Program-made: the position numbers and the translations under genes | Assembly (NCBI GenBank): GCA_011391125.1 | Contig: JAABRE010000030.1 | Coordinates: 1 to 54,613, forward strand | Length of the DNA stretch: 54,613 bases | Source of the DNA: Synechococcales cyanobacterium S06 | GTDB taxonomy: Bacteria; Cyanobacteriota; Cyanobacteriia; Cyanobacteriales; JAABRE01 | Reading direction: 5' to 3' | Notes under the pieces: model-generated | Told to the model about the DNA's origin: nothing | The model's database searches: none | What the model saw: only the letters and a program-made list of their open reading frames with translations | Shown here: in pieces, positions 1 through 54,613 of the stretch | Numbering within the stretch: position 1 is the first letter of the stretch | Layout of the letters: every line of letters begins with the position of its first letter

Positions 1-2
1 AG

Positions 3-812
3 TTAAAAAAAGGGATAATTCATCCTAGTCAAACTAATATTTACTTAAAAACAAAGGTAAAAAAAGCCGAACAAGTGAGGATTATTCCTAAGAAAAGAGT
101 TTATATAATTGAGGTAGTTTACTCAGTTGAAATAACCGAAAATCTTTTACCTAAAAAAAGAGTAGCAGCCATAGATTTAGAATTAAATAACTTAGCAACT
201 TTAAGTAGTAATTTACCGAATTACCAACCTAAAATCTATGATGGAAGAGCTTTGAAAGCAGTTAATCAATATGCAAATAAAGAAACTGCTAAGTTACAAT
301 CTCACTTAAAAGAAACCAGAATTACTAAAAGAATTAGTAAAATTTGGCAAAAAAGAAATCAGAAAATGGATTATTACCTCCATTGCACAAGTAAAGCAAT
401 TATAGCAGAACTTGTTAGAAACCAAATTGGTACATTAATTATTGGCTGGAATCAAAATTTTAAAGACTCAATTAATAACCAAAAATTTGTTAATATTCCC
501 CATAAAAGACTGATAGAGCAGTTAAAATATAAAGGATTATTGGCGGGAATTGAAGTTATTGAAACCGAAGAATCTTACACCAGTAAAGCAAGTTTTTACG
601 ACCAAGATAACCTCCCTAAATATCAAGCAGGAATCAAACATTCCTTTAGTGGAAAACGTTTTAAACGAGGATTATATCAATCAAGTTCAGGTAAAAAATT
701 GAATGCTGATTGTAATGGTAGCCTGAATATTATACGAAAAGTAGTTCCCTTAGCTTTTAGCAAAGGAATAGAGGGTGTTGTAGTTCACCCTATTAAGGTA
801 ACACTTAATTAA
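3..812 (+). CDS. tnpB: TnpB-family RNA-guided nuclease (IS200/IS605 OrfB), 5' end outside window
   Basis: The frame is open from the left edge with no stop before 812, so about the last 269 residues are visible and the start lies outside the window; the GTG at 75 is only an internal codon. All three RuvC acidic positions can be seen: Asp in AAIDLELNNLAT, Glu in IETEESYTSKAS and Asp in LNADCNGSLNI. The region between the last two has no CxxC zinc-ribbon pairs, as in the IS1341-like branch. TnpB proteins are transposon-encoded nucleases guided by an RNA that overlaps the 3' end of the gene. No tnpA is visible. The gene stops 37 bp before a NOS globin fragment, so the element's right end probably lies at that junction. 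The C-terminal half looks intact, but activity cannot be judged without the N terminus. Confidence 0.85.
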   Translation, partial: LKKGIIHPSQTNIYLKTKVKKAEQVRIIPKKRVYIIEVVYSVEITENLLPKKRVAAIDLELNNLATLSSNLPNYQPKIYDGRALKAVNQYANKETAKLQSHLKETRITKRISKIWQKRNQKMDYYLHCTSKAIIAELVRNQIGTLIIGWNQNFKDSINNQKFVNIPHKRLIEQLKYKGLLAGIEVIETEESYTSKASFYDQDNLPKYQAGIKHSFSGKRFKRGLYQSSSGKKLNADCNGSLNIIRKVVPLAFSKGIEGVVVHPIKVTLN

Positions 813-849
813 TTAGCTCTAGGAATATTTTTCTATAGATTTAACAACT

Positions 850-1044
850 ATGAGATCATCCTCTGCTATTTTACCAATTGAAATCCTAGAAACGAGCTTT
901 GAAAAAATTAAGCCTCGTGGGGAAGAATTTGCGGCTAGTTTTTATACAAACTTATTTAAAACTTATCGCGAAACTAAACATTTATTTACTAAAACTGATC
1001 TGGATAAACAAGGGAAAAAACTCATTAATTCTGATGTCCCTTAA
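850..1044 (+). pseudogene. N-terminal fragment of a globin domain (5' part of a globin-NOS gene), copy A
   Basis: The 64 codons encode the first helices of a bacterial flavohaemoglobin-like globin (ILETSFEKIKPRGEEF, then FYTNLFKTY). After KKLINS the globin sequence breaks off and TAA follows three codons later, so the haem-binding histidines are absent. It lies 57 bp upstream of, and in the same frame as, the NOS oxygenase reading frame. From what I recall of cyanobacterial NOS (Synechococcus PCC 7335), a globin precedes the oxygenase domain, so I infer the truncated head of a globin-NOS fusion; a separate small globin gene is the alternative. An almost identical copy lies at 43996-44222 on the other strand. 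Confidence 0.75.
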
Positions 1045-1101
1045 GACAGCGGGTAAATACCAGTTAATTCCTCTCCCACCTTTTATAACAAAGAACTAGC
1101 C

Positions 1102-2502
1102 ATGATACCAGTTAATGAAACCGAAAGTAACGCTCAAACTCCTAGCCCTAAATGTCCATTGGTAGAATCAGCTGGAGAATTTATACCCATTGAGCAGACC
1201 AGTTTTTATGCTCAACCGATTACCTCCGTTGCCAAAGAAGCTGAGGTATTTCTCAAGCAATGTTATCTCGAACAAGGTTTAGCAGAACTATTCCCTCCCC
1301 GTTGGCAATTCGTCAAGGACTCAATTGAACGTACCGGCACTTACGAACCGACTTACGATGAACTAGCTTATGGTGCCAAGTTGGCATGGCGTAACAGTAA
1401 TCGTTGTGTGGGACGCTATTTTTGGCATTGTTTACAACTGCTTGATCAGCGTCATTTATAGTAATTCCAATTAAGATGAGAACAGTTGAAAAATAGGTTC
1501 GTAGTTGCGCTTTAGCGCTTCTTAGGACTAAAGTCCAACAACAAACAAAAAACTTTTGTTTAATTTTTATTTGGAATTACTATACAAACCGAGGAGGAGA
1601 TTTTTCTCACTTTAGTTGAACATATTAACTTTGCCACTAATAATGGCAATCTGAGATCAACTATTACCATTTTCAATCCCGATTTGCAGATCAAAATTTG
1701 GAATAATTTACTCCTGCGTTATGCAGGTTATCGTCAATCAGATGGTAGTATTCTCGGCGATCCCGCCAATCTAGAATTAACAGATCAAGCACTTAAGTTA
1801 GGTTGGTCAAAAGATTCGAAAAGTCGTTTTGATGTCTTACCTTTGATTATTCAAATGGGTGAAAAAGAACCCCAATGGTTTGAAATTCCCCCAGAAATTA
1901 TCTTAGAAGTGCCGATTTCCCACCCTCGCTATGAATGGTTGGCCGATTTGGGACTAAAATGGTTTGCCTTACCTGCTGTAAGTAACATGGTGTTGGATCT
2001 GGGCGGAATCCAATACCCCGCAACCTTTAATGGTTTTTACATGGGGTCAGAAATTGGGGCGCGCAATTTGAGCGACACTAATCGCTATAATATGCTACCC
2101 ATTATTGCTGAAAAGATGGGGTTGGATTGTCGTAAAAAAATGACTCTTTGGCAGGATGTCGCCTTAGTCGAACTGAATATCGCTGTACTGCACTCCTATA
2201 AATTACATGGAGTTAAGATATTGGATCATCATACTTTAACCGATCTGTTTATGCAATTTGTGGATCAAAAACAACAGTGCGATCGCGTACCGGCGCCACT
2301 TTGCGATCGCCGCTTCGACGCCACTCTTAGTAATCGCCAGGTTTACGGAGATTGGACTTGGTTAGTTCCTCCCCTCTCAGGTTCAACTACACCAATTTTT
2401 CACTCCCGATTTGAAAATCGTCTGCTCAAACCCAATTATTTCTACGTTCGCGTACCTTGGGAAAAAGAACCTCAAGCTGGAGGATGCCCACTTCATCATT
2501 GA
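1102..2502 (+). pseudogene. nos: Nitric oxide synthase oxygenase domain, interrupted by a 124-bp MITE
   Basis: The frame encodes a NOS oxygenase: the haem-thiolate Cys in LAWRNSNRCVGR, the WFALPAVSNM block, the arginine-binding Glu in GFYMGSEIGARNL and the pterin-side WTWLVPPLSGSTTP. NOS oxidises L-arginine to citrulline and NO. The frame runs from ATG 1102 to Leu at 1456-1458, where TAG is supplied by the inserted MITE (1459-1582), and resumes in the same frame at CAA 1585 (QTEEEIF) to the stop at 2500-2502. Removing the MITE plus one copy of its TA target duplication rejoins RHL to QTEEEIF without a frameshift. No FAD/FMN reductase domain follows; the protein ends GGCPLHH. A small insertion holding two GCGATCGC sites sits at about 2277-2330. 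As it stands, the ORF before the MITE (119 aa) holds the haem Cys and the ORF after it holds the substrate Glu, so the gene is very likely silent. Confidence 0.9.
1459..1582 (-). mobile_element. MITE family A, copy 1 (inside nos)
   Basis: A 124-bp element with terminal inverted repeats TAGTAATTCCAA / TTGGAATTACTA, flanked by TA at 1457-1458 and 1583-1584. Two other copies of exactly the same length lie at 7207-7330 and 42477-42600 in opposite orientation. There is no open reading frame. The centre carries palindromic AAGCGCTAAAGCGC-like sequence. TA duplication and the lack of coding fit a non-autonomous IS630/Tc1-mariner type element (family inference). Confidence 0.88.
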
Positions 2503-2759
2503 TCAACGGCCCTGGGTTTGTTGTTGCTCCCCGTGGGCTTTCCGGCCGTTCGTACCCCTACATTAAGCCGGGAAACCGTTTCTTGCGTTGCTGCTCAAAA
2601 TTTTAAGACCCGAACCCGTGGGACCCTCTCCGGTGAGGGTGAGGGGAGCATATAGCAGTCCTAAACCCATACTGTAGAGACGTTGCAGGCAACGTCTCTA
2701 CAGTATTCCTAAAATACCAAATTAATTTTGGATACCAACTTACCCGTTGTCACCTCAGA
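2503..2759. repeat. Intergenic region with an 18-bp-arm palindrome (2669-2706), likely shared terminator
   Basis: The gap between the convergent nos and hemerythrin/EF-hand genes holds GC-richer sequence with no reading frame I recognise, then a near-perfect palindrome centred at 2687/2688: GTAGAGACGTTGC pairs with GCAACGTCTCTAC, arms of 18 bp around AG. Palindromes of this wording are common dispersed repeats in cyanobacteria (recollection). Its position between two convergent stops suggests it ends transcription from both sides. Confidence 0.7.
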
Positions 2760-4211
2760 TTAACTTTTCATGATGGTAATGAGTTCACCATAGTCAATTT
2801 CACCATCACCGTCCTGGTCTGCTTCTTTAATCAAACGTGCAATATCCTCTTCAGAAGCACCTAAATTAAGGTTATTGAGCAACAACGACAACTCAGCGGG
2901 TGAGATGGTTCCGCCGCCATCTCGATCCACAACTTTGAAAGTTTCCTTGAGATCTTCATCGGAGCAAGTATCTGTATAGTCTTTATTGCGATCTAAATCT
3001 TGGGGTGTTTCAAGCCAAGAAACATCAATCCCTTTATCCGCAAAGTATTTGGCATATTTCATGCCTTCACCCATGATTGAATCTACCATGGTGGTCTTGA
3101 GAGCCTGAACAACTTCCAGAGGATGAAGCACCCCGTTGGCTAATTTTTGTTTCCAGTCTTCAATCACTCGTTTTGTAAAGGAAGTAAGATTTTGGATATG
3201 GTCATCAGCGCCGGGATAACCAAATTTGGTCAAGATTTTCGATTCAATAGACACACTGCTTTGGCAAAAAGCTTCAAGCTTGGCGATCGTCTCTATCAAC
3301 TGCTCTTTAGTTTGCTTATTGTGAATTGCTTGACGTATATCTTCAATGAAAATGAAGATTTGAGCATGAAGACTGTCAATTAAAGGAATACCAGTGCGAT
3401 ATTTTTCACCCATACGAACTGGTTCATTTAAGAGAGCTTTAAAGATATTATTAATCTCACCCCAACTAATACCATCTTGAGATGAAGTTTGGCTGGAATT
3501 CGTCATAATGGTGATTAGTTCACTGTAGTCGATTTCACCATCACCGTCCTGATCAGCTTCTTTGATCAGACGAGCGATATCTGCATCCGAAGCCTTTACA
3601 TTAAGGTTTTTCAGCAACAACGCCAACTCCTCGGGGGAGATGGTTCCGCCGCCATCTCGATCCACAACTTTGAAAGTTTCCTTCAGATCTTCAGGAGTGG
3701 ATGTACCGACATAATCTTTACCACGATCCAAATCTTGGGGTGTTTCAATCCAAGAAACATCAATGCCGTTGTCAGCAAAGTATTGGGCATATTTGACATC
3801 CTCTGCAATAATGGCATCTACCACTGTTGTTTTAAGACCATAAACAACTTCGAGAGGATGAAGAGTCCCGTTAGCCAAACTTGTCTTCCAGTTGTTAAGC
3901 ACCCTATTGGTAAAGGATACTAAAGTCTTAGTATGGTCATCAGCACCGGGATAACCAAGTTTTGTCATGATTTTGGATTCAAACGAAAAATGGTAGCCGC
4001 AGAAATCTTCAAGCTTGGCCATAGTCTGCATCAACTGCTCTTGGGTTTGTTTCTGACGGATAGCTTGACGAATCTCCTCAATAAAGATAAAAACTTGAGC
4101 GTGATGACTGTCAACTAAAGGAATACCAGTGCGATATTTCTCACCCATACGGACGGGTTCATTAAGTAAATTTCTAAATAAATTATTGATCTCAAGCCAA
4201 GTAATTGCCAT
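2760..4211 (-). CDS. Tandem hemerythrin-like / EF-hand Ca2+-binding protein
   Basis: The 483 residues are two copies of one ~240-residue unit: a bacteriohemerythrin-like helical domain, a WIETPQDLDR/WLETPQDLDR linker and a pair of EF-hands. The EF loops are textbook: DRDGGGTISPEE and DQDGDGEIDYSE in unit 1, DRDGGGTISPAE and DQDGDGEIDYGE in unit 2, giving four predicted Ca2+ sites in a calmodulin-like pattern. Unit 1 keeps His37, the HFSFE motif (His74, Glu78) and His93, but positions where the family usually has further His ligands read Leu and Ala. Unit 2 has lost more (see findings). There is no signal peptide or membrane segment, so it is cytosolic. It points towards nos across a shared palindrome. 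A Ca2+ and O2/NO responsive protein is plausible; its partner is unknown. Confidence 0.85.
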   Translation of the reverse strand: MAITWLEINNLFRNLLNEPVRMGEKYRTGIPLVDSHHAQVFIFIEEIRQAIRQKQTQEQLMQTMAKLEDFCGYHFSFESKIMTKLGYPGADDHTKTLVSFTNRVLNNWKTSLANGTLHPLEVVYGLKTTVVDAIIAEDVKYAQYFADNGIDVSWIETPQDLDRGKDYVGTSTPEDLKETFKVVDRDGGGTISPEELALLLKNLNVKASDADIARLIKEADQDGDGEIDYSELITIMTNSSQTSSQDGISWGEINNIFKALLNEPVRMGEKYRTGIPLIDSLHAQIFIFIEDIRQAIHNKQTKEQLIETIAKLEAFCQSSVSIESKILTKFGYPGADDHIQNLTSFTKRVIEDWKQKLANGVLHPLEVVQALKTTMVDSIMGEGMKYAKYFADKGIDVSWLETPQDLDRNKDYTDTCSDEDLKETFKVVDRDGGGTISPAELSLLLNNLNLGASEEDIARLIKEADQDGDGEIDYGELITIMKS

Positions 4212-4524
4212 GTAATCTAGTACCTTAATATCCTAGTAATAATTAGCGTCAAAATGAGATAATTCACATTTTTTTCGCTAATTTAATATATCTATTATTG
4301 AGATTAATCAGACTATTTGTCAATCTTATTAAATATGCTAAATAGCTATAGCTGTTATAACTATTAAGTAGGGTCTCCTGACTAAATTTGTCGGTGAAGA
4401 TGAGTAGTTATTTCAGTTATTCAGTTAACAGTTACTACTGCCTTTAGGTGGTAGCTTGAAATAAGGAATATTTTTATTTTCATCCCCTTGAAAAAAGAGG
4501 CCTGACATCGCTTTTCTTGTTATT
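4212..4524. other. Intergenic region upstream of the hemerythrin/EF-hand gene
   Basis: 313 bp without a gene. The part next to 4211 is very AT-rich and should hold the promoter of the hemerythrin/EF-hand gene, but I see no box I would stand behind. The part next to the LysR stop (about 4475-4535) resembles the hairpin repeats at 52.3 and 54.4 kb: it shares a CCTTGAAAAAAGAGG hairpin-like piece and GACATCGCTTTTCTTG. Confidence 0.5.
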
Positions 4525-5421
4525 TCAATTAACAAGTCCTCTATCCTCAAAGAGAATTTTGAGAAACTTATCTAAAGATTGAGAAGGTATTTCCTTCCTC
4601 CAAACAGCCGTAGATCTGGCATGGTAGATGGGATGGTGAAGGGGCATAAATACAACTTGGGGATGGGGTAAACTTTCTGCTTCATTGGGCATAACGGCGA
4701 CTCCTTGTCCGGCCGCGACCAGAGCAATCATGGAAGCATGGCTATTGGCAAACAGGCACAGATTGGGCGTGAAACCTGCGCAGCGGCAAGTGTCACGAAT
4801 GCGATCATTCCGACCAGGAAAGGTATCTTCGGACATTCCGATAAATTTTTCCGTCGCCAATTGGGCCAAATTAATAGAATACTGATTTGCCAAGGAATGG
4901 CTGCTGGGTAACACCGCCGCTATCGCAACTTGCCTAACACTTCTAACTGAAAACTCTTCGTCCAATTCATCAGGAGGATTGCCCATAAACGCAATGTTGA
5001 TCGCACCATCTCGCAGGTTTTTAACTTGTTCACCAGGTGAAAGTTCTAGCAAACCCAGGGAAATTTGAGGATAAACAAGTCCAAAGCGGTTTAAGTTTAC
5101 TCCTAAAAAACTTTGGAGGATCGTGGGAATATAGCCGATCACTAAAGGTGGAGCTATGTTGCTGTAACGAGATTGGGTGTTTTGTATAGCGACATTAGTA
5201 CGATGCAAAATATCTTTTGCTTGTTCGAGCAAAAAAACTCCTGCTTCAGTGAGTTTCAAGCCATCTGATTGTCTGAGAAATAGCATAACGCCCAATTCAT
5301 CTTCAATTGCTTTAATTTGACGACTTAAAGCTGGTTGCGAAATAAATATCCTGACAGCAGCACGACTGAAATTAAGTTCTTCGGCAACAATAAGAAAATT
5401 TTTAAGAGTTTTTAATTCCAT
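4525..5421 (-). CDS. LysR-family transcriptional regulator
   Basis: 298 residues, the normal LysR length. The N-terminal winged helix-turn-helix is clear (MELKTLKNFLIVAEELNFS, then ISQPALSRQIKAIEDELG) and is followed by a periplasmic-binding-protein-like effector domain (VIGYIPTILQSF ... VAAGQGVAVMP). It resembles the CatR/BenM/CbbR-like branch by eye. The nearest genes are the hemerythrin/EF-hand protein downstream on the same strand and a broken TnpB-like gene upstream, so there is no divergent target to suggest its regulon. ATG at 5421 starts directly at the HTH, as usual for the family. Confidence 0.93.
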   Translation of the reverse strand: MELKTLKNFLIVAEELNFSRAAVRIFISQPALSRQIKAIEDELGVMLFLRQSDGLKLTEAGVFLLEQAKDILHRTNVAIQNTQSRYSNIAPPLVIGYIPTILQSFLGVNLNRFGLVYPQISLGLLELSPGEQVKNLRDGAINIAFMGNPPDELDEEFSVRSVRQVAIAAVLPSSHSLANQYSINLAQLATEKFIGMSEDTFPGRNDRIRDTCRCAGFTPNLCLFANSHASMIALVAAGQGVAVMPNEAESLPHPQVVFMPLHHPIYHARSTAVWRKEIPSQSLDKFLKILFEDRGLVN

Positions 5422-5598
5422 TTGGGTATGCTTAAAATTTATAACTACTAAAATTATAAAGCATTAGACTTTAGGGGGTAAACTAAATCTACTTAAAACT
5501 ATGCAGCTTAGGTAAAAGGGTCTTTTGTTGCTGGTATCTTCTGTTTTGGTCGTGGTGATGGCACGTTGACGACATTCTTGGTACTAATCTCCCAAAAC

Positions 5599-5624
5599 GG
5601 GTAGGCACAAGACCTACCCCTACA
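5599..5624. repeat. Short dispersed palindrome-like repeat, copy 1
   Basis: A 26-bp sequence (GGGTAGGCACAAGACCTACC plus CCTACA) that recurs exactly at 6199-6224, inside the broken TnpB-like gene. GGTAGG and CCTACC can pair, so it forms a small hairpin. A related GTAGGGGTAGGGCTTGTCCC occurs near 28972. Confidence 0.7.
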
Positions 5625-5633
5625 CCTTACCGA

Positions 5634-7078
5634 CTACCCCTGTCGGTGATATTCAACTTCTAATTTCAGTGCTTTTGCTTTAAACTTTGGTAACAAGTAC
5701 CCAAGTTCAAGAGCTGAGTTTACTGAAATTGCCAACGAAGCTAAATATCGAACAGTGCGAGTTAAAAGCTCGCTTTCAACCTCACTCGCTTTCATATAGC
5801 GGGTGATTTTGTGATCCTGTCCTCGAACGCAAATATTTAGTGCTGCATTCAAATCAGCTTGTATCACATCCCCCGTAAAACGGATAAAGCGGTCGCCCAT
5901 ACTCAGTTAACAGTGAACAGTTAACAGTTAACAGTGAACAGTTAACACTTAAGATACTAGGGAGACAATTGATAATTGATAACTGATGACTGATAACTGA
6001 TAATGGGCTGGGTTAAATCTTCGCAGTAAATATCGACAGATGTCGTGAGATTCTGTCTTAAATCTGAGCGAATAAAATTCTGTATTGTGGCTTTTTCTTC
6101 GCTTAATCTTTTTGATTTTACCTTGTAGCCAAGATTATTTTTAATAATGTTTTTACTCTTATTTTTATCGTGATTATGAGGATGTACCCCCCTAACCAGG
6201 GTAGGCACAAGACCTACCCCTACAAGGGGGGAAGTATTAAGAGCATAATTTCTTAGACGGTAACGATTACGGTTGGTTTTAGTAATTCTCTCCGTTTTTG
6301 CTGTCATTAATTTACCTAATTCTGGAGCTATAACTGCACCTTCACTGGTATAGAATCCTTCGGTATAACCTTTATCAATTCCTATTTTTTTAGTAGGTTT
6401 TGATTGAGGTATTTTTATCTCTTTAATGTTCGTACAATGAACTTCTATTTTACCAAATTCATTTTTGATTACCCGAATCTGTCCTTTAATTACATGACGA
6501 CATTTGAGCTTAAGTTTTATTCTTTTGCCTTTTTCTAAACCCGCTATTTCTAACTGCACTGAACTACGACTAATTCTTTTACACTCATAGCCTGCATTTT
6601 GGTAAACAATCTGGTTTCTGACAAAAGTATGTCCTTTTATATACTGTTCTCTAAAATGTCTATGTAACCAGTTATTAGCTGTAGGGTCATTTTTTAGTAA
6701 GTTTAATAACTCTTTTCTCTCATTTTTGTCAGTAGTAAAACGGTAAATTTCTTTAATTAAAAAGGTTTTAGCAGCTTCTTGTTGCGCCAAAATTGCTTTC
6801 ATAGTATCATTTGCTGACCATTCCCACAATTTTGACGGTAAACCAATGTCAGCAGGTTTGAGAATTGTTCTAACCAAGGGGTCAGCTTTTTTCCAATCCA
6901 ACCCCCAACCTTGTAAAGAACCGAGTTTGTTGTAGGTTAAAGCTCTTGGAGTGCCGCACAAAGTCATAATTCTCGTTAATTGATTCAAGTCAGAGCAAGT
7001 TGTCACAGGAATCACCAGGTATAAACTTCCTGATTTGTTTGGCTCTGGTTTTTCGACATAGCTTTTTGGGCTAAACAC
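5634..7078 (-). pseudogene. Broken TnpB-like / type V-U-like RuvC nuclease gene
   Basis: Two pieces of one gene. 7078-5957 encodes the N-terminal part with RuvC-I (KKIGIDKGYTEGFYTS) and RuvC-II (DIYCEDLTQPI); 5900-5634 encodes RuvC-III (DVIQADLNAALNICVRG) and the C terminus. At 5901-6000 the stretch expected between them is replaced by short tandem repeats (AACTGATAACTGATAA-like and GTTAACAGTGAACA-like) that bring a stop, so perhaps 50-70 residues are lost. The first piece also carries an in-frame insertion of a dispersed repeat (about 6180-6240, translated SPLVGVGLVPTLVRGVHP). I recall proteins of about 500 residues of this type in many cyanobacteria, annotated as transposase or TnpB and related to type V-U effectors. 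No tnpA and no CRISPR array is nearby. Confidence 0.75.
6199..6224. repeat. Short dispersed repeat, copy 2, inside the TnpB-like pseudogene
   Basis: Identical over 26 bp to 5599-5624. Here the repeat and its flanks (about 6180-6240) are translated in frame within the pseudogene, adding roughly 20 residues between the RuvC-I and RuvC-II regions. Confidence 0.7.
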
Positions 7079-7206
7079 CCGTTAATTATACCTTACAATG
7101 CTAATATTTTTAATTCTATCTACTTGACGAGAAGTTATTAATGGGATTAATCTGTGCATAATTTTAGTTCGCTAGTTTTTCTAAGAAAAGCCTAGTTTCT
7201 CTGCTA

Positions 7207-7330
7207 TAGTAATTCCAAATAAAAATTAAACAAAAGTTTTTAGTTTGTTGTTGGACTTTAGTCCTAAGAAGCGCTAAAGCGCAACTACGAACCTATTTTT
7301 TAACTGTTCTAATCTTAATTGGAATTACTA
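7207..7330 (+). mobile_element. MITE family A, copy 2
   Basis: A 124-bp element, TAGTAATTCCAAAT to GGAATTACTA, flanked by TA at 7205-7206 and 7331-7332. It is nearly identical to the copies in nos and in the IS701 element. It lies in the 432-bp gap (7079-7510) between the TnpB-like pseudogene and the first channel-like gene; the rest of the gap is AT-rich, with no gene seen. It could affect transcription of the channel genes. Confidence 0.88.
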
Positions 7331-7510
7331 TAATAGTTAAACCGCTGTGTTTTGATAAAGCTTTCACTCTATAGGAAAATGTTATAAATACCATGCTGAT
7401 AAAGCATGATAATTAAGGTCCTTTTTTGATTACCCTAGAATACTGTAGATTTTAATCCAAATTTCGGCACCAACAACCACAGAACCAATAGTCAATAAAG
7501 GATTTGATAA

Positions 7511-8569
7511 ATGAAGAGACATAGTTCCCAATTTCAGCTGCCTTTTGTCAGTGTACTTGTCAAGAGGTTAGCTGTAATAGGTTGTTTGTTGACGGTGGTT
7601 TTTAGCTACTGGATATCTCTGATTTTACCAGTTCAGGGGCAACCGTCTTTGACAGCTCCGAAAAGTTGTCAAATTGGCATTTATTTAACCTCCTTGCGGG
7701 ATTTTGTCCCAGCAGACAAGTCATTTACTGCAACTTTTTGGCTCTGGAGTGTCTGTCCTTTTGAAAATCCAAACCCCTTGGAAAGCTTGAAATTATTAAA
7801 TAGCAGAGAAGTTAACACGAATTACAACCGAACTTCTCCCAGTGAAAATAAATCTGCTCTCTTTAAAGCCAATCAAAAAGTATTCTGGTCGGAACAGGAA
7901 ATTAGTACCTCCCTCTATTACAACTGGGATACCAGAAATTACCCCTTTGATCGCCATGTTTTACAAATAATTCTTGAGGAAACCCAGTTAGATGCTTCAA
8001 AATTCGTTCATATCCCCGATTTTGCGAATACCAGCTATCAAAAAGAACTGGATTTGGAAGGTTGGGAGATTACCAATTTTAAGATTTCCCAAGAGAATTT
8101 CCCTTATCAAACCGGTTTTGGAAGACCCTCAAAGAAACAAGAAATAACTAACCGATCGCGCTTGGTTATTTCCATTACCATCAATCGTAAAAACAAAGTT
8201 AGCTTTTTTAAACTTTCAGCGGGGGTTTATGCAGCCGTGGCACTTTCAATCATGACCTTGCTGTTGGATGAAGATTTTGGCGATCGCATGGGGATATTTG
8301 TGGGCACTTTATTTGCAGTTTTGGTAAATATGCAAACCGCCACATCCGACTTGGGTAGTGGCAATACCGTCACTTTGATTGATTTCATTCACATCATGGC
8401 TATGCTTTATATTTTCGTCACCGCAATACTGTTAGTTTATACTCGATTTCTCAGTGAAGACGAACAAGATTCACGGTATTTAATGCGTCGTATTGCCGTT
8501 CCTGTTTTGGGCGGTTCTTTCACCATTTTTAATATTGTGATTATTGGTTATGCGGTAATTGTGGGTTAA
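7511..8569 (+). CDS. Pentameric ligand-gated ion channel-like (Cys-loop superfamily) protein, paralogue 1
   Basis: 352 residues. An N-terminal hydrophobic segment (about residues 20-40) looks like a signal sequence. A beta-rich extracellular domain follows, containing the signature loop WDTRNYPFDRH, equivalent to the Cys-loop region (prokaryotic members lack the disulfide). The C-terminal third has four membrane helices: M1 about KLSAGVYAAVALSIM, M2 beginning RMGIFVGTLFAVLVN, M3 about FIHIMAMLYIFVTAILL and M4 GGSFTIFNIVIIGYAV. The family forms cation or anion channels opened by ligands or protons (GLIC, ELIC). ATG 7511 follows AAGGA at 7496-7500. A near-duplicate gene starts 10 bp after its stop, so the two are presumably co-transcribed, and a chemosensory cluster lies downstream. 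Ligand and ion are unknown. Confidence 0.8.
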   Translation: MKRHSSQFQLPFVSVLVKRLAVIGCLLTVVFSYWISLILPVQGQPSLTAPKSCQIGIYLTSLRDFVPADKSFTATFWLWSVCPFENPNPLESLKLLNSREVNTNYNRTSPSENKSALFKANQKVFWSEQEISTSLYYNWDTRNYPFDRHVLQIILEETQLDASKFVHIPDFANTSYQKELDLEGWEITNFKISQENFPYQTGFGRPSKKQEITNRSRLVISITINRKNKVSFFKLSAGVYAAVALSIMTLLLDEDFGDRMGIFVGTLFAVLVNMQTATSDLGSGNTVTLIDFIHIMAMLYIFVTAILLVYTRFLSEDEQDSRYLMRRIAVPVLGGSFTIFNIVIIGYAVIVG

Positions 8570-8579
8570 GAATTTGATT

Positions 8580-9596
8580 ATGTCTAAAAATTATCATGCT
8601 CTCATCGGTTGTTTGTTGACGGTGGTTTTTAGCTACTGGATATCTCAGATTTTACCAGTTCAGGGGCAACCGTCTTTAACAGCTCCGAAAAGTTGTCAAA
8701 TTGGGATTTATGTAACCTCCTTGCGAGATTTGATTCCCGCCGACAAGTCATTTACGGCCACTTTCTGGATCTGGAGTATGTGTCCTTCTGATACTCTCAA
8801 ACCCTTAGAAAACCTAAAAATATTCAATAGCAAAGAAGTTAACACCAATTACCGCCGAACTACCCCCAGTAAAAATCTGTCGGAGCTATTTTTAGCCCAT
8901 AAAAATCTCTTTTGGTCAGAACAGGAAATTAGTACAACCATCTACTACAACTGGGACACCAGAAATTATCCCTTTGATCGCCATGACTTGCAAATTATAC
9001 TTGAGGAAACCCAGTTAGATGCCTCAAAATTCGTTCAGATCCCCGATTTTGCCAATACCAGCTATCAAAAAGAACTGGATTTGGAAGGTTGGGAGATTAC
9101 CAATTTTAAAATTTCCCAAGAGAATTTCCCTTATCAAACCGGTTTTGGAAGACCATCAAAGAAACAAGAAATAACTAACCGATCGCGCCTAATTGTTTCA
9201 ATAAAAATCAAGCGTAAAAACAAAGTTAGCTTCTTTAAACTTTCGGCGGGGCTTTATGGGGCAGTTGCCCTTTCAATCTTAGCTTTGCTGATCGATGAGT
9301 ATTTTGGTGCTCGTATGGGAATATTTGTGGGGACGTTATTTTCGGTTTTAGTGAATATGGAAACCGCCACATCCGACTTAGGTAGTGGCAATACCGTCAC
9401 TCTGCTTGATTCCATTCACATCGTCGCCATGCTTTATATCTTCGTGGCCGCAATTCTTTTAGTTTATACTCGATTTCTCAGTGAAACCGAACAAGATTCA
9501 AGGTATTTAATGCGTCGTATTGCAGTTCCGGTTCTGGGCGGTTCTTTCACCATTTTTAATATTGTGATTATTGGTTATGCAGTGATTATGGGTTAG
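8580..9596 (+). CDS. Pentameric ligand-gated ion channel-like protein, paralogue 2
   Basis: 338 residues, a tandem duplicate of the preceding gene. The best start is ATG 8580 (MSKNYHALIGCLLTVVFSYW), which aligns with the signal segment of paralogue 1; a TTG at 8559 would overlap the upstream stop and add seven unlikely residues. The loop WDTRNYPFDRHDLQ and M1-M4 are conserved. The region from ETQLDASKF to EITNRSRL is almost unchanged at both protein and DNA level, while the distal extracellular part differs (SMCPSDTLKPLENLK against SVCPFENPNPLESLK). That pattern suggests recent duplication or gene conversion with divergence of the outer face. Two subunits may form a mixed pentamer (inference). 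Confidence 0.8.
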   Translation: MSKNYHALIGCLLTVVFSYWISQILPVQGQPSLTAPKSCQIGIYVTSLRDLIPADKSFTATFWIWSMCPSDTLKPLENLKIFNSKEVNTNYRRTTPSKNLSELFLAHKNLFWSEQEISTTIYYNWDTRNYPFDRHDLQIILEETQLDASKFVQIPDFANTSYQKELDLEGWEITNFKISQENFPYQTGFGRPSKKQEITNRSRLIVSIKIKRKNKVSFFKLSAGLYGAVALSILALLIDEYFGARMGIFVGTLFSVLVNMETATSDLGSGNTVTLLDSIHIVAMLYIFVAAILLVYTRFLSETEQDSRYLMRRIAVPVLGGSFTIFNIVIIGYAVIMG

Positions 9597-9777
9597 GAAA
9601 TCTTGAATTGCTATATTAATCAATATTACCACCATGCCAAAAAGTTATAAATATCATAATTATTAGGCATTAGACTTTTCCTCTCTTTGCTTATACGATC
9701 TTATTGATCCGATAATTTTTAGGTCAAAAATAATCCGAGGATGTGAAATTAGACTCAAAGTATTTTGGGGAAAAAAA

Positions 9778-10242
9778 ATGCTAATCCTGCTTTGTTATGC
9801 CGGAAAAGATATCTATGCGCTCGAAAGCTCTCAAGTTATTGAGGTGATTCCACGAGTTAATCTTAGAAAAGTCCAACACGTTCCCGAATACCTTGCGGGT
9901 CTGTTTAACTATCGAAGGACTATTTTGCCGGTAATCGATCTGTGCCATCTGATTCAGGGAACTCCCAGTCGTCCCATCCTCAGTACCCGCATCATTATTG
10001 TTAAATATCCGATCCAAAACGGCTCTTTGCAATATCTGGGACTGATGGCGGAGCGGGTAACGGAAACCCTAAATATCTCAAAATCAGATATAAGGACTTC
10101 CAGTATTCGTGTTGATGAAGCTCCCTACTTAAATGGCACGATCTTGGATGACAAACGGATTATTCAATGTATCCAGCTTGAGCGATTATTCAGTGATGAA
10201 CGACATAATTTTTTACTAATAGGTGATGAAACCCAATTATAA
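9778..10242 (+). CDS. cheW: CheW-like scaffold protein (WspB-like position)
   Basis: 154 residues, one CheW domain: LILLCYAGKDIYALES at the start, VPEYLAGLFNYRRTILPVID in the middle (the hallmark 'G..n.rg.ilpviDl' block, with YRR for RG) and a C-terminal LNGTILDDKRIIQCIQLERL strand. CheW couples chemoreceptors to the CheA kinase in the cytoplasm. It heads the chemosensory cluster and is followed, after a 491-bp repeat-filled gap, by the first receptor gene, so it may have its own promoter. Position and size match WspB of the Pseudomonas Wsp system. Confidence 0.88.
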   Translation: MLILLCYAGKDIYALESSQVIEVIPRVNLRKVQHVPEYLAGLFNYRRTILPVIDLCHLIQGTPSRPILSTRIIIVKYPIQNGSLQYLGLMAERVTETLNISKSDIRTSSIRVDEAPYLNGTILDDKRIIQCIQLERLFSDERHNFLLIGDETQL

Positions 10243-10315
10243 CGCAATACCCAAGGCAAAAGTCATTTCAGTTATCAGTAGGGGGTTAATGGCCGTTCTC
10301 GGAGGTGAAAACGGT

Positions 10316-10546
10316 GGGTATTGGGGGATTAGGGTATTGGGGGATTGGGGTATTGGGGTATTGGGGGATTGGGGTATTGGGGTATTGGGGGATTAGGGGG
10401 ATTGGGGTATTGGGGTATTGGGGTATTGGGGGATTAGGGGGAACGATATTCTTAAGTCCCTAAGTCCCTAAGTCCCTAAGTCCCTAAGTCCCTAAGTCCC
10501 TAAGTCCCTAAGTCCCTAAGTCCCTAACTCCCTAACTCCCCAACTC
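10316..10546. repeat. Two adjacent tandem repeat tracts (GGGGTATT-type and TAAGTCCC-type)
   Basis: The gap between cheW and the first MCP (10243-10733) holds two variable-looking tracts. About 10316-10440 repeats short G-rich units (ATTGGGGT, ATTGGGGG, ATTAGGGG). About 10452-10546 repeats the octamer TAAGTCCC about ten times, ending in TAACTCCC. The remaining 187 bp before the MCP start includes AAAGGCGGTAGCTTGAGAT, which resembles a sequence near 4445. No gene is seen. Confidence 0.85.
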
Positions 10547-10733
10547 CTTGTTTAGGGTTCTTTGTTCAAAATAAAAAATTTAGAATGAAAACACCCTACA
10601 GCTAAAGGCGGTAGCTTGAGATCCCGAACCCTGAAACTTTTTTTTCTGGTCAAAAGTTATAGTTTTTCCATTCAAGTTTGATTTCCCTTCTAATCTAGCA
10701 TTATTTAATTTAATTTTTCCATTACAAATATTC

Positions 10734-12332
10734 ATGCTGAATAAACTAACTAATCGTTTAATCCTAGGCTTCTCCACTCCCATTGTGTTCCTGATTGTAC
10801 TGGGAAGCATCAATTATTCTGGCAATACACACTTACTTAAAGTGCAAGAAGACTCAAAGGAACTTACTGAAAACATCAAAAATGTGAATGAACTTGTTTA
10901 CGATATCTCGAGGATTATCGGCAGTATCCGTGGTTATGCTCTCTATCCTAAAGACCAATACTATCGTGGTACTTATGATAAGGCTAGAGAAGCAATGATG
11001 GAAAACAAGCAGGAATTAGCTGAAGTTAGCGATCCCCAAGCAAAACAATTAATTGATGATATTTTTCAGCTTGCTGATGACTACGATAGCGTGGCAGCCA
11101 GTATTTATCCCTTAGTGGACGCCAATAAGCTCGATGAGGCCAAACGACAAATTTTAATTCCTCGGTTAGCCAAACTTGAAGAAACTCGTATTAATGTATT
11201 AAAAATTTTTGAAGATCGTTTAAATGAAAATCAAGAGGAATTAGAGAAAGCCAGTCAGTTTCAGATTTTATTGATCATTTTAGGAACATTGATCGTCATG
11301 GTGGTAACCATCGCGATGGGCATCTGGATTGCTACGCCAATTCAACAGCAACTGCCCAAGGTGGTGCAGGCTGCGGAACAGATTGCTGATGGAGATTTAC
11401 GGCAAAACGTTGAAAAAATCGATGATCATACCGAAATTGGGCAGTTACTAACGGCATTTTACTCCATGTCCAAAAATCTTAATTCCCTAATTCACCAGAT
11501 GCAACAATCCGGTGTGCAAGTGAGCACCTCTACCACTGAGATTGCAGCGGCAAATAAAGAGTTGGAAGCCACCGTAGCCGAACAATTGGCCTCCACCAAT
11601 GAAGTGAGTGCCACTTCCCAAGAGATTGCGGCCACTTCTAAAGCTTTGGTGAAGGTGATGGAGCAGGTCAAACAGATGTCCCAAGCAACGGCGACTTCTG
11701 CGGGTGCTAGTCAAAATGACTTAAATAACATGGAAAATGTGATGCGTCAACTTTCAGATGCGACCACTTCCATCGCTACTAAACTGGGTAAAATGAGCGA
11801 AAAAGCCAATAATATCAATAGTGTGGTGACAACTATTAATAAAGTAGCGGATCAGACTAATTTACTTTCTTTAAATGCGGCGATCGAGGCCGAAAAAGCA
11901 GGGGAATACGGAGCGGGTTTCGCCGTTGTCGCTAGGGAAATCCGCCGTTTAGCAGACCAAACGGCCGTCGCTACTCTGGAAATTGCCAAGATGATTAAGG
12001 AGATGCAGTCAGCGGTTTCTACCGGTGTGATGGAGATGGATAAGTTCAATAGTTCTGTGGTAGATAGTGTTACCAATGTTAACAAGATTAGCAATCAGGT
12101 GGCTCTGGTGATTCAGCAGGTGCAAGAATTAACACCCCGATTTGAACAGGTGAGCCAGAGCGTTGAGGAGCAATCCCAGGGAGCGCAACAGATTAGTGAA
12201 GCCATGGGACAACTTAGTCAAGCTTCGGCGCAAACCATCGATGCTTTGCAGTCCACCAACAAGGCGATCGGGGAGTTGGACGGAGCAGCCCATGGATTGC
12301 GTTCGGAAATTGCTCGGTTTAAAACGGTGTAG
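10734..12332 (+). CDS. Methyl-accepting chemotaxis protein (WspA-like receptor)
   Basis: 532 residues. TM1 is at about 9-28 and TM2 at about 177-200 ([21 protein letters not shown]), enclosing a roughly 150-residue, largely helical sensor domain of four-helix-bundle type. A HAMP domain follows (about 202-255), then a long signalling coiled coil whose tip [20 protein letters not shown] contacts CheA and CheW. Glu/Gln-rich methylation helices flank the tip. It is a membrane receptor for an unknown stimulus. The stop is 8 bp before cheR, so the two are co-transcribed. The signalling half is nearly the same as in the second MCP at 13597, while the sensor halves differ, which implies two inputs feeding one kinase. 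Confidence 0.93.
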
Positions 12333-12340
12333 GAGAGGTA

Positions 12341-13579
12341 ATGGTATTATCAGCGATCGCCACCTTAGTGAGCGAAACTATCAGCTTAGATCCGGAGATA
12401 ATTGGCTCTATCCGCATGGCCCGAGCTGTGGAAACTCGTCGAGTTGACTGTAAGTTGCCTGACATCAAAAGCTATTGGATTCGGTTACAAACTTCTGCTG
12501 AGGAATTAGAGGAACTGATCGAACTCCTGATCGTCCCCGAAACTTGGTTTTTCCGGGATGGCAAACCCTTTGATTACCTGACCACTTACGTCACCTCGGA
12601 AAGGTTGCGATCGCCAAGCTTGAAACCGCTGCAACTGTTGAGTATTCCCTGCTCTACGGGTGAAGAACCTTACTCCATGGCGATCGCCCTGTTAGAAGCA
12701 GGACTGTATTCAAAACAATTTGCGATCGATGCCCTTGATATTAGTCATAGATCGATAGCCAAGGCAAAACGAGGAGTTTACACCAAAAACTCCTTTCGTG
12801 GCGATCCTTGGACGAATATTCAGCGTTACTTTCAAGAAACGCCGGGGGGTTACGAACTTAGTCAATCGGTGCGCACCTTGGTCAATTTTCAGCAAGGAAA
12901 TGTGTTGACCTTTCTTGAGGGTCAGTCCAAGCGCTATGACATCATCTTCTGTCGGAACTTGTTAATTTACCTGAAATCAGAAGCGTGTGAACAGATATTA
13001 GAAGCGATTGATCGCCTGCTGATACCAGGGGGGTTACTGTTTTTGGGATCATCGGAAACTGGGAAAATGGTCGCACCGAATTACGAATATATACGTCAAC
13101 CCTTCACCTTTGCCTATCGCAAGCAAGATTTGGCACAAACATTGCCAGATTTACCAATAAGTAGAGGTTTGGTTTCCAAGCCTTCTCCTCGGGCACAAAC
13201 ATTGCCAAATTTACCAACAAGTAGAGGTTTGGTTTCCAAGCCTTCCCCTGTGGAGACTTACTTGGCTGATTTGCCAACAGCAAGAAAGTTGGCCGATGAA
13301 GGGAATTTAGCATCCGCAACCACGCTCTGTCAGAACTATCTAAAAAAACATCCCACCAGTGGGGAAGCTTATCTGTTGCTGGGGGAATTATATCAGGCCG
13401 ATCAGAAAAAAGACCAGGCCGAACAGTGCTTTCAACGGGCCATCTACCTCGATCCCCATTCAGAAGTAGGCTTAGTTCATCTGGCCTTGTTGAAAGAAAG
13501 TCAAGGCGATACAGTCAAGGCCAAGCAGATTCAGGAGCGAATTAAACGCTTACAACAAAGTCTATGGAACCAAAATTGA
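12341..13579 (+). CDS. cheR: CheR-type methyltransferase with C-terminal TPRs (WspC-like)
   Basis: 412 residues. The CheR catalytic domain spans about 1-265: the N-terminal helical part, ETWFFRDGKPFDYL, the SAM-binding IPCSTGEEPYSMAIALLEAG and DIIFCRNLLIYL. It transfers methyl groups from S-adenosylmethionine to receptor glutamates. A linker with two exact-length 20-residue repeats follows, then about two TPR units (GEAYLLLGELYQADQKKDQA; AIYLDPHSEVGLVHLALLKE). CheR plus TPR is the WspC architecture. Start ATG 12341 lies just after GGAGAGGTA, a good ribosome site. It sits between two receptor genes. Confidence 0.93.
   Translation: MVLSAIATLVSETISLDPEIIGSIRMARAVETRRVDCKLPDIKSYWIRLQTSAEELEELIELLIVPETWFFRDGKPFDYLTTYVTSERLRSPSLKPLQLLSIPCSTGEEPYSMAIALLEAGLYSKQFAIDALDISHRSIAKAKRGVYTKNSFRGDPWTNIQRYFQETPGGYELSQSVRTLVNFQQGNVLTFLEGQSKRYDIIFCRNLLIYLKSEACEQILEAIDRLLIPGGLLFLGSSETGKMVAPNYEYIRQPFTFAYRKQDLAQTLPDLPISRGLVSKPSPRAQTLPNLPTSRGLVSKPSPVETYLADLPTARKLADEGNLASATTLCQNYLKKHPTSGEAYLLLGELYQADQKKDQAEQCFQRAIYLDPHSEVGLVHLALLKESQGDTVKAKQIQERIKRLQQSLWNQN
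13132..13251 (+). repeat. 60-bp tandem duplication within cheR
   Basis: Two 60-bp units in register with the codons encode AQTLPDLPISRGLVSKPSPR and AQTLPNLPTSRGLVSKPSPV. A third, diverged unit (LADLPTARKLADEG) follows and leads into the TPR region. The duplication lengthens the linker between the methyltransferase and TPR domains without breaking the frame. Confidence 0.9.
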
Positions 13580-13596
13580 GGGGAAGCTAAGTAGGT

Positions 13597-15285
13597 ATGT
13601 TTAAAAATCAATCTATGCAAGCACGCCTCATTTTCGCCTTCATCTTTATGGGATTGTTGGTACTGATAGTGGCGTTAGTGGGAATCAGTGGTAGTTCTCG
13701 CTTGAGTAAGCACATTGACACCCTCGTGAATAATAGTCTGCCGAGCATTTCCGGACTGTGGAAAATCAATGAGGGTCAAACTCAAATTGAGTCCTCTGAA
13801 CGGGGTTTGCTTAATGTTAATCTCAGTCGAGATGGACGACAGTCCGAAATTGATCGCATTGATAACGCTTGGAAACAAATTGAGGAGGGGTTTGAACAGT
13901 ATAAATCAAGTTCCCAAACGGAAGCAGAAAAGCAGGTCTATAAAGACTTTTTGCAGAAATGGGATGCTTGGAAACAAGCACACAATCAGTTTTTGATTCT
14001 CAATCTTGAGTTTGAAAATCTTAGCAACTCAGGAGAAAAAGCGACTGTGGCGATCGCCGCCTACAAAAAACTAGTCAGCCAAGTTGAGGCAAACAAGCCA
14101 CCATTGATCGAGGCTACCCAGGCTTTGATGGCCGTGTTGAAAATAAAGGAGGAAGCAGCAGCCAAAACTGAGCAGATTTCGTCAGAAGATGTCTCACAAG
14201 TGGGATTTTGGGCATTTGTGGCCATCCTGATTGGTCCTGGAACAGCGATTTTATTTGGCGTTTTCTTTAGCAATACCATCGCCAAACCTTTAGGAGCTAA
14301 GATTGCGGGAGTAGTGGAGATGGCTGAAAAGATTTCCGCTGGGGACTTAACCAGTCAAATTGCCAGATCAGATCAAGAAGATGAAGTTGGTCAATTGCAA
14401 AACGCTTTTTACACCATGAATCAAGATCTGAATGGCCTAGTTAATCGCATCCAAAAGTCGGGCAATCAAATCACCAATTCGGCTGACCAAATTACCGCAT
14501 CGGGAAGAAACCTAGAAACCACCGTCGCCGAACAAGTAGCTTCAACTAATCAAGTGACGGCCACTGCTTATCAGATTGCGGCCACCTCAAAGGAATTAGT
14601 CAAAACGATGGAGCAGGTTTCCACCATGGCCGAACAGACCACGGTTGCTGCGGCCAACAGTAAAGAAAGTCTCAACGAAATTGATTCGGTAATGCGCCAG
14701 TTATTATCAGCAACTCAGGTTATTTCCTCCAAGCTGGAAGTAATGCACGAACGAGCCAATAATATTAGCCGAGTAGTTACCACCATAACCGTTGTGGCAG
14801 ATCAGACTAATTTATTGTCCCTTAATGCTGCCCTCGAAGCCGAAAGAGCCGGCGAATATGGTGCTGGATTTGCCGTGGTGGCACGGGAAATCCGTCGTTT
14901 AGCCGATCAGAGCGCCGTAGCAACCCTCGAAATCGAGAATATGATTAAAGAGATGCAATCGGCTGTGTCCATCGGTGTGACGGAGATGGCTAAGTTTACC
15001 AAGTCTGTGGTTAATAGTGTGGAAGGTGTGGACAAAATCACCGATCAAATTGTTGAAGTTATTGAGCAGGTGCAAGGTTTGACCCCCCGTTTTGAGCAGG
15101 TGAGTCAGAGGGTAGATGAACAATCCCAAGGAGCCCAGCAAATTAGCGAGGCCATGGGGCAACTTAGTCAAGCCTCTCAACAAACAGCAGATTCTTTGCG
15201 AGAGACTAATCAGGCCTTAGAACTGCTTGACTCGGCCGCCCATAGCTTAAAGACGGAGATTGCTCGCTTTAAAGTCATGTCCTAG
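13597..15285 (+). CDS. Methyl-accepting chemotaxis protein, second receptor
   Basis: 562 residues. TM1 is at about 8-29 (LIFAFIFMGLLVLIVALVGI) and TM2 at about 205-226 (FWAFVAILIGPGTAILFGVFF). The enclosed sensor begins like a four-helix-bundle MCP domain (NSLPSISGLWKINEGQTQIE). HAMP is at about 230-285, and the signalling tip [20 protein letters not shown] is conserved. It lies 17 bp after cheR and 19 bp before the next cheW. Classic Wsp clusters have one receptor; this one has two with unlike sensor domains. Its longer sensor and KEEAAAKTEQ-type helix suggest a different stimulus from the first receptor. Confidence 0.92.
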   Translation: MFKNQSMQARLIFAFIFMGLLVLIVALVGISGSSRLSKHIDTLVNNSLPSISGLWKINEGQTQIESSERGLLNVNLSRDGRQSEIDRIDNAWKQIEEGFEQYKSSSQTEAEKQVYKDFLQKWDAWKQAHNQFLILNLEFENLSNSGEKATVAIAAYKKLVSQVEANKPPLIEATQALMAVLKIKEEAAAKTEQISSEDVSQVGFWAFVAILIGPGTAILFGVFFSNTIAKPLGAKIAGVVEMAEKISAGDLTSQIARSDQEDEVGQLQNAFYTMNQDLNGLVNRIQKSGNQITNSADQITASGRNLETTVAEQVASTNQVTATAYQIAATSKELVKTMEQVSTMAEQTTVAAANSKESLNEIDSVMRQLLSATQVISSKLEVMHERANNISRVVTTITVVADQTNLLSLNAALEAERAGEYGAGFAVVAREIRRLADQSAVATLEIENMIKEMQSAVSIGVTEMAKFTKSVVNSVEGVDKITDQIVEVIEQVQGLTPRFEQVSQRVDEQSQGAQQISEAMGQLSQASQQTADSLRETNQALELLDSAAHSLKTEIARFKVMS

Positions 15286-15304
15286 AAAATGGAGAAGTTA
15301 AAAG

Positions 15305-16042
15305 ATGGCGAATAATCCGAACAAACTATCAACATTCGATGATGATCAATTTGACGAGCTAAATTTCAATGATTGCTGGAATCAGATTGGAGTAATGGGC
15401 GATGGTAGTTGTGGAGAACTAAAAACGGTGATCCACTGCCGCAACTGCAATGTTTACTCAGCGGCCGGCCGAAGCTTGTTGGAACGATATGCTTCCTCCG
15501 AGTACCTAGAAGAATGGACCAATATCCTTGCCGAAGCCTCCGCAGACCAGATGGGAGTGGGAGAAGGTACGCTGGTTCGTAACACAGACACCCTTTCTGT
15601 GATTATTTTTCGCCTCGGTAACGAACGCTTGGCCTTACCAGTTAATATCCTGCAAGAGGTGACTCATCCCCAAGTCATTCATAGCGTTCCTCACCGCACT
15701 AACTCGATTTTTGTGGGCTTGATCAATATTCGTGGCGAGACATTACTCTGTATTTCCCTGAGAAACTTACTGGGTTTGGAAGCAACGGAAACGGTAAAGG
15801 CCTCCATTATCAATCCAGAGCGCTTAATTGTGGCAGGACAACAGGATCAGAAATGGGTTTTTCCCGTGGATGAAATTCATGGGATCTATCGTTTCCATTT
15901 AAGTGAGTTTAAAGAAGCACCCGTTGTTATTACCAAGGCCTCCGAAGCCTACACCAAAGGAGTCGTAACTTGGCAAGATCAAAGGCTAAATTTTTTGGAC
16001 TCTGAATTATTGTTTTATACCCTCAATCATAAGGTTTTCTGA
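15305..16042 (+). CDS. cheW: CheW-like protein with N-terminal extension (WspD-like)
   Basis: 245 residues. The first ~85 form an extension with FDELNFNDCWNQIGVMGDGS and a CRNCNVYSAAGRSLLER block, which I recall from WspD-type CheW proteins. The CheW domain fills the rest (TLSVIIFRLGNERLALPVN; VGLINIRGETLLCISLRNLL). It is a cytoplasmic adaptor between receptor and kinase. It ends 2 bp before the cheA start, so translation is probably coupled. With the first CheW (9778) the cluster has two adaptors, as in Wsp systems. Confidence 0.92.
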   Translation: MANNPNKLSTFDDDQFDELNFNDCWNQIGVMGDGSCGELKTVIHCRNCNVYSAAGRSLLERYASSEYLEEWTNILAEASADQMGVGEGTLVRNTDTLSVIIFRLGNERLALPVNILQEVTHPQVIHSVPHRTNSIFVGLINIRGETLLCISLRNLLGLEATETVKASIINPERLIVAGQQDQKWVFPVDEIHGIYRFHLSEFKEAPVVITKASEAYTKGVVTWQDQRLNFLDSELLFYTLNHKVF

Positions 16043-16044
16043 TC

Positions 16045-18306
16045 ATGAACGATGAATCCATGCTGGAGTTATTTCGCCAAGAAATTGAGGCTCAAATCCC
16101 GATCCTAACTCAAGGTTTACTGGTTTTGGAGGCTAACCCCCAAGCAAACGAAGCTTTAGAATCGCTGATGCGGGCTTCTCACTCAATTAAAGGTGCGGCT
16201 CGAATTGTTTCTCTCGATGGGGTGATTCACTTAGCACACCGAATGGAAGACTGTTTCATGGCCGCCCAGAAGCATCTAATTTCCCTCGGTCCGGCTCAAA
16301 TTGACATATTACTGCAATGTGTTGATTTATTTGAGGAATTAAGTCAAGTCAATGTCGTTGATTTCCATAGACATTTGGCAGACAAGTCTATGGACTGGGA
16401 ACAGTGTTGTCGTGAGATTGTGGCTTTGTTACCACCATCGGTTCATGAGGAGAGTTCTTCTTTGATTGTTACTGTTGACAAACATTCGGACTTGAGTCCC
16501 AGTGAAGAGCCCGAAAATTTGGCTTCCTTTTCCACTCCCACTGATACCGTTACGGTGCAACCTTCTGGCGATCGTGTGGTACGTCTCACCGCTGAGAATT
16601 TGAACCGAATTATGGGTTTGGCAGGGGAGTCATTGGTTGAGGCAAATTGGCTACAACCATTTGCCGATTCCTTGACCCCCCTTAAATCCGGCCAATCAGA
16701 ACTTTCTCGACTTTTGGAAACTCTTCACAGTGCTTTAGTTAATGTTCCCCTCGACTCAGACACCCAACAAGTGCTGAATACGGCTTTATCTCAAGCACAA
16801 GAATGTCAAGAAGTGCTCAACGATCGTTTGGGTCAACTAGAACTTTATGCCCGTCGCACCACCAACTTAAGCGATCGCCTTTACCGGGAAGTCATTGCTT
16901 CTCATATGCGTCCTTTTGCTGACGGAGTGCAAGGGTTTCCCCGTCTGGTGCGGGATTTAGCTCGACAATTGCATAAACAAATTAAGTTTAATCTGGTAGG
17001 GCAGTCAACTCCAGTTGATCGGGATATCCTCAAAAAATTAGAAGCACCCCTTACCCACATAATTCGTAATGCGGTCGATCATGGCATTGAACTTCCCGCC
17101 GAGCGAGAAGCCGTCGGCAAACCAAAGGAAGGAACACTGCGCCTAGAGGCCTTTCACCGCGGTGGAATGTTGGCGATTAGTGTTTCTGACGACGGCAGAG
17201 GGATTGATCTTGAACAGATGCGCCAACGCATTGCGGATCGCCATTTAGTTTCACCCGAAACCGCAGCCGGACTCACAGAAACGGAAATTATTGAATTTTT
17301 GTTTTTACCAGGATTTTCGACCACTAAACAGGTGACAGAAATTTCAGGACGGGGAGTGGGATTAGATGTGGTCAAAAGCATGGTGCAAGAAGTAGGGGGT
17401 ACAATTCGGGCTACCTCCTGCTTTGGTAAAGGTACGAGCTTTAATTTCCAACTTCCCCTCACCCTTTCAGTCGTCAGAACCCTATTTGTCGAAATTTCCC
17501 ATGAACCATTCGCTTTCCCCCTGGCTAGGGTGGATCAGATTGTCAAAGTAAATCAATCAGATATTTATGTCGTAGAAGGTCGCCAATATTTCAGCAAAGA
17601 TGGTGCGAATATCGGCTTAGTGGCCGCTTACCATGTTTTAGAATTACCAGAACCAGAGTCTTCCATGGATGTACTCTCTGTGATTGTGATTAGTGATCAA
17701 TCCAATGCCTACGGCCTAGTAGTAGATCAATTCTTGGGAGAACGGGATTTGGTAGTACGACCCCTTGATCCCCGATTGGGTAAAGTGCCGGATATTAGTG
17801 CCAGTTCTCTCATTGATGATGGATCACTGGTGTTAATTATCGATGTTTCTGACCTCGTGCGTTCCATTGACAGTATGCTCAAAAACGGCTCCCTAAGAGC
17901 AGTTGAAATTAACAAAGTGAAAAGAGAAGATATCCAACGCAAACGCCTCTTACTCGTAGATGATTCCATCACTGTAAGAGAAATGACCCGTAAATTATTG
18001 GAAAATAGAGGTTACGATGTGGATGTCGCCGTTAATGGCCAGGATGCTTGGACTGCCATTCAACGTAATTCTTATGACCTTCTCATCAGCGATATTGATA
18101 TGCCCCGCATGAATGGCATTGAACTGGTCAAACAGCTCAAAAACCATCCCCAATTTAACTCACTTCCTGTCATAATAGTCTCTTACCGAGATCACCAAGA
18201 AGACCGACTTCAGGGCATGGAAGCTGGTGCAGATTATTACATCACTAAAAATAGCTTTCATGATGATACATTAATAAATGCGATCGTCAATTTAATTGGC
18301 CACTGA
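16045..18306 (+). CDS. cheA: Hybrid CheA histidine kinase with C-terminal receiver (WspE-like)
   Basis: 753 residues, domains in order: Hpt with phospho-acceptor His46 ([10 protein letters not shown]); dimerisation and HATPase ([35 protein letters not shown]) at about 185-470; CheW-like regulatory domain (about 475-610); receiver (about 632-753) with LLVDDSIT, acceptor Asp in [11 protein letters not shown] near residue 684 and the conserved Lys in ITKNSF. All catalytic boxes are intact. It is the central kinase, phosphorylating itself, its own receiver and CheB. CheA fused to a receiver is the WspE architecture, in which the usual output regulator is a separate GGDEF protein; none is encoded in the cluster. 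Confidence 0.95.
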
Positions 18307-18364
18307 TAGTAGCCCTTTGTTTCGAGTGCCTGAAATACCCATAAACCTAGAGAAATTTGATCAA

Positions 18365-19402
18365 ATGAAAATTGCGATCGTCAACGACATGGCCATAGCG
18401 ATAGAAGCACTTAAGCGAGTGCTTTTAACCGTTTCAGATTACGAAGTGGTCTGGGTGGCCCACGATGGCTCAGAAGCCGTAGCCCGTTGTGCCAGAAATA
18501 CTCCTGATTTAATTTTGATGGATTTATTAATGCCGGTTATGGACGGTGTGGAAGCCACTCGCGAGATCATGAAACATTCTCCCTGTAACATTCTTATCGT
18601 CACCACCAGTGTTGACAAAAATGCCGGCAAGGTGTTTGAAGCCATGGGCTATGGCGCTCGTGATGCGGTCAATACCCCGGTATTCGGAAGCGAAGGAAGT
18701 CCAGAATCCGCTCAACAGCTACTGCACAAAATCGCCACCCTTCGTAAACTGATGGGCAATTCCTCTCCAACCTCAATTTCTCTCCCCCAGCCGACAAGGC
18801 CCACTTCTCTCGCCATTTCCTCCCCTCCGCGTCTTCCCCTTGTGGCCATCGGCTCTTCCACCGGAGGTCCAAAAACCCTCGCTACCATTTTGTCCCGTCT
18901 TCCTGCCAATTTTTCCGCTTCCCTAGTCATTGTTCAACACGTTGATCAGCAATTTTCGGCAGGTTTGGTCGGGTGGCTCAATCAACAAACCCCTTTGACT
19001 GTTAAATTAGCTCAGGTTGGCGATCGCTTCTCTAAGGGAACGGTGTTAGTTGCTGGTACAAATAATCATTTATGTCTCGGTTCCGATTTGAGCCTGTCTT
19101 ACACTAAAGAGCCAACGGACTATCCCTATCGTCCTTCCGTGGATGTATTTTTCAAAAGTCTCGCTAAATACTGGAATCACAAGGAAACGGCTATTTTGCT
19201 AACGGGAATGGGACAAGATGGTGCAGAAGGGCTAAAAATTTTGCGATCGCACGGATGGCACACCATTGCTCAAGATGAAAAAAGTTGCATCGTTTATGGT
19301 ATGCCCAAAGCAGCCGTTCAGATCAATGCAGCAGTGGAAGTTCTGTCCCCAGAGGCGATCGCCGACCGATTAATTCAGCGAATTGCCAGATCGCCATTCT
19401 GA
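18365..19402 (+). CDS. cheB: CheB-type methylesterase/response regulator (WspF-like)
   Basis: 345 residues from ATG 18365 ([20 protein letters not shown]), 58 bp after cheA. A TTG at 18296 would extend the frame into cheA, but the receiver clearly starts at 18365. The receiver has phospho-acceptor Asp near 53 ([13 protein letters not shown]). The esterase domain has the catalytic triad: Ser in GSSTGGP, His in VQHVDQQF and Asp in [10 protein letters not shown]. It removes receptor methyl groups when phosphorylated by CheA and closes the adaptation loop with CheR. VNDM at the start and the overall architecture match WspF. It is the last gene of the cluster. Confidence 0.93.
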
Positions 19403-19419
19403 ATGATTTGTAAACGATT

Positions 19420-19535
19420 TAATAGATCAATGAGCGAAAGTCTCTAAAAACCAAAAACAAATCCAAGCCTGTTTTTCTCAATTTCTAACACTATTCACGA
19501 ATTCCCGCGACTTGGTGCAAGAAGTCTAATGGACT
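19420..19535 (+). mobile_element. MITE family B, degenerate copy
   Basis: It matches the reverse complement of 31202-31321 along its length, with GCGAAAGTCTCTAAAAACC, TCAATTTCTAACACTATTC and GCAAGAAGTCTA in the same order. No reading frame. The better copy has terminal repeats of the TAGACCTCTTGC type; here the left end is eroded. Confidence 0.65.
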
Positions 19536-19881
19536 TTAACCAAAATAAACTCGCTGAAACCATGGCTTTTTTACTTTCAATTTTTAGGAAAATAACTTAG
19601 CAAAATTACTAAAATTAGGTTTAATTATTAACTATAACGGACAAAATGCCTTAGAAAAAAGGCAAGCTTTTAGCGAATTAAACTTAAAACAAACTCAGGA
19701 ATTTATCCAGACTCTTTAGGAATAAAATTGTAATTTTTTTGTTGAAAAACCCTCCTCAGATTTAAGTTTAAAATTCTTAACAGAATTATAATAAAAATCA
19801 GCCTATATTAATAACAGTAACACAGCCGAAAACGTCTGTATATTCTTTGTGCCTTCGCGTCGAGTGCGTGAAATAAAAACT
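19536..19881. other. Non-coding gap with a possible gene remnant upstream of the GH13 gene
   Basis: No intact gene. Around 19610-19722 a short frame reads LKLGLIINYNGQNALEKRQA and ends at TAG. It looks like the tail of a lost protein (possibly of the GxxExxY type, a weak guess). Nearer the glycosidase, GTGCCTTCGCGTCGAGTGCG (about 19849-19868) resembles a decayed form of the TTTGCGTC-rich repeat at 25.3 kb. Confidence 0.4.
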
Positions 19882-21327
19882 ATGGAACTAAACACACCAA
19901 ACTGGGTAAAAAACGCTGTTTTCTATCAAATATTCCCGGATAGATTCGCCAAAAATACCATTTCACAACCCACATTATGGCAATCAAATAACTTAGAAAA
20001 ATGGGAAACTCCTCCCACTTATAACGGATATAAAGGAGGCAATTTGTGGGGAATAATTGAAAAATTAGATTACCTACAAGACTTAGGAATTAATGCCATT
20101 TATTTTACCCCCATATTCCAGTCAGCTTGTAATCACCGTTATCACACCCATGATTATTATCAAATTGACCCCTTATTGGGAGGAAATGACGCTTTTGAAT
20201 CATTATTAAAAGAATCCCATCAAAGGAATATAAAAGTAGTATTAGACGGGGTTTTTAACCATGCAAGTCGGGGATTTTTCTTCTTTAATGATATTCTCGA
20301 AAATGGCTCTAATTCTCCTTGGTTAGACTGGTTTAAAATTGAAGGTTGGCCTCTCTCTCCTTATGACGGAGATAAACCCGCCAATTATGCAAGTTGGGTA
20401 GGTTATCGCGCCTTACCACAATTTAACCATGATAATCCCCAAGTTCGCGAATACCTTATGCAAATTGGCGAATATTGGGTTAAAAAAGGCATAGATGGTT
20501 GGCGGTTAGATGTTCCTTTTGAGATTAAAACACCCAATTTTTGGCAAGAATTTAGAACCAGAATTAAGGCTATTAATTCCGAAGCTTATATCGTCGGAGA
20601 AGTGTGGAATGACTCCCGTCAATGGTTAGATGGTACTCAATTTGATGGGGTAATGAATTATCTTTTTACCGGTCCGACTATTGCTTTTACTGCGGGCGAT
20701 CGAGTTAAAATGGAGTATGTAGAAAAACCAGATTATTTCCCTTATCCAGCTATTTCAGCTTCAGAATACGCCCAAAAAATGGAGCAATTACTATCATTAT
20801 ATCCTTGGGAAATACAACTTACCCAATTAAATTTACTAGATAGTCATGACACAGCTAGATTAATCACCGTAGTCGGAGGCGATCGCCCTAGCGTGGAATT
20901 ATCCACCATTTTATTAATGACCTTCCCCGGTGCTCCTAGTATTTATTATGGGGATGAAGTGGGTTTAGAAGGAGGATTTGATCCCGATTGTAGAAGGGGA
21001 TTTCCTAATCGTAAATATTGGGATATTGACGTATTAAATTATCACAAATACCTAATCAAATTGCGTCAAAAATATCCCGCCTTAAGGACTGGTGACTATA
21101 AAATCTTATACGCAGAAGGTAGCATTTATGTATTTGCAAGAACCTTAGAACAAGAGGAGATAATTGTGGCAATAAACACAGATATTCACACAAAATTTGC
21201 GCAATTTTCCGTCGCTAAAATTAACAGTAAACCAGCTAAAATTATCTATGGAAAAGCAGAAATTTCTTGGCAAAATAACGACCTAAAAATAGAATTACAT
21301 CCCCGTAGTGGTTGCATAATTGTGTAA
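19882..21327 (+). CDS. GH13 alpha-glucan hydrolase (neopullulanase / alpha-amylase-like)
   Basis: 481 residues from ATG 19882 (MELNTPNWVKNAVFYQIFPD); an upstream GTG at 19849 lies in repeat-like sequence and is less likely. The (beta/alpha)8 signature regions are all present: DGVFNHAS, nucleophile Asp in GWRLDVPFE near 210, acid/base Glu in VGEVWND near 240 and transition-state Asp in LDSHDTAR near 323. The QIFPDRF start and short length fit the neopullulanase/cyclomaltodextrinase branch, but without the N-terminal starch-binding domain. No signal peptide, so it is probably cytosolic glycogen or maltodextrin turnover. It stands alone, with a hairpin repeat right after its stop. Confidence 0.88.
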   Translation: MELNTPNWVKNAVFYQIFPDRFAKNTISQPTLWQSNNLEKWETPPTYNGYKGGNLWGIIEKLDYLQDLGINAIYFTPIFQSACNHRYHTHDYYQIDPLLGGNDAFESLLKESHQRNIKVVLDGVFNHASRGFFFFNDILENGSNSPWLDWFKIEGWPLSPYDGDKPANYASWVGYRALPQFNHDNPQVREYLMQIGEYWVKKGIDGWRLDVPFEIKTPNFWQEFRTRIKAINSEAYIVGEVWNDSRQWLDGTQFDGVMNYLFTGPTIAFTAGDRVKMEYVEKPDYFPYPAISASEYAQKMEQLLSLYPWEIQLTQLNLLDSHDTARLITVVGGDRPSVELSTILLMTFPGAPSIYYGDEVGLEGGFDPDCRRGFPNRKYWDIDVLNYHKYLIKLRQKYPALRTGDYKILYAEGSIYVFARTLEQEEIIVAINTDIHTKFAQFSVAKINSKPAKIIYGKAEISWQNNDLKIELHPRSGCIIV

Positions 21328-21334
21328 ATTAACT

Positions 21335-21405
21335 GTAGGGTGGGTTAGCAGCGAGATTAATATTGAGAAAAAACTAATAACTTTTGAATCGCAGCGTAAC
21401 CCACC
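21335..21405. repeat. GTAGGGTGGGTTA hairpin repeat, copy 1 (probable terminator)
   Basis: The sequence starts GTAGGGTGGGTTAG and ends GTAACCCACC 71 bp later; GGTGGGTTA pairs with TAACCCACC. A second copy of the same span follows the GH116 gene at 42335-42405. Placed 8 bp after the glycosidase stop, it could terminate transcription. Confidence 0.7.
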
Positions 21406-21467
21406 ATTTTAAAAATGCAATTTAATTATAAATTTTACACGAAAAAAGTCGGAAACTACTTAAAATT

Positions 21468-22385
21468 ATGCCAAATTTAAGCCTTAAATCTAATCACAAA
21501 TCCATCAAAGAATATTACCGTAAATTACAGCAACTTGACAACCTTGGGATTGGTAATGAAGGAGCAGTCCAACAAGCATTTGAAGACGTGTTAAAAACCT
21601 GTTGTAATCAATTAAATTTGACCTATGCAGCGCAGCAAACTTTCAAGATTAATCAGCAAACAATTCGCCCCGAAGGTGTTATATTCCGTCAGGATAGTTT
21701 AAAACATGGTTATTGGGAAGCGAAGGATAATAAAGACGATTTAGAAAAGGAAGTTAGCCAAAAATTTAAAGCCGGATATCCGAAAAATAACCTCTTATTT
21801 TGGCAACCAAAACGGATTATTTTAGATCAGAATAATCAGCTAGTTTTCGATGAAAAAATTGATAATTCTGAACATTTAATTAGTGCAATTCAGTTATTCT
21901 TTGAATATAGTCAACCCGAAATAAAAGCTTGGGAGCAAGCATCAATTACTTTTAGTCAGAAAGTTCAAGACTTAGGAAAAGGGTTACTGGAGTTAATGGT
22001 GTTGCATGACTCTAAGATGAAATTGTAGGGGCGCGGATACCCACAATTCTTATCCCTGCTTGATTTTCAAGAAATTCTCTTAAATTGGCGAGTTGAAAAA
22101 ATGAAATTAAGTAAAGATAAAACCGAAATCAAATATAACGACTTTCTCACCTTAAAAGGAATACCAAAAGAGGTTTTTAACTATAAATTAGGTCATAAAT
22201 TCGCCTTAGAATGGGTAATCGATCAGTATCAAATTAAAACAGATAAAAGAAGTGGAATAATTAACAATCCGAATAAATTAGAAGACGAAGAATATATTGT
22301 TAAATTAATAGGAAAAATTATTACTGTCAGTTTAGAAACTGTGAAAATTGTTAATAATTTACCCGACTTAGGATTACCAACATAG
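21468..22385 (+). pseudogene. Gutted copy of the restriction-modification gene at 25749-28868
   Basis: 21468-21997 encodes the N-terminal ~177 residues of the R-M enzyme (including the nuclease-like RPEGVIF ... GYWEAKDNKDDL), and about 22066-22385 encodes its C-terminal ~105 residues (NWRVEKMKLSKDK ...). The roughly 750 residues between them, with the methyltransferase motifs, are gone. At the junction (21998-22031) sits the end of a MITE-like repeat (GTTGCATGACTCTAAGATG) related to the element at 28930-29063, bringing the stop. The copy lies in inverse orientation to the intact gene; the two and their flanks form a large inverted repeat around the ycf46 operon. Confidence 0.9.
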
Positions 22386-22648
22386 ATCAGAAATCCGATT
22401 TTCAAGCACATAACAAATATCACCACCTAAAAAACTGGTAAAAATCGAATTTCTCACTGGGATTACTTGACCCAGTAATCTCGACCGGAAACGGCTTAAA
22501 TGAAATTTAACACCTAAAACCAGTTATCAAGACATTAATCGCGAAATAAACCATGTTTAATGACACATTTATATAGCCATACCAACGCAAGTCACTGAAA
22601 TTTGCGTCTTCCTTTGCGCCTTAGCGTCTTTGCGTGAGACAAACTCCA
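22386..22648. repeat. Left arm of the inverted repeat flanking the ycf46 operon (non-coding part)
   Basis: The sequence matches the reverse complement of about 25530-25748. Shared blocks include CCGGAAACGG, AAATTTAACACCTAAAACC, TGACACATTTATATAGCC and the TTTGCGCCTTAGCGTCTTTG block. A GAAATCCGATTTT hairpin-type repeat opens the arm. The stretch 22649-22738 beyond it shows no gene. Confidence 0.85.
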
Positions 22649-22738
22649 GAGCACAAGGCCAACGGATCTACCCCACAAAAATGGGTCAACCTAGATAGGT
22701 TAACCCTGTAATTTTGGACACAAAAGCGCATAAATTAT

Positions 22739-23092
22739 TTACTTTTGCAACACCAATTGAACATTAGCATTTTGGAGGCCACGGAGTTTCACATCAGCCA
22801 AGGTTTTGTTAACAGCGTACTTCTGGTTAATAGAATTGATCAACTCGGTTTGATTGTGCTTTTTAGCAATACCCCAAAGATCGGCGATCAAATCAAAAGA
22901 ACCATCAGCATTAGCAGACCAACCTAAATCATAATCACCGGAGAGCACAGCAACGATGTCAGCGCGAACAGATTGACCATTGTAACCACGGACATCAGCA
23001 TCGGTTTTCACAGTCAGACCGATATCAGAAAGAGAAGTTTTGAGAATAGCGGAGTCAGTGATTTTAGTGCGTAAAGTGCTGAAATGAGACAT
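22739..23092 (-). CDS. ycf35: Ycf35-like (DUF1257) protein
   Basis: 117 residues starting MSHFSTLRTKITDSAILKTS, the typical opening of the DUF1257/Ycf35 family found in cyanobacteria and red-algal plastids. Features include VRGYNGQSVRADIV, GDYDLGWSANADGSFDLIAD and a C-terminal VQLVLQK strand. It is small, soluble and of unknown function. It lies 104 bp downstream of the ycf46-type ATPase on the same strand. I recall a similar stress-responsive trio in Synechocystis (slr0373-slr0374-slr0376), so the clustering is probably meaningful. Its 3' side runs into the inverted repeat arm. Confidence 0.82.
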   Translation of the reverse strand: MSHFSTLRTKITDSAILKTSLSDIGLTVKTDADVRGYNGQSVRADIVAVLSGDYDLGWSANADGSFDLIADLWGIAKKHNQTELINSINQKYAVNKTLADVKLRGLQNANVQLVLQK

Positions 23093-23196
23093 TTTGGAAA
23101 CCTCCAGTTATAGAGTAAAGTAAACAACAACAATTAACTTTTTTTTATCAAACTGCCAGCTTTTGACTGGCCTTTCCACGGTGAGTAGAAAGCCTG

Positions 23197-24711
23197 TTAA
23201 AACTCCAGTCGCTGATATTCAGCAACGGAGGCTGAAGCAGGTCGTGCCCTTTGTCTAGCCCAATCTCTGAGGGCCGTTACCTGTTCAGTCATAGTCCGAG
23301 ACAGAGGTAGGGTAGATTTAACTGCAGCAATAATATCCAACTGCGTAAACTCCCGATCTTGAGCAAAAGCCTCATACATTGCGGCGATTACGCCCTGCTC
23401 AATCTCTGCACCGGAAAACCCATCTGCCACTTTGGCAAGTTGTTCGATGTCGAAGCGTTCTAAATCGTCACGACGTTTGCCAAGGTGAATTTTGAAGATA
23501 TCCGCCCTTTCTTGTAAGGAGGGCAGATCAACAAAGAAAATCTCATCAAAACGGCCTTTTCTTAGGAATTCACCGGGTAATCGATCAACTCGGTTGGCCG
23601 TTGCCATCACAAACACGGGTGATGTTTTTTCCTGCATCCAGGTTAAAAATGAACCAAAGATGCGACTTGATGTTCCACCATCAGAATCTCCCGAACCTGC
23701 TCCTCCGGCGAATGCCTTATCTAATTCGTCAATAAACAGGATTGCTGGGGAAATTGATTCTGCGGTTTTAATGGCGTTGCGTAAATTTGCTTCCGATCGC
23801 CCGACCATGGAACCATCATAGACCCTACCCATATCCAAACGTAGCAGGGGTAAACCCCATAAACGGGATGTAGTTTTGGCGATCAGGGATTTTCCGCAAC
23901 CCGGGACTCCTAAAATGAGCATCCCTTTCGGTTGGGGTAAGCCATATTCGCGAGCCCTTTCAGTGAAAGCATCTGAACGTTGTTTGAGCCACCTTTTTAG
24001 TTCCTCTAAACCGCCAACACCGTCAATGGTTTCATCCTCTTCAATGTAGTCTAAAATTCCATTACGACGAATTAGTTGCTTTTTCTCAGACAAAACTATG
24101 TCAACCTCGGACTCCGTTAAACGTCCAACTTTAACCTGTGCTTTACGATAGACTTTCTCGGCTTCATCTCTAGTTAAACCCAAGGCTGCTTTGAGCAGTT
24201 TTTCCCTTGTTTCCGCCGTGAGACGACGAGTTTTGCCTCCTTTGTTCAGACTGTCACTGAGAACTTGGTCAAGTTCCCCTAAATTTGGCAAGTCAAAATC
24301 CAGAACTACCACTTCCTTCTCTAATTCAATCGGTACTTGCTGCACCGGAGACATGAGAATAATGATTTTTTCTGTATTTTTAAAGCTGGCGATCGCATCC
24401 CGTAACCAACGAGTAGTTCCGGGAGCATCGATAAAGGGGTGCAAGTCTTTAAACACATATAAACCGGCTTCTTTTTGGCGAACTACCCATTCAATGGCGG
24501 CCTCTGGAGATACCGTATTATGTTGGGTGGTTTGTTTCGATTGACCATACTCAACCATGCCACGAGTTACCGTCCAAATGTACATCCGGCGATGTTCTGC
24601 TGTCTGTTGAGCTACTTTATAAATAGCCTCTTCGGCTCTTTCTTCCTCGTGGGTGACAAGGTAGATAAGGGGATATTCGGCTTTTATTAATACGTTTAGC
24701 TCTTCTTTCAT
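23197..24711 (-). CDS. ycf46: Ycf46-type AAA+ ATPase
   Basis: 504 residues. The N-terminal ~200 are the Ycf46-specific region (LIYLVTHEEERAEEAIYKVA). The AAA module follows: Walker A GVPGCGKSLIAKT, Walker B AILFIDELDKAF, sensor 1 VFVMATANRVD, arginine-finger region LRKGRFDEIFFVDLP and sensor 2 GFSGAEIEQGV. All ATPase residues look intact. The family is conserved in cyanobacteria and algal plastids; a role in photosynthesis or inorganic carbon regulation has been proposed, but the substrate is not settled. It is the middle gene of a three-gene cluster, 58 bp after the RHH-type gene. Confidence 0.92.
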   Translation of the reverse strand: MKEELNVLIKAEYPLIYLVTHEEERAEEAIYKVAQQTAEHRRMYIWTVTRGMVEYGQSKQTTQHNTVSPEAAIEWVVRQKEAGLYVFKDLHPFIDAPGTTRWLRDAIASFKNTEKIIILMSPVQQVPIELEKEVVVLDFDLPNLGELDQVLSDSLNKGGKTRRLTAETREKLLKAALGLTRDEAEKVYRKAQVKVGRLTESEVDIVLSEKKQLIRRNGILDYIEEDETIDGVGGLEELKRWLKQRSDAFTERAREYGLPQPKGMLILGVPGCGKSLIAKTTSRLWGLPLLRLDMGRVYDGSMVGRSEANLRNAIKTAESISPAILFIDELDKAFAGGAGSGDSDGGTSSRIFGSFLTWMQEKTSPVFVMATANRVDRLPGEFLRKGRFDEIFFVDLPSLQERADIFKIHLGKRRDDLERFDIEQLAKVADGFSGAEIEQGVIAAMYEAFAQDREFTQLDIIAAVKSTLPLSRTMTEQVTALRDWARQRARPASASVAEYQRLEF

Positions 24712-24769
24712 AACATCAACCCTATCTAAATTACGGTTTGATTACTCAGGCTGGTGCTTGAGTCTGACT

Positions 24770-25096
24770 TTATCTACAAACTACTAACTGTTCTACCTCG
24801 GTCGGTATTTGAACGGGAAACTCATCGGTAATGATGCTGGGTTGGTTCTTTAAGGGAACTAACTGCCCATCTTTGATTACCATGGCTGCTTCACATTCTG
24901 GACAAATATGAACTTGGTAGGTTTTGCCATAATCGGAAGCTTCGGTCTCTTCTATGACCTCTGGGTGTCTTAGATAAAAGGCGATCGCCCGTTCGACTAT
25001 TGCTGACATGGTTTCGGTTTCAACAGCTGCTTGAATTTTGAGCTGTTTATGGAGATTTTGAGGAATATATAGTGTGACTTTTTGCTTTTCCTGCAT
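24770..25096 (-). CDS. Ribbon-helix-helix-like small protein, first gene of the ycf46 cluster
   Basis: 108 residues. The N terminus KVTLYIPQNLHKQLKIQAAV followed by METMSAIVERAIAFYLRHPE-like sequence (here TETMSAIVERAIAFYL) fits a ribbon-helix-helix DNA-binding fold. The rest includes a single ICPEC pair and a Pro/Gln-rich tail. I recall that slr0373 heads the equivalent Synechocystis operon. It may autoregulate the cluster (inference). The gene is preceded by an AT-rich stretch and then an 88-bp tandem repeat array. Confidence 0.7.
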   Translation of the reverse strand: MQEKQKVTLYIPQNLHKQLKIQAAVETETMSAIVERAIAFYLRHPEVIEETEASDYGKTYQVHICPECEAAMVIKDGQLVPLKNQPSIITDEFPVQIPTEVEQLVVCR

Positions 25097-25229
25097 ATCA
25101 CTACTGATTAATGTTTACCCTTTGGGTATGTGATTTACACGATAGCTAATTTTTTTTTTGCTGTCAAGAGGTTAAACCACTTTAACGCTAATATTGTAAC
25201 ATTTCGTTACAACTGGGTCCCAAAGTCCC

Positions 25230-25581
25230 TTGGCCTCGTAATCGGAGGTTTCATCCTCACGCAAAGACGCTAAGGCGCAAAGGAAGACGCAAATTTCATT
25301 GACTTGCGTTGGTTCGGTTGGCCTCGTAATCGGAGGTTTTCGTCTCACGCAAAGACGCTAAGGCGCAAAGGAAGACGCAAATTTCATTGACTTGCGTTGG
25401 TTCGGTTGGCCTCGTAATCGGAGGTTTTCGTCTCACGCAAAGACGCTAAGGCGCAAAGGAAGACGCAAATTTCATTGACTTGCGTTGGTTCGGTTGGCCT
25501 CGTAATCGGAGGTTTTCGTCTCACGCAAAGACGCTAAGGCGCAAAGGAAGACGCAAAGTTCAGTGACTTGCGTTGGTATGG
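25230..25581. repeat. Four tandem copies of an 88-bp repeat
   Basis: TTGGCCTCGTAATCGGAGG starts at 25230, 25318, 25406 and 25494, an exact 88-bp period. Each unit contains CGCAAAGACGCTAAGGCGCA and ACTTGCGTTGG. The last unit runs into the inverted-repeat arm (GGTATGGCTATATAAATG). A single copy of the core is present in the left arm (about 22600-22640), so the amplification is specific to the right side. The 133 bp between 25097 and 25229 would hold the promoter of the RHH-ycf46 cluster. Confidence 0.95.
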
Positions 25582-25748
25582 CTATATAAATGTGTCATTA
25601 AACTGGGTTTATTTCGCTATTAATGCCTTGATAACTGGTTTTAGGTGTTAAATTTCATTTAAACCGTTTCCGGTCGGGATTACTGGATCAAGTAACTCCA
25701 GTTAGAAATCCGATTTTTACCAGTTTTTTAGGTGGTGATATTTTTTGG
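25530..25748. repeat. Right arm of the inverted repeat flanking the ycf46 operon (non-coding part)
   Basis: Inverse counterpart of 22386-22648 with only scattered differences. It joins directly to the 3' end of the intact R-M gene, whose last codons (NIDQKSAF) are encoded by one arm of a GAAATCCGATTTTT hairpin (25704-25764). Confidence 0.85.
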
Positions 25749-28700
25749 TTAAAAAGCGGATTTCTGATCTATATTTGGTAATCCTAAGTTGGGTAAATTA
25801 TTAACAATTTTTACGGTTTCTAAACTGACAGTAATAATTTTTCCTATTAATTTAACAATATATTCTTCGTCTTCTAATTTGTTAGGATCGTTAATTATTC
25901 CACTTCTTTTATCTGTTTTAATTTGATACTGATCGATTAGCCATTCTAAGGCCGATTTATGACCTAATTTATACTCAAAAACTTCTTTTGGTATTCCTTT
26001 TAAGGTGAGAAAGTCGTTATATTTGATTTTGGTTTTATCTTTACTTAATTTCATTTTTTCAACTCGCCAATATAAGGGAATTTCTTGGTTTTCTATCCAT
26101 TTTAAGGAGTATTCTGGTTGGTTTTCGTAGTTTAAATGTAAGTGTGCTAATTTTTTCCCTGCTTCCACAAAGGGATAAAAGTCGGGTGCAAATGGTATTC
26201 TTGGTAACTCCCTTTTTAAGTTAGCTTGGTAGCGTTTTGTATACTCGGGATGATGTAAAATTGCATAGATATAATGGAAGATATCCCATTTGGTAAGGGA
26301 ATCCCCCCCAACCCCCCTTGATAAGGGAGGAGTTTCGTTTTGGTAATAGTTTTGATACTCTTTTAATACCCAATCTGTGATATTTTCTTGGCGATTTTTA
26401 CCCTCTTTATTGTATGTATAAAATGGAAAACATTGGGTAGTACATCCAGCACCATTTAAGTGTAAATCAGGTATTAGATTCGTTAATAAAACCATAAAAG
26501 GCTTTTCTGAACCACTATCTGTTAAACAAATTACTTTATTTTCTGTCTCTGTTTCTGGGTTAGGAAATATGTAAGGAAATAAACATCTAGCATCAATTAA
26601 GTAATTATCAAAGTACAGAAATTTACGAGTAAAAGGTCGATAAATTGCTACCCTCATCTTACTTTTTTCAAAGTTTATTTCTGTTTTGTTTTTTAAATAT
26701 TGTTTTAATCTTAAGGACCAACTAATTAATTGATCATTAGTTGTTATTTCTTGATTTTTCTGTGATTTAACTAATTCTTGCTCATAAGTTAAAAGCATTT
26801 TTTCAATGTTATTCGTTAACTCATTCTCATCAAAATTATATACCCAATTATCACGTTGTGTTTTTACTCCGTTACTAAAGGTTTTAAAAATTACTCCTTG
26901 CTCTTGTTTTTGTTTTTTAGCAACCTTATCACCTATGGGGAAAAATGTTTCAAAATCATCTTGTAAACCTTCAGTTAACCAGTTATATTTTGCGTCAGGT
27001 TTAAGGGATTTCCACTCCAGATTTAAACAGGTTTTTGCTTTTTCAATTAAAGCAAATTTTTCTTTTCGTGTCGCTTTCCAATCTACTTCACTATAGAATA
27101 TTTTATGCTCATTACTATCTTTATGTTTAACTAAAAATGTCACTGAAATTCCTACCATGGCTGATAAACCAAATATGGTATGTTTTTCTCCTATTGCTAT
27201 CCCTTCTCTCATGGAATCTTTTCTGACATTTCCTTTTAAATCTAAGATATAAATTGCGTTAAAATCTTGTTGTAAATGTTTTCTAACTCCATCGCAAGCT
27301 AGATTGTCAATAAAACCATTATTAGTTAAAAAAGCCACAATTCCTTCATCTTTAATTCTATCACTTGCCCAGCGAATTGCTTTGATATAAGGATCAGAAA
27401 GTGAAATTTTTAACTTGGCTTTTGAATCTTTAGCATAGGTTTCGTTAACTCGTCTATCTATTTCTTGATATTTGCGATTTTTATTGTTATCATTGTCATT
27501 AATTTGCCAGGCATTATAGGGAGGATTGCCAATTATTACAAAGATATTTGACTCTTTTTGTGTCTCAACTCTGGCAGTATTTTCCTCTGTAAATAGGGAT
27601 AATTGTCTCTTTTCAATTACTTCAAATGTATCCACAAAACAAATACCATTAAAGGGTTTATATTCCCCGGTTGCAGTAAAATATTCATGCTCAATATTCA
27701 TGGATGCTAAATAATAGGGTAATAACATTACTTCGTTACAATGTAATTCGTTTTCATATTTATATCCTAATGAAGTTTTCCGAATTTCTCTCATTATTCC
27801 CATGAGAAAATTACCTGTGCCGACAAATGGGTCAAGTAAGTGTACTCCTTTATCACTGAGGGATTTATTAAATTCTTTTTGCAAAATATCCTCGACACTT
27901 TTTACCATAAAGTTAACTAGGGGTTGCGGGGTATAAACTATCCCGTGAGTGTCAGCAACTTTAACTGCAAATCCTTGAAAAAATCGCTCATAAACTTTAT
28001 TTAAAAAGTCCTGTTTTTCGCTATATTCTGTTATGGTTGATGCTGCATTTTCTAAGGCTTTATAAAAGTAATCTACCTCTTGTAAAAAATGATCTCGATT
28101 AAAGGATTTTGAGGTTAAGGTGTCTATTACTTTCTCAATTTCTACTGCAATAACATTCCTTTTGACGAAATCAGGGTTGTTAAATAATTTCCTAAATATT
28201 CGCTCGGTTAATAAATGTTGAATTAGCATTTCTTCTATTGCTAATTCAGAAATATTCGGGTTAATTGTTTGTTGACAAAGTTTAGTAAAGTTAGAAAATG
28301 CTACGATAAATTGCTTGTTAATTTTCTTCTGGGTTTCGATTAATTCTAGTAACCCTTTTCCTAATTCTTGAACTTTCTGACCAAAATTAATTGACGCTTG
28401 CTCCCACTCTTCAATTTCTGGTTGACTATATTCGAAAAATAACTGAATTGCACTAATTAAATGCTCGGAAGTATCAATTTTTTCGTCGAAAACTAGCTGA
28501 TTATTCTGATATAAAATAATCCGTTTTGGCTGCCAAAATAACAGGTTATTTTTCGGATATCCTGCTTTAAATTTTTGGCTAACTTCTTTTGCTAAATCGT
28601 CTTTGTTATCCTTTGCTTCCCAATAACCATGTTTTAAGGTATCCTGACGGAATATAACACCTTCGGGACGAATTGTTTGCTGATTGATTTTAAAAGTTTG

Positions 28701-28868
28701 TTGCGCTGCATAGGTCCAATTTAATTGATTACAACAGGTTTTTAACACGTCTTCAAAGGCTTGTTGGACTGCTCCTTCATTAGCAATCCCAAGCTTGTCA
28801 AGTTGTTGTAATTTACAGTAATATTCTTTGATGGTTTTGTGATTAGATTTAAGGCTTAAAGTTGGCAT
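25749..28868 (-). CDS. Single-chain restriction-modification enzyme (type ISP/IIG-like DNA methyltransferase-nuclease)
   Basis: 1039 residues. The N-terminal part has a PD-(D/E)XK-like nuclease signature (PEGVIFRQDTLKHGYWEAKD). A helical linker is followed by a gamma-type N6-adenine methyltransferase core: motif I LLDPFVGTGNFLMGI and motif IV IIGNPPYNAWQ. The C-terminal ~450 residues would be the target-recognition region. There is no DEAD-box helicase, so the layout is closer to type IIG or the non-motor part of ISP enzymes. Such enzymes cut unmodified foreign DNA and protect the host by methylation. One dispersed repeat is translated in frame (ETPPLSRGVGGDSL). A gutted inverse copy lies at 21468-22385. 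Confidence 0.88.
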   Translation of the reverse strand: MPTLSLKSNHKTIKEYYCKLQQLDKLGIANEGAVQQAFEDVLKTCCNQLNWTYAAQQTFKINQQTIRPEGVIFRQDTLKHGYWEAKDNKDDLAKEVSQKFKAGYPKNNLLFWQPKRIILYQNNQLVFDEKIDTSEHLISAIQLFFEYSQPEIEEWEQASINFGQKVQELGKGLLELIETQKKINKQFIVAFSNFTKLCQQTINPNISELAIEEMLIQHLLTERIFRKLFNNPDFVKRNVIAVEIEKVIDTLTSKSFNRDHFLQEVDYFYKALENAASTITEYSEKQDFLNKVYERFFQGFAVKVADTHGIVYTPQPLVNFMVKSVEDILQKEFNKSLSDKGVHLLDPFVGTGNFLMGIMREIRKTSLGYKYENELHCNEVMLLPYYLASMNIEHEYFTATGEYKPFNGICFVDTFEVIEKRQLSLFTEENTARVETQKESNIFVIIGNPPYNAWQINDNDNNKNRKYQEIDRRVNETYAKDSKAKLKISLSDPYIKAIRWASDRIKDEGIVAFLTNNGFIDNLACDGVRKHLQQDFNAIYILDLKGNVRKDSMREGIAIGEKHTIFGLSAMVGISVTFLVKHKDSNEHKIFYSEVDWKATRKEKFALIEKAKTCLNLEWKSLKPDAKYNWLTEGLQDDFETFFPIGDKVAKKQKQEQGVIFKTFSNGVKTQRDNWVYNFDENELTNNIEKMLLTYEQELVKSQKNQEITTNDQLISWSLRLKQYLKNKTEINFEKSKMRVAIYRPFTRKFLYFDNYLIDARCLFPYIFPNPETETENKVICLTDSGSEKPFMVLLTNLIPDLHLNGAGCTTQCFPFYTYNKEGKNRQENITDWVLKEYQNYYQNETPPLSRGVGGDSLTKWDIFHYIYAILHHPEYTKRYQANLKRELPRIPFAPDFYPFVEAGKKLAHLHLNYENQPEYSLKWIENQEIPLYWRVEKMKLSKDKTKIKYNDFLTLKGIPKEVFEYKLGHKSALEWLIDQYQIKTDKRSGIINDPNKLEDEEYIVKLIGKIITVSLETVKIVNNLPNLGLPNIDQKSAF

Positions 28869-28929
28869 AATATTAATGTAATTAATTAAACTATTCTACC
28901 ATGAACTGATTTTTGGCTACCATAATTAC

Positions 28930-29063
28930 GGCGTTGCACCTATGCAAGATGATTTGATATTTATTTTCAATGTAGGGGTAGGGCTTGTCCCTACCCTATC
29001 AGCGTTTCGGGGGCAACCACAAGGGATTGCCCCTACAATTTCATCTCAGAGTCATGCAACGCC
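28930..29063. mobile_element. MITE-like element with GGCGTTGCA ends
   Basis: The ends are GGCGTTGCACCTATGCAAG and, inverted, GGCGTTGCATGACTCTGAG. The interior holds GTAGGGGTAGGGCTTGTCCC and its partner GGGGCAACCACAAGGGATTG. It is 134 bp with no frame. A fragment of one end lies at the deletion junction of the gutted R-M copy (21998-22031). The gap 28869-29146 otherwise only provides the promoter side of the toxin-antitoxin pair. Confidence 0.65.
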
Positions 29064-29146
29064 AAAATAAGGCCATCAAGGGCGATCGCTAATTAAATTT
29101 TAAATTAAAATAAAAAAATAATTTAAATATTAGGAGTTAAAATTAG

Positions 29147-29434
29147 TTGCAATTAAAGTTTGAATGGGATGAACATAAAGCTAAAACTAATCAGAGAAAA
29201 CATGGAGTTTCTTTTAAAGAAGCAATCTCAATATTTAACGATCCTTTAGCGATCAACTTTGATGATCCTGATCATTCTCTAGGAGAGAATCGCTATTTGA
29301 TAATTGGTTTATCTAATCAAGGTAGATATTTAGTTGTTTCTCATACTAATCGTGGTGAACAAATTCGTTTAATTAGTGCAAGATTAGTTACACCGAAAGA
29401 AAGGAGAGATTATGAACGAGAAAATACAAGATGA
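29147..29434 (+). CDS. brnT: BrnT family toxin
   Basis: 95 residues with the BrnT hallmarks: FEWDEHKAKTNQRKHGVSF, EAISIFNDPLA, ENRYLIIGLS and a C-terminal IRLISARLVTPKERRDYE. BrnT is a RelE-fold ribonuclease toxin. The only start that keeps the conserved N terminus is TTG 29147, preceded by AGGAG at 29132-29136. The downstream partner overlaps its last 23 bases, as expected for translational coupling of a toxin-antitoxin pair. Confidence 0.9.
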   Translation: MQLKFEWDEHKAKTNQRKHGVSFKEAISIFNDPLAINFDDPDHSLGENRYLIIGLSNQGRYLVVSHTNRGEQIRLISARLVTPKERRDYERENTR

Positions 29435-29681
29435 ATTAAGAGCCGAGTATGATTTAAGTCAATGGAAAAATCCCGTTCGAGGTAAATATTATCAACAGTA
29501 TCAAGAAGGACATAGTGTTACTATTCACTATGAAGATGGAACGACAAAAGTAGAACATTTTTCTGGGGAAAATAATAATGAGATCATTATTCTTGATTCT
29601 GATGTGAAAAAATATTTTCCTAATTCAGAGTCGGTTAATTCCACTTTAAGAAGTTTAATTAAATTAATTCCTCAATCATAA
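29412..29681 (+). CDS. Antitoxin partner of BrnT (not a canonical BrnA)
   Basis: 89 residues beginning MNEKIQDELRAEYDLSQWKN, with VRGKYYQQYQEG in the middle and a C-terminal DSDVKKYFPNSESVNSTLRS that matches the conserved end of a small antitoxin family often found beside BrnT-like toxins. No ribbon-helix-helix of classical BrnA type is evident. ATG 29412 lies within brnT and is preceded by AAAGGAG, a strong ribosome site. It presumably neutralises BrnT and represses the operon (inference). Confidence 0.85.
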   Translation: MNEKIQDELRAEYDLSQWKNPVRGKYYQQYQEGHSVTIHYEDGTTKVEHFSGENNNEIIILDSDVKKYFPNSESVNSTLRSLIKLIPQS

Positions 29682-29696
29682 AATGCTTATGGTATA

Positions 29697-29781
29697 GCAC
29701 CCTAAATGTGTCACCAAAGGCTGTTTAATTTGCGAGGAATGCCTTTGAAACTGATTTTAGGTGTTAAATTCCATTTAATAC
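29697..29781. repeat. Additional partial copy of the repeat found in the ycf46-flanking arms
   Basis: It shares AAATGTGTCA, GTTTAATTTGCGA-like sequence, a TGATTTTAGGTGTTAAATT block (one base apart from the arms' GGTTTTAGGTGTTAAATT) and CATTTAA with 25580-25665 and, inverted, 22500-22590. It lies between the convergent antitoxin and psb27 genes and is followed by AACTATCAACTG-type short repeats. Confidence 0.6.
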
Positions 29782-29818
29782 TTGACAGTTAATAGTTAAC
29801 TATCAACTGTCAACGAAA

Positions 29819-30223
29819 TTAGATTCCTTTTGTTAAGGAAAATTCCACTTGGTTAAATTCCTGTTTCAGACGGGATTTTAACTTTTCAGGGAGGGGACGA
29901 TTACCATAGGAGGTATAATAACCGGCCAGGGAATTTAAAGCGGTTTGCATGGTGGTAAAGGAGCGTAAACCTGAGTAGGTGCTATTACGACGATAACGAG
30001 ATGCATAATCGTTAATTTGCTCCTTTGCTAAAGCTTGAATACTTGCTCTTTCTGGATCATCGTTGGCTAAATCGATCGCCTTGGTTAAACTTTGGACAAT
30101 AAAAGTGGTATCTTCTTGATAATTACCGGTTAAACCGGTGGTAGTACCTCCGCAACCTACGAGGCCGATTACCACAACTAAGACTAAAGCGAACAAACGT
30201 GATAGATAATTTTTTATGAACAT
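29819..30223 (-). CDS. psb27: Photosystem II assembly lipoprotein Psb27
   Basis: 134 residues from ATG 30223 (MFIKNYLSRLFALVLVVV); a TTG at 30235 would add four residues and is less likely. The signal peptide ends in a lipobox (IGLVGCGG), so the mature protein is lipid-anchored on the lumenal side. The four-helix Psb27 body follows: YQEDTTFIVQSLTKAI, INDYASRYRRN and SLAGYYTSYGNRPLPEKLK. Psb27 binds CP43 in PSII assembly and repair intermediates before the oxygen-evolving cluster forms. It stands alone, downstream of pstB on the same strand with a repeat-rich 145-bp gap. Confidence 0.95.
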   Translation of the reverse strand: MFIKNYLSRLFALVLVVVIGLVGCGGTTTGLTGNYQEDTTFIVQSLTKAIDLANDDPERASIQALAKEQINDYASRYRRNSTYSGLRSFTTMQTALNSLAGYYTSYGNRPLPEKLKSRLKQEFNQVEFSLTKGI

Positions 30224-30368
30224 ATTGGATATCAAAAATATTTTCAGGTAGTTTTTTAGTTAACAGTTAACAGTAAAGAGTAAATGGTTAACCTTTATTA
30301 GTCAATTCTTAGTTGTTTACTGTTAACTCTTAATTGTCAATTGTTAATGGTTAATTGTCAATTGATTT

Positions 30369-31172
30369 TTAGCCGAAACGTCCACTGACATATTGTTGGG
30401 TTGCTTCTTCTTTAGGGTTTTGGAAGATTTTTTCAGTGCGATCATATTCTACCAGATAACCTTGGCGATCGCCTTTTTCGGTGGTTCTCACGTTAAAAAA
30501 GGCAGTATAATCAGCGACTCGAGAAGCTTGCTGCATATTATGGGTGACAATAATAATGGTATAATTTTCCTTAAGTTGGTGTATTAACTCCTCGACTTTT
30601 AAGGTGGAAATCGGGTCAAGGGCGGAACAAGGTTCATCCATTAAAACGACATCAGGTTGAATGGCCACGGTTCGAGCAATACATAAACGTTGTTGTTGAC
30701 CACCGGAAAGGGCCAAACCACTTTGCCTAAGTTTATCCTTAACTTCATCCCAAAGGGCCGCTTGACGTAAAGATTTTTCGACTAATTCGTCCATATCCCC
30801 TTGATAACCGTTAATTCTCGCACCGAAAGCGATATTTTCGTAGATGGATTTGGGGAAAGGATTTGGTCGTTGAAATACCATGCCAATGCGTCGTCGAACT
30901 TGTACCGGATCAATTTCAGGAGCATAGAGATTTTGGTTATGATAAGTAATCGCACCTTGTAACTTAAAACTGGGAATCAGGTCATTGAGACGGTTGTAAC
31001 ATCGCAGGAGGGTACTTTTCCCACAACCCGAAGGACCAATAAATGCAGTCACCTGATTTTTCGCTATATCAAGGTAGATACCAGCGACGGCCAAAAAATT
31101 ACCATAATAAACGTTAACATTTTCTGTTTTAATAACAGCTTCGGTTTGCTTGGCGGATTGATGATTAATCAT
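30369..31172 (-). CDS. pstB: Phosphate ABC transporter ATP-binding protein PstB
   Basis: 267 residues, standard for PstB. Walker [20 protein letters not shown] (the CYNR/CFNR stretch is typical of PstB), signature [16 protein letters not shown], Walker [15 protein letters not shown] and the H-loop [15 protein letters not shown] are all intact. It energises high-affinity phosphate import with PstC and PstA upstream. ATG at 31172; the 202-bp gap to pstA contains a MITE, yet the order pstC-pstA-pstB argues for one transcription unit. Confidence 0.96.
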
Positions 31173-31201
31173 GATATTTTTTTACTTTATATTGCAATAA
31201 T

Positions 31202-31321
31202 TCAATAGACTTCTTGCAGAAGTCAGGGAATAGCGAATAGGGAATAGTGTTAGAAATTGATAAAAACAGGGTTGAATTTGATTTTTTTGGGGTTTTTAGA
31301 GACTTTCGCAAGAGGTCTAAT
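31202..31321 (-). mobile_element. MITE family B, better-preserved copy, between pstA and pstB
   Basis: Ends TAGACTTCTTGCAGAAGTC and, inverted, TAGACCTCTTGCGAAAGTC, about 120 bp, no reading frame. Its reverse complement aligns with 19420-19535. Insertion inside the pst operon could alter pstB expression. AACTATCAACT-type heptamers follow at 31335-31370. Confidence 0.7.
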
Positions 31322-31374
31322 TTACCAAGCTCAGTTGACAACTATCAACTATCAACTGTCAACTATCAAGTGAA

Positions 31375-32256
31375 TTAATATTTACGAGTGGAAGTGGCTA
31401 AACGGGAAATAATGCTAGTTAAAAGGACTAATAGCACTAAAATGAAAGAAGCTGCCCAAGCCAATTCTTGTTGATTTTTAAAAGGAACGATGGCGAAATT
31501 ATAGACCAATACAGCTAAAGAAGCGGTTGGTTCAGCTAACAACTTATCCCAATTCGGCCAAAACTGAGTAAAAAGGGCGGTAAAAATCAGAGGAGCAGTT
31601 TCCCCAGCAGCCCTTGCTAATGCTAAAGTTACACCAGTAATAATAGCGGGAATTGCTGCTGGTAAAACAATTTGGAGCACCGTTTGATAGTCATTTGCGC
31701 CTAACCCCGTTGAAGCTTGACGCACATCTTGAGGCACTAATTGTAAGGCTTCATCAGTGGTACGAACAATAGTCGGTAACATTAGGATAGCTAATGCGAA
31801 ACCTCCGGCCCAAGCTGAATAAGTTTTAAAAGTTAAAACCAAGACTCCATAGGCGAATACTCCAACAATGATCGAGGGAACACCACTTAAAACATTAGTT
31901 GCAAAACGAGTCCAGCTAGCAAGTTGGCCTCGACTAAATTCCGAGAGATAAATAGCGGCCATTACGCCAACGGGTAAACTAATTAAAGTACCAATAGCGA
32001 CCATAATTACTGTACCAAGGATAGCGTTACCAAAACCGCCTCCTTCCACCATGGGTGGTGGTGGTAATTGCACCAAAACTTGGAAATTTAAAGCGCTAAT
32101 TCCTTTATATAAGAGGTAAAACAGAATAATAAAGAGGGGAATGATGGCCATGGTCATAAATAATCCGGCTACTCCACTCATAAATAAGGAAAATAGAGTA
32201 CGAGGTGAAGTCGGATTACGTTTGAGAGTTTCTGGATTAAAAGTTGCGTCTGTCAT
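31375..32256 (-). CDS. pstA: Phosphate ABC transporter permease PstA
   Basis: 293 residues with six predicted membrane helices, the first at about 28-50 (GLFMTMAIIPLFIILFYLLY). The permease EAA-like loop reads RQASTGLGANDYQTVLQIVLP and is followed by GVTLALARAAGETAPL, both typical of PstA. It forms the membrane channel with PstC. It lies between pstC and pstB; the gap to pstC holds an AAGTAAA short tandem repeat (about 32263-32296). Confidence 0.95.
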   Translation of the reverse strand: MTDATFNPETLKRNPTSPRTLFSLFMSGVAGLFMTMAIIPLFIILFYLLYKGISALNFQVLVQLPPPPMVEGGGFGNAILGTVIMVAIGTLISLPVGVMAAIYLSEFSRGQLASWTRFATNVLSGVPSIIVGVFAYGVLVLTFKTYSAWAGGFALAILMLPTIVRTTDEALQLVPQDVRQASTGLGANDYQTVLQIVLPAAIPAIITGVTLALARAAGETAPLIFTALFTQFWPNWDKLLAEPTASLAVLVYNFAIVPFKNQQELAWAASFILVLLVLLTSIISRLATSTRKY

Positions 32257-32342
32257 AAGGGGAAGTAAAAAGTAAAAAGTAAAAAGTAAAAAGTAAGAGA
32301 TGAAGAATAAAAATCAATATTCAATCCTTCTTACTTAATTGT

Positions 32343-33245
32343 CTAAATTTTTTGCAATCTTTTAACTAAAACTTGAGCTAAAATGTTAACCACCAAAGTA
32401 ATCGCAAACAAAATCAATGCCGCATACATCAAAGCTGATACTTGCATTCCACTTGCTTCGGCAAATTGATTGGTTAAGAGGGAAGAAATTGTATTAGAAG
32501 GAGCAAAAATAGATAAACTGACTTTGTTAGAATTACCAATTAACATCGTTACAGCCATGGTTTCTCCTAATGCGCGTCCTAATGCCAACATGACTCCGCC
32601 AATAATTCCCGAAGATGCAGCCGGTAACATTATTTGTAAAATCGCTTCCCAACGAGTTGCTCCTAAACCGACCGCCGCTTGACGCAGAGACTCTGGTACA
32701 TTGGTAATGGCATCCCTCGAAATCGCCGCAATTACTGGTAATACCATTAAGGCCAAGATTAAGGCTGCTGGCAACATTCCTGGACCTTTTAAAGGGGTAA
32801 AATTTTTCAAAAAGGGAATTAAGACGAATATGCCCCATAATCCATAGACTACGCTGGGAATAGCGGCCAAAAGTTCCACTAAAAAGACAAAAATTCTTTG
32901 AATTGAGGGGGGAAGGTAGTCTTCACTTAGGAAAAGAGCGACTCCTATCCCAATCGGGACAGCGATTAACAGGGCAATGAATGAACTAACGATCGTACCG
33001 TAAATGGCTGGCCAAACTCCGTATTCACTTTTAACTGGATTCCAACTACTTTGAAACAGGAAATTAAGCCCGAATTGTTTAATCGCTGGAACTGCGGCGA
33101 TCGCTACCTGTACGGTGATCCAGATTAACACAAGGGCGATCGTCAGTGCAAAAATTTGAGCAGTCCATTTAAACACGTTATCTAAATAACGTTCATTGAC
33201 TGGACGAGGTTTGATTATTTTAGACGAATCACTAAGGGAAGTCAC
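32343..33245 (-). CDS. pstC: Phosphate ABC transporter permease PstC
   Basis: 300 residues with about six membrane helices. PstC markers: NPVKSEYGVWPAIYGT, the EAA-like loop RQAAVGLGATRWEAILQIMLP and LALGRALGETMAVTMLIGN. It is the first gene of the pst unit here. The phosphate-binding protein PstS, usually just upstream, is absent; bioB runs divergently instead, so PstS must be encoded elsewhere. Confidence 0.95.
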   Translation of the reverse strand: MTSLSDSSKIIKPRPVNERYLDNVFKWTAQIFALTIALVLIWITVQVAIAAVPAIKQFGLNFLFQSSWNPVKSEYGVWPAIYGTIVSSFIALLIAVPIGIGVALFLSEDYLPPSIQRIFVFLVELLAAIPSVVYGLWGIFVLIPFLKNFTPLKGPGMLPAALILALMVLPVIAAISRDAITNVPESLRQAAVGLGATRWEAILQIMLPAASSGIIGGVMLALGRALGETMAVTMLIGNSNKVSLSIFAPSNTISSLLTNQFAEASGMQVSALMYAALILFAITLVVNILAQVLVKRLQKI

Positions 33246-33307
33246 TTTTTTTATTTACTTTTAAAGTTATGCTTAATTATCTCTGAAGTGTAGATTGTAA
33301 CAACTGT

Positions 33308-33326
33308 TTTTTAAGATAAGGTAAAG
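33308..33326 (-). promoter_or_regulatory. Weak Pho-box-like direct repeat upstream of pstC
   Basis: On the minus strand this reads CTTTACCT TAT CTTAAAAA, two eight-base units separated by three, recalling the cyanobacterial SphR/PhoB box (CTTAACCT-type repeats). The first unit matches well, the second poorly. It lies about 65 bp before the pstC start. The promoters of pstC and bioB must share the 249-bp gap 33246-33494. Confidence 0.3.
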
Positions 33327-33494
33327 TTTTGTTTGATTTTTGTACTTAATTTTACCTCTTATGTAGTGGATCGCCACAAAGTGATCATGGTTGATAATTA
33401 ATCAATCTTATTTTCCTGAAAAAGCCGACTAATTTATTTCTTTGGGTTTGCTAGAGATGTTAAAATTTTAAGGCTAATTTACAGGAGCAATTCC

Positions 33495-34565
33495 ATGGTT
33501 TTAACCTCCCTAAAACCCCTCAACCTCACTGAAAACTTACCTGAATATTTAGATCAATTAGCTGATTTCATTATTCAAGGTCAACAAATTACTAAAGAAG
33601 AAGCCTTAGAATTAACTTTAATTGAAGGTCAAGATCATATTTTAGCTTTAGCAGCAGCTGCTGACAAAATCCGCCAAGCTTGTTGCGGCAATGTTGTGGA
33701 TTTATGCAGTATTATCAATATCAAATCGGGTAACTGTTCCGAAAATTGTGGTTTTTGCTCCCAATCTGTCCATCATCAGGGTAGTGATTCTCCCATCTAT
33801 GGCATGAAAACCTCTGATGAAATTATTGCCAATGCCAAAGCGGCTGAAGCTGCTGGAGCGAAGCGTTTTTGTTTAGTTAGTCAGGGAAGAGGACTTAAGT
33901 ATAATAGTCCCAAAACCGGCGAATTTGAGGAAATATTAGCCACGGTTAACCGTATTATCGCGGAAACCAACGTTAAACCCTGTTGTGCTTTAGGTGAGTT
34001 AACTTTAGAACAGGCTCAAGCTCTTAAAGAGGCCGGAGTTACTCGCTATAATCATAACTTGGAAGCTTCGGAAAATTTTTATCCCGAAATTGTCTCTACC
34101 CACAGTTGGCAAGATCGGGTTCAAACCGTGAAAAACCTTAAGGCAGCGGGGATTCAGGCTTGTACCGGTGGTATTATGGGTATGGGTGAAAGCTGGTCAG
34201 ATCGCGTTGATTTGGCGATCGCACTGCGGGAGTTGGAAGTTGAGTCTGTACCCATTAATTTACTCAACCCCCGATCAGGTACACCTTTGGGCCATAATCA
34301 GAAACTTGATGTTTGGGACGCTGTTAAGGCGATCGCCATTTTTCGATTCATTTTACCCCAACAAATTCTCCGTTATGCGGGGGGTAGAGAAGCTGTGATG
34401 GGCGAATTACAAGCATTAGGGTTAAAATCAGGAATTAATGCCATGTTAGTGGGCAATTATCTCACAACTTTGGGGCAACCGGCCGAACAGGATCAGGCGA
34501 TGCTTGCCGAATTAGGCTTGGTTGGTGGTGAAGCACCAATTCCGGGTGAATATCAGGGTAGTTGA
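33495..34565 (+). CDS. bioB: Biotin synthase BioB
   Basis: 356 residues. The radical-SAM CxxxCxxC motif is CSENCGFC near residue 80, with INIKSGNC before it. Further BioB blocks: LVSQGRG, YNHNLEAS, GGIMGMGES, NLLNPRSGTPLG and LRYAGGREAVMG. It inserts sulfur into dethiobiotin to make biotin, using SAM and iron-sulfur clusters. ATG 33495 is preceded by ACAGGAG. bioY lies downstream after a repeat-rich gap, which fits a biotin supply theme. Confidence 0.97.
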   Translation: MVLTSLKPLNLTENLPEYLDQLADFIIQGQQITKEEALELTLIEGQDHILALAAAADKIRQACCGNVVDLCSIINIKSGNCSENCGFCSQSVHHQGSDSPIYGMKTSDEIIANAKAAEAAGAKRFCLVSQGRGLKYNSPKTGEFEEILATVNRIIAETNVKPCCALGELTLEQAQALKEAGVTRYNHNLEASENFYPEIVSTHSWQDRVQTVKNLKAAGIQACTGGIMGMGESWSDRVDLAIALRELEVESVPINLLNPRSGTPLGHNQKLDVWDAVKAIAIFRFILPQQILRYAGGREAVMGELQALGLKSGINAMLVGNYLTTLGQPAEQDQAMLAELGLVGGEAPIPGEYQGS

Positions 34566-34680
34566 CAGTTGACAGTTGATAGTTGATAGTTGATAGTTGA
34601 TAGTTGATAGTTGACAGTTGACAGTTGATAGTTGATAGTTGATAGTTGATAGTTGATAATTTATCAATTTATCAGCCCTA
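34563..34680. repeat. Heptameric tandem repeat (GTTGATA/GTTGACA) after bioB
   Basis: Starting at the bioB stop codon, about fourteen 7-bp units of GTTGATA or GTTGACA run to about 34660, followed by AT-rich sequence. Inverse units (AACTATC) recur at 34858-34891 inside the neighbouring MITE, so the two tracts could pair. Confidence 0.9.
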
Positions 34681-34703
34681 TTAATTGTTAATTATTAATT
34701 GTT

Positions 34704-34927
34704 AATTAGGGTTTACTGAAAAAAGCACAAAGCCATGTATATCAATACTTTCAAGTTGGTGGGACTTGAATTAAGGGCAAGGATTTCAACAAATAATAGT
34801 AAAAAACCTTACATTTACGGGGATTAATCAAGATTTTTGCTCGTCAAAAGACCCGGTCAAACTATCAACTATCAACTATCAACTATCAACTCGCCCTCAC
34901 CAGCCATTTATTCAGCAAACCCTAATT
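34704..34927. mobile_element. MITE-like element with AATTAGGGTTTRCTGAA ends
   Basis: Terminal repeats at 34704-34720 and 34911-34927 match at 16 of 17 positions. The 224-bp interior has no reading frame and includes the AACTATC tract. It ends 17 bp before the bioY start, so bioY transcription must begin within or across it. Confidence 0.7.
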
Positions 34928-34944
34928 ATTAATTGTGGTGAATT

Positions 34945-35532
34945 GTGTCTAAATTACAGGACTTACTTTGGGCTTTAGTGGGTTTATTATTAACAATTTG
35001 TGGCACATTTGTCGAAGGTTTTATAATTAAAATACCTTCAAGTTTTGCTCTGGCAAATATTGAACCACAGGCCTTAGGAGTTAGTTGTCAAATTGGAACG
35101 GTTTTATTAATTGGTTGTTTGGGAGGAAAAAATGCCGCGCTCCTTTCCCAAATTGCCTATTTATTTCTTGGTTTAACTTTCTTACCTGTATTTTCTTTAG
35201 GTGGAGGTTTCAGTTATATTTTTGAACCAAGTTTTGGCTATTTATTAGGTTTTATTCCGGGGGCTTGGTGTTGTGGATTATTAGCATTTCGCCCGAATAA
35301 ATTAAACTTAGAAGACCTGAGTTTTAGCTGTTTAATTGGCTTTATTATTATTCATATTTTCGGGATAATTTATTTAGTAATTTTATCTTTTTTCGGGTTA
35401 TTAAATGCTCATTTAATGAATTTAGGTCAAGCAATTATCGGTTATTCTGTAGCACCTTTACCCGGACAACTTGCCCTAATTTGTGCTGTTACGGTGGTGG
35501 CTTTTATATTAAGAAGAATTTTACTATATTAG
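34945..35532 (+). CDS. bioY: Biotin transporter BioY (ECF S-component)
   Basis: 195 residues with five or six membrane helices (DLLWALVGLLLTICGTF at the N terminus). BioY features include the early GTFVEGFIIKIP and the FSLGGGFSYIFEPSFGYLLGFIPGA block. It binds biotin and imports it, alone or with an ECF energising module, which is not in the window. The start is GTG 34945 (MSKLQDLLW); other GTG codons lie just upstream and the ribosome site is weak. lspA begins 10 bp after the stop. Confidence 0.88.
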   Translation: MSKLQDLLWALVGLLLTICGTFVEGFIIKIPSSFALANIEPQALGVSCQIGTVLLIGCLGGKNAALLSQIAYLFLGLTFLPVFSLGGGFSYIFEPSFGYLLGFIPGAWCCGLLAFRPNKLNLEDLSFSCLIGFIIIHIFGIIYLVILSFFGLLNAHLMNLGQAIIGYSVAPLPGQLALICAVTVVAFILRRILLY

Positions 35533-35542
35533 ATGAACAAAA

Positions 35543-36028
35543 ATGTTAAAAAATCAAGTAAAAAATAGATTTATTTTACGGAATAAATGGTTTTGGTTAG
35601 TCTCAATTTTAGGACTAATTTTAGACCAATTAACTAAATATTTAATAGTCGAAAATTTTGCCGGAATTGGTGATACTTTGCCCCTTTGGAAAGGAGTATT
35701 TCATTTAACTTATGTCGTGAATACAGGAGCAGCTTTTAGCTTTTTTTCTGGTGGTGTAGGTTGGTTACGTTGGTTATCTTTATTTGTTAGCATTGGTTTA
35801 GCAGCTTTGGGTTGGTTTTACAAAAAAATGCCTTTCGGGGAACAATTAGGTTATGGTTTTATTTTAGCGGGAGCTTTTGGTAATGGAATTGACCGTTTCT
35901 TATTCGGTTATGTGGTAGATTTTATTGACTTTCGTTTAATTCATTTTCCTGTATTTAATTTAGCTGATATTTTTATTAATGTGGGAATAATCTTCTTATT
36001 ATATGCTACTTGGAAAACAGCTCAATAA
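35543..36028 (+). CDS. lspA: Lipoprotein signal peptidase LspA (signal peptidase II)
   Basis: 161 residues with four membrane helices. Conserved blocks: LILDQLTKYLIVENF, YVVNTGAAFSFFSG, and the two catalytic aspartates in GNGIDRFLFGYVVDFIDF and FPVFNLADIFINVG. It cleaves prolipoprotein signal peptides after lipid attachment, for instance that of Psb27 in this window. It is tightly spaced behind bioY (10 bp), so it is probably co-transcribed. Confidence 0.96.
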   Translation: MLKNQVKNRFILRNKWFWLVSILGLILDQLTKYLIVENFAGIGDTLPLWKGVFHLTYVVNTGAAFSFFSGGVGWLRWLSLFVSIGLAALGWFYKKMPFGEQLGYGFILAGAFGNGIDRFLFGYVVDFIDFRLIHFPVFNLADIFINVGIIFLLYATWKTAQ

Positions 36029-36061
36029 TTATTCGTTGTTGTGCTTTAGCTCTAAAATCCA
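36029..36061. repeat. GTTGTTG hairpin after lspA
   Basis: GTTGTTGTGCTTTAGCTC is followed by CTAAAATCCAACAAC. The outer seven bases pair (GTTGTTG with CAACAAC) and inner bases pair partly. It may act as a weak terminator; its wording also resembles the middle of MITE family A. Confidence 0.4.
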
Positions 36062-36079
36062 ACAACATCTGCAACTAAA

Positions 36080-37093
36080 ATGTTCACTAAAATTAAGTCT
36101 AAACTCAATATTTTTTTATTAATTACTGTCTTTTTATTAATCGTAATTTGGCAGGGAATTAACTTAGTAAATCAGAGAGAATCTCAAGTATTAAGAATCG
36201 GAATTAATGATTGGCCTGGCTATGCAATCGCCTATTATGGTCAAGAAAAAGGCATTTTTGAAAAGAGAGGAATTAAAGTAGAATTAATCGTTTTTAATAA
36301 CTTACAAGATAGTATTCGTGCTACCCTTCAAGGCAATTTAGATGCCACTTTTTCCACTTTATGGGATTTAATGCAGGCCGATATTGCACAAGAAAAACCC
36401 GTATTTTTAATGGTAACAGATATTTCTGCGGGTTCAGATGGAATCGTCGCTCAAAATAACATTAAAACTGTCGAAGATTTAAAAGGAAAAAAAATTGCTG
36501 CCAAACTTGGAACTATTAATCACTTAATTTTATTAGAAGCTTTACAACTATATAATATTGAACCAAATGAAGTACAAATTGAGAATCTTATTAATGAAGT
36601 AGCAGCCCAAAGAATGAGAATTGAAAGTTTAGATGCTGCGGTTTTATGGCAACCATTATTAGGAAAATTAGCCAAAGAAATTGATGGTAATATTATTTTT
36701 ACGACCAAAGATGTGGATAGTTTAGTAATTGATGGGTTTGTATCTCGTGGTAGTTTTATCAAGACTCACCAAAAAGAATTAGTAAAATTTATGTTAGGAT
36801 GGTTTGATATTATAAAGATGATAGAACATAATCCCCATGAAGTATTTAAAGTAGTAACTAAAAAAATAGGTCAAACTACCACCTCATTTAAAAATGATTA
36901 TCGTGGGTTAAAAAAAGGAGATCCTATCTTAAATGAAACCATATTTAAGGGACGTTTACAAGAAGCTCAAACACAAATTATCAATTTATTAAAGAAAGAT
37001 CTCCGACATAGTCGTCTAATTAGAAATGATATAGAAATTAATAACGAAATTATAGAAACTGCCATCGAACAATGGAAAAATCATCAAAATTAG
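36080..37093 (+). CDS. ABC-type substrate-binding protein (NMT1/SsuA-like), partner of the GGDEF-EAL gene
   Basis: 337 residues. A hydrophobic N-terminal segment (about 9-29, NIFLLITVFLLIVIWQG) exports or anchors it; no lipobox Cys is seen. The mature part is a periplasmic binding fold of the NMT1/ThiY/SsuA type: LRIGINDWPGYAIAYYGQ, KGIFEKRGIKVELI, ATFSTLWDLMQAD, VEDLKGKKIAAKLG. Such proteins bind sulfonates, pyrimidine precursors, nitrate and the like; the ligand cannot be told. No permease or ATPase gene is nearby. Instead, a membrane GGDEF-EAL gene starts 4 bp after its stop, which suggests a sensing rather than transport role. Confidence 0.85.
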   Translation: MFTKIKSKLNIFLLITVFLLIVIWQGINLVNQRESQVLRIGINDWPGYAIAYYGQEKGIFEKRGIKVELIVFNNLQDSIRATLQGNLDATFSTLWDLMQADIAQEKPVFLMVTDISAGSDGIVAQNNIKTVEDLKGKKIAAKLGTINHLILLEALQLYNIEPNEVQIENLINEVAAQRMRIESLDAAVLWQPLLGKLAKEIDGNIIFTTKDVDSLVIDGFVSRGSFIKTHQKELVKFMLGWFDIIKMIEHNPHEVFKVVTKKIGQTTTSFKNDYRGLKKGDPILNETIFKGRLQEAQTQIINLLKKDLRHSRLIRNDIEINNEIIETAIEQWKNHQN

Positions 37094-37097
37094 TAAC

Positions 37098-39671
37098 ATG
37101 AATAAACCAAGTTTATCTCAACAAATTATTAATAGTTTAGGAATTTCTTTAATTAGTATCGGAGTCTTTACATTGGGAATTAATTATTCCTTACTTCACG
37201 ATGATTTAGAAAATCAGTTTCAACAAAGAATACAATCTTTAAACCAAACTTTAGTATTTGCGACCGAAAGTTTACTGGATATTAATGATATAAGTATTGT
37301 CCAGAGAATTGTTCAAAATTATGCGACTTTACCAGAAGTAATTGAGGTAACAATTCTTAATCCTGATGGTACAATTGTCGCAACTGCTCCGAAAGAATTA
37401 GGAAAAAAACCCCATAGTCTTAGTCATGAACCCATCAACCAAATACTTAAAGAATTTAATGACAATAGTAGAGAAATTAATTTTAAAACAACGATAAATA
37501 ACCAAAAAGTAATTGTTAATATTCTCCCTTTTAGTAGTATTTTATTTGAGGAATTTCAAAGTCGTGGTTTAGCAATTATCATTATTGATTTATCTATCAT
37601 GCACCAAGAAGTTGATCAGATATTTTTAACTTCTAGTCTTCCGATGATGACTGGTACGATAATTATTTTAATTTTGATCGGTTTTTTAATGAAAAAGAAT
37701 ATTATTAAACCACTAGAAAAATTAAATCAAGCAGTGAAAGAATGTCAAAAAATTGATATTTTTAGTACCCCCAAATATTTACCGAATCAAGAAATATACT
37801 TTTTAGCCACTACATTTCAACAAATTTTTCAACAACGTATTCAAATCGAATTAGAATTAAAAGAAAGTGAAAAAAGGGAAAAAAAGAAATCCCAAGAATT
37901 AGAAAAAACCATTCAAGAATTGCAAATAACCCAAGTACAATTAATAGAAACTGAAAGAATAGCTCAATTAAATCAGGAATTATTAGAAAGTCAATCACGC
38001 TATCAAGCTGTGGTTAAACAAACTTCAGAAGGTCTCGTTTTAATTGATGCGAATAGTAAACAAATTATGGAAGCTAATGAGGCATTTTGTCACTTATTAA
38101 ATTATACGCAATCAGAAATTGTAAAGCTAACAATTTATGACTTAAGTAGTTTAAATAGCACCGAAACTAATCACTTATTTGAAACTTTATTAGGCAAAAA
38201 AGATAATTTATTTTTAGAATATATCCTGACAAAAAAAGACGGTAGTTTCATTGAAACGGAAGTGAATGTAAGTTTAATAAATTATCGTCATAAAAACATA
38301 TTCTGTTTATCAGTACGAGATATTGCCGAAAGAAAACTAACGGAAAAATTATTACATTATCAAGCTTTTTATGATAGTTTAACTAATATTCCTAATCGAG
38401 CTTTTTTAAATACTAAAATCAATGAAATTTTAGACCAAAGTAAGGAAAATTCTCTCTTATTTGCCGTCATGTTTATGGATTTAGATCGCTTTAAAGTAAT
38501 TAATGATACATTAGGTCATAATATTGGAGATCAACTTTTAAAAAGTTGCGCTCAAAGAATCAAAAATTGTCTAGAAAAAGAAGATATTATTGCTCGATGG
38601 GGAGGAGATGAATTTATCATTATCATTCCTAATTTTGATAACTTAGAAAAAGTAACTCAAATAGCTAACGAAATATTAGCCATAGTTAAAACTCCTTTTC
38701 AGATTGAAAATCATCAATTTTATATTAGTAGTAGTATTGGGATTGCTTTATATCCTCAAGACGGTCATAATCAAGATACATTAATCAAAAATGCGGACAT
38801 CGCCCTCTATCAAGCTAAAGATAAAGGTAGGAATAATTACCAATTTTATCGTCCACAAATGAATGAAGAAGCATCAGAATTATTATTATTAGAAAGCTAT
38901 TTACATCAAGCTTTAGCAAACAATGAATTATTGCTTTACTATCAACCTCAAATTAATTTAAACACCGGTAAAATTTACGGATTAGAAGCATTAATAAGGT
39001 GGAAACATCCAGAATTAGGCTTAATTTCCCCCGCAAAATTTATTCCCTTAGCCGAAGAAACGGGTTTAATTGTTTACATTGGTGAATGGGTTTTAAAAAC
39101 AGCTTGCGCACAAAATAAAGCCTGGCAAAAAGCAGGTTTACCTCCGGTTAAAATATCGGTTAATATTTCTCCGCTTCAATTTCAACAAACTAATTTGTTA
39201 GAAATAATTAATAATATCTTAGTAGAAACCGAGTTAGAATCTCATTGGTTAGAATTAGAAATTACTGAAAGTAGTTTAATGCACAACATTGAATTTGCTA
39301 TTTCTTTATTAGGAAATATTGTCAAAATTGGTGTAAATATTTCCATGGATGATTTTGGTACAGGTTATTCTTCTTTAAGTTATTTAAAAAAATTCCCTTT
39401 TAATACTATTAAAATTGACCAATCTTTTGTCAGAGATTTAAAAGAAAATTCCCCTGATTTAGGTATTATTGAAGCTGTAGTTGCATTAGGTCGTAATTTT
39501 AACTTAAATGTTATTGCCGAAGGAGTCGAAAAAGAATATCAATTAAATATCTTAAAAAAAATTGGTTGTCATCTAATACAAGGCTATTTATTTAGCAAAC
39601 CTTTACCCCTCGAAGAAGCCACAAAATTTTTAGAAATGAATCACAAAAGTTCCTTTATTACTAATATTTAA
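37098..39671 (+). CDS. Membrane-bound PAS-GGDEF-EAL protein (c-di-GMP metabolism)
   Basis: 857 residues: TM1 at about 8-28, a periplasmic sensor to about 175, TM2 at about 178-198, a HAMP-like and coiled-coil stretch (ELKESEKREKKKSQELEKTI), PAS at about 300-415, GGDEF at about 425-590 and EAL at about 600-850. The cyclase site WGGDEF is canonical. The phosphodiesterase motifs are also intact: EALIRW, NISPLQF, ELEITES, DDFGTGYSSL, KIDQSFV, EGVE and QGYLFSKP. Both activities are therefore possible, and the net direction cannot be read from sequence. It is translated 4 bp after the binding-protein gene and ends with a strong terminator, so the pair is a compact operon end. Confidence 0.94.
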   Translation: MNKPSLSQQIINSLGISLISIGVFTLGINYSLLHDDLENQFQQRIQSLNQTLVFATESLLDINDISIVQRIVQNYATLPEVIEVTILNPDGTIVATAPKELGKKPHSLSHEPINQILKEFNDNSREINFKTTINNQKVIVNILPFSSILFEEFQSRGLAIIIIDLSIMHQEVDQIFLTSSLPMMTGTIIILILIGFLMKKNIIKPLEKLNQAVKECQKIDIFSTPKYLPNQEIYFLATTFQQIFQQRIQIELELKESEKREKKKSQELEKTIQELQITQVQLIETERIAQLNQELLESQSRYQAVVKQTSEGLVLIDANSKQIMEANEAFCHLLNYTQSEIVKLTIYDLSSLNSTETNHLFETLLGKKDNLFLEYILTKKDGSFIETEVNVSLINYRHKNIFCLSVRDIAERKLTEKLLHYQAFYDSLTNIPNRAFLNTKINEILDQSKENSLLFAVMFMDLDRFKVINDTLGHNIGDQLLKSCAQRIKNCLEKEDIIARWGGDEFIIIIPNFDNLEKVTQIANEILAIVKTPFQIENHQFYISSSIGIALYPQDGHNQDTLIKNADIALYQAKDKGRNNYQFYRPQMNEEASELLLLESYLHQALANNELLLYYQPQINLNTGKIYGLEALIRWKHPELGLISPAKFIPLAEETGLIVYIGEWVLKTACAQNKAWQKAGLPPVKISVNISPLQFQQTNLLEIINNILVETELESHWLELEITESSLMHNIEFAISLLGNIVKIGVNISMDDFGTGYSSLSYLKKFPFNTIKIDQSFVRDLKENSPDLGIIEAVVALGRNFNLNVIAEGVEKEYQLNILKKIGCHLIQGYLFSKPLPLEEATKFLEMNHKSSFITNI

Positions 39672-39704
39672 ACTGCCGAATTATTAAATAATTCGGCAGT
39701 TTTT
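39670..39704 (+). terminator. Rho-independent terminator after the GGDEF-EAL gene
   Basis: AACTGCCGAATTA (39671-39683) pairs perfectly with TAATTCGGCAGTT (39689-39701) around a 5-base loop and is followed by a T run. Confidence 0.9.
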
Positions 39705-39860
39705 CTCCCGATTACTTTTCCCCTTAAAAGCTAAAGTGGAACTGTTTTTTTTAGATTCTAAACTGTTAGATACATATCAATACCAAGATGATCAACCCTA
39801 CTTTTTGCTCACAAATAATTTATAATAAACTTTAATCTAATTTTAATTTTAATTTCCCTA

Positions 39861-42323
39861 ATGTTAAATCAAGTCTCCCTACCCTCCATACCTGAAGTTG
39901 CTTGGAAACGCCCCCTTGGGAAAGAGTGGGAAAAACCCTATACTGTACGCTATGAAAGCAATTTAGACGACGGACCTGAACACGGCATCCCCCTTGGCGG
40001 TTTCGGCGCAGGTTGCCTTGGGCGATCGCCAGCCGGTGACTTCAATTTATGGCATTTAGACGGAGGAGAGCACGTTTTCAAAGCGCTTCCTGCCTGTCAA
40101 TTTAGTGTTTTTGAAAAAACAGAAGGAAAACCAGCTCAGGCTTATGCCATGGCGACAAAACCAGCCACAGATGGCACATTAAGTCGGTGGTCGTGGTATC
40201 CCAAAGAAAAGGGTACTTATCACGCACTTTATCCTCGCAGTTGGTATGAATATCAAGACGTTTTCGCCGCCAAAATAATTTGTGAGCAGTTTACGCCAAT
40301 ATGGGGCGGAAATTATCAAGAAGCAAGTTACCCCATCGCCGTTTTTGATTGGACAATCCACAATCCCACTGACGCACCCATCACCATCAGCATCATGTTG
40401 ACATGGCAAAACACAGTCGGCTGGCACACCAACGCCCTCAATTCACCTGAAGTAAAAGTCAGAGACGACGGCAGCCCCGTCTATGAATATCAACCTCGTT
40501 GGGGAGATAGTACAGGAAACTACAATCAGTGGATTACTGACTACCACAGGGTTGGCTGCATTTTTAACCGCGTCAGACCCCATGACGAAATCAGCGAGGG
40601 CGAAGGTCAAATGTGCATTGCCAGCGCTGTCAACCCTTTTTTAGAAGTATTCTGCCACAATCGCTGGAATCCCAATAGCGACGGAAGCCAAGTCTGGGAT
40701 AGCTTTGCGGCAGATGGTTCATTACCCGACAACATTGACGAAACTCCCGCCGAACCAGGAGAACAAATTGCGGGAGCGATGGCCATTAGAGTAACAATTC
40801 GACCCGGAAAAACGAAGAAAATCCCCTTTATTTTAGCCTGGGACCTTCCAATCACCGAATTTTCGCAAGGAATTGAGTATTATCGCCGTTATACTGACTT
40901 TTTCGGACGCACAGGTAACAGCGTTTGGAGCATGGTTAGAACCGCTTTGAAACACTCAGATTTATGGCGAGAAAAGATTGAAAAATGGCAATTACCAGTT
41001 TTACAGGATGAAAACCTGGCAAATTGGCTGAAAATGGCCTTATTTAATGAATTATATCTGTTGGCGCAGGGAGGCACGTTGTGGACATCGGCGACAGAAA
41101 ATGATCCCATTGGTCAATTCGGCGTGTTGGAATGCTTGGATTATCGTTGGTATGAAAGCCTAGACGTGCGATTATACGGCTCTTTTGGGCTTTTGATGCA
41201 CTGGCCCAAGTTGGAGCAGTCGGTTTTAGAAGCATTTGCCCGCGCCATTCCCACAGAAGATCAAACTCCCCGAATTATCGGCTATAACAGAGCTTCAGCG
41301 ATTAGGAAGGCCAAAGGTGCAACTCCCCACGATTTAGGAGCACCCAATGAGCACCCGTGGGAAAAAAGCAATTATACCAGTTATCAAGACTGCAATTTGT
41401 GGAAAGATTTGGGCAGTGATTTTGTTCTACAAATTTACCGAGATTTTTTATTCACAGGTAGTCGGGATTACGATTTCCTCTGGGAAACTTGGGGGGCGAT
41501 CGTAGAAACATTAAACTACTTAAAGGCGTTTGACCTTGACAACGACGGGATTCCCGAAAATTCCGGCGCTCCTGATCAAACTTTTGATGACTGGAGACTG
41601 CAAGGAATTAGTGCTTATTGCGGTGGTTTGTGGATTTCTGCCTTAGAAAGTGCCTTAAAAATATCAGAATTTATGCTCAAAAATCCGCCCATGAATCCCC
41701 ATTTACAACCAGCCGATTATCCAGAGTGTATAGAAAATCAGGTAAAAATTTACCAAGATTGGTTAGCAAAATCGAGAGAAATTTATCATCAAACTTTATG
41801 GAATGGGTCATCTTATCGCCTTGATAGTAATAGTAATTCTGATGTCGTAATGGCTGATCAATTATGTGGACAATTTTATGCTCAACTATTAGAATTACCT
41901 CCCGTTGTAGAGCAAGAATTTGTCATTTCAACCCTGAATAAAATCTACGATTCCTGTTACTTAAAATTCCATAATGGGGAGTTTGGATTAGCTAATGGAG
42001 TGAAACCTGACGGTAGTCCAGAGAATCCAAATGCTACCCATCCTTTGGAAGTTTGGACAGGAATTAACTTTGGAATTGCCGCTTTTATGATTAAAAATGG
42101 CATGAAAGAAGAAGGATTAAAAATTACCGAAACCGTCGTTAAACAAATCTATGAAAATGGCTTGCAATTTAGAACACCCGAAGCTATTACTGCTGTAGGA
42201 ACATTTCGTGCAAGTCATTATTTGCGCGCGATGGCAATCTGGGCAATATACGGAGTATTAACTAACAATTGGAATTGCGAATTAAACACCTCCCAATTTA
42301 CCGTCACGGGAGACTTTTTGTAA
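39861..42323 (+). CDS. GH116 beta-glucosidase / GBA2-like glucosylceramidase
   Basis: 820 residues. The N-terminal beta-sandwich domain (EHGIPLGGFGAGCLGRSPAG) and the C-terminal (alpha/alpha)6 catalytic domain resemble mammalian non-lysosomal glucosylceramidase GBA2. The nucleophile Glu is likely in FGVLECLDYRWYESLDVR, and the acid/base Asp in APDQTFDDWRLQGISAYCGG. Other blocks: GDFNLWHLDGGEH and WTGINFGIAAFMI. No signal peptide is seen. Bacterial members hydrolyse beta-glucosides; the natural substrate in cyanobacteria is uncertain. It stands alone between a terminator and a GTAGGGTGGGTTA hairpin repeat. Confidence 0.9.
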   Translation: MLNQVSLPSIPEVAWKRPLGKEWEKPYTVRYESNLDDGPEHGIPLGGFGAGCLGRSPAGDFNLWHLDGGEHVFKALPACQFSVFEKTEGKPAQAYAMATKPATDGTLSRWSWYPKEKGTYHALYPRSWYEYQDVFAAKIICEQFTPIWGGNYQEASYPIAVFDWTIHNPTDAPITISIMLTWQNTVGWHTNALNSPEVKVRDDGSPVYEYQPRWGDSTGNYNQWITDYHRVGCIFNRVRPHDEISEGEGQMCIASAVNPFLEVFCHNRWNPNSDGSQVWDSFAADGSLPDNIDETPAEPGEQIAGAMAIRVTIRPGKTKKIPFILAWDLPITEFSQGIEYYRRYTDFFGRTGNSVWSMVRTALKHSDLWREKIEKWQLPVLQDENLANWLKMALFNELYLLAQGGTLWTSATENDPIGQFGVLECLDYRWYESLDVRLYGSFGLLMHWPKLEQSVLEAFARAIPTEDQTPRIIGYNRASAIRKAKGATPHDLGAPNEHPWEKSNYTSYQDCNLWKDLGSDFVLQIYRDFLFTGSRDYDFLWETWGAIVETLNYLKAFDLDNDGIPENSGAPDQTFDDWRLQGISAYCGGLWISALESALKISEFMLKNPPMNPHLQPADYPECIENQVKIYQDWLAKSREIYHQTLWNGSSYRLDSNSNSDVVMADQLCGQFYAQLLELPPVVEQEFVISTLNKIYDSCYLKFHNGEFGLANGVKPDGSPENPNATHPLEVWTGINFGIAAFMIKNGMKEEGLKITETVVKQIYENGLQFRTPEAITAVGTFRASHYLRAMAIWAIYGVLTNNWNCELNTSQFTVTGDFL

Positions 42324-42334
42324 TAATTATTAAA

Positions 42335-42405
42335 GTAGGGTGGGTTAGGTGCAGAGTTAAGTTTAATGATCAAATAATAAATTTAAAACTGCACCGTAAC
42401 CCACC
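42335..42405. repeat. GTAGGGTGGGTTA hairpin repeat, copy 2 (probable terminator)
   Basis: Same ends and same 71-bp span as 21335-21405, again within a few bases of the stop of a glycoside hydrolase gene. Confidence 0.7.
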
Positions 42406-42476
42406 TTTTTTAAGATAGTCATTTCAAATAAAATTGAAACAGTGTAGCGCTCTTTTAGGATTTAAAGAGAGATATA

Positions 42477-42600
42477 TAGTAATTCCAAATAAAAATTAAA
42501 CAAAAGTTTTTAGTTTGTTGTTGGACTTTAGTCCTAAGAAGCGCTAAAGCGCAACTACGAACCTATTTTTTCACTGTTCTAATCTTAATTGAAATTACTA
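42477..42600 (+). mobile_element. MITE family A, copy 3 (nested in the IS701 element)
   Basis: 124 bp between TA at 42475-42476 and TA at 42601-42602. Same orientation as the 7207 copy and nearly the same sequence (TTTTTTCACTG for TTTTTTAACTG). It sits between the left IS end and the transposase start, so it arrived after the IS701 element. Confidence 0.88.
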
Positions 42601-42637
42601 TAATTAAGATAAAGAGAGTGAAATTAAGAGGTGGTAT

Positions 42638-43877
42638 ATGGTTAAACCACGTCAAGCATCAAAAACCGTGAGCTTTATTGATGAATATTGCGAAATGTAC
42701 CGAGACTTATTTTCAGATGTGAGAACATTTGAGTATTTCAAGTATTTACATTTAGGCATAATATCAGAATTAAAAAGAAAAAGTTTACCAGAGATAGCCA
42801 AAATAATAGGTCTAGAAAGTCCCGAACAATTGAATCATTTCTTAACAAAATCAATCTGGTCAAGAGCCGAAATAGAAAAGAGAAGATTAGAATTGATTTT
42901 AAAGGTAATAAATGGGGCAGAAATAATAGTAATAATTGATGAAACTGGAGATAAAAAAAAGGGAACTACCACAGATTATGTCAAGAGACAATATATCGGA
43001 AATCTCGGAAAAATAGAACAGGGATTAGTAAGTGTAACAGCATTTGGATTACATAAAGGAAAACTATTTCCCTTAATCAATGAAGTCTATAAACCAAAAG
43101 AAAGATTGAAAGAAGGAGATGAATATAAAAGTAAGCCACAAATAGGTGGAGAAATGATAAAAAAACTTAAAGAAAAAGGTTTCAAAATTAAGCTAGTTTT
43201 AGCAGATAGCGAATATGGTGAAAGTCAAACAAACTTGGTAAATATCTTAGAACAAGAAAAACTACCATTTGTATTAGCAATTAGGAGTAATCACGTAATG
43301 TGGTTGCCATCAGGGCAAGTAATTAGAACTAATAAATGGCGAGAATTTGAGCGAGAATTTGACACAGGAAAAACCGAACAAAGGTATGTAAGAGAAATTA
43401 TTTATGGGGCCAAAAAGAGAGATTAGGTATGGGCAAGTAACCACAGATATAGAAAAACTACCAAAGAATTCAACTTATTAGATAATGACCAAAATCCCCG
43501 AGCTAAAATATCAAGAAGTAGGCAATTTATATGGGTTAAGAAATTGGGTAGAATACGGATTGAAACAAAGTAAAAATGAATTAGGCTGGTCAGATTTTCG
43601 CTTTACTGATTATCCGAGAATTGAAAAATGGTGGGAAATGGTAATGAGTGCATTTTTGATGGTTAGCTTACAATCAGAAAAGTTAAATAAACGCAAATTA
43701 AAAACTGTAAAGTCGTCGAACCAAACCAGCAAAACCAAAGGGAAAATTCAAGAACATCCTTGGTGGGATTCTGGTTTAGGATGGCAAAATCGCCTCAATA
43801 ATTTACGGTTGTTCTTACAACCTTTGTCTTATTTTAATCTTCTCAAACCCTGGTTAGTAGTAATTTTTAAATATTAG
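42638..43877 (+). pseudogene. IS701-family (DDE) transposase, frameshifted and with a nonsense codon
   Basis: The first part (42638-43426) has IS701 transposase features: IIVIIDETGDKKKGTTTDYVK with the first Asp, QYIGNLGKIEQGLVSVTAF, and VLADSEYGE with the second Asp. A frameshift near 43415 turns the expected KREIRYGQVTT into AKKRD plus stop. In the restored frame a TAG follows at about 43479, where TGG would fit (TY-W-IMTKIPELKY). From 43485 the C-terminal part continues (YGLRNWVEYGLKQSKNELGW, with the catalytic Glu region). With two separate lesions it is unlikely to be active. Confidence 0.9.
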
Positions 43878-43995
43878 ATAATTCGCTCTTTCACTCATTT
43901 GTTTGCTATTTTACAACAAACTGTAAATTCTTTTATTGAGACCATTTTTCCTCCCAATTTCTATCTCTCTTTTACCTAAAGTCCTAAAAGAGCGA

Positions 43996-44222
43996 TAACT
44001 GGTATTTACCGTTTCACACCTGCTGTCTTAAGGGACATCAGAATTAATGAGTTTTTTCCCTTATTTATCCAGATCAGTTTTAGTAAATAAATGTTTAGTT
44101 TCGCGATAAGTTTTAAATAAGTTTGTATAAAAACTAGCCGCAAATTCTTCCCCACGAGGCTTAATTTTTTCAAAGCTCGTTTCTAGGATTTCAATTGGTA
44201 AAATAGCAGAGGATGATCTCAT
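43996..44222 (-). pseudogene. N-terminal fragment of the globin(-NOS) gene, copy B
   Basis: The reverse complement is nearly identical to 850-1066. Over the first ~200 bases I see a single change, CAA to TAA, which puts a stop after DLDK. Near the end, copy B has AGGTGTGAAACG where copy A has GG, after which both continue GTAAATACCAGTTA. Homology then ends exactly at the IS701 tip. On its 5' side the ATG overlaps the bestrophin stop as ATGA. Copy B therefore looks like the one in the ancestral context, cut off from the NOS oxygenase by the IS event. Confidence 0.88.
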
Positions 44223-45142
44223 ACATATTTAGATTGAGAAAGTTCCCAATTAACCCACTCTGTTTCAATTTCAGCTTGTACTTGTTGGCAAAATTTATCT
44301 AAAGGTAGGTCATTGCGATCATAACCAAAAGGGTTTTCAATTTCGACACCAATGTCTTCTATTCCTAATAAGGTAAAGCTAATAATTCCCACTACTGGAA
44401 TCGTAAACCAATGCAATTCGGCTACAAATTGAAAAGGTAAAGCAAAGCAATATAATAATAATAAATGTTTTAAATGAATAGAATAAGGTCGAGGAAGGGG
44501 AGTATTTGAAATGCGTTCACAACTACTAAATATCATGGTTATCTGGTCTAAAGAACGGTTTAATTCCACGAATAAACGATAGGGAATTACTTTTTGAATA
44601 TGATAAAGTTCACTAAAATAATCGGCAAACCAATTCATAATTCTCACTGGTTTATTCTTAACTTTTTTTAGCTCTAAATATTGTTTTTCAGTCAAAAATG
44701 GTTCCATCTTTTGCTCAAGATTTTCATTTCTTAAATGATGTTTAATACTAACTATCAATAAACCAACCAATCTCAGATGAAATATTTTTTTGCTCAAATC
44801 TTCCTGATTATTTGTAATCACAATTGTCCAAATATTACGACATAAAATACGAGCAGCATTGATTAAGTCATGCCAAAGTTTACAACCTTCCCAAAATCTG
44901 TCGTATGCTGTATTCGTTCTAAAAACCAATAAAAGTCCGAGCACAACTCCTGGGATTAAACTAGCGAGAATCGGTTGGTTTACCGAAAATTTTTGGTAAT
45001 AGGCGATCGTGATTAGCAAAGCAAAAATCATCGTTGCTAATACTCGTCGCCAAATCTCTTGAATAACTGAACTTCTTAAATCTATGGCTAATTGTAGCCA
45101 AGTTGAGTTTTTTATTGACATTGATGGTTTTCTTGTTTCCAA
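44219..45142 (-). CDS. Bestrophin-like anion channel (UPF0187 family)
   Basis: 307 residues. Bestrophin-family features: an early membrane pair (WRRVLATMIFALLITIAYY, then ILASLIPGVVLGLLLVFRTN), the hallmark NTAYDRFWEGCKLWHDLINAARIL and a later membrane pair around LLLYCFALPFQFVAEL. The C-terminal part has IGVEIENPFGYDRNDLPLDK, very typical of the family. Bacterial members form pentameric channels; cyanobacterial and algal ones have been linked to chloride or bicarbonate flow. The stop overlaps the start of globin copy B (ATGA), which suggests former translational coupling to the globin-NOS gene. Confidence 0.92.
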   Translation of the reverse strand: METRKPSMSIKNSTWLQLAIDLRSSVIQEIWRRVLATMIFALLITIAYYQKFSVNQPILASLIPGVVLGLLLVFRTNTAYDRFWEGCKLWHDLINAARILCRNIWTIVITNNQEDLSKKIFHLRLVGLLIVSIKHHLRNENLEQKMEPFLTEKQYLELKKVKNKPVRIMNWFADYFSELYHIQKVIPYRLFVELNRSLDQITMIFSSCERISNTPLPRPYSIHLKHLLLLYCFALPFQFVAELHWFTIPVVGIISFTLLGIEDIGVEIENPFGYDRNDLPLDKFCQQVQAEIETEWVNWELSQSKYV

Positions 45143-45254
45143 AAATATTAGTTTACTTGGACAGTTTCAGACGCAGTTGATTCAATTCATCCAAAGTACC
45201 AACAAATTTAAGTTTCCAAGCAGCATCGTTGCTTTTTTCGATAAAGGACTGTAT

Positions 45255-45497
45255 TTATTGATCCATATTGTCAAGCAACCATTTCTCTTCTATTTCGTCT
45301 CCATCATCTAGTTCCATGAAACTCAGAAAATAATCTTGATTCCGATTAATCAGATTACGCCAAACCTCAGCAGGAGGAACAGACCAGTCAATTTGCCAAA
45401 CTTGTCTCAGCATTCTGATAAAAAATTGTTCTTCAGAACTACGATGAGCCTGCCCAGATATGTTTTCTACAGCGTCAATTAATTTTTTCTTATTCAT
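45255..45497 (-). CDS. Small protein of unknown function, probably shortened by a nonsense codon
   Basis: 80 residues from ATG 45497 (MNKKKLIDAVENISGQAHRS); an in-frame alternative at 45521 adds eight residues without a better ribosome site. It is acidic near its end (MELDDGDEIEEKW) and has no membrane segment. I do not recognise the family. After the TAA at 45255 the same frame stays open for 33 more protein-like codons (FIEKSNDAAWKLKFVGTLDE, ending LRLKLSK) to a second TAA at 45153. That second stop lies 10 bp before the bestrophin start, the spacing of an operon. The original protein was therefore probably about 114 residues. Confidence 0.65.
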   Translation of the reverse strand: MNKKKLIDAVENISGQAHRSSEEQFFIRMLRQVWQIDWSVPPAEVWRNLINRNQDYFLSFMELDDGDEIEEKWLLDNMDQ

Positions 45498-45597
45498 AAT
45501 AAAATCGCCAAAAATAATCAAAAAAAGAAATTTGTGGTTAGATAAAAATATCTAATACCAATTTTATTTAACTCGCGCAACAGTTACAAATTAATCA

Positions 45598-45659
45598 GAA
45601 ATCCGATTTTTAACCAATCTTTCAGTTTTTTACGGGATTTTTCGCAAAAATCGGATTTC
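45598..45659. repeat. GAAATCCGATTTTT hairpin repeat
   Basis: 14-bp perfect arms (45598-45611 and 45646-45659) around a 34-base loop. Related hairpins lie at 25704-25764, 22389-22465 and, as a compact terminator, 49147-49182. It lies downstream of crcB, pointing to a terminator role here too. Confidence 0.75.
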
Positions 45660-45719
45660 GCGGGCTGTAACAATATTTTCTCAAAATGGTATAACCACAA
45701 AAGCTAATCTAGGATCTAG

Positions 45720-46127
45720 TTAAGCTTTTGATTGACCTAATCGGGCCAAAGAAACACCAAACTGCACGCAGATCATTCCCACCACTGCACTACCCACAAA
45801 ATAAAGTAATAGCATGGTGGTATCTCCCTTATCTACGAAACCTCTTGCTTCCAAACCATAGGTGGAAAAAGTTGTATAAGCACCACAAAAACCCGTGGTT
45901 GTCATTAAGCGCAATTCCGGGGAAATAGAGCGAATATTCTCTAGTGCTAGAGTTAAAATATATGCAATGAATAAACAACCAGTCACGTTAATAAAAAATG
46001 TGCCATAAAAACCAAAATCTTTGCCAAAAAGCACTTTGGCAAATTCCGTTCCATAAAAACGAGTCAACGCACCGAACACTGCCCCGATCGCCACTGCTAA
46101 AGACAAACGTCCTTTCAAAAAATCCAT
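45720..46127 (-). CDS. crcB: Fluoride channel CrcB/Fluc, subunit 2
   Basis: 135 residues, four membrane helices. Fluc signatures: GAVFGALTRFYGTEF, FINVTGCLFIAYI and GFCGAYTTFSTYGLE (the TTFST pore motif). Fluc channels are dual-topology dimers that expel fluoride; where two genes are in tandem, the subunits are usually oppositely oriented heterodimers. It lies 25 bp after the other crcB, so they are co-transcribed. Confidence 0.94.
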   Translation of the reverse strand: MDFLKGRLSLAVAIGAVFGALTRFYGTEFAKVLFGKDFGFYGTFFINVTGCLFIAYILTLALENIRSISPELRLMTTTGFCGAYTTFSTYGLEARGFVDKGDTTMLLLYFVGSAVVGMICVQFGVSLARLGQSKA

Positions 46128-46152
46128 GGTTTTTTCCTAAAATATGGTGTTA

Positions 46153-46542
46153 TTAACTGACAAAAAGCTTGGCGATCTCCACGCCAACCATTACAGCACC
46201 TACCCCCAACATTGCACTGCCAGCCCAATAAAAACCGGTGGCAAAGCTTTGTTTACTACGCCAAAGGGTTAAAGTATCAAAACCATAAGTTGAAAAAGTG
46301 GTATAAGAACCTAAAAAGCCAGTCCTGATCAGTAAATCTAACTCCTTGGGATAGTCTGTAATTCCTTTACCAAGGGTGAAAAAGAAACCCATTAATAAAC
46401 ATCCCGTGATATTAATCACAAAGGTTGCATAGGGAAATTTTGCGCCAAATTTTGCCTTAGTTATTTCTGTTAAGTGATACCGAGATAATGCTCCCGGAAC
46501 AGCACCGACGGCGATCGCTACAATATTAGTTAAATCTGACAT
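46153..46542 (-). CDS. crcB: Fluoride channel CrcB/Fluc, subunit 1
   Basis: 129 residues, four membrane helices, with GAVPGALSRYHLTEI, FVINITGCLLMGFFF and GFLGSYTTFSTYGFD. It is the first gene of the pair; ATG 46542 is preceded by AGGAG (46554-46558 on the minus strand). A LysR gene runs divergently 139 bp away. I looked for a fluoride riboswitch in that gap and did not see one. Confidence 0.94.
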   Translation of the reverse strand: MSDLTNIVAIAVGAVPGALSRYHLTEITKAKFGAKFPYATFVINITGCLLMGFFFTLGKGITDYPKELDLLIRTGFLGSYTTFSTYGFDTLTLWRSKQSFATGFYWAGSAMLGVGAVMVGVEIAKLFVS

Positions 46543-46681
46543 TAATGACCATTGCTCCTGTGGTTTTTAAACTTGACTTAAGTAAAAGTAAACTCCAGAT
46601 TAGATAAAGCCTACTTAATGCGTAATATTATTATTAGCTTAAAAATCTTGCCTTGTAAAATGAATCTTTTTAATAATAGAT

Positions 46682-47617
46682 ATGCACGAAATTAATACCA
46701 AAGAAATTGATCTAAATCTGTTAGTTATTTTAAAAACATTACTTGAAGAAAGCAACGTTACTAAGGCCAGCGAAAAATTACACTTGAGTCAATCAGCGAC
46801 TAGCCACGCTTTAAAACGATTGCGAAAAATGTTTAATGATCCATTATTGGTGCGATCGCCCACTGGTATGATTGCTACACCAAGGGCATTGGCTTTGCGG
46901 GAGTCTCTGGAAAGTATCCTGCTAAATATTGAAATTTTAATACAAGAGCCGGAGTTTATCCCGGAAAAAGCTCAAGGTAGGATTAGAATAGCAACGTCGG
47001 ATTATGCAACCACAGTCATACTTCCCCCAGTTTTAAAAGAACTTGCTCAAAAAAGCCCCAATATTGATATAGAATGCTACGGTTGGTATAACGACACCTT
47101 TGAGAGGATTAAAAATGGAGAAATTGACCTGGGATTAGGGGTTTTAGCCCCCTATAATACAGATGATTTGAGGTCTGAAACTTTATTCAGCGAAAGTTAT
47201 GTCTCGATAGTCAGAAAAACCCATCCTATTTTGCAAGAAAATATCACCCTTGACGCTTATTTAAATTGGCCACACGCGCTAATTACGATTACAGGTTCAC
47301 CAATTCTTTCCATTAAAAATTCTTCTCAAAGTCATGTCGATCGCCTTTTAGAAGAATTAGGAGTCAAACGTAGAGTAATGTTAAAATTGCCTCATTTTCT
47401 GTCTGCTGCGCTTATTATCAGTGAAACTGACCTGATTTTGACCTTACCGCGTCGAATTGCTTTACTTTTTGCCAATTTTACTAATATTAGTCTTTTTAAT
47501 CCGCCGATTGCTTTAGGTGAATATAACTATATGCAAATATGGCATCAAAGGTGCGATCATGTTCCCTTTCAAATATGGCTACGCAATCTGATTAAAACCG
47601 AAACGGAAAAAATCTAA
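46682..47617 (+). CDS. LysR-family regulator (NodD/NahR-like branch)
   Basis: 311 residues. N-terminal helix-turn-helix: KEIDLNLLVILKTLLEE, then SEKLHLSQSATSHALKRLRK. The 'DLNLL..L..LL.E.NVT.A...L..SQ' pattern is that of the NodD/NahR branch. The effector domain follows (GRIRIATSDYATTVILPPVL; GEIDLGLGVLAP). It is divergent from the crcB pair, the classic arrangement of a LysR gene and its target, so it may control fluoride export (inference). It ends 6 bp before the convergent kinase gene. Confidence 0.93.
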   Translation: MHEINTKEIDLNLLVILKTLLEESNVTKASEKLHLSQSATSHALKRLRKMFNDPLLVRSPTGMIATPRALALRESLESILLNIEILIQEPEFIPEKAQGRIRIATSDYATTVILPPVLKELAQKSPNIDIECYGWYNDTFERIKNGEIDLGLGVLAPYNTDDLRSETLFSESYVSIVRKTHPILQENITLDAYLNWPHALITITGSPILSIKNSSQSHVDRLLEELGVKRRVMLKLPHFLSAALIISETDLILTLPRRIALLFANFTNISLFNPPIALGEYNYMQIWHQRCDHVPFQIWLRNLIKTETEKI

Positions 47618-47623
47618 ATCAAG

Positions 47624-49051
47624 CTAATTTTTTTTACTAAAAGGACAACGATTGACTTCAGATTTACTCTTATTTAAGGGTAAAAAAATAGTAAATATCT
47701 CTTTATTATGATTTGGTTTTTGTTTAATAATTAATTTTCCTCCTAATGCTTGAAATATATTTTTGGTTACATCTAAATTTAAAGTTAAACTACCGGTTTC
47801 TGGTTGAAACATTAATAGTTGGCCTAAGGATTTAAACGGATTATTGCAATTGTAATTCCCCTCGGATAACATCTGTAATTTTAGTTGATTTCCGGCCGTG
47901 GAAATCGCTACTTGAATTTTACCGCCGGTCGATAAACTGCGGGTAAAATTTTCCATTACTCCAGTTAAAACTTGTTCTAACATCGCCGGATTTGTGACAA
48001 CTTGAGGTAAATTTTGGGGTAAAATAAAATCTAAAATTAGATTACGTCTTTCCGCTTGTCTTTGCCATTTAGGAATATTTTGCTGAAATAATTGTTCTAG
48101 GGAAATCGGAACTAATTCCACATTTTTTTGTGTTTTATTCTTGAATTCCGTCGCTTGAAAAATTAACTCCATTCTGTTAATTTGTTCCGTGCATTCCTGT
48201 TCAATTAATTCAATTCTTTTAATAATATCCGCTGCCAAGTTATTCCGTTTTTTTAATAATAATTTTGTTAAAGTTCTAATTGTTGTTAATGGAGTTCTAA
48301 TTTCATGGGTTAAAGCTTGCAATAGCTCAAATTCAGGGTTTTCCCTTAATGAAATTTCTTCATGATCTCGTTTTTTTAGGTTAATATCAATAATTTCTGG
48401 CTTAACATTTGAGGATAAATTACTTAAATTATTTAAGATATTCTGACTAAATTCTGTTACTAAACGATAGTCGGGAATCGGAGGATGAAAATATTTTATT
48501 AATTTATCAAACAATATTAATTGATGATGATTACTCAGTAATAAACGAGTGCGTAAAAGAGTCCAACTTTCTTTAATTATTTCGGGATCAAAGGTAAAAT
48601 TAAAACAAGAAATATTTTGATCATTTTTTCCTATTAATAATAATAAAGCAAAAGTTTCGGTAAATACTAAACAAAATTGCTCTTGACTAAGGGGATCATT
48701 TGCAAATAAAGGTAGAGAAACAATGGAAGAATTATGTTCAATAATTTCTGAGTTTTTAGCCGCAGGTAATTGAAAAGGACCGAGGGCAGGATTCCCTTCC
48801 TCTGTGAAAATTCCTGTCTGAAAAGATGACGCTAATTTGTGATTAGTTAAAACGGGAGTAGGACCTGCTAAAATTACTCCTTGACAACTATTTTCCCTCG
48901 CTAAAGGTAACAGTAATTCTTCCAAAGAAGCTATGGCTGCAAACCATTGTCGGGAAGCATGAATTTGACCTTGGCTAATGGTTTTACTCCCGTTATTTGA
49001 CTCTGGAAATAAGTTACTCAATCTTGACATTAACCAATTTTGCACTTTCAT
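47624..49051 (-). CDS. Histidine kinase-like protein with degenerate ATP-binding region
   Basis: 475 residues, no membrane helix. The N-terminal ~230 residues resemble no domain I can name with confidence (GAF-like at best: LLPLARENSCQGVILAGPTP). The phospho-acceptor H-box is intact (LTHEIRTPLTTIRTLTKLLL). In the HATPase region the N-box keeps an Asn (MENFTRS), but the G1 box (DxGxG) is missing and the G2 site reads TGSLTLNL rather than GxGLGL, although NIFQALGGKLIIKQ follows as usual. ATP binding may be altered or lost, leaving a phospho-acceptor or pseudokinase. No response regulator gene is adjacent. It is separated from the downstream LysR stop by 6 bp. Confidence 0.8.
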   Translation of the reverse strand: MKVQNWLMSRLSNLFPESNNGSKTISQGQIHASRQWFAAIASLEELLLPLARENSCQGVILAGPTPVLTNHKLASSFQTGIFTEEGNPALGPFQLPAAKNSEIIEHNSSIVSLPLFANDPLSQEQFCLVFTETFALLLLIGKNDQNISCFNFTFDPEIIKESWTLLRTRLLLSNHHQLILFDKLIKYFHPPIPDYRLVTEFSQNILNNLSNLSSNVKPEIIDINLKKRDHEEISLRENPEFELLQALTHEIRTPLTTIRTLTKLLLKKRNNLAADIIKRIELIEQECTEQINRMELIFQATEFKNKTQKNVELVPISLEQLFQQNIPKWQRQAERRNLILDFILPQNLPQVVTNPAMLEQVLTGVMENFTRSLSTGGKIQVAISTAGNQLKLQMLSEGNYNCNNPFKSLGQLLMFQPETGSLTLNLDVTKNIFQALGGKLIIKQKPNHNKEIFTIFLPLNKSKSEVNRCPFSKKN

Positions 49052-49146
49052 TAACTCCCCTTTAATTTTTCTTCACCTAATAGAATAGACAAAATTAACC
49101 TTTAAGTACAGGAGTATAACCGAACTTAGTCTTTAGTATTTACCTT

Positions 49147-49182
49147 AAAAAATCCGATTTTTGGGATAAAATCGGATTTTTT
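49147..49182 (-). terminator. Strong terminator hairpin after the prohibitin gene
   Basis: AAAAAATCCGATTTT (49147-49161) pairs perfectly with AAAATCGGATTTTTT (49168-49182) around TGGGAT. It starts 4 bp after the prohibitin stop, reading on the minus strand. The A and T flanks make it usable on both strands. Confidence 0.9.
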
Positions 49183-49186
49183 GAGT

Positions 49187-50026
49187 TTATTGGGTCACTT
49201 CGCCAAAATTAAATAAAAATGGCACATTACTTTTATTTTCCCCCATAACCAACACTTTCGGCATTTGTGCTCCCCCTTCACGCCAAGCTTGAATCGCCTC
49301 CTTCTGCAACACTAATTGACCACCTTGTGCTTTGAGTGTTTCCGCAAGCAGTCTTTGTGCTTCAGCTTTACCCTGAGCCCGATTAATTTCCGCTTGAGCT
49401 TCCTGTTGAGCTTCCTGAGCAATATAAACCGCTCTCTGGGCCTTTTGTTCAGCAATTTGCTTATCCTCAACAGCCTTGGAAAATTCGGGTGAAAAGTTCA
49501 AATCAACAACGCTGGTGTCTAAAACAATGATGCCGTATTTTTCTAAACGCGAATTAAGGGCGTTGTCGAAATCTTCTTTAAGCTCACTCCTCTTCGTGAT
49601 TGCTTCTTCTACTGTTCTTCTAGCCGCCGCAATTTTAAAAGATTCTTGGGTTTGCGGCGCAATGATCTTAGCAACAATATTCTGTAATGATCCCTGTGTC
49701 CTTCTAATATTAACGACTTGGAGAGGATCAAGACTAAAATTAATCGCAAAACTAGCTGACAAATCCTGTAAATCCTTGGTGGCACTTTGGGCCGGTACTT
49801 CAAATTTCTGCACGGTTATGTCATAAATATCAACGTTAGAGACTAAGGGTGGGCGAAAATGCAAGCCCTCTAATAAAGAGCCATCTTGGGCTTTTCCTAA
49901 AATGCTTAAAACTCCTGCTTGTCCAGGATTAATAATGATGAAAGAATTGAAACTAATTAACACAAGAAAAGCAGCAATTAAACCGCCTAAAAGTGATTGC
50001 CAATTGAGACTATTTGAATTATTCAA
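49187..50026 (-). CDS. Prohibitin-type SPFH membrane protein
   Basis: 279 residues. One N-terminal membrane segment (about 11-31, LLGGLIAAFLVLISFNSFII) is followed by an SPFH domain (NPGQAGVLSILGKAQDGSL, EGLHFRPPLVSNVDIYDITV). A long helical coiled coil follows (KQIAEQKAQRAVYIAQEAQQ), with a C-terminal tail. Prohibitins form large ring or cage complexes in membranes that shield proteases and organise membrane domains; cyanobacterial Phb1-like proteins are in the plasma or thylakoid membrane. The start overlaps the rsmD stop by 4 bases (ATGA), so the two genes are coupled. Confidence 0.92.
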   Translation of the reverse strand: MNNSNSLNWQSLLGGLIAAFLVLISFNSFIIINPGQAGVLSILGKAQDGSLLEGLHFRPPLVSNVDIYDITVQKFEVPAQSATKDLQDLSASFAINFSLDPLQVVNIRRTQGSLQNIVAKIIAPQTQESFKIAAARRTVEEAITKRSELKEDFDNALNSRLEKYGIIVLDTSVVDLNFSPEFSKAVEDKQIAEQKAQRAVYIAQEAQQEAQAEINRAQGKAEAQRLLAETLKAQGGQLVLQKEAIQAWREGGAQMPKVLVMGENKSNVPFLFNFGEVTQ

Positions 50027-50571
50027 GGGTTACTCTCCTTTGTGGTATAAAAACTTAAGCTAGTGTTACTATAGACTTTTTGGCGACAAATTTCCAAACC
50101 TTCTATGGGGGTTGTTTCCCAATATTTAATTTCATGTTCAACAGCAATTTCTCCTCCTGATTTTAACAGGGAATATTGAGCGATCATTTCTAAAACTGAC
50201 TCATATAAATTACTTTTATAAGGTGGATCAAAATAAATTAAATCAAATTTTTGTCCTTTTAAATTGCTAATTTTAGTTAACACATCTCCTTTTAATACCT
50301 TAAATTTTTGTTCTGGTTGTGCCAATTTTTCCCAGTTTTCTTTAATAATATAACAGGCCTTACTATTTTTTTCAATCCCCACTACTTCTTGTGCTCCTCG
50401 ACACAATGCTTCCCCCCCCATAATACCATTTCCTGTACATAAATCTAACCAAAAACAATGCTCTATTTTACCTTGCCAAATATTAAATAATGCTTGTCTT
50501 ACTTTACCTGTTGTTGGCCGAGTTTCTTGACCAGTTAGGGTTTTTAATTCCCTATTTCCATATATTCTCAT
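50023..50571 (-). CDS. rsmD: 16S rRNA (guanine-966-N2) methyltransferase RsmD
   Basis: 182 residues, the usual size. RsmD features: MRIYGNRELKTL and RPTTGKVRQALFNIWQ at the N terminus, the SAM-binding WLDLCTGNGIMGGEALCRGA and the catalytic FDLIYFDPPYKS. It methylates G966 of 16S rRNA during 30S assembly. The typical RsmD glycine loop DLFAGSG is replaced by DLCTGNG, as in cyanobacterial members. It overlaps the prohibitin gene by 4 bases and starts 19 bp after the Uma2 gene. Confidence 0.92.
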   Translation of the reverse strand: MRIYGNRELKTLTGQETRPTTGKVRQALFNIWQGKIEHCFWLDLCTGNGIMGGEALCRGAQEVVGIEKNSKACYIIKENWEKLAQPEQKFKVLKGDVLTKISNLKGQKFDLIYFDPPYKSNLYESVLEMIAQYSLLKSGGEIAVEHEIKYWETTPIEGLEICRQKVYSNTSLSFYTTKESNP

Positions 50572-50590
50572 CTTTTTTGTTATTATTTGA

Positions 50591-51163
50591 TTAAGGAAAT
50601 ATCTTAGCTAATTCTAATTTTAAGTCGTTAAAATCAGGTAAATAAATCTCTTGATTAGTTAAATAAATCTCCAATTTCCTATAACCATAATCACCGTTGG
50701 TTTTCTGATAGGGAATACTGTAATTTTCTAATTGTTTTTCCCTTAAATTAAATAACCAAAAATTATTAATTCCTGCTTCTGCATATAAAGGTAATTTTAC
50801 TTCCTGATCGTATTTTAAGGAACTATCGGCTATTTCAATTACTAAGATAATATCTTTTTCAGTGGGATGACCAGATAAATAATCATCTTCCCGATTTTTC
50901 AGAATTACTATATCTGGTTCAGGTTCACTTTTTGAAAGTAATAAAATTGGGTCTTGACATTGCAAGGTTGCTTTGTTATTTAATACTTGTGATAACTCTC
51001 TAATTAATCTGGTACAACAAACTCTATGAGGTATTCCTTTCGCTGCCATTTCTAGTATTTCTCCTTGGATTAATTCAAGATTTTCTTCCTCTTTTAATAG
51101 GCCTATTTCTATTAATTTATGATACTCTTTTAGGCTAAATTTTCTTGCTGTTATTGTAGTCAT
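50591..51163 (-). CDS. Uma2-family (DUF820) putative endonuclease
   Basis: 190 residues. DUF820/Uma2 pattern: FSLKEYHKLIEIGLL, NLELIQGEILEMAAKG, PHRVCCTRLIREL, then the PD-(D/E)XK core (SEPEPDIVIL ... LVIEIADSSLKYD) and LYAEAGINNFWLFNL. The restriction-endonuclease fold suggests nuclease activity, but the role of this family, found in dozens of copies per cyanobacterial genome, is unknown. It is not clearly linked to a mobile element here. Confidence 0.92.
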   Translation of the reverse strand: MTTITARKFSLKEYHKLIEIGLLKEEENLELIQGEILEMAAKGIPHRVCCTRLIRELSQVLNNKATLQCQDPILLLSKSEPEPDIVILKNREDDYLSGHPTEKDIILVIEIADSSLKYDQEVKLPLYAEAGINNFWLFNLREKQLENYSIPYQKTNGDYGYRKLEIYLTNQEIYLPDFNDLKLELAKIFP

Positions 51164-51502
51164 AATTTCCTATTTTTTTCCTCTTTTCTATTAATAATTC
51201 CATCGCCTTTTTTACCTTTTATTTGAAAATAAGATTTAATCAGGGGCTAAAACCCTCACTACAAGGCACTTTAGTTTAGTATAACAGCATTCTCAATAAT
51301 TTCCTCAATTGTTCGCTTTTCTTGACATGATTAATTATCCCATAAAAAAGTTATTTTGTATATTTTGCTACAGAATAAACTGAGAATTACTGTCAATAAT
51401 TTACGAAAAAATAGGGACTTGACAGGCTGGCAAAAAAAGGCTAAATTTGTATTAGCCTGACAATTAATAGGATGGCTTTTTTAGATGCTTTTTTACTATG
51501 GT
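51164..51502. other. 339-bp AT-rich gap, possible small RNA on the plus strand
   Basis: No protein-coding frame. On the plus strand TTGACA (51419-51424) stands before an AT-rich stretch with a TATTAG-like box about 27 bases on, followed by TTAGCC ... GGCTTTTTT (ending near 51483), which could be a short hairpin terminator. The region also holds the upstream sequence of the Uma2 gene and, on the minus strand, the terminator of hisH. Evidence for an RNA is weak. Confidence 0.25.
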
Positions 51503-52138
51503 TTATTTTTCAAACCTAGATTGAACCAATTTAACGAAGTTAGAGAGAATTTGAAGCCCATGGTCTGAGGATTTTTCAGGGTGGAATTGTACGGCCATCA
51601 GGTTATCTTGGGCGATCGCCGCAGTTACAGTTTGTGTGCCATGGGTAACAGTAGCGGCATTAATATTATTATTTAGTGGTTCAACATAATAGGAATGAAC
51701 GAAATAAACCTGAGAAAATTCAGGTAAATTTTGCCATAAAGGGAGGTTAGGTTGAGTATATTCTAAGGCATTCCAACCCATGTGAGGTATGGTAATATTT
51801 GGCTCTTTAACAAATCTTTTAACTTGACCAGGAATAATTCCTAAACCTTTTTCTTGGCCTTCTTCTGAGCTATCAAATAATATTTGTAAACCCAAACATA
51901 TCCCTAAAAAAGGTTTTCCGGAGGCAATTATTTCCTTAATTGGTGATTCTAAATCCCGAGCGCGCAAATGTTGCATAGCGGGGTCAAAAGAGCCTACGCC
52001 TGGTAAAACAACAGCATCGGCGGTGGCCAATTCCTTGGCTAAATCGGTAACTGTAGGAATTGCGCCGGCTTTTTCTAAACCCTTACAAGCTGAGTGTAGA
52101 TTACCCATATCATAATCAATAACTGCGATTTTAACCAT
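51503..52138 (-). CDS. hisH: Imidazole glycerol phosphate synthase, glutaminase subunit HisH
   Basis: 211 residues, class I glutamine amidotransferase. Features: IDYDMGNLHSACKGLEKAGA, the LPGVGSFDPAMQHL loop, nucleophile Cys in GICLGLQILFDSSEEG near residue 82 and the His/Glu of the triad in AVQFHPEKSSDHG. It makes ammonia for HisF in histidine and purine-linked (AICAR) metabolism. hisF is not in the window, as expected for dispersed cyanobacterial his genes. ATG at 52138 begins MVKIAVIDYD. Confidence 0.96.
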   Translation of the reverse strand: MVKIAVIDYDMGNLHSACKGLEKAGAIPTVTDLAKELATADAVVLPGVGSFDPAMQHLRARDLESPIKEIIASGKPFLGICLGLQILFDSSEEGQEKGLGIIPGQVKRFVKEPNITIPHMGWNALEYTQPNLPLWQNLPEFSQVYFVHSYYVEPLNNNINAATVTHGTQTVTAAIAQDNLMAVQFHPEKSSDHGLQILSNFVKLVQSRFEK

Positions 52139-52251
52139 AATTTATGAGAATTATAAAAGTTTGACTGATTTTAATTTTACAGGTTTTTAGTCTATAATGC
52201 AAGTTGTAATTTGATTGTATTTTAAGCAAATTTTTCTAAAAATGTGTCATT

Positions 52252-52396
52252 TCAGTTATCAGTTATCAGTTATCAGTTATCAGGTTTCTTCCGTCACCAG
52301 GGCTGGAGGAAACCTGAAAAAACGACTTATTCTCCTTATTTTTTCCTCGGAAAAGAGGAGCCCTTACACCGCTTTCTTTGGTCAATTAAAAAGCTA
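52252..52396 (+). repeat. Structured repeat with two hairpins, copy 1
   Basis: Four AGTTATC heptamers lead into CAGGTTTCTTCC (52281-52292), which pairs with GGAGGAAACCTG (52305-52316). A second small hairpin follows, TCCTC/GAGGA at 52344-52359, then GCTTTCTTTGGTCAA. The same arrangement recurs at 54392-54503 and partly at about 4475-4535. It lies just before the C15 peptidase start and could be its leader or an independent RNA-like repeat. Confidence 0.75.
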
Positions 52397-52409
52397 GGGT
52401 ATCAAAAAT

Positions 52410-52913
52410 ATGAGCAGAAAAATTTTACTAACTTCTTTTAAAACCTGGCTACCTCACCAAAAATCTAATTCTTCTGATGATTTATTGGAGGTTATTTCTC
52501 AAGCTAATTTATCGAAAATATCTCTTATTTTTGTTAGACAACTTCCTGTTAATATTGCCGAAGCTAGTCGTGTTACTATTCAGCAGATTAAATACTATAA
52601 ACCAGATCTAATTATTTGTTGTGGGATGGCGGAAAAAAGGACTTTTTTGACTATTGAATCTCAGGCAATTTGGCAAGGACAAAAAATTGAAACTTCCGTT
52701 AATTTAAAGCCAATAATTAGTCAATTAGCTAATACTAAAATTAGTCATAATGCTGGTAAATTTGTATGTGAAGGTTTATATTATCGGGTTTTAAGTTATC
52801 TAAAAAAACATCATCCTCCTAGTAAGTGTGTGTTTGTTCATGTACCAATTTTAACTAACCATAATTTACCGTCAATTGTAGAAGATCTGAAAATCTTAAT
52901 GAAATCTATTTAG
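52410..52913 (+). CDS. Peptidase C15 (pyroglutamyl-peptidase I)-like protein
   Basis: 167 residues, somewhat shorter than typical pyrrolidone-carboxylate peptidases (about 200-215). The N terminus KILLTSFKTWLPHQKSNSSD matches the family 'TGFEPF...N.S'. YKPDLIICCGMAEKRTFLTI, the catalytic Cys in AGKFVCEGLYY and the catalytic His in CVFVHVPIL are present. Such enzymes remove N-terminal pyroglutamate from peptides. ATG 52410 follows the structured repeat. The shorter length reflects missing loop segments rather than a broken frame. Confidence 0.85.
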   Translation: MSRKILLTSFKTWLPHQKSNSSDDLLEVISQANLSKISLIFVRQLPVNIAEASRVTIQQIKYYKPDLIICCGMAEKRTFLTIESQAIWQGQKIETSVNLKPIISQLANTKISHNAGKFVCEGLYYRVLSYLKKHHPPSKCVFVHVPILTNHNLPSIVEDLKILMKSI

Positions 52914-52970
52914 GATAATTTCTGTTTCAAATCTGTTTATCTGGTTAATTTATTCTTAAGTGATTGTCTT

Positions 52971-54284
52971 ATGTTTGATTTATTTTGTTTGTTACCGATC
53001 ATAGATACAACCTCATTTTTCGCTCAACAAAACGTCCAAGTTAATGAAATTCGTCCTTTATCAGGGGAGCTAAATAAAGTACCGGTATTTAATAGTAATA
53101 GTCCAGAATTAGTGTTAGGTGAAGGGATATTATTATCTACTTTTAATAAAGAAAAAAAAGCGGATCAAAATGCCCATTTAAACTTTTTATTTCAGGGAAA
53201 ATTTGATATATTTGCGCACCATGTAGCCAAAAAAACTACTGAAACAGATTTAAGGACATTATATTTAGGAATATTAATTAATAATCCAACTAATAAAATT
53301 GTCACGGTAAATATCTTACAAGCTGCCAGTTATTTAAGCCAACCTGATGCTCCTTTTATTGAGTTACCTTCTCAGGTTGAAAGTAATAATATATATTCCG
53401 GACCAGGTAGTCGGGTAATGGGTGATATTTTGCAAGAAAAACGTCAGCAAAACTTCCCAAATCAGTTGACAATTTTACCGGGAGAAAGCCAAATGTTAGT
53501 TAACTTACCTATTCCTGTACAGGATTTAATTCCTCCTTTAAATGGTCGTTCAACCTACCTGAAATTATTTAGCGATGGTCCTGTTTATCTCGCAAGTTTA
53601 GCAAAATATAGTGATCAAAATGATAATTCTCCTTCTTTAGAAGACTGGGAAAAACTGTTAGAAAATGGGTCACTTTCTCATCCCCGGGATTTAGCCCCAA
53701 CTCCTCCGAATAACTCTGGTAAAATAATTTATGGTAGGGTGTCGGGAGTTTCTCAAGGTAATCTTTGGAAAGCAGATTTAGTCGATTCATCTAATAGTAA
53801 TATTCTGACTATTCCCAATTCTGGTGAGGCCTTTTCCTATGGTTTAAGTACCTTAATTGCTGGGACATTTGCTACCAATCAAATTCAAACTGCTCCGATG
53901 TTGGTAAGATATCCAGATACAGCCTATAGTTCCCATGGTAATTATGGGGTAAAATATAGTTTAACTTTGCCCTTATTTAACCCTAAAAATGAAACTAAAA
54001 CCGTTAAAGTAAGGATTTCAACTCCTCTTAAACAGGATAAAATTGAGTTTTTAGAAACTCCTGGACCACAAATTTTCTTTCGAGGTCTAGTACAAATTAA
54101 ATATAATGATCAGCAAAATATACCCCGTTTAAAGTATTTTCATTTAGTGCAGAAAAGAGGGGAAAAAGGACAAGATTTAGTAACTTTAATTATGCCTCCT
54201 GATAGTAGGAACTTAGTCTCTGTTGATTTTATTTACCCGCCCGATGCTACTCCTCCACAAATTTTAACCATTGAAACAGAATAG
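52971..54284 (+). CDS. DUF3370 family protein (cyanobacterial, probably exported)
   Basis: 437 residues. DUF3370 features: QVNEIRPLSGELNKVPVFNS, NSPELVLGEGILLSTF, FDIFAHHVAKKT and LYLGILINNPTNKIVTVNIL, continuing with beta-rich sequence to the end. The N terminus has a short hydrophobic run (LFCLLPIIDTTSFFA) that could be a weak signal peptide. I recall family members in outer-membrane or cell-wall fractions, but their function is unknown. ATG 52971 comes 57 bp after the peptidase stop; a TTG or GTG start further upstream is not evident. Confidence 0.85.
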   Translation: MFDLFCLLPIIDTTSFFAQQNVQVNEIRPLSGELNKVPVFNSNSPELVLGEGILLSTFNKEKKADQNAHLNFLFQGKFDIFAHHVAKKTTETDLRTLYLGILINNPTNKIVTVNILQAASYLSQPDAPFIELPSQVESNNIYSGPGSRVMGDILQEKRQQNFPNQLTILPGESQMLVNLPIPVQDLIPPLNGRSTYLKLFSDGPVYLASLAKYSDQNDNSPSLEDWEKLLENGSLSHPRDLAPTPPNNSGKIIYGRVSGVSQGNLWKADLVDSSNSNILTIPNSGEAFSYGLSTLIAGTFATNQIQTAPMLVRYPDTAYSSHGNYGVKYSLTLPLFNPKNETKTVKVRISTPLKQDKIEFLETPGPQIFFRGLVQIKYNDQQNIPRLKYFHLVQKRGEKGQDLVTLIMPPDSRNLVSVDFIYPPDATPPQILTIETE

Positions 54285-54613
54285 GAATTTAACTTTTTCT
54301 TGTTTTGTTTTTATCTTACTTTTTAAGGAGAAAATATAACGATTTTTATAATCATCTTTAAGTAAGCTAAATACAGGTCATTTTCAGTGTTCAGGTTTCC
54401 TCCATCACAAAGTCGGAGGAAACTTGAAAAAACGAATTATTTTCCTTGTTTTTTCCTCTTTAAAGAGGAGTCCAGACATCGCTTTCTTTGGTCAAATTAA
54501 CAAGTTAACTAAGTCAGAAATGGTGAAAGGTAAAAAAAAGAAGTGAAAATTGGGGTAATTTTAATGATAAAATAGCAAAAGAACTTTAGTAAATATTCTT
54601 TTGCCATGTTTAC
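54285..54613. repeat. Right-edge region with structured repeat, copy 2 (54392-54503)
   Basis: 329 bp without a gene. CAGGTTTCCTCC (54392-54403) pairs with GGAGGAAACTTG (54415-54426). TTTTTTCCTCTTTAAAGAGG and GACATCGCTTTCTTTGGTCA follow, paralleling 52281-52393. The last ~100 bases are AT-rich and show nothing recognisable. Confidence 0.7.

Follow-up and report, generated by a model that had tools for sequence, protein, structure and literature searches.

The question raised by this locus is whether a nitric oxide synthase (NOS) gene interrupted by a MITE is an otherwise intact gene that precise loss of the element would restore, as a sequence-only reading of the DNA had proposed, or the relic of a gene already damaged in other ways. 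The window, by which we mean the whole stretch of DNA analysed, is one entire contig (C92, 54,613 bases) from a cyanobacterial draft assembly that totals 4.81 Mb and has 168 contigs, and the 99 other genomes searched all came from outside the genus and family of the source genome. Taken together, the evidence given below indicates that the locus is very probably what is left of a reductase-first (Sorangium-type) NOS gene that several hits have recently turned into a pseudogene.

The gene was found to encode an NOS oxygenase, as had been proposed, with matches to Pfam NO_synthase (PF02898) above the curated cut-off spanning 1102-1458 and 1585-2499 (Table 1). The frame opens with an ATG at 1102, runs to a TTA (Leu) codon at 1456-1458 where the MITE follows, resumes at 1585 and reaches its stop at 2502. 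Reading through the MITE gives five in-frame stops and no frame shift, leaving the oxygenase domain without one continuous reading frame, and the 424 codons outside the element hold neither stop nor frame shift. The coordinates and arithmetic of the sequence-only reading were right, as was its view that the flanks rejoin in frame and that only the stops of the MITE block translation. In the alignment with relatives RCVGR stands before the cut and YMGSEIGARN after it, in the order first described; we take RCVGR to be the haem Cys motif and the Glu of YMGSEIGARN to be the substrate (arginine) Glu. An alignment with three solved NOS was also made; the window oxygenase has a 17-residue insert that the solved proteins lack. 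At 135 columns invariant elsewhere (a count made with L079, introduced below, excluded) the window oxygenase has nine changes, against 0-1 in G047, G032, L048 and L049, 9 in L052 and 10 in L056. A promoter serving a lone oxygenase was sought and rejected, as 8 promoter-like sites lay in 800-2700 (3.9 expected) and none on the plus strand of 929-1102; an Rfam scan of 1-6000 gave no match over the gathering score.

Table 1. Features of the NOS locus and related elements in the window (positions are those of the window).
Feature	Position	Strand	Evidence or remark
IS605-type tnpB gene, cut by contig start	3..812	+	Pfam OrfB_IS605, Cas12f1-like_TNB
Duplicated 206-bp globin stub, N-terminal ~61 residues	849..1054	+	99% identical to 44018-44223, other strand
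NOS oxygenase, first piece, 119 codons, putative haem Cys motif RCVGR	1102..1458	+	PF02898 E 1.9e-26; alignment
TA target copy, left	1457..1458		duplicated relative to L079
MITE, 124 bp, inverted ends, five in-frame stops	1459..1582		
TA target copy, right	1583..1584		
NOS oxygenase, second piece, 305 codons + stop, putative Glu motif YMGSEIGARN	1585..2502	+	PF02898 E 5.6e-119; alignments
In-frame insert, 51 bp (17 aa), GCGATCGC-containing repeat units	2284..2334	+	alignments; genome repeats
Second MITE copy in window	7205..7332	-	97.7% identical; ends found in end search
Third MITE copy in window	42475..42603	-	96.1% identical
Other globin stub copy, ATG overlaps stop of bestrophin gene	44018..44223	-	

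The insertion site was found uninterrupted in relatives. In the closest homologue found, L079 of Microcoleus sp. MP8IB2.171 (the same gene as L205; 82% amino-acid identity over 237 residues), window 1244-1458 matched positions 6622-6836 and window 1583-2129 matched 6835-7376 at the DNA level, and as the two matches share coordinates 6835-6836, their overlap is exactly the 2-bp TA. Intact relatives read RHLQTEEEIF (L044, L046) or RHLETEEEMF (L042, L043) across the site, and the relatives in the protein alignments cross it gap-free with RHL or RHV, one residue and TE (leaving aside L143, aligned in the wrong frame). The uninterrupted relatives and the TA overlap together show that the gene was formerly continuous and that the insertion duplicated a TA in it. 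L079 is itself broken elsewhere: residues 337-853 are missing and a 5-bp gap lies close to the contig end, which may be real lesions or MAG errors, and on account of both it was dropped as an intact reference.

The MITE has many relations in its own genome. Its 14-bp end has 186 exact copies there (the first 100 of these places being shown), compared to 0 for a reversed control, and at least 41 copies were listed at 94-100% identity, with 40 of 376 candidate places scored. Among the 30 copies fetched as loci and compared, that in the NOS gene included, one other (at C132) is identical to it, two (one at C44) have a single difference and 26 have three or four; a TA flanks both ends of 27 of the 30. 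Single-stranded folding of the MITE DNA gave a z of -4.4. Elements of the IS630-Tc1-mariner family target TA, and with its inverted ends, lack of a transposase gene, many copies and TA target duplication the element is an IS630-type MITE. PF13358 matched at 22 places in the genome, two of which lie in complete IS630-type elements (949 and 950 bp, each with two frame-shifted ORFs) whose ends are similar, not identical, to those of the MITE (86% over 29 bp and, at the other end, 86% over 21 bp). The presence of these elements makes a cognate transposase in the same genome plausible, and it was presumably such an IS630-type transposase that moved the MITE. At C100:17982-18835 (L134 483-1336), 854 bp, two inverted MITE right ends enclose an acetyltransferase-like ORF (named by eye), an arrangement that looks as if MITE ends had carried a passenger gene; the idea that this element held the transposase was rejected, the ORF within it being GNAT-like (again named by eye).

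The type of NOS from which the oxygenase derives was addressed with a tree of 94 oxygenases, in which the window sequence fell in a 22-member clade (local support 0.983) that also includes Sorangium cellulosum loci. A reductase precedes the oxygenase in the same frame in 19 of the 21 other members (18 distinct members, L043 and L111 being evidently one record), and the remaining two are at a contig edge (L063) or broken (L079); the frames of L050 and L052 are shorter (698 and 638 residues) and still include the reductase. In L046 and L042 a single ORF contains EF-hand, Fer2_BFD, FAD_binding_6, NAD_binding_1 and NO_synthase domains (Pfam). Within-frame BLAST divided 93 loci into 23 reductase-first, 2 reductase-last and 68 without a match to either reductase query, a few of these 68 having frames of 600-800 residues that may hold other parts. 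The window gene thus groups with the reductase-first form and carries no [2Fe-2S]/FAD/NAD reductase at the N-terminus of its protein; since the clade fits but the reductase is absent, the locus is a relic of that form and not a member of it. Nor is it of the SyNOS type, as its frame ends at 2502 without a C-terminal diflavin reductase and the tree places its oxygenase elsewhere. The extra SDR-like and EF-hand parts carried by cyanobacterial reductase-first NOS could be tested for calcium control. On the minus strand at 2760-4211, convergent with the remnant, lies a gene for a 483-residue protein with four EF-hand stretches, a unit that looks duplicated by eye, and a hemerythrin similarity too weak to reach the Pfam cut-off; intact NOS relatives also have EF-hands. 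Elsewhere, three relatives have a gene for a bestrophin-type channel after their reductase-first NOS (L044 5955-6914, L046 8518-9495 and L049 9099-9950; 71-85% mutual identity), and in L041 (8467-9777 and 9853-10536) an NOS consisting of the oxygenase only stands immediately ahead of a globin gene, a pair of which one member might make NO and the other scavenge it.

The sequence-only reading had called the gene otherwise intact, and this did not survive the comparison, for everything that lies upstream of the oxygenase domain in an enzyme of about 1200 residues is absent 5' of 1102. When the 836 residues preceding the L046 oxygenase were used as a query, no match was obtained in the source genome at E 0.001. 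Four of six genomes were positive with this query (G047, G245 and G148 matched the greater part of it, G366 the first 337 residues only), and there was no match in G049. In a draft of 168 contigs the reductase part could have fallen into an assembly gap or lie ahead of where the contig begins, though the completeness of the draft is given as 99.98. In place of the reductase stand a tnpB gene and a globin stub, and a rearrangement would have removed the SDR-like, EF-hand, [2Fe-2S] and FAD/NAD reductase domains and left these two ahead of the oxygenase. The same genome has an intact globin of 250 aa, to whose N-terminus the stub is 55% identical up to residue 61, where the match stops; Pfam does not recognise so short a piece. 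The high identity of the two stub copies points to a recent duplication, unless gene conversion keeps them alike. As these copies (849-1054 and 44018-44223) are inverted and 43 kb apart, recombination between them could invert the segment. An ancestral operon of NOS, bestrophin and globin was considered and rejected: the bestrophin of the window is only 47-49% identical to those of L044, L046 and L049, compared to the far higher identity among these three, so it is probably a paralogue.

The second lesion inside the coding sequence, the 17-residue insert, lies just ahead of a conserved DW stretch and is absent from the aligned relatives that reach 2284-2334. Similar GCGATCGC-bearing repeats were found at five other places in the genome (C136:19297, C96:145 and 229, C17:7727, C164:14329), a short repeat family able to expand in frame within a gene. 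In a predicted structure of the second piece only, mean pLDDT was 80.6, with means of 59 and 50 for the insert blocks and values under 50 for residues 244-249 of the model, within the insert. In this model the insert behaves as a floppy loop would, and it may be tolerated.

To estimate the age of the decay, a codon model was fitted to 10 of 14 aligned sequences over 356 codons, with linker and insert removed; the relatives covered in genome contigs are 80 of the 96 confirmed, and the alignment was reduced from 18 sequences to 14 by dropping L143 (wrong frame) and L145, L146 and L148 (repeats of L056, L049 and L051). The window branch gave an omega of 0.138 (profile interval about 0.09-0.20) against a background of 0.090 (2dlnL 4.17), values that are rough because synonymous change is large on several branches (saturation). 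Neutral evolution along the whole branch was rejected (omega=1, 2dlnL 81.5). The nine other tips, tested alone, ranged from 0.053 to 0.311, so the window value is not unusual, and three intact tips exceed it (G064 0.207, G047 0.268, G032 0.311). Assuming neutral decay, constraint was absent for roughly 5% of the branch (about 12% at most). Both kinds of change are plentiful on this branch, with 0.23 amino-acid changes per site compared to about 0.05 for the nearest relatives. Decay over most of the window branch is excluded, and these data support constraint on the NOS oxygenase until recently and hence a recent knockout, as had been supposed; the identical MITE copy elsewhere in the genome agrees with this.

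We therefore regard the locus as the product of three hits, which could have come in any order: loss of the reductase part, in-frame expansion of a GCGATCGC-type repeat within what would be an oxygenase loop, and insertion at a TA of a non-autonomous IS630-type MITE, presumably mobilised in trans, whose five stops block translation. The repeat expansion and the MITE insertion are observed; the rearrangement behind the first hit is the likeliest account of the absence and of the present neighbours. From the present locus presumably no working NOS is made. The claim that precise loss of the MITE would restore the gene did not hold, as the upstream half is missing and the insert remains. After clean loss the locus would encode only an oxygenase, of 424 residues and with the 17-residue loop, and since the reductase half is seemingly gone, the original enzyme would not come back.

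Among other readings, the one that deserves most weight, though we consider it rather unlikely, is that after loss of the reductase the oxygenase worked alone with cellular reductases, like the NOS of Bacillus, and that only the MITE killed it. Lone NOS oxygenases work with cellular reductases in other bacteria, according to the available text of PMC3701330, so activity of the joined lone oxygenase is conceivable by analogy. The small excess in omega, together with the higher values of three intact tips, makes a lone oxygenase that was functional until the arrival of the MITE possible, and the frame of 424 codons open across both flanks from an ATG, the low branch omega, the retained Cys and Glu motifs, the survival of a linker resembling that of relatives and the commonness of NOS frames without a detected reductase (68 of the 93 loci) all point the same way. 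Against it stand the insert just before the DW stretch, the nine changes at otherwise invariant columns (although L052 and L056 have as many or more) and the want of a clear lone oxygenase in its own clade, where L063 is at a contig edge. Were it true, a strain with an empty site would have a working lone NOS. A more elaborate form of it, in which an oxygenase broken from a reductase-first NOS became a Bacillus-like lone enzyme supplied by photosynthetic ferredoxin or flavodoxin, and in which a MITE segregating in the population now silences it, so that NOS-plus and NOS-minus cells coexist, strikes us as improbable.

That an intact NOS gene has been reversibly switched off by one MITE we hold to be very improbable, for all that the clean TA site, the in-frame flanks and the recent element would suit it: the upstream domains are missing and a second insert is present. 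Clean excision is, moreover, probably not what cleavage of the ISY100 type would suggest, its chemistry as given in the available text of PMC2170065 appearing to disfavour a clean empty site. A draft of 168 contigs containing a repeat family of very many copies invites the suspicion that the MITE was wrongly placed within the gene by the assembly, but an element of only 124 bp, with an exact TA duplication and with the same gene continuing on both flanks, makes such an artefact hardly credible. Equally hard to credit is a SyNOS-type ancestry (globin-oxygenase-reductase), with the stub as its N-terminal globin: the stub does lie upstream of the oxygenase in the same frame, but it duplicates, at 99% identity, the stub that lies 43 kb away next to a bestrophin gene, and the oxygenase groups in the tree with the reductase-first NOS and not with L045 and L047, for which reasons this ancestry was rejected.

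Understood as a relic of a reductase-first NOS, the locus shows an NOS gene early in decay, which helps to account for the uneven distribution of NOS among cyanobacteria. The rarity that had been claimed was borne out, with a PF02898 match in 42 of 388 genomes of the order, the source genome included. Four other genomes were inspected for broken NOS. The single-contig genome G297 has only a SyNOS-type relic of about 200 bases with stops; the SyNOS-type gene of G190 has no match before residue 532 or for residues 666-993, and its two remaining parts are out of frame; the NOS of the draft G366 lacks residues 337-853; and G260, where a C-terminal piece close to the end of a 5.5-kb contig is all that is seen, was uninformative. 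The broken genes of the first three lie at L202 3759-3953, L203 3821-4222 and 4225-5718, and L205 6618-6622. The damage in G297, G190 and G366 shows that NOS loss recurs in this order, so that besides being gained NOS is being lost, through MITE insertion here and through internal deletion or erosion in those three genomes. The locus, a pseudogene that a MITE has made of a known type of NOS, is of interest for the moment of NOS loss it captures and not as a reversible switch. Titles and abstract openings among the literature matches listed, which covered few subscription journals, held no report of a MITE-interrupted cyanobacterial NOS.

Pseudogenes made by MITEs are already known in cyanobacteria, with 15 disrupted ORFs described for Anabaena sp. 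90 in the available text of PMC3542288. There too reading frames are broken by short elements that have terminal repeats and carry no gene, but those MITEs matched no IS ends of their own genome according to that text, whereas the window MITE has IS630-type elements with similar ends. With ISY100 and the IS630-Tc1-mariner group, as described in the accessible part of PMC2170065, the window MITE shares short inverted ends; it differs in having no transposase ORF, and the IS630-type element of its own genome has two frame-shifted ORFs. Among NOS proteins, two prokaryotic architectures, oxygenase alone and globin-oxygenase-reductase, appear in the tree of PMC6104048 as far as its available text goes. 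SyNOS of Synechococcus PCC 7335 is also a cyanobacterial NOS, but it is built as globin(s)-oxygenase-reductase (PMC6104048, PMC12922734, both in their available parts), and the SyNOS-type loci compared (L045, L047) are about 38% identical to the second piece of the window oxygenase. The inverted Sorangium architecture is attributed to Microcoleus vaginatus and Crinalium epipsammum in the available text of PMC3701330, and the cyanobacterial relatives of Sorangium-type NOS found here outnumber the two named there. The window gene differs from the Sorangium type in lacking the upstream reductase and other domains, in its MITE-cut frame and in the 17-residue insert, but its second piece is 55-58% identical to the Sorangium loci (L053, L054, L055, L057, L058) and 70-73% identical to the nearest cyanobacterial reductase-first NOS (L044, L046, L048, L049, L050).
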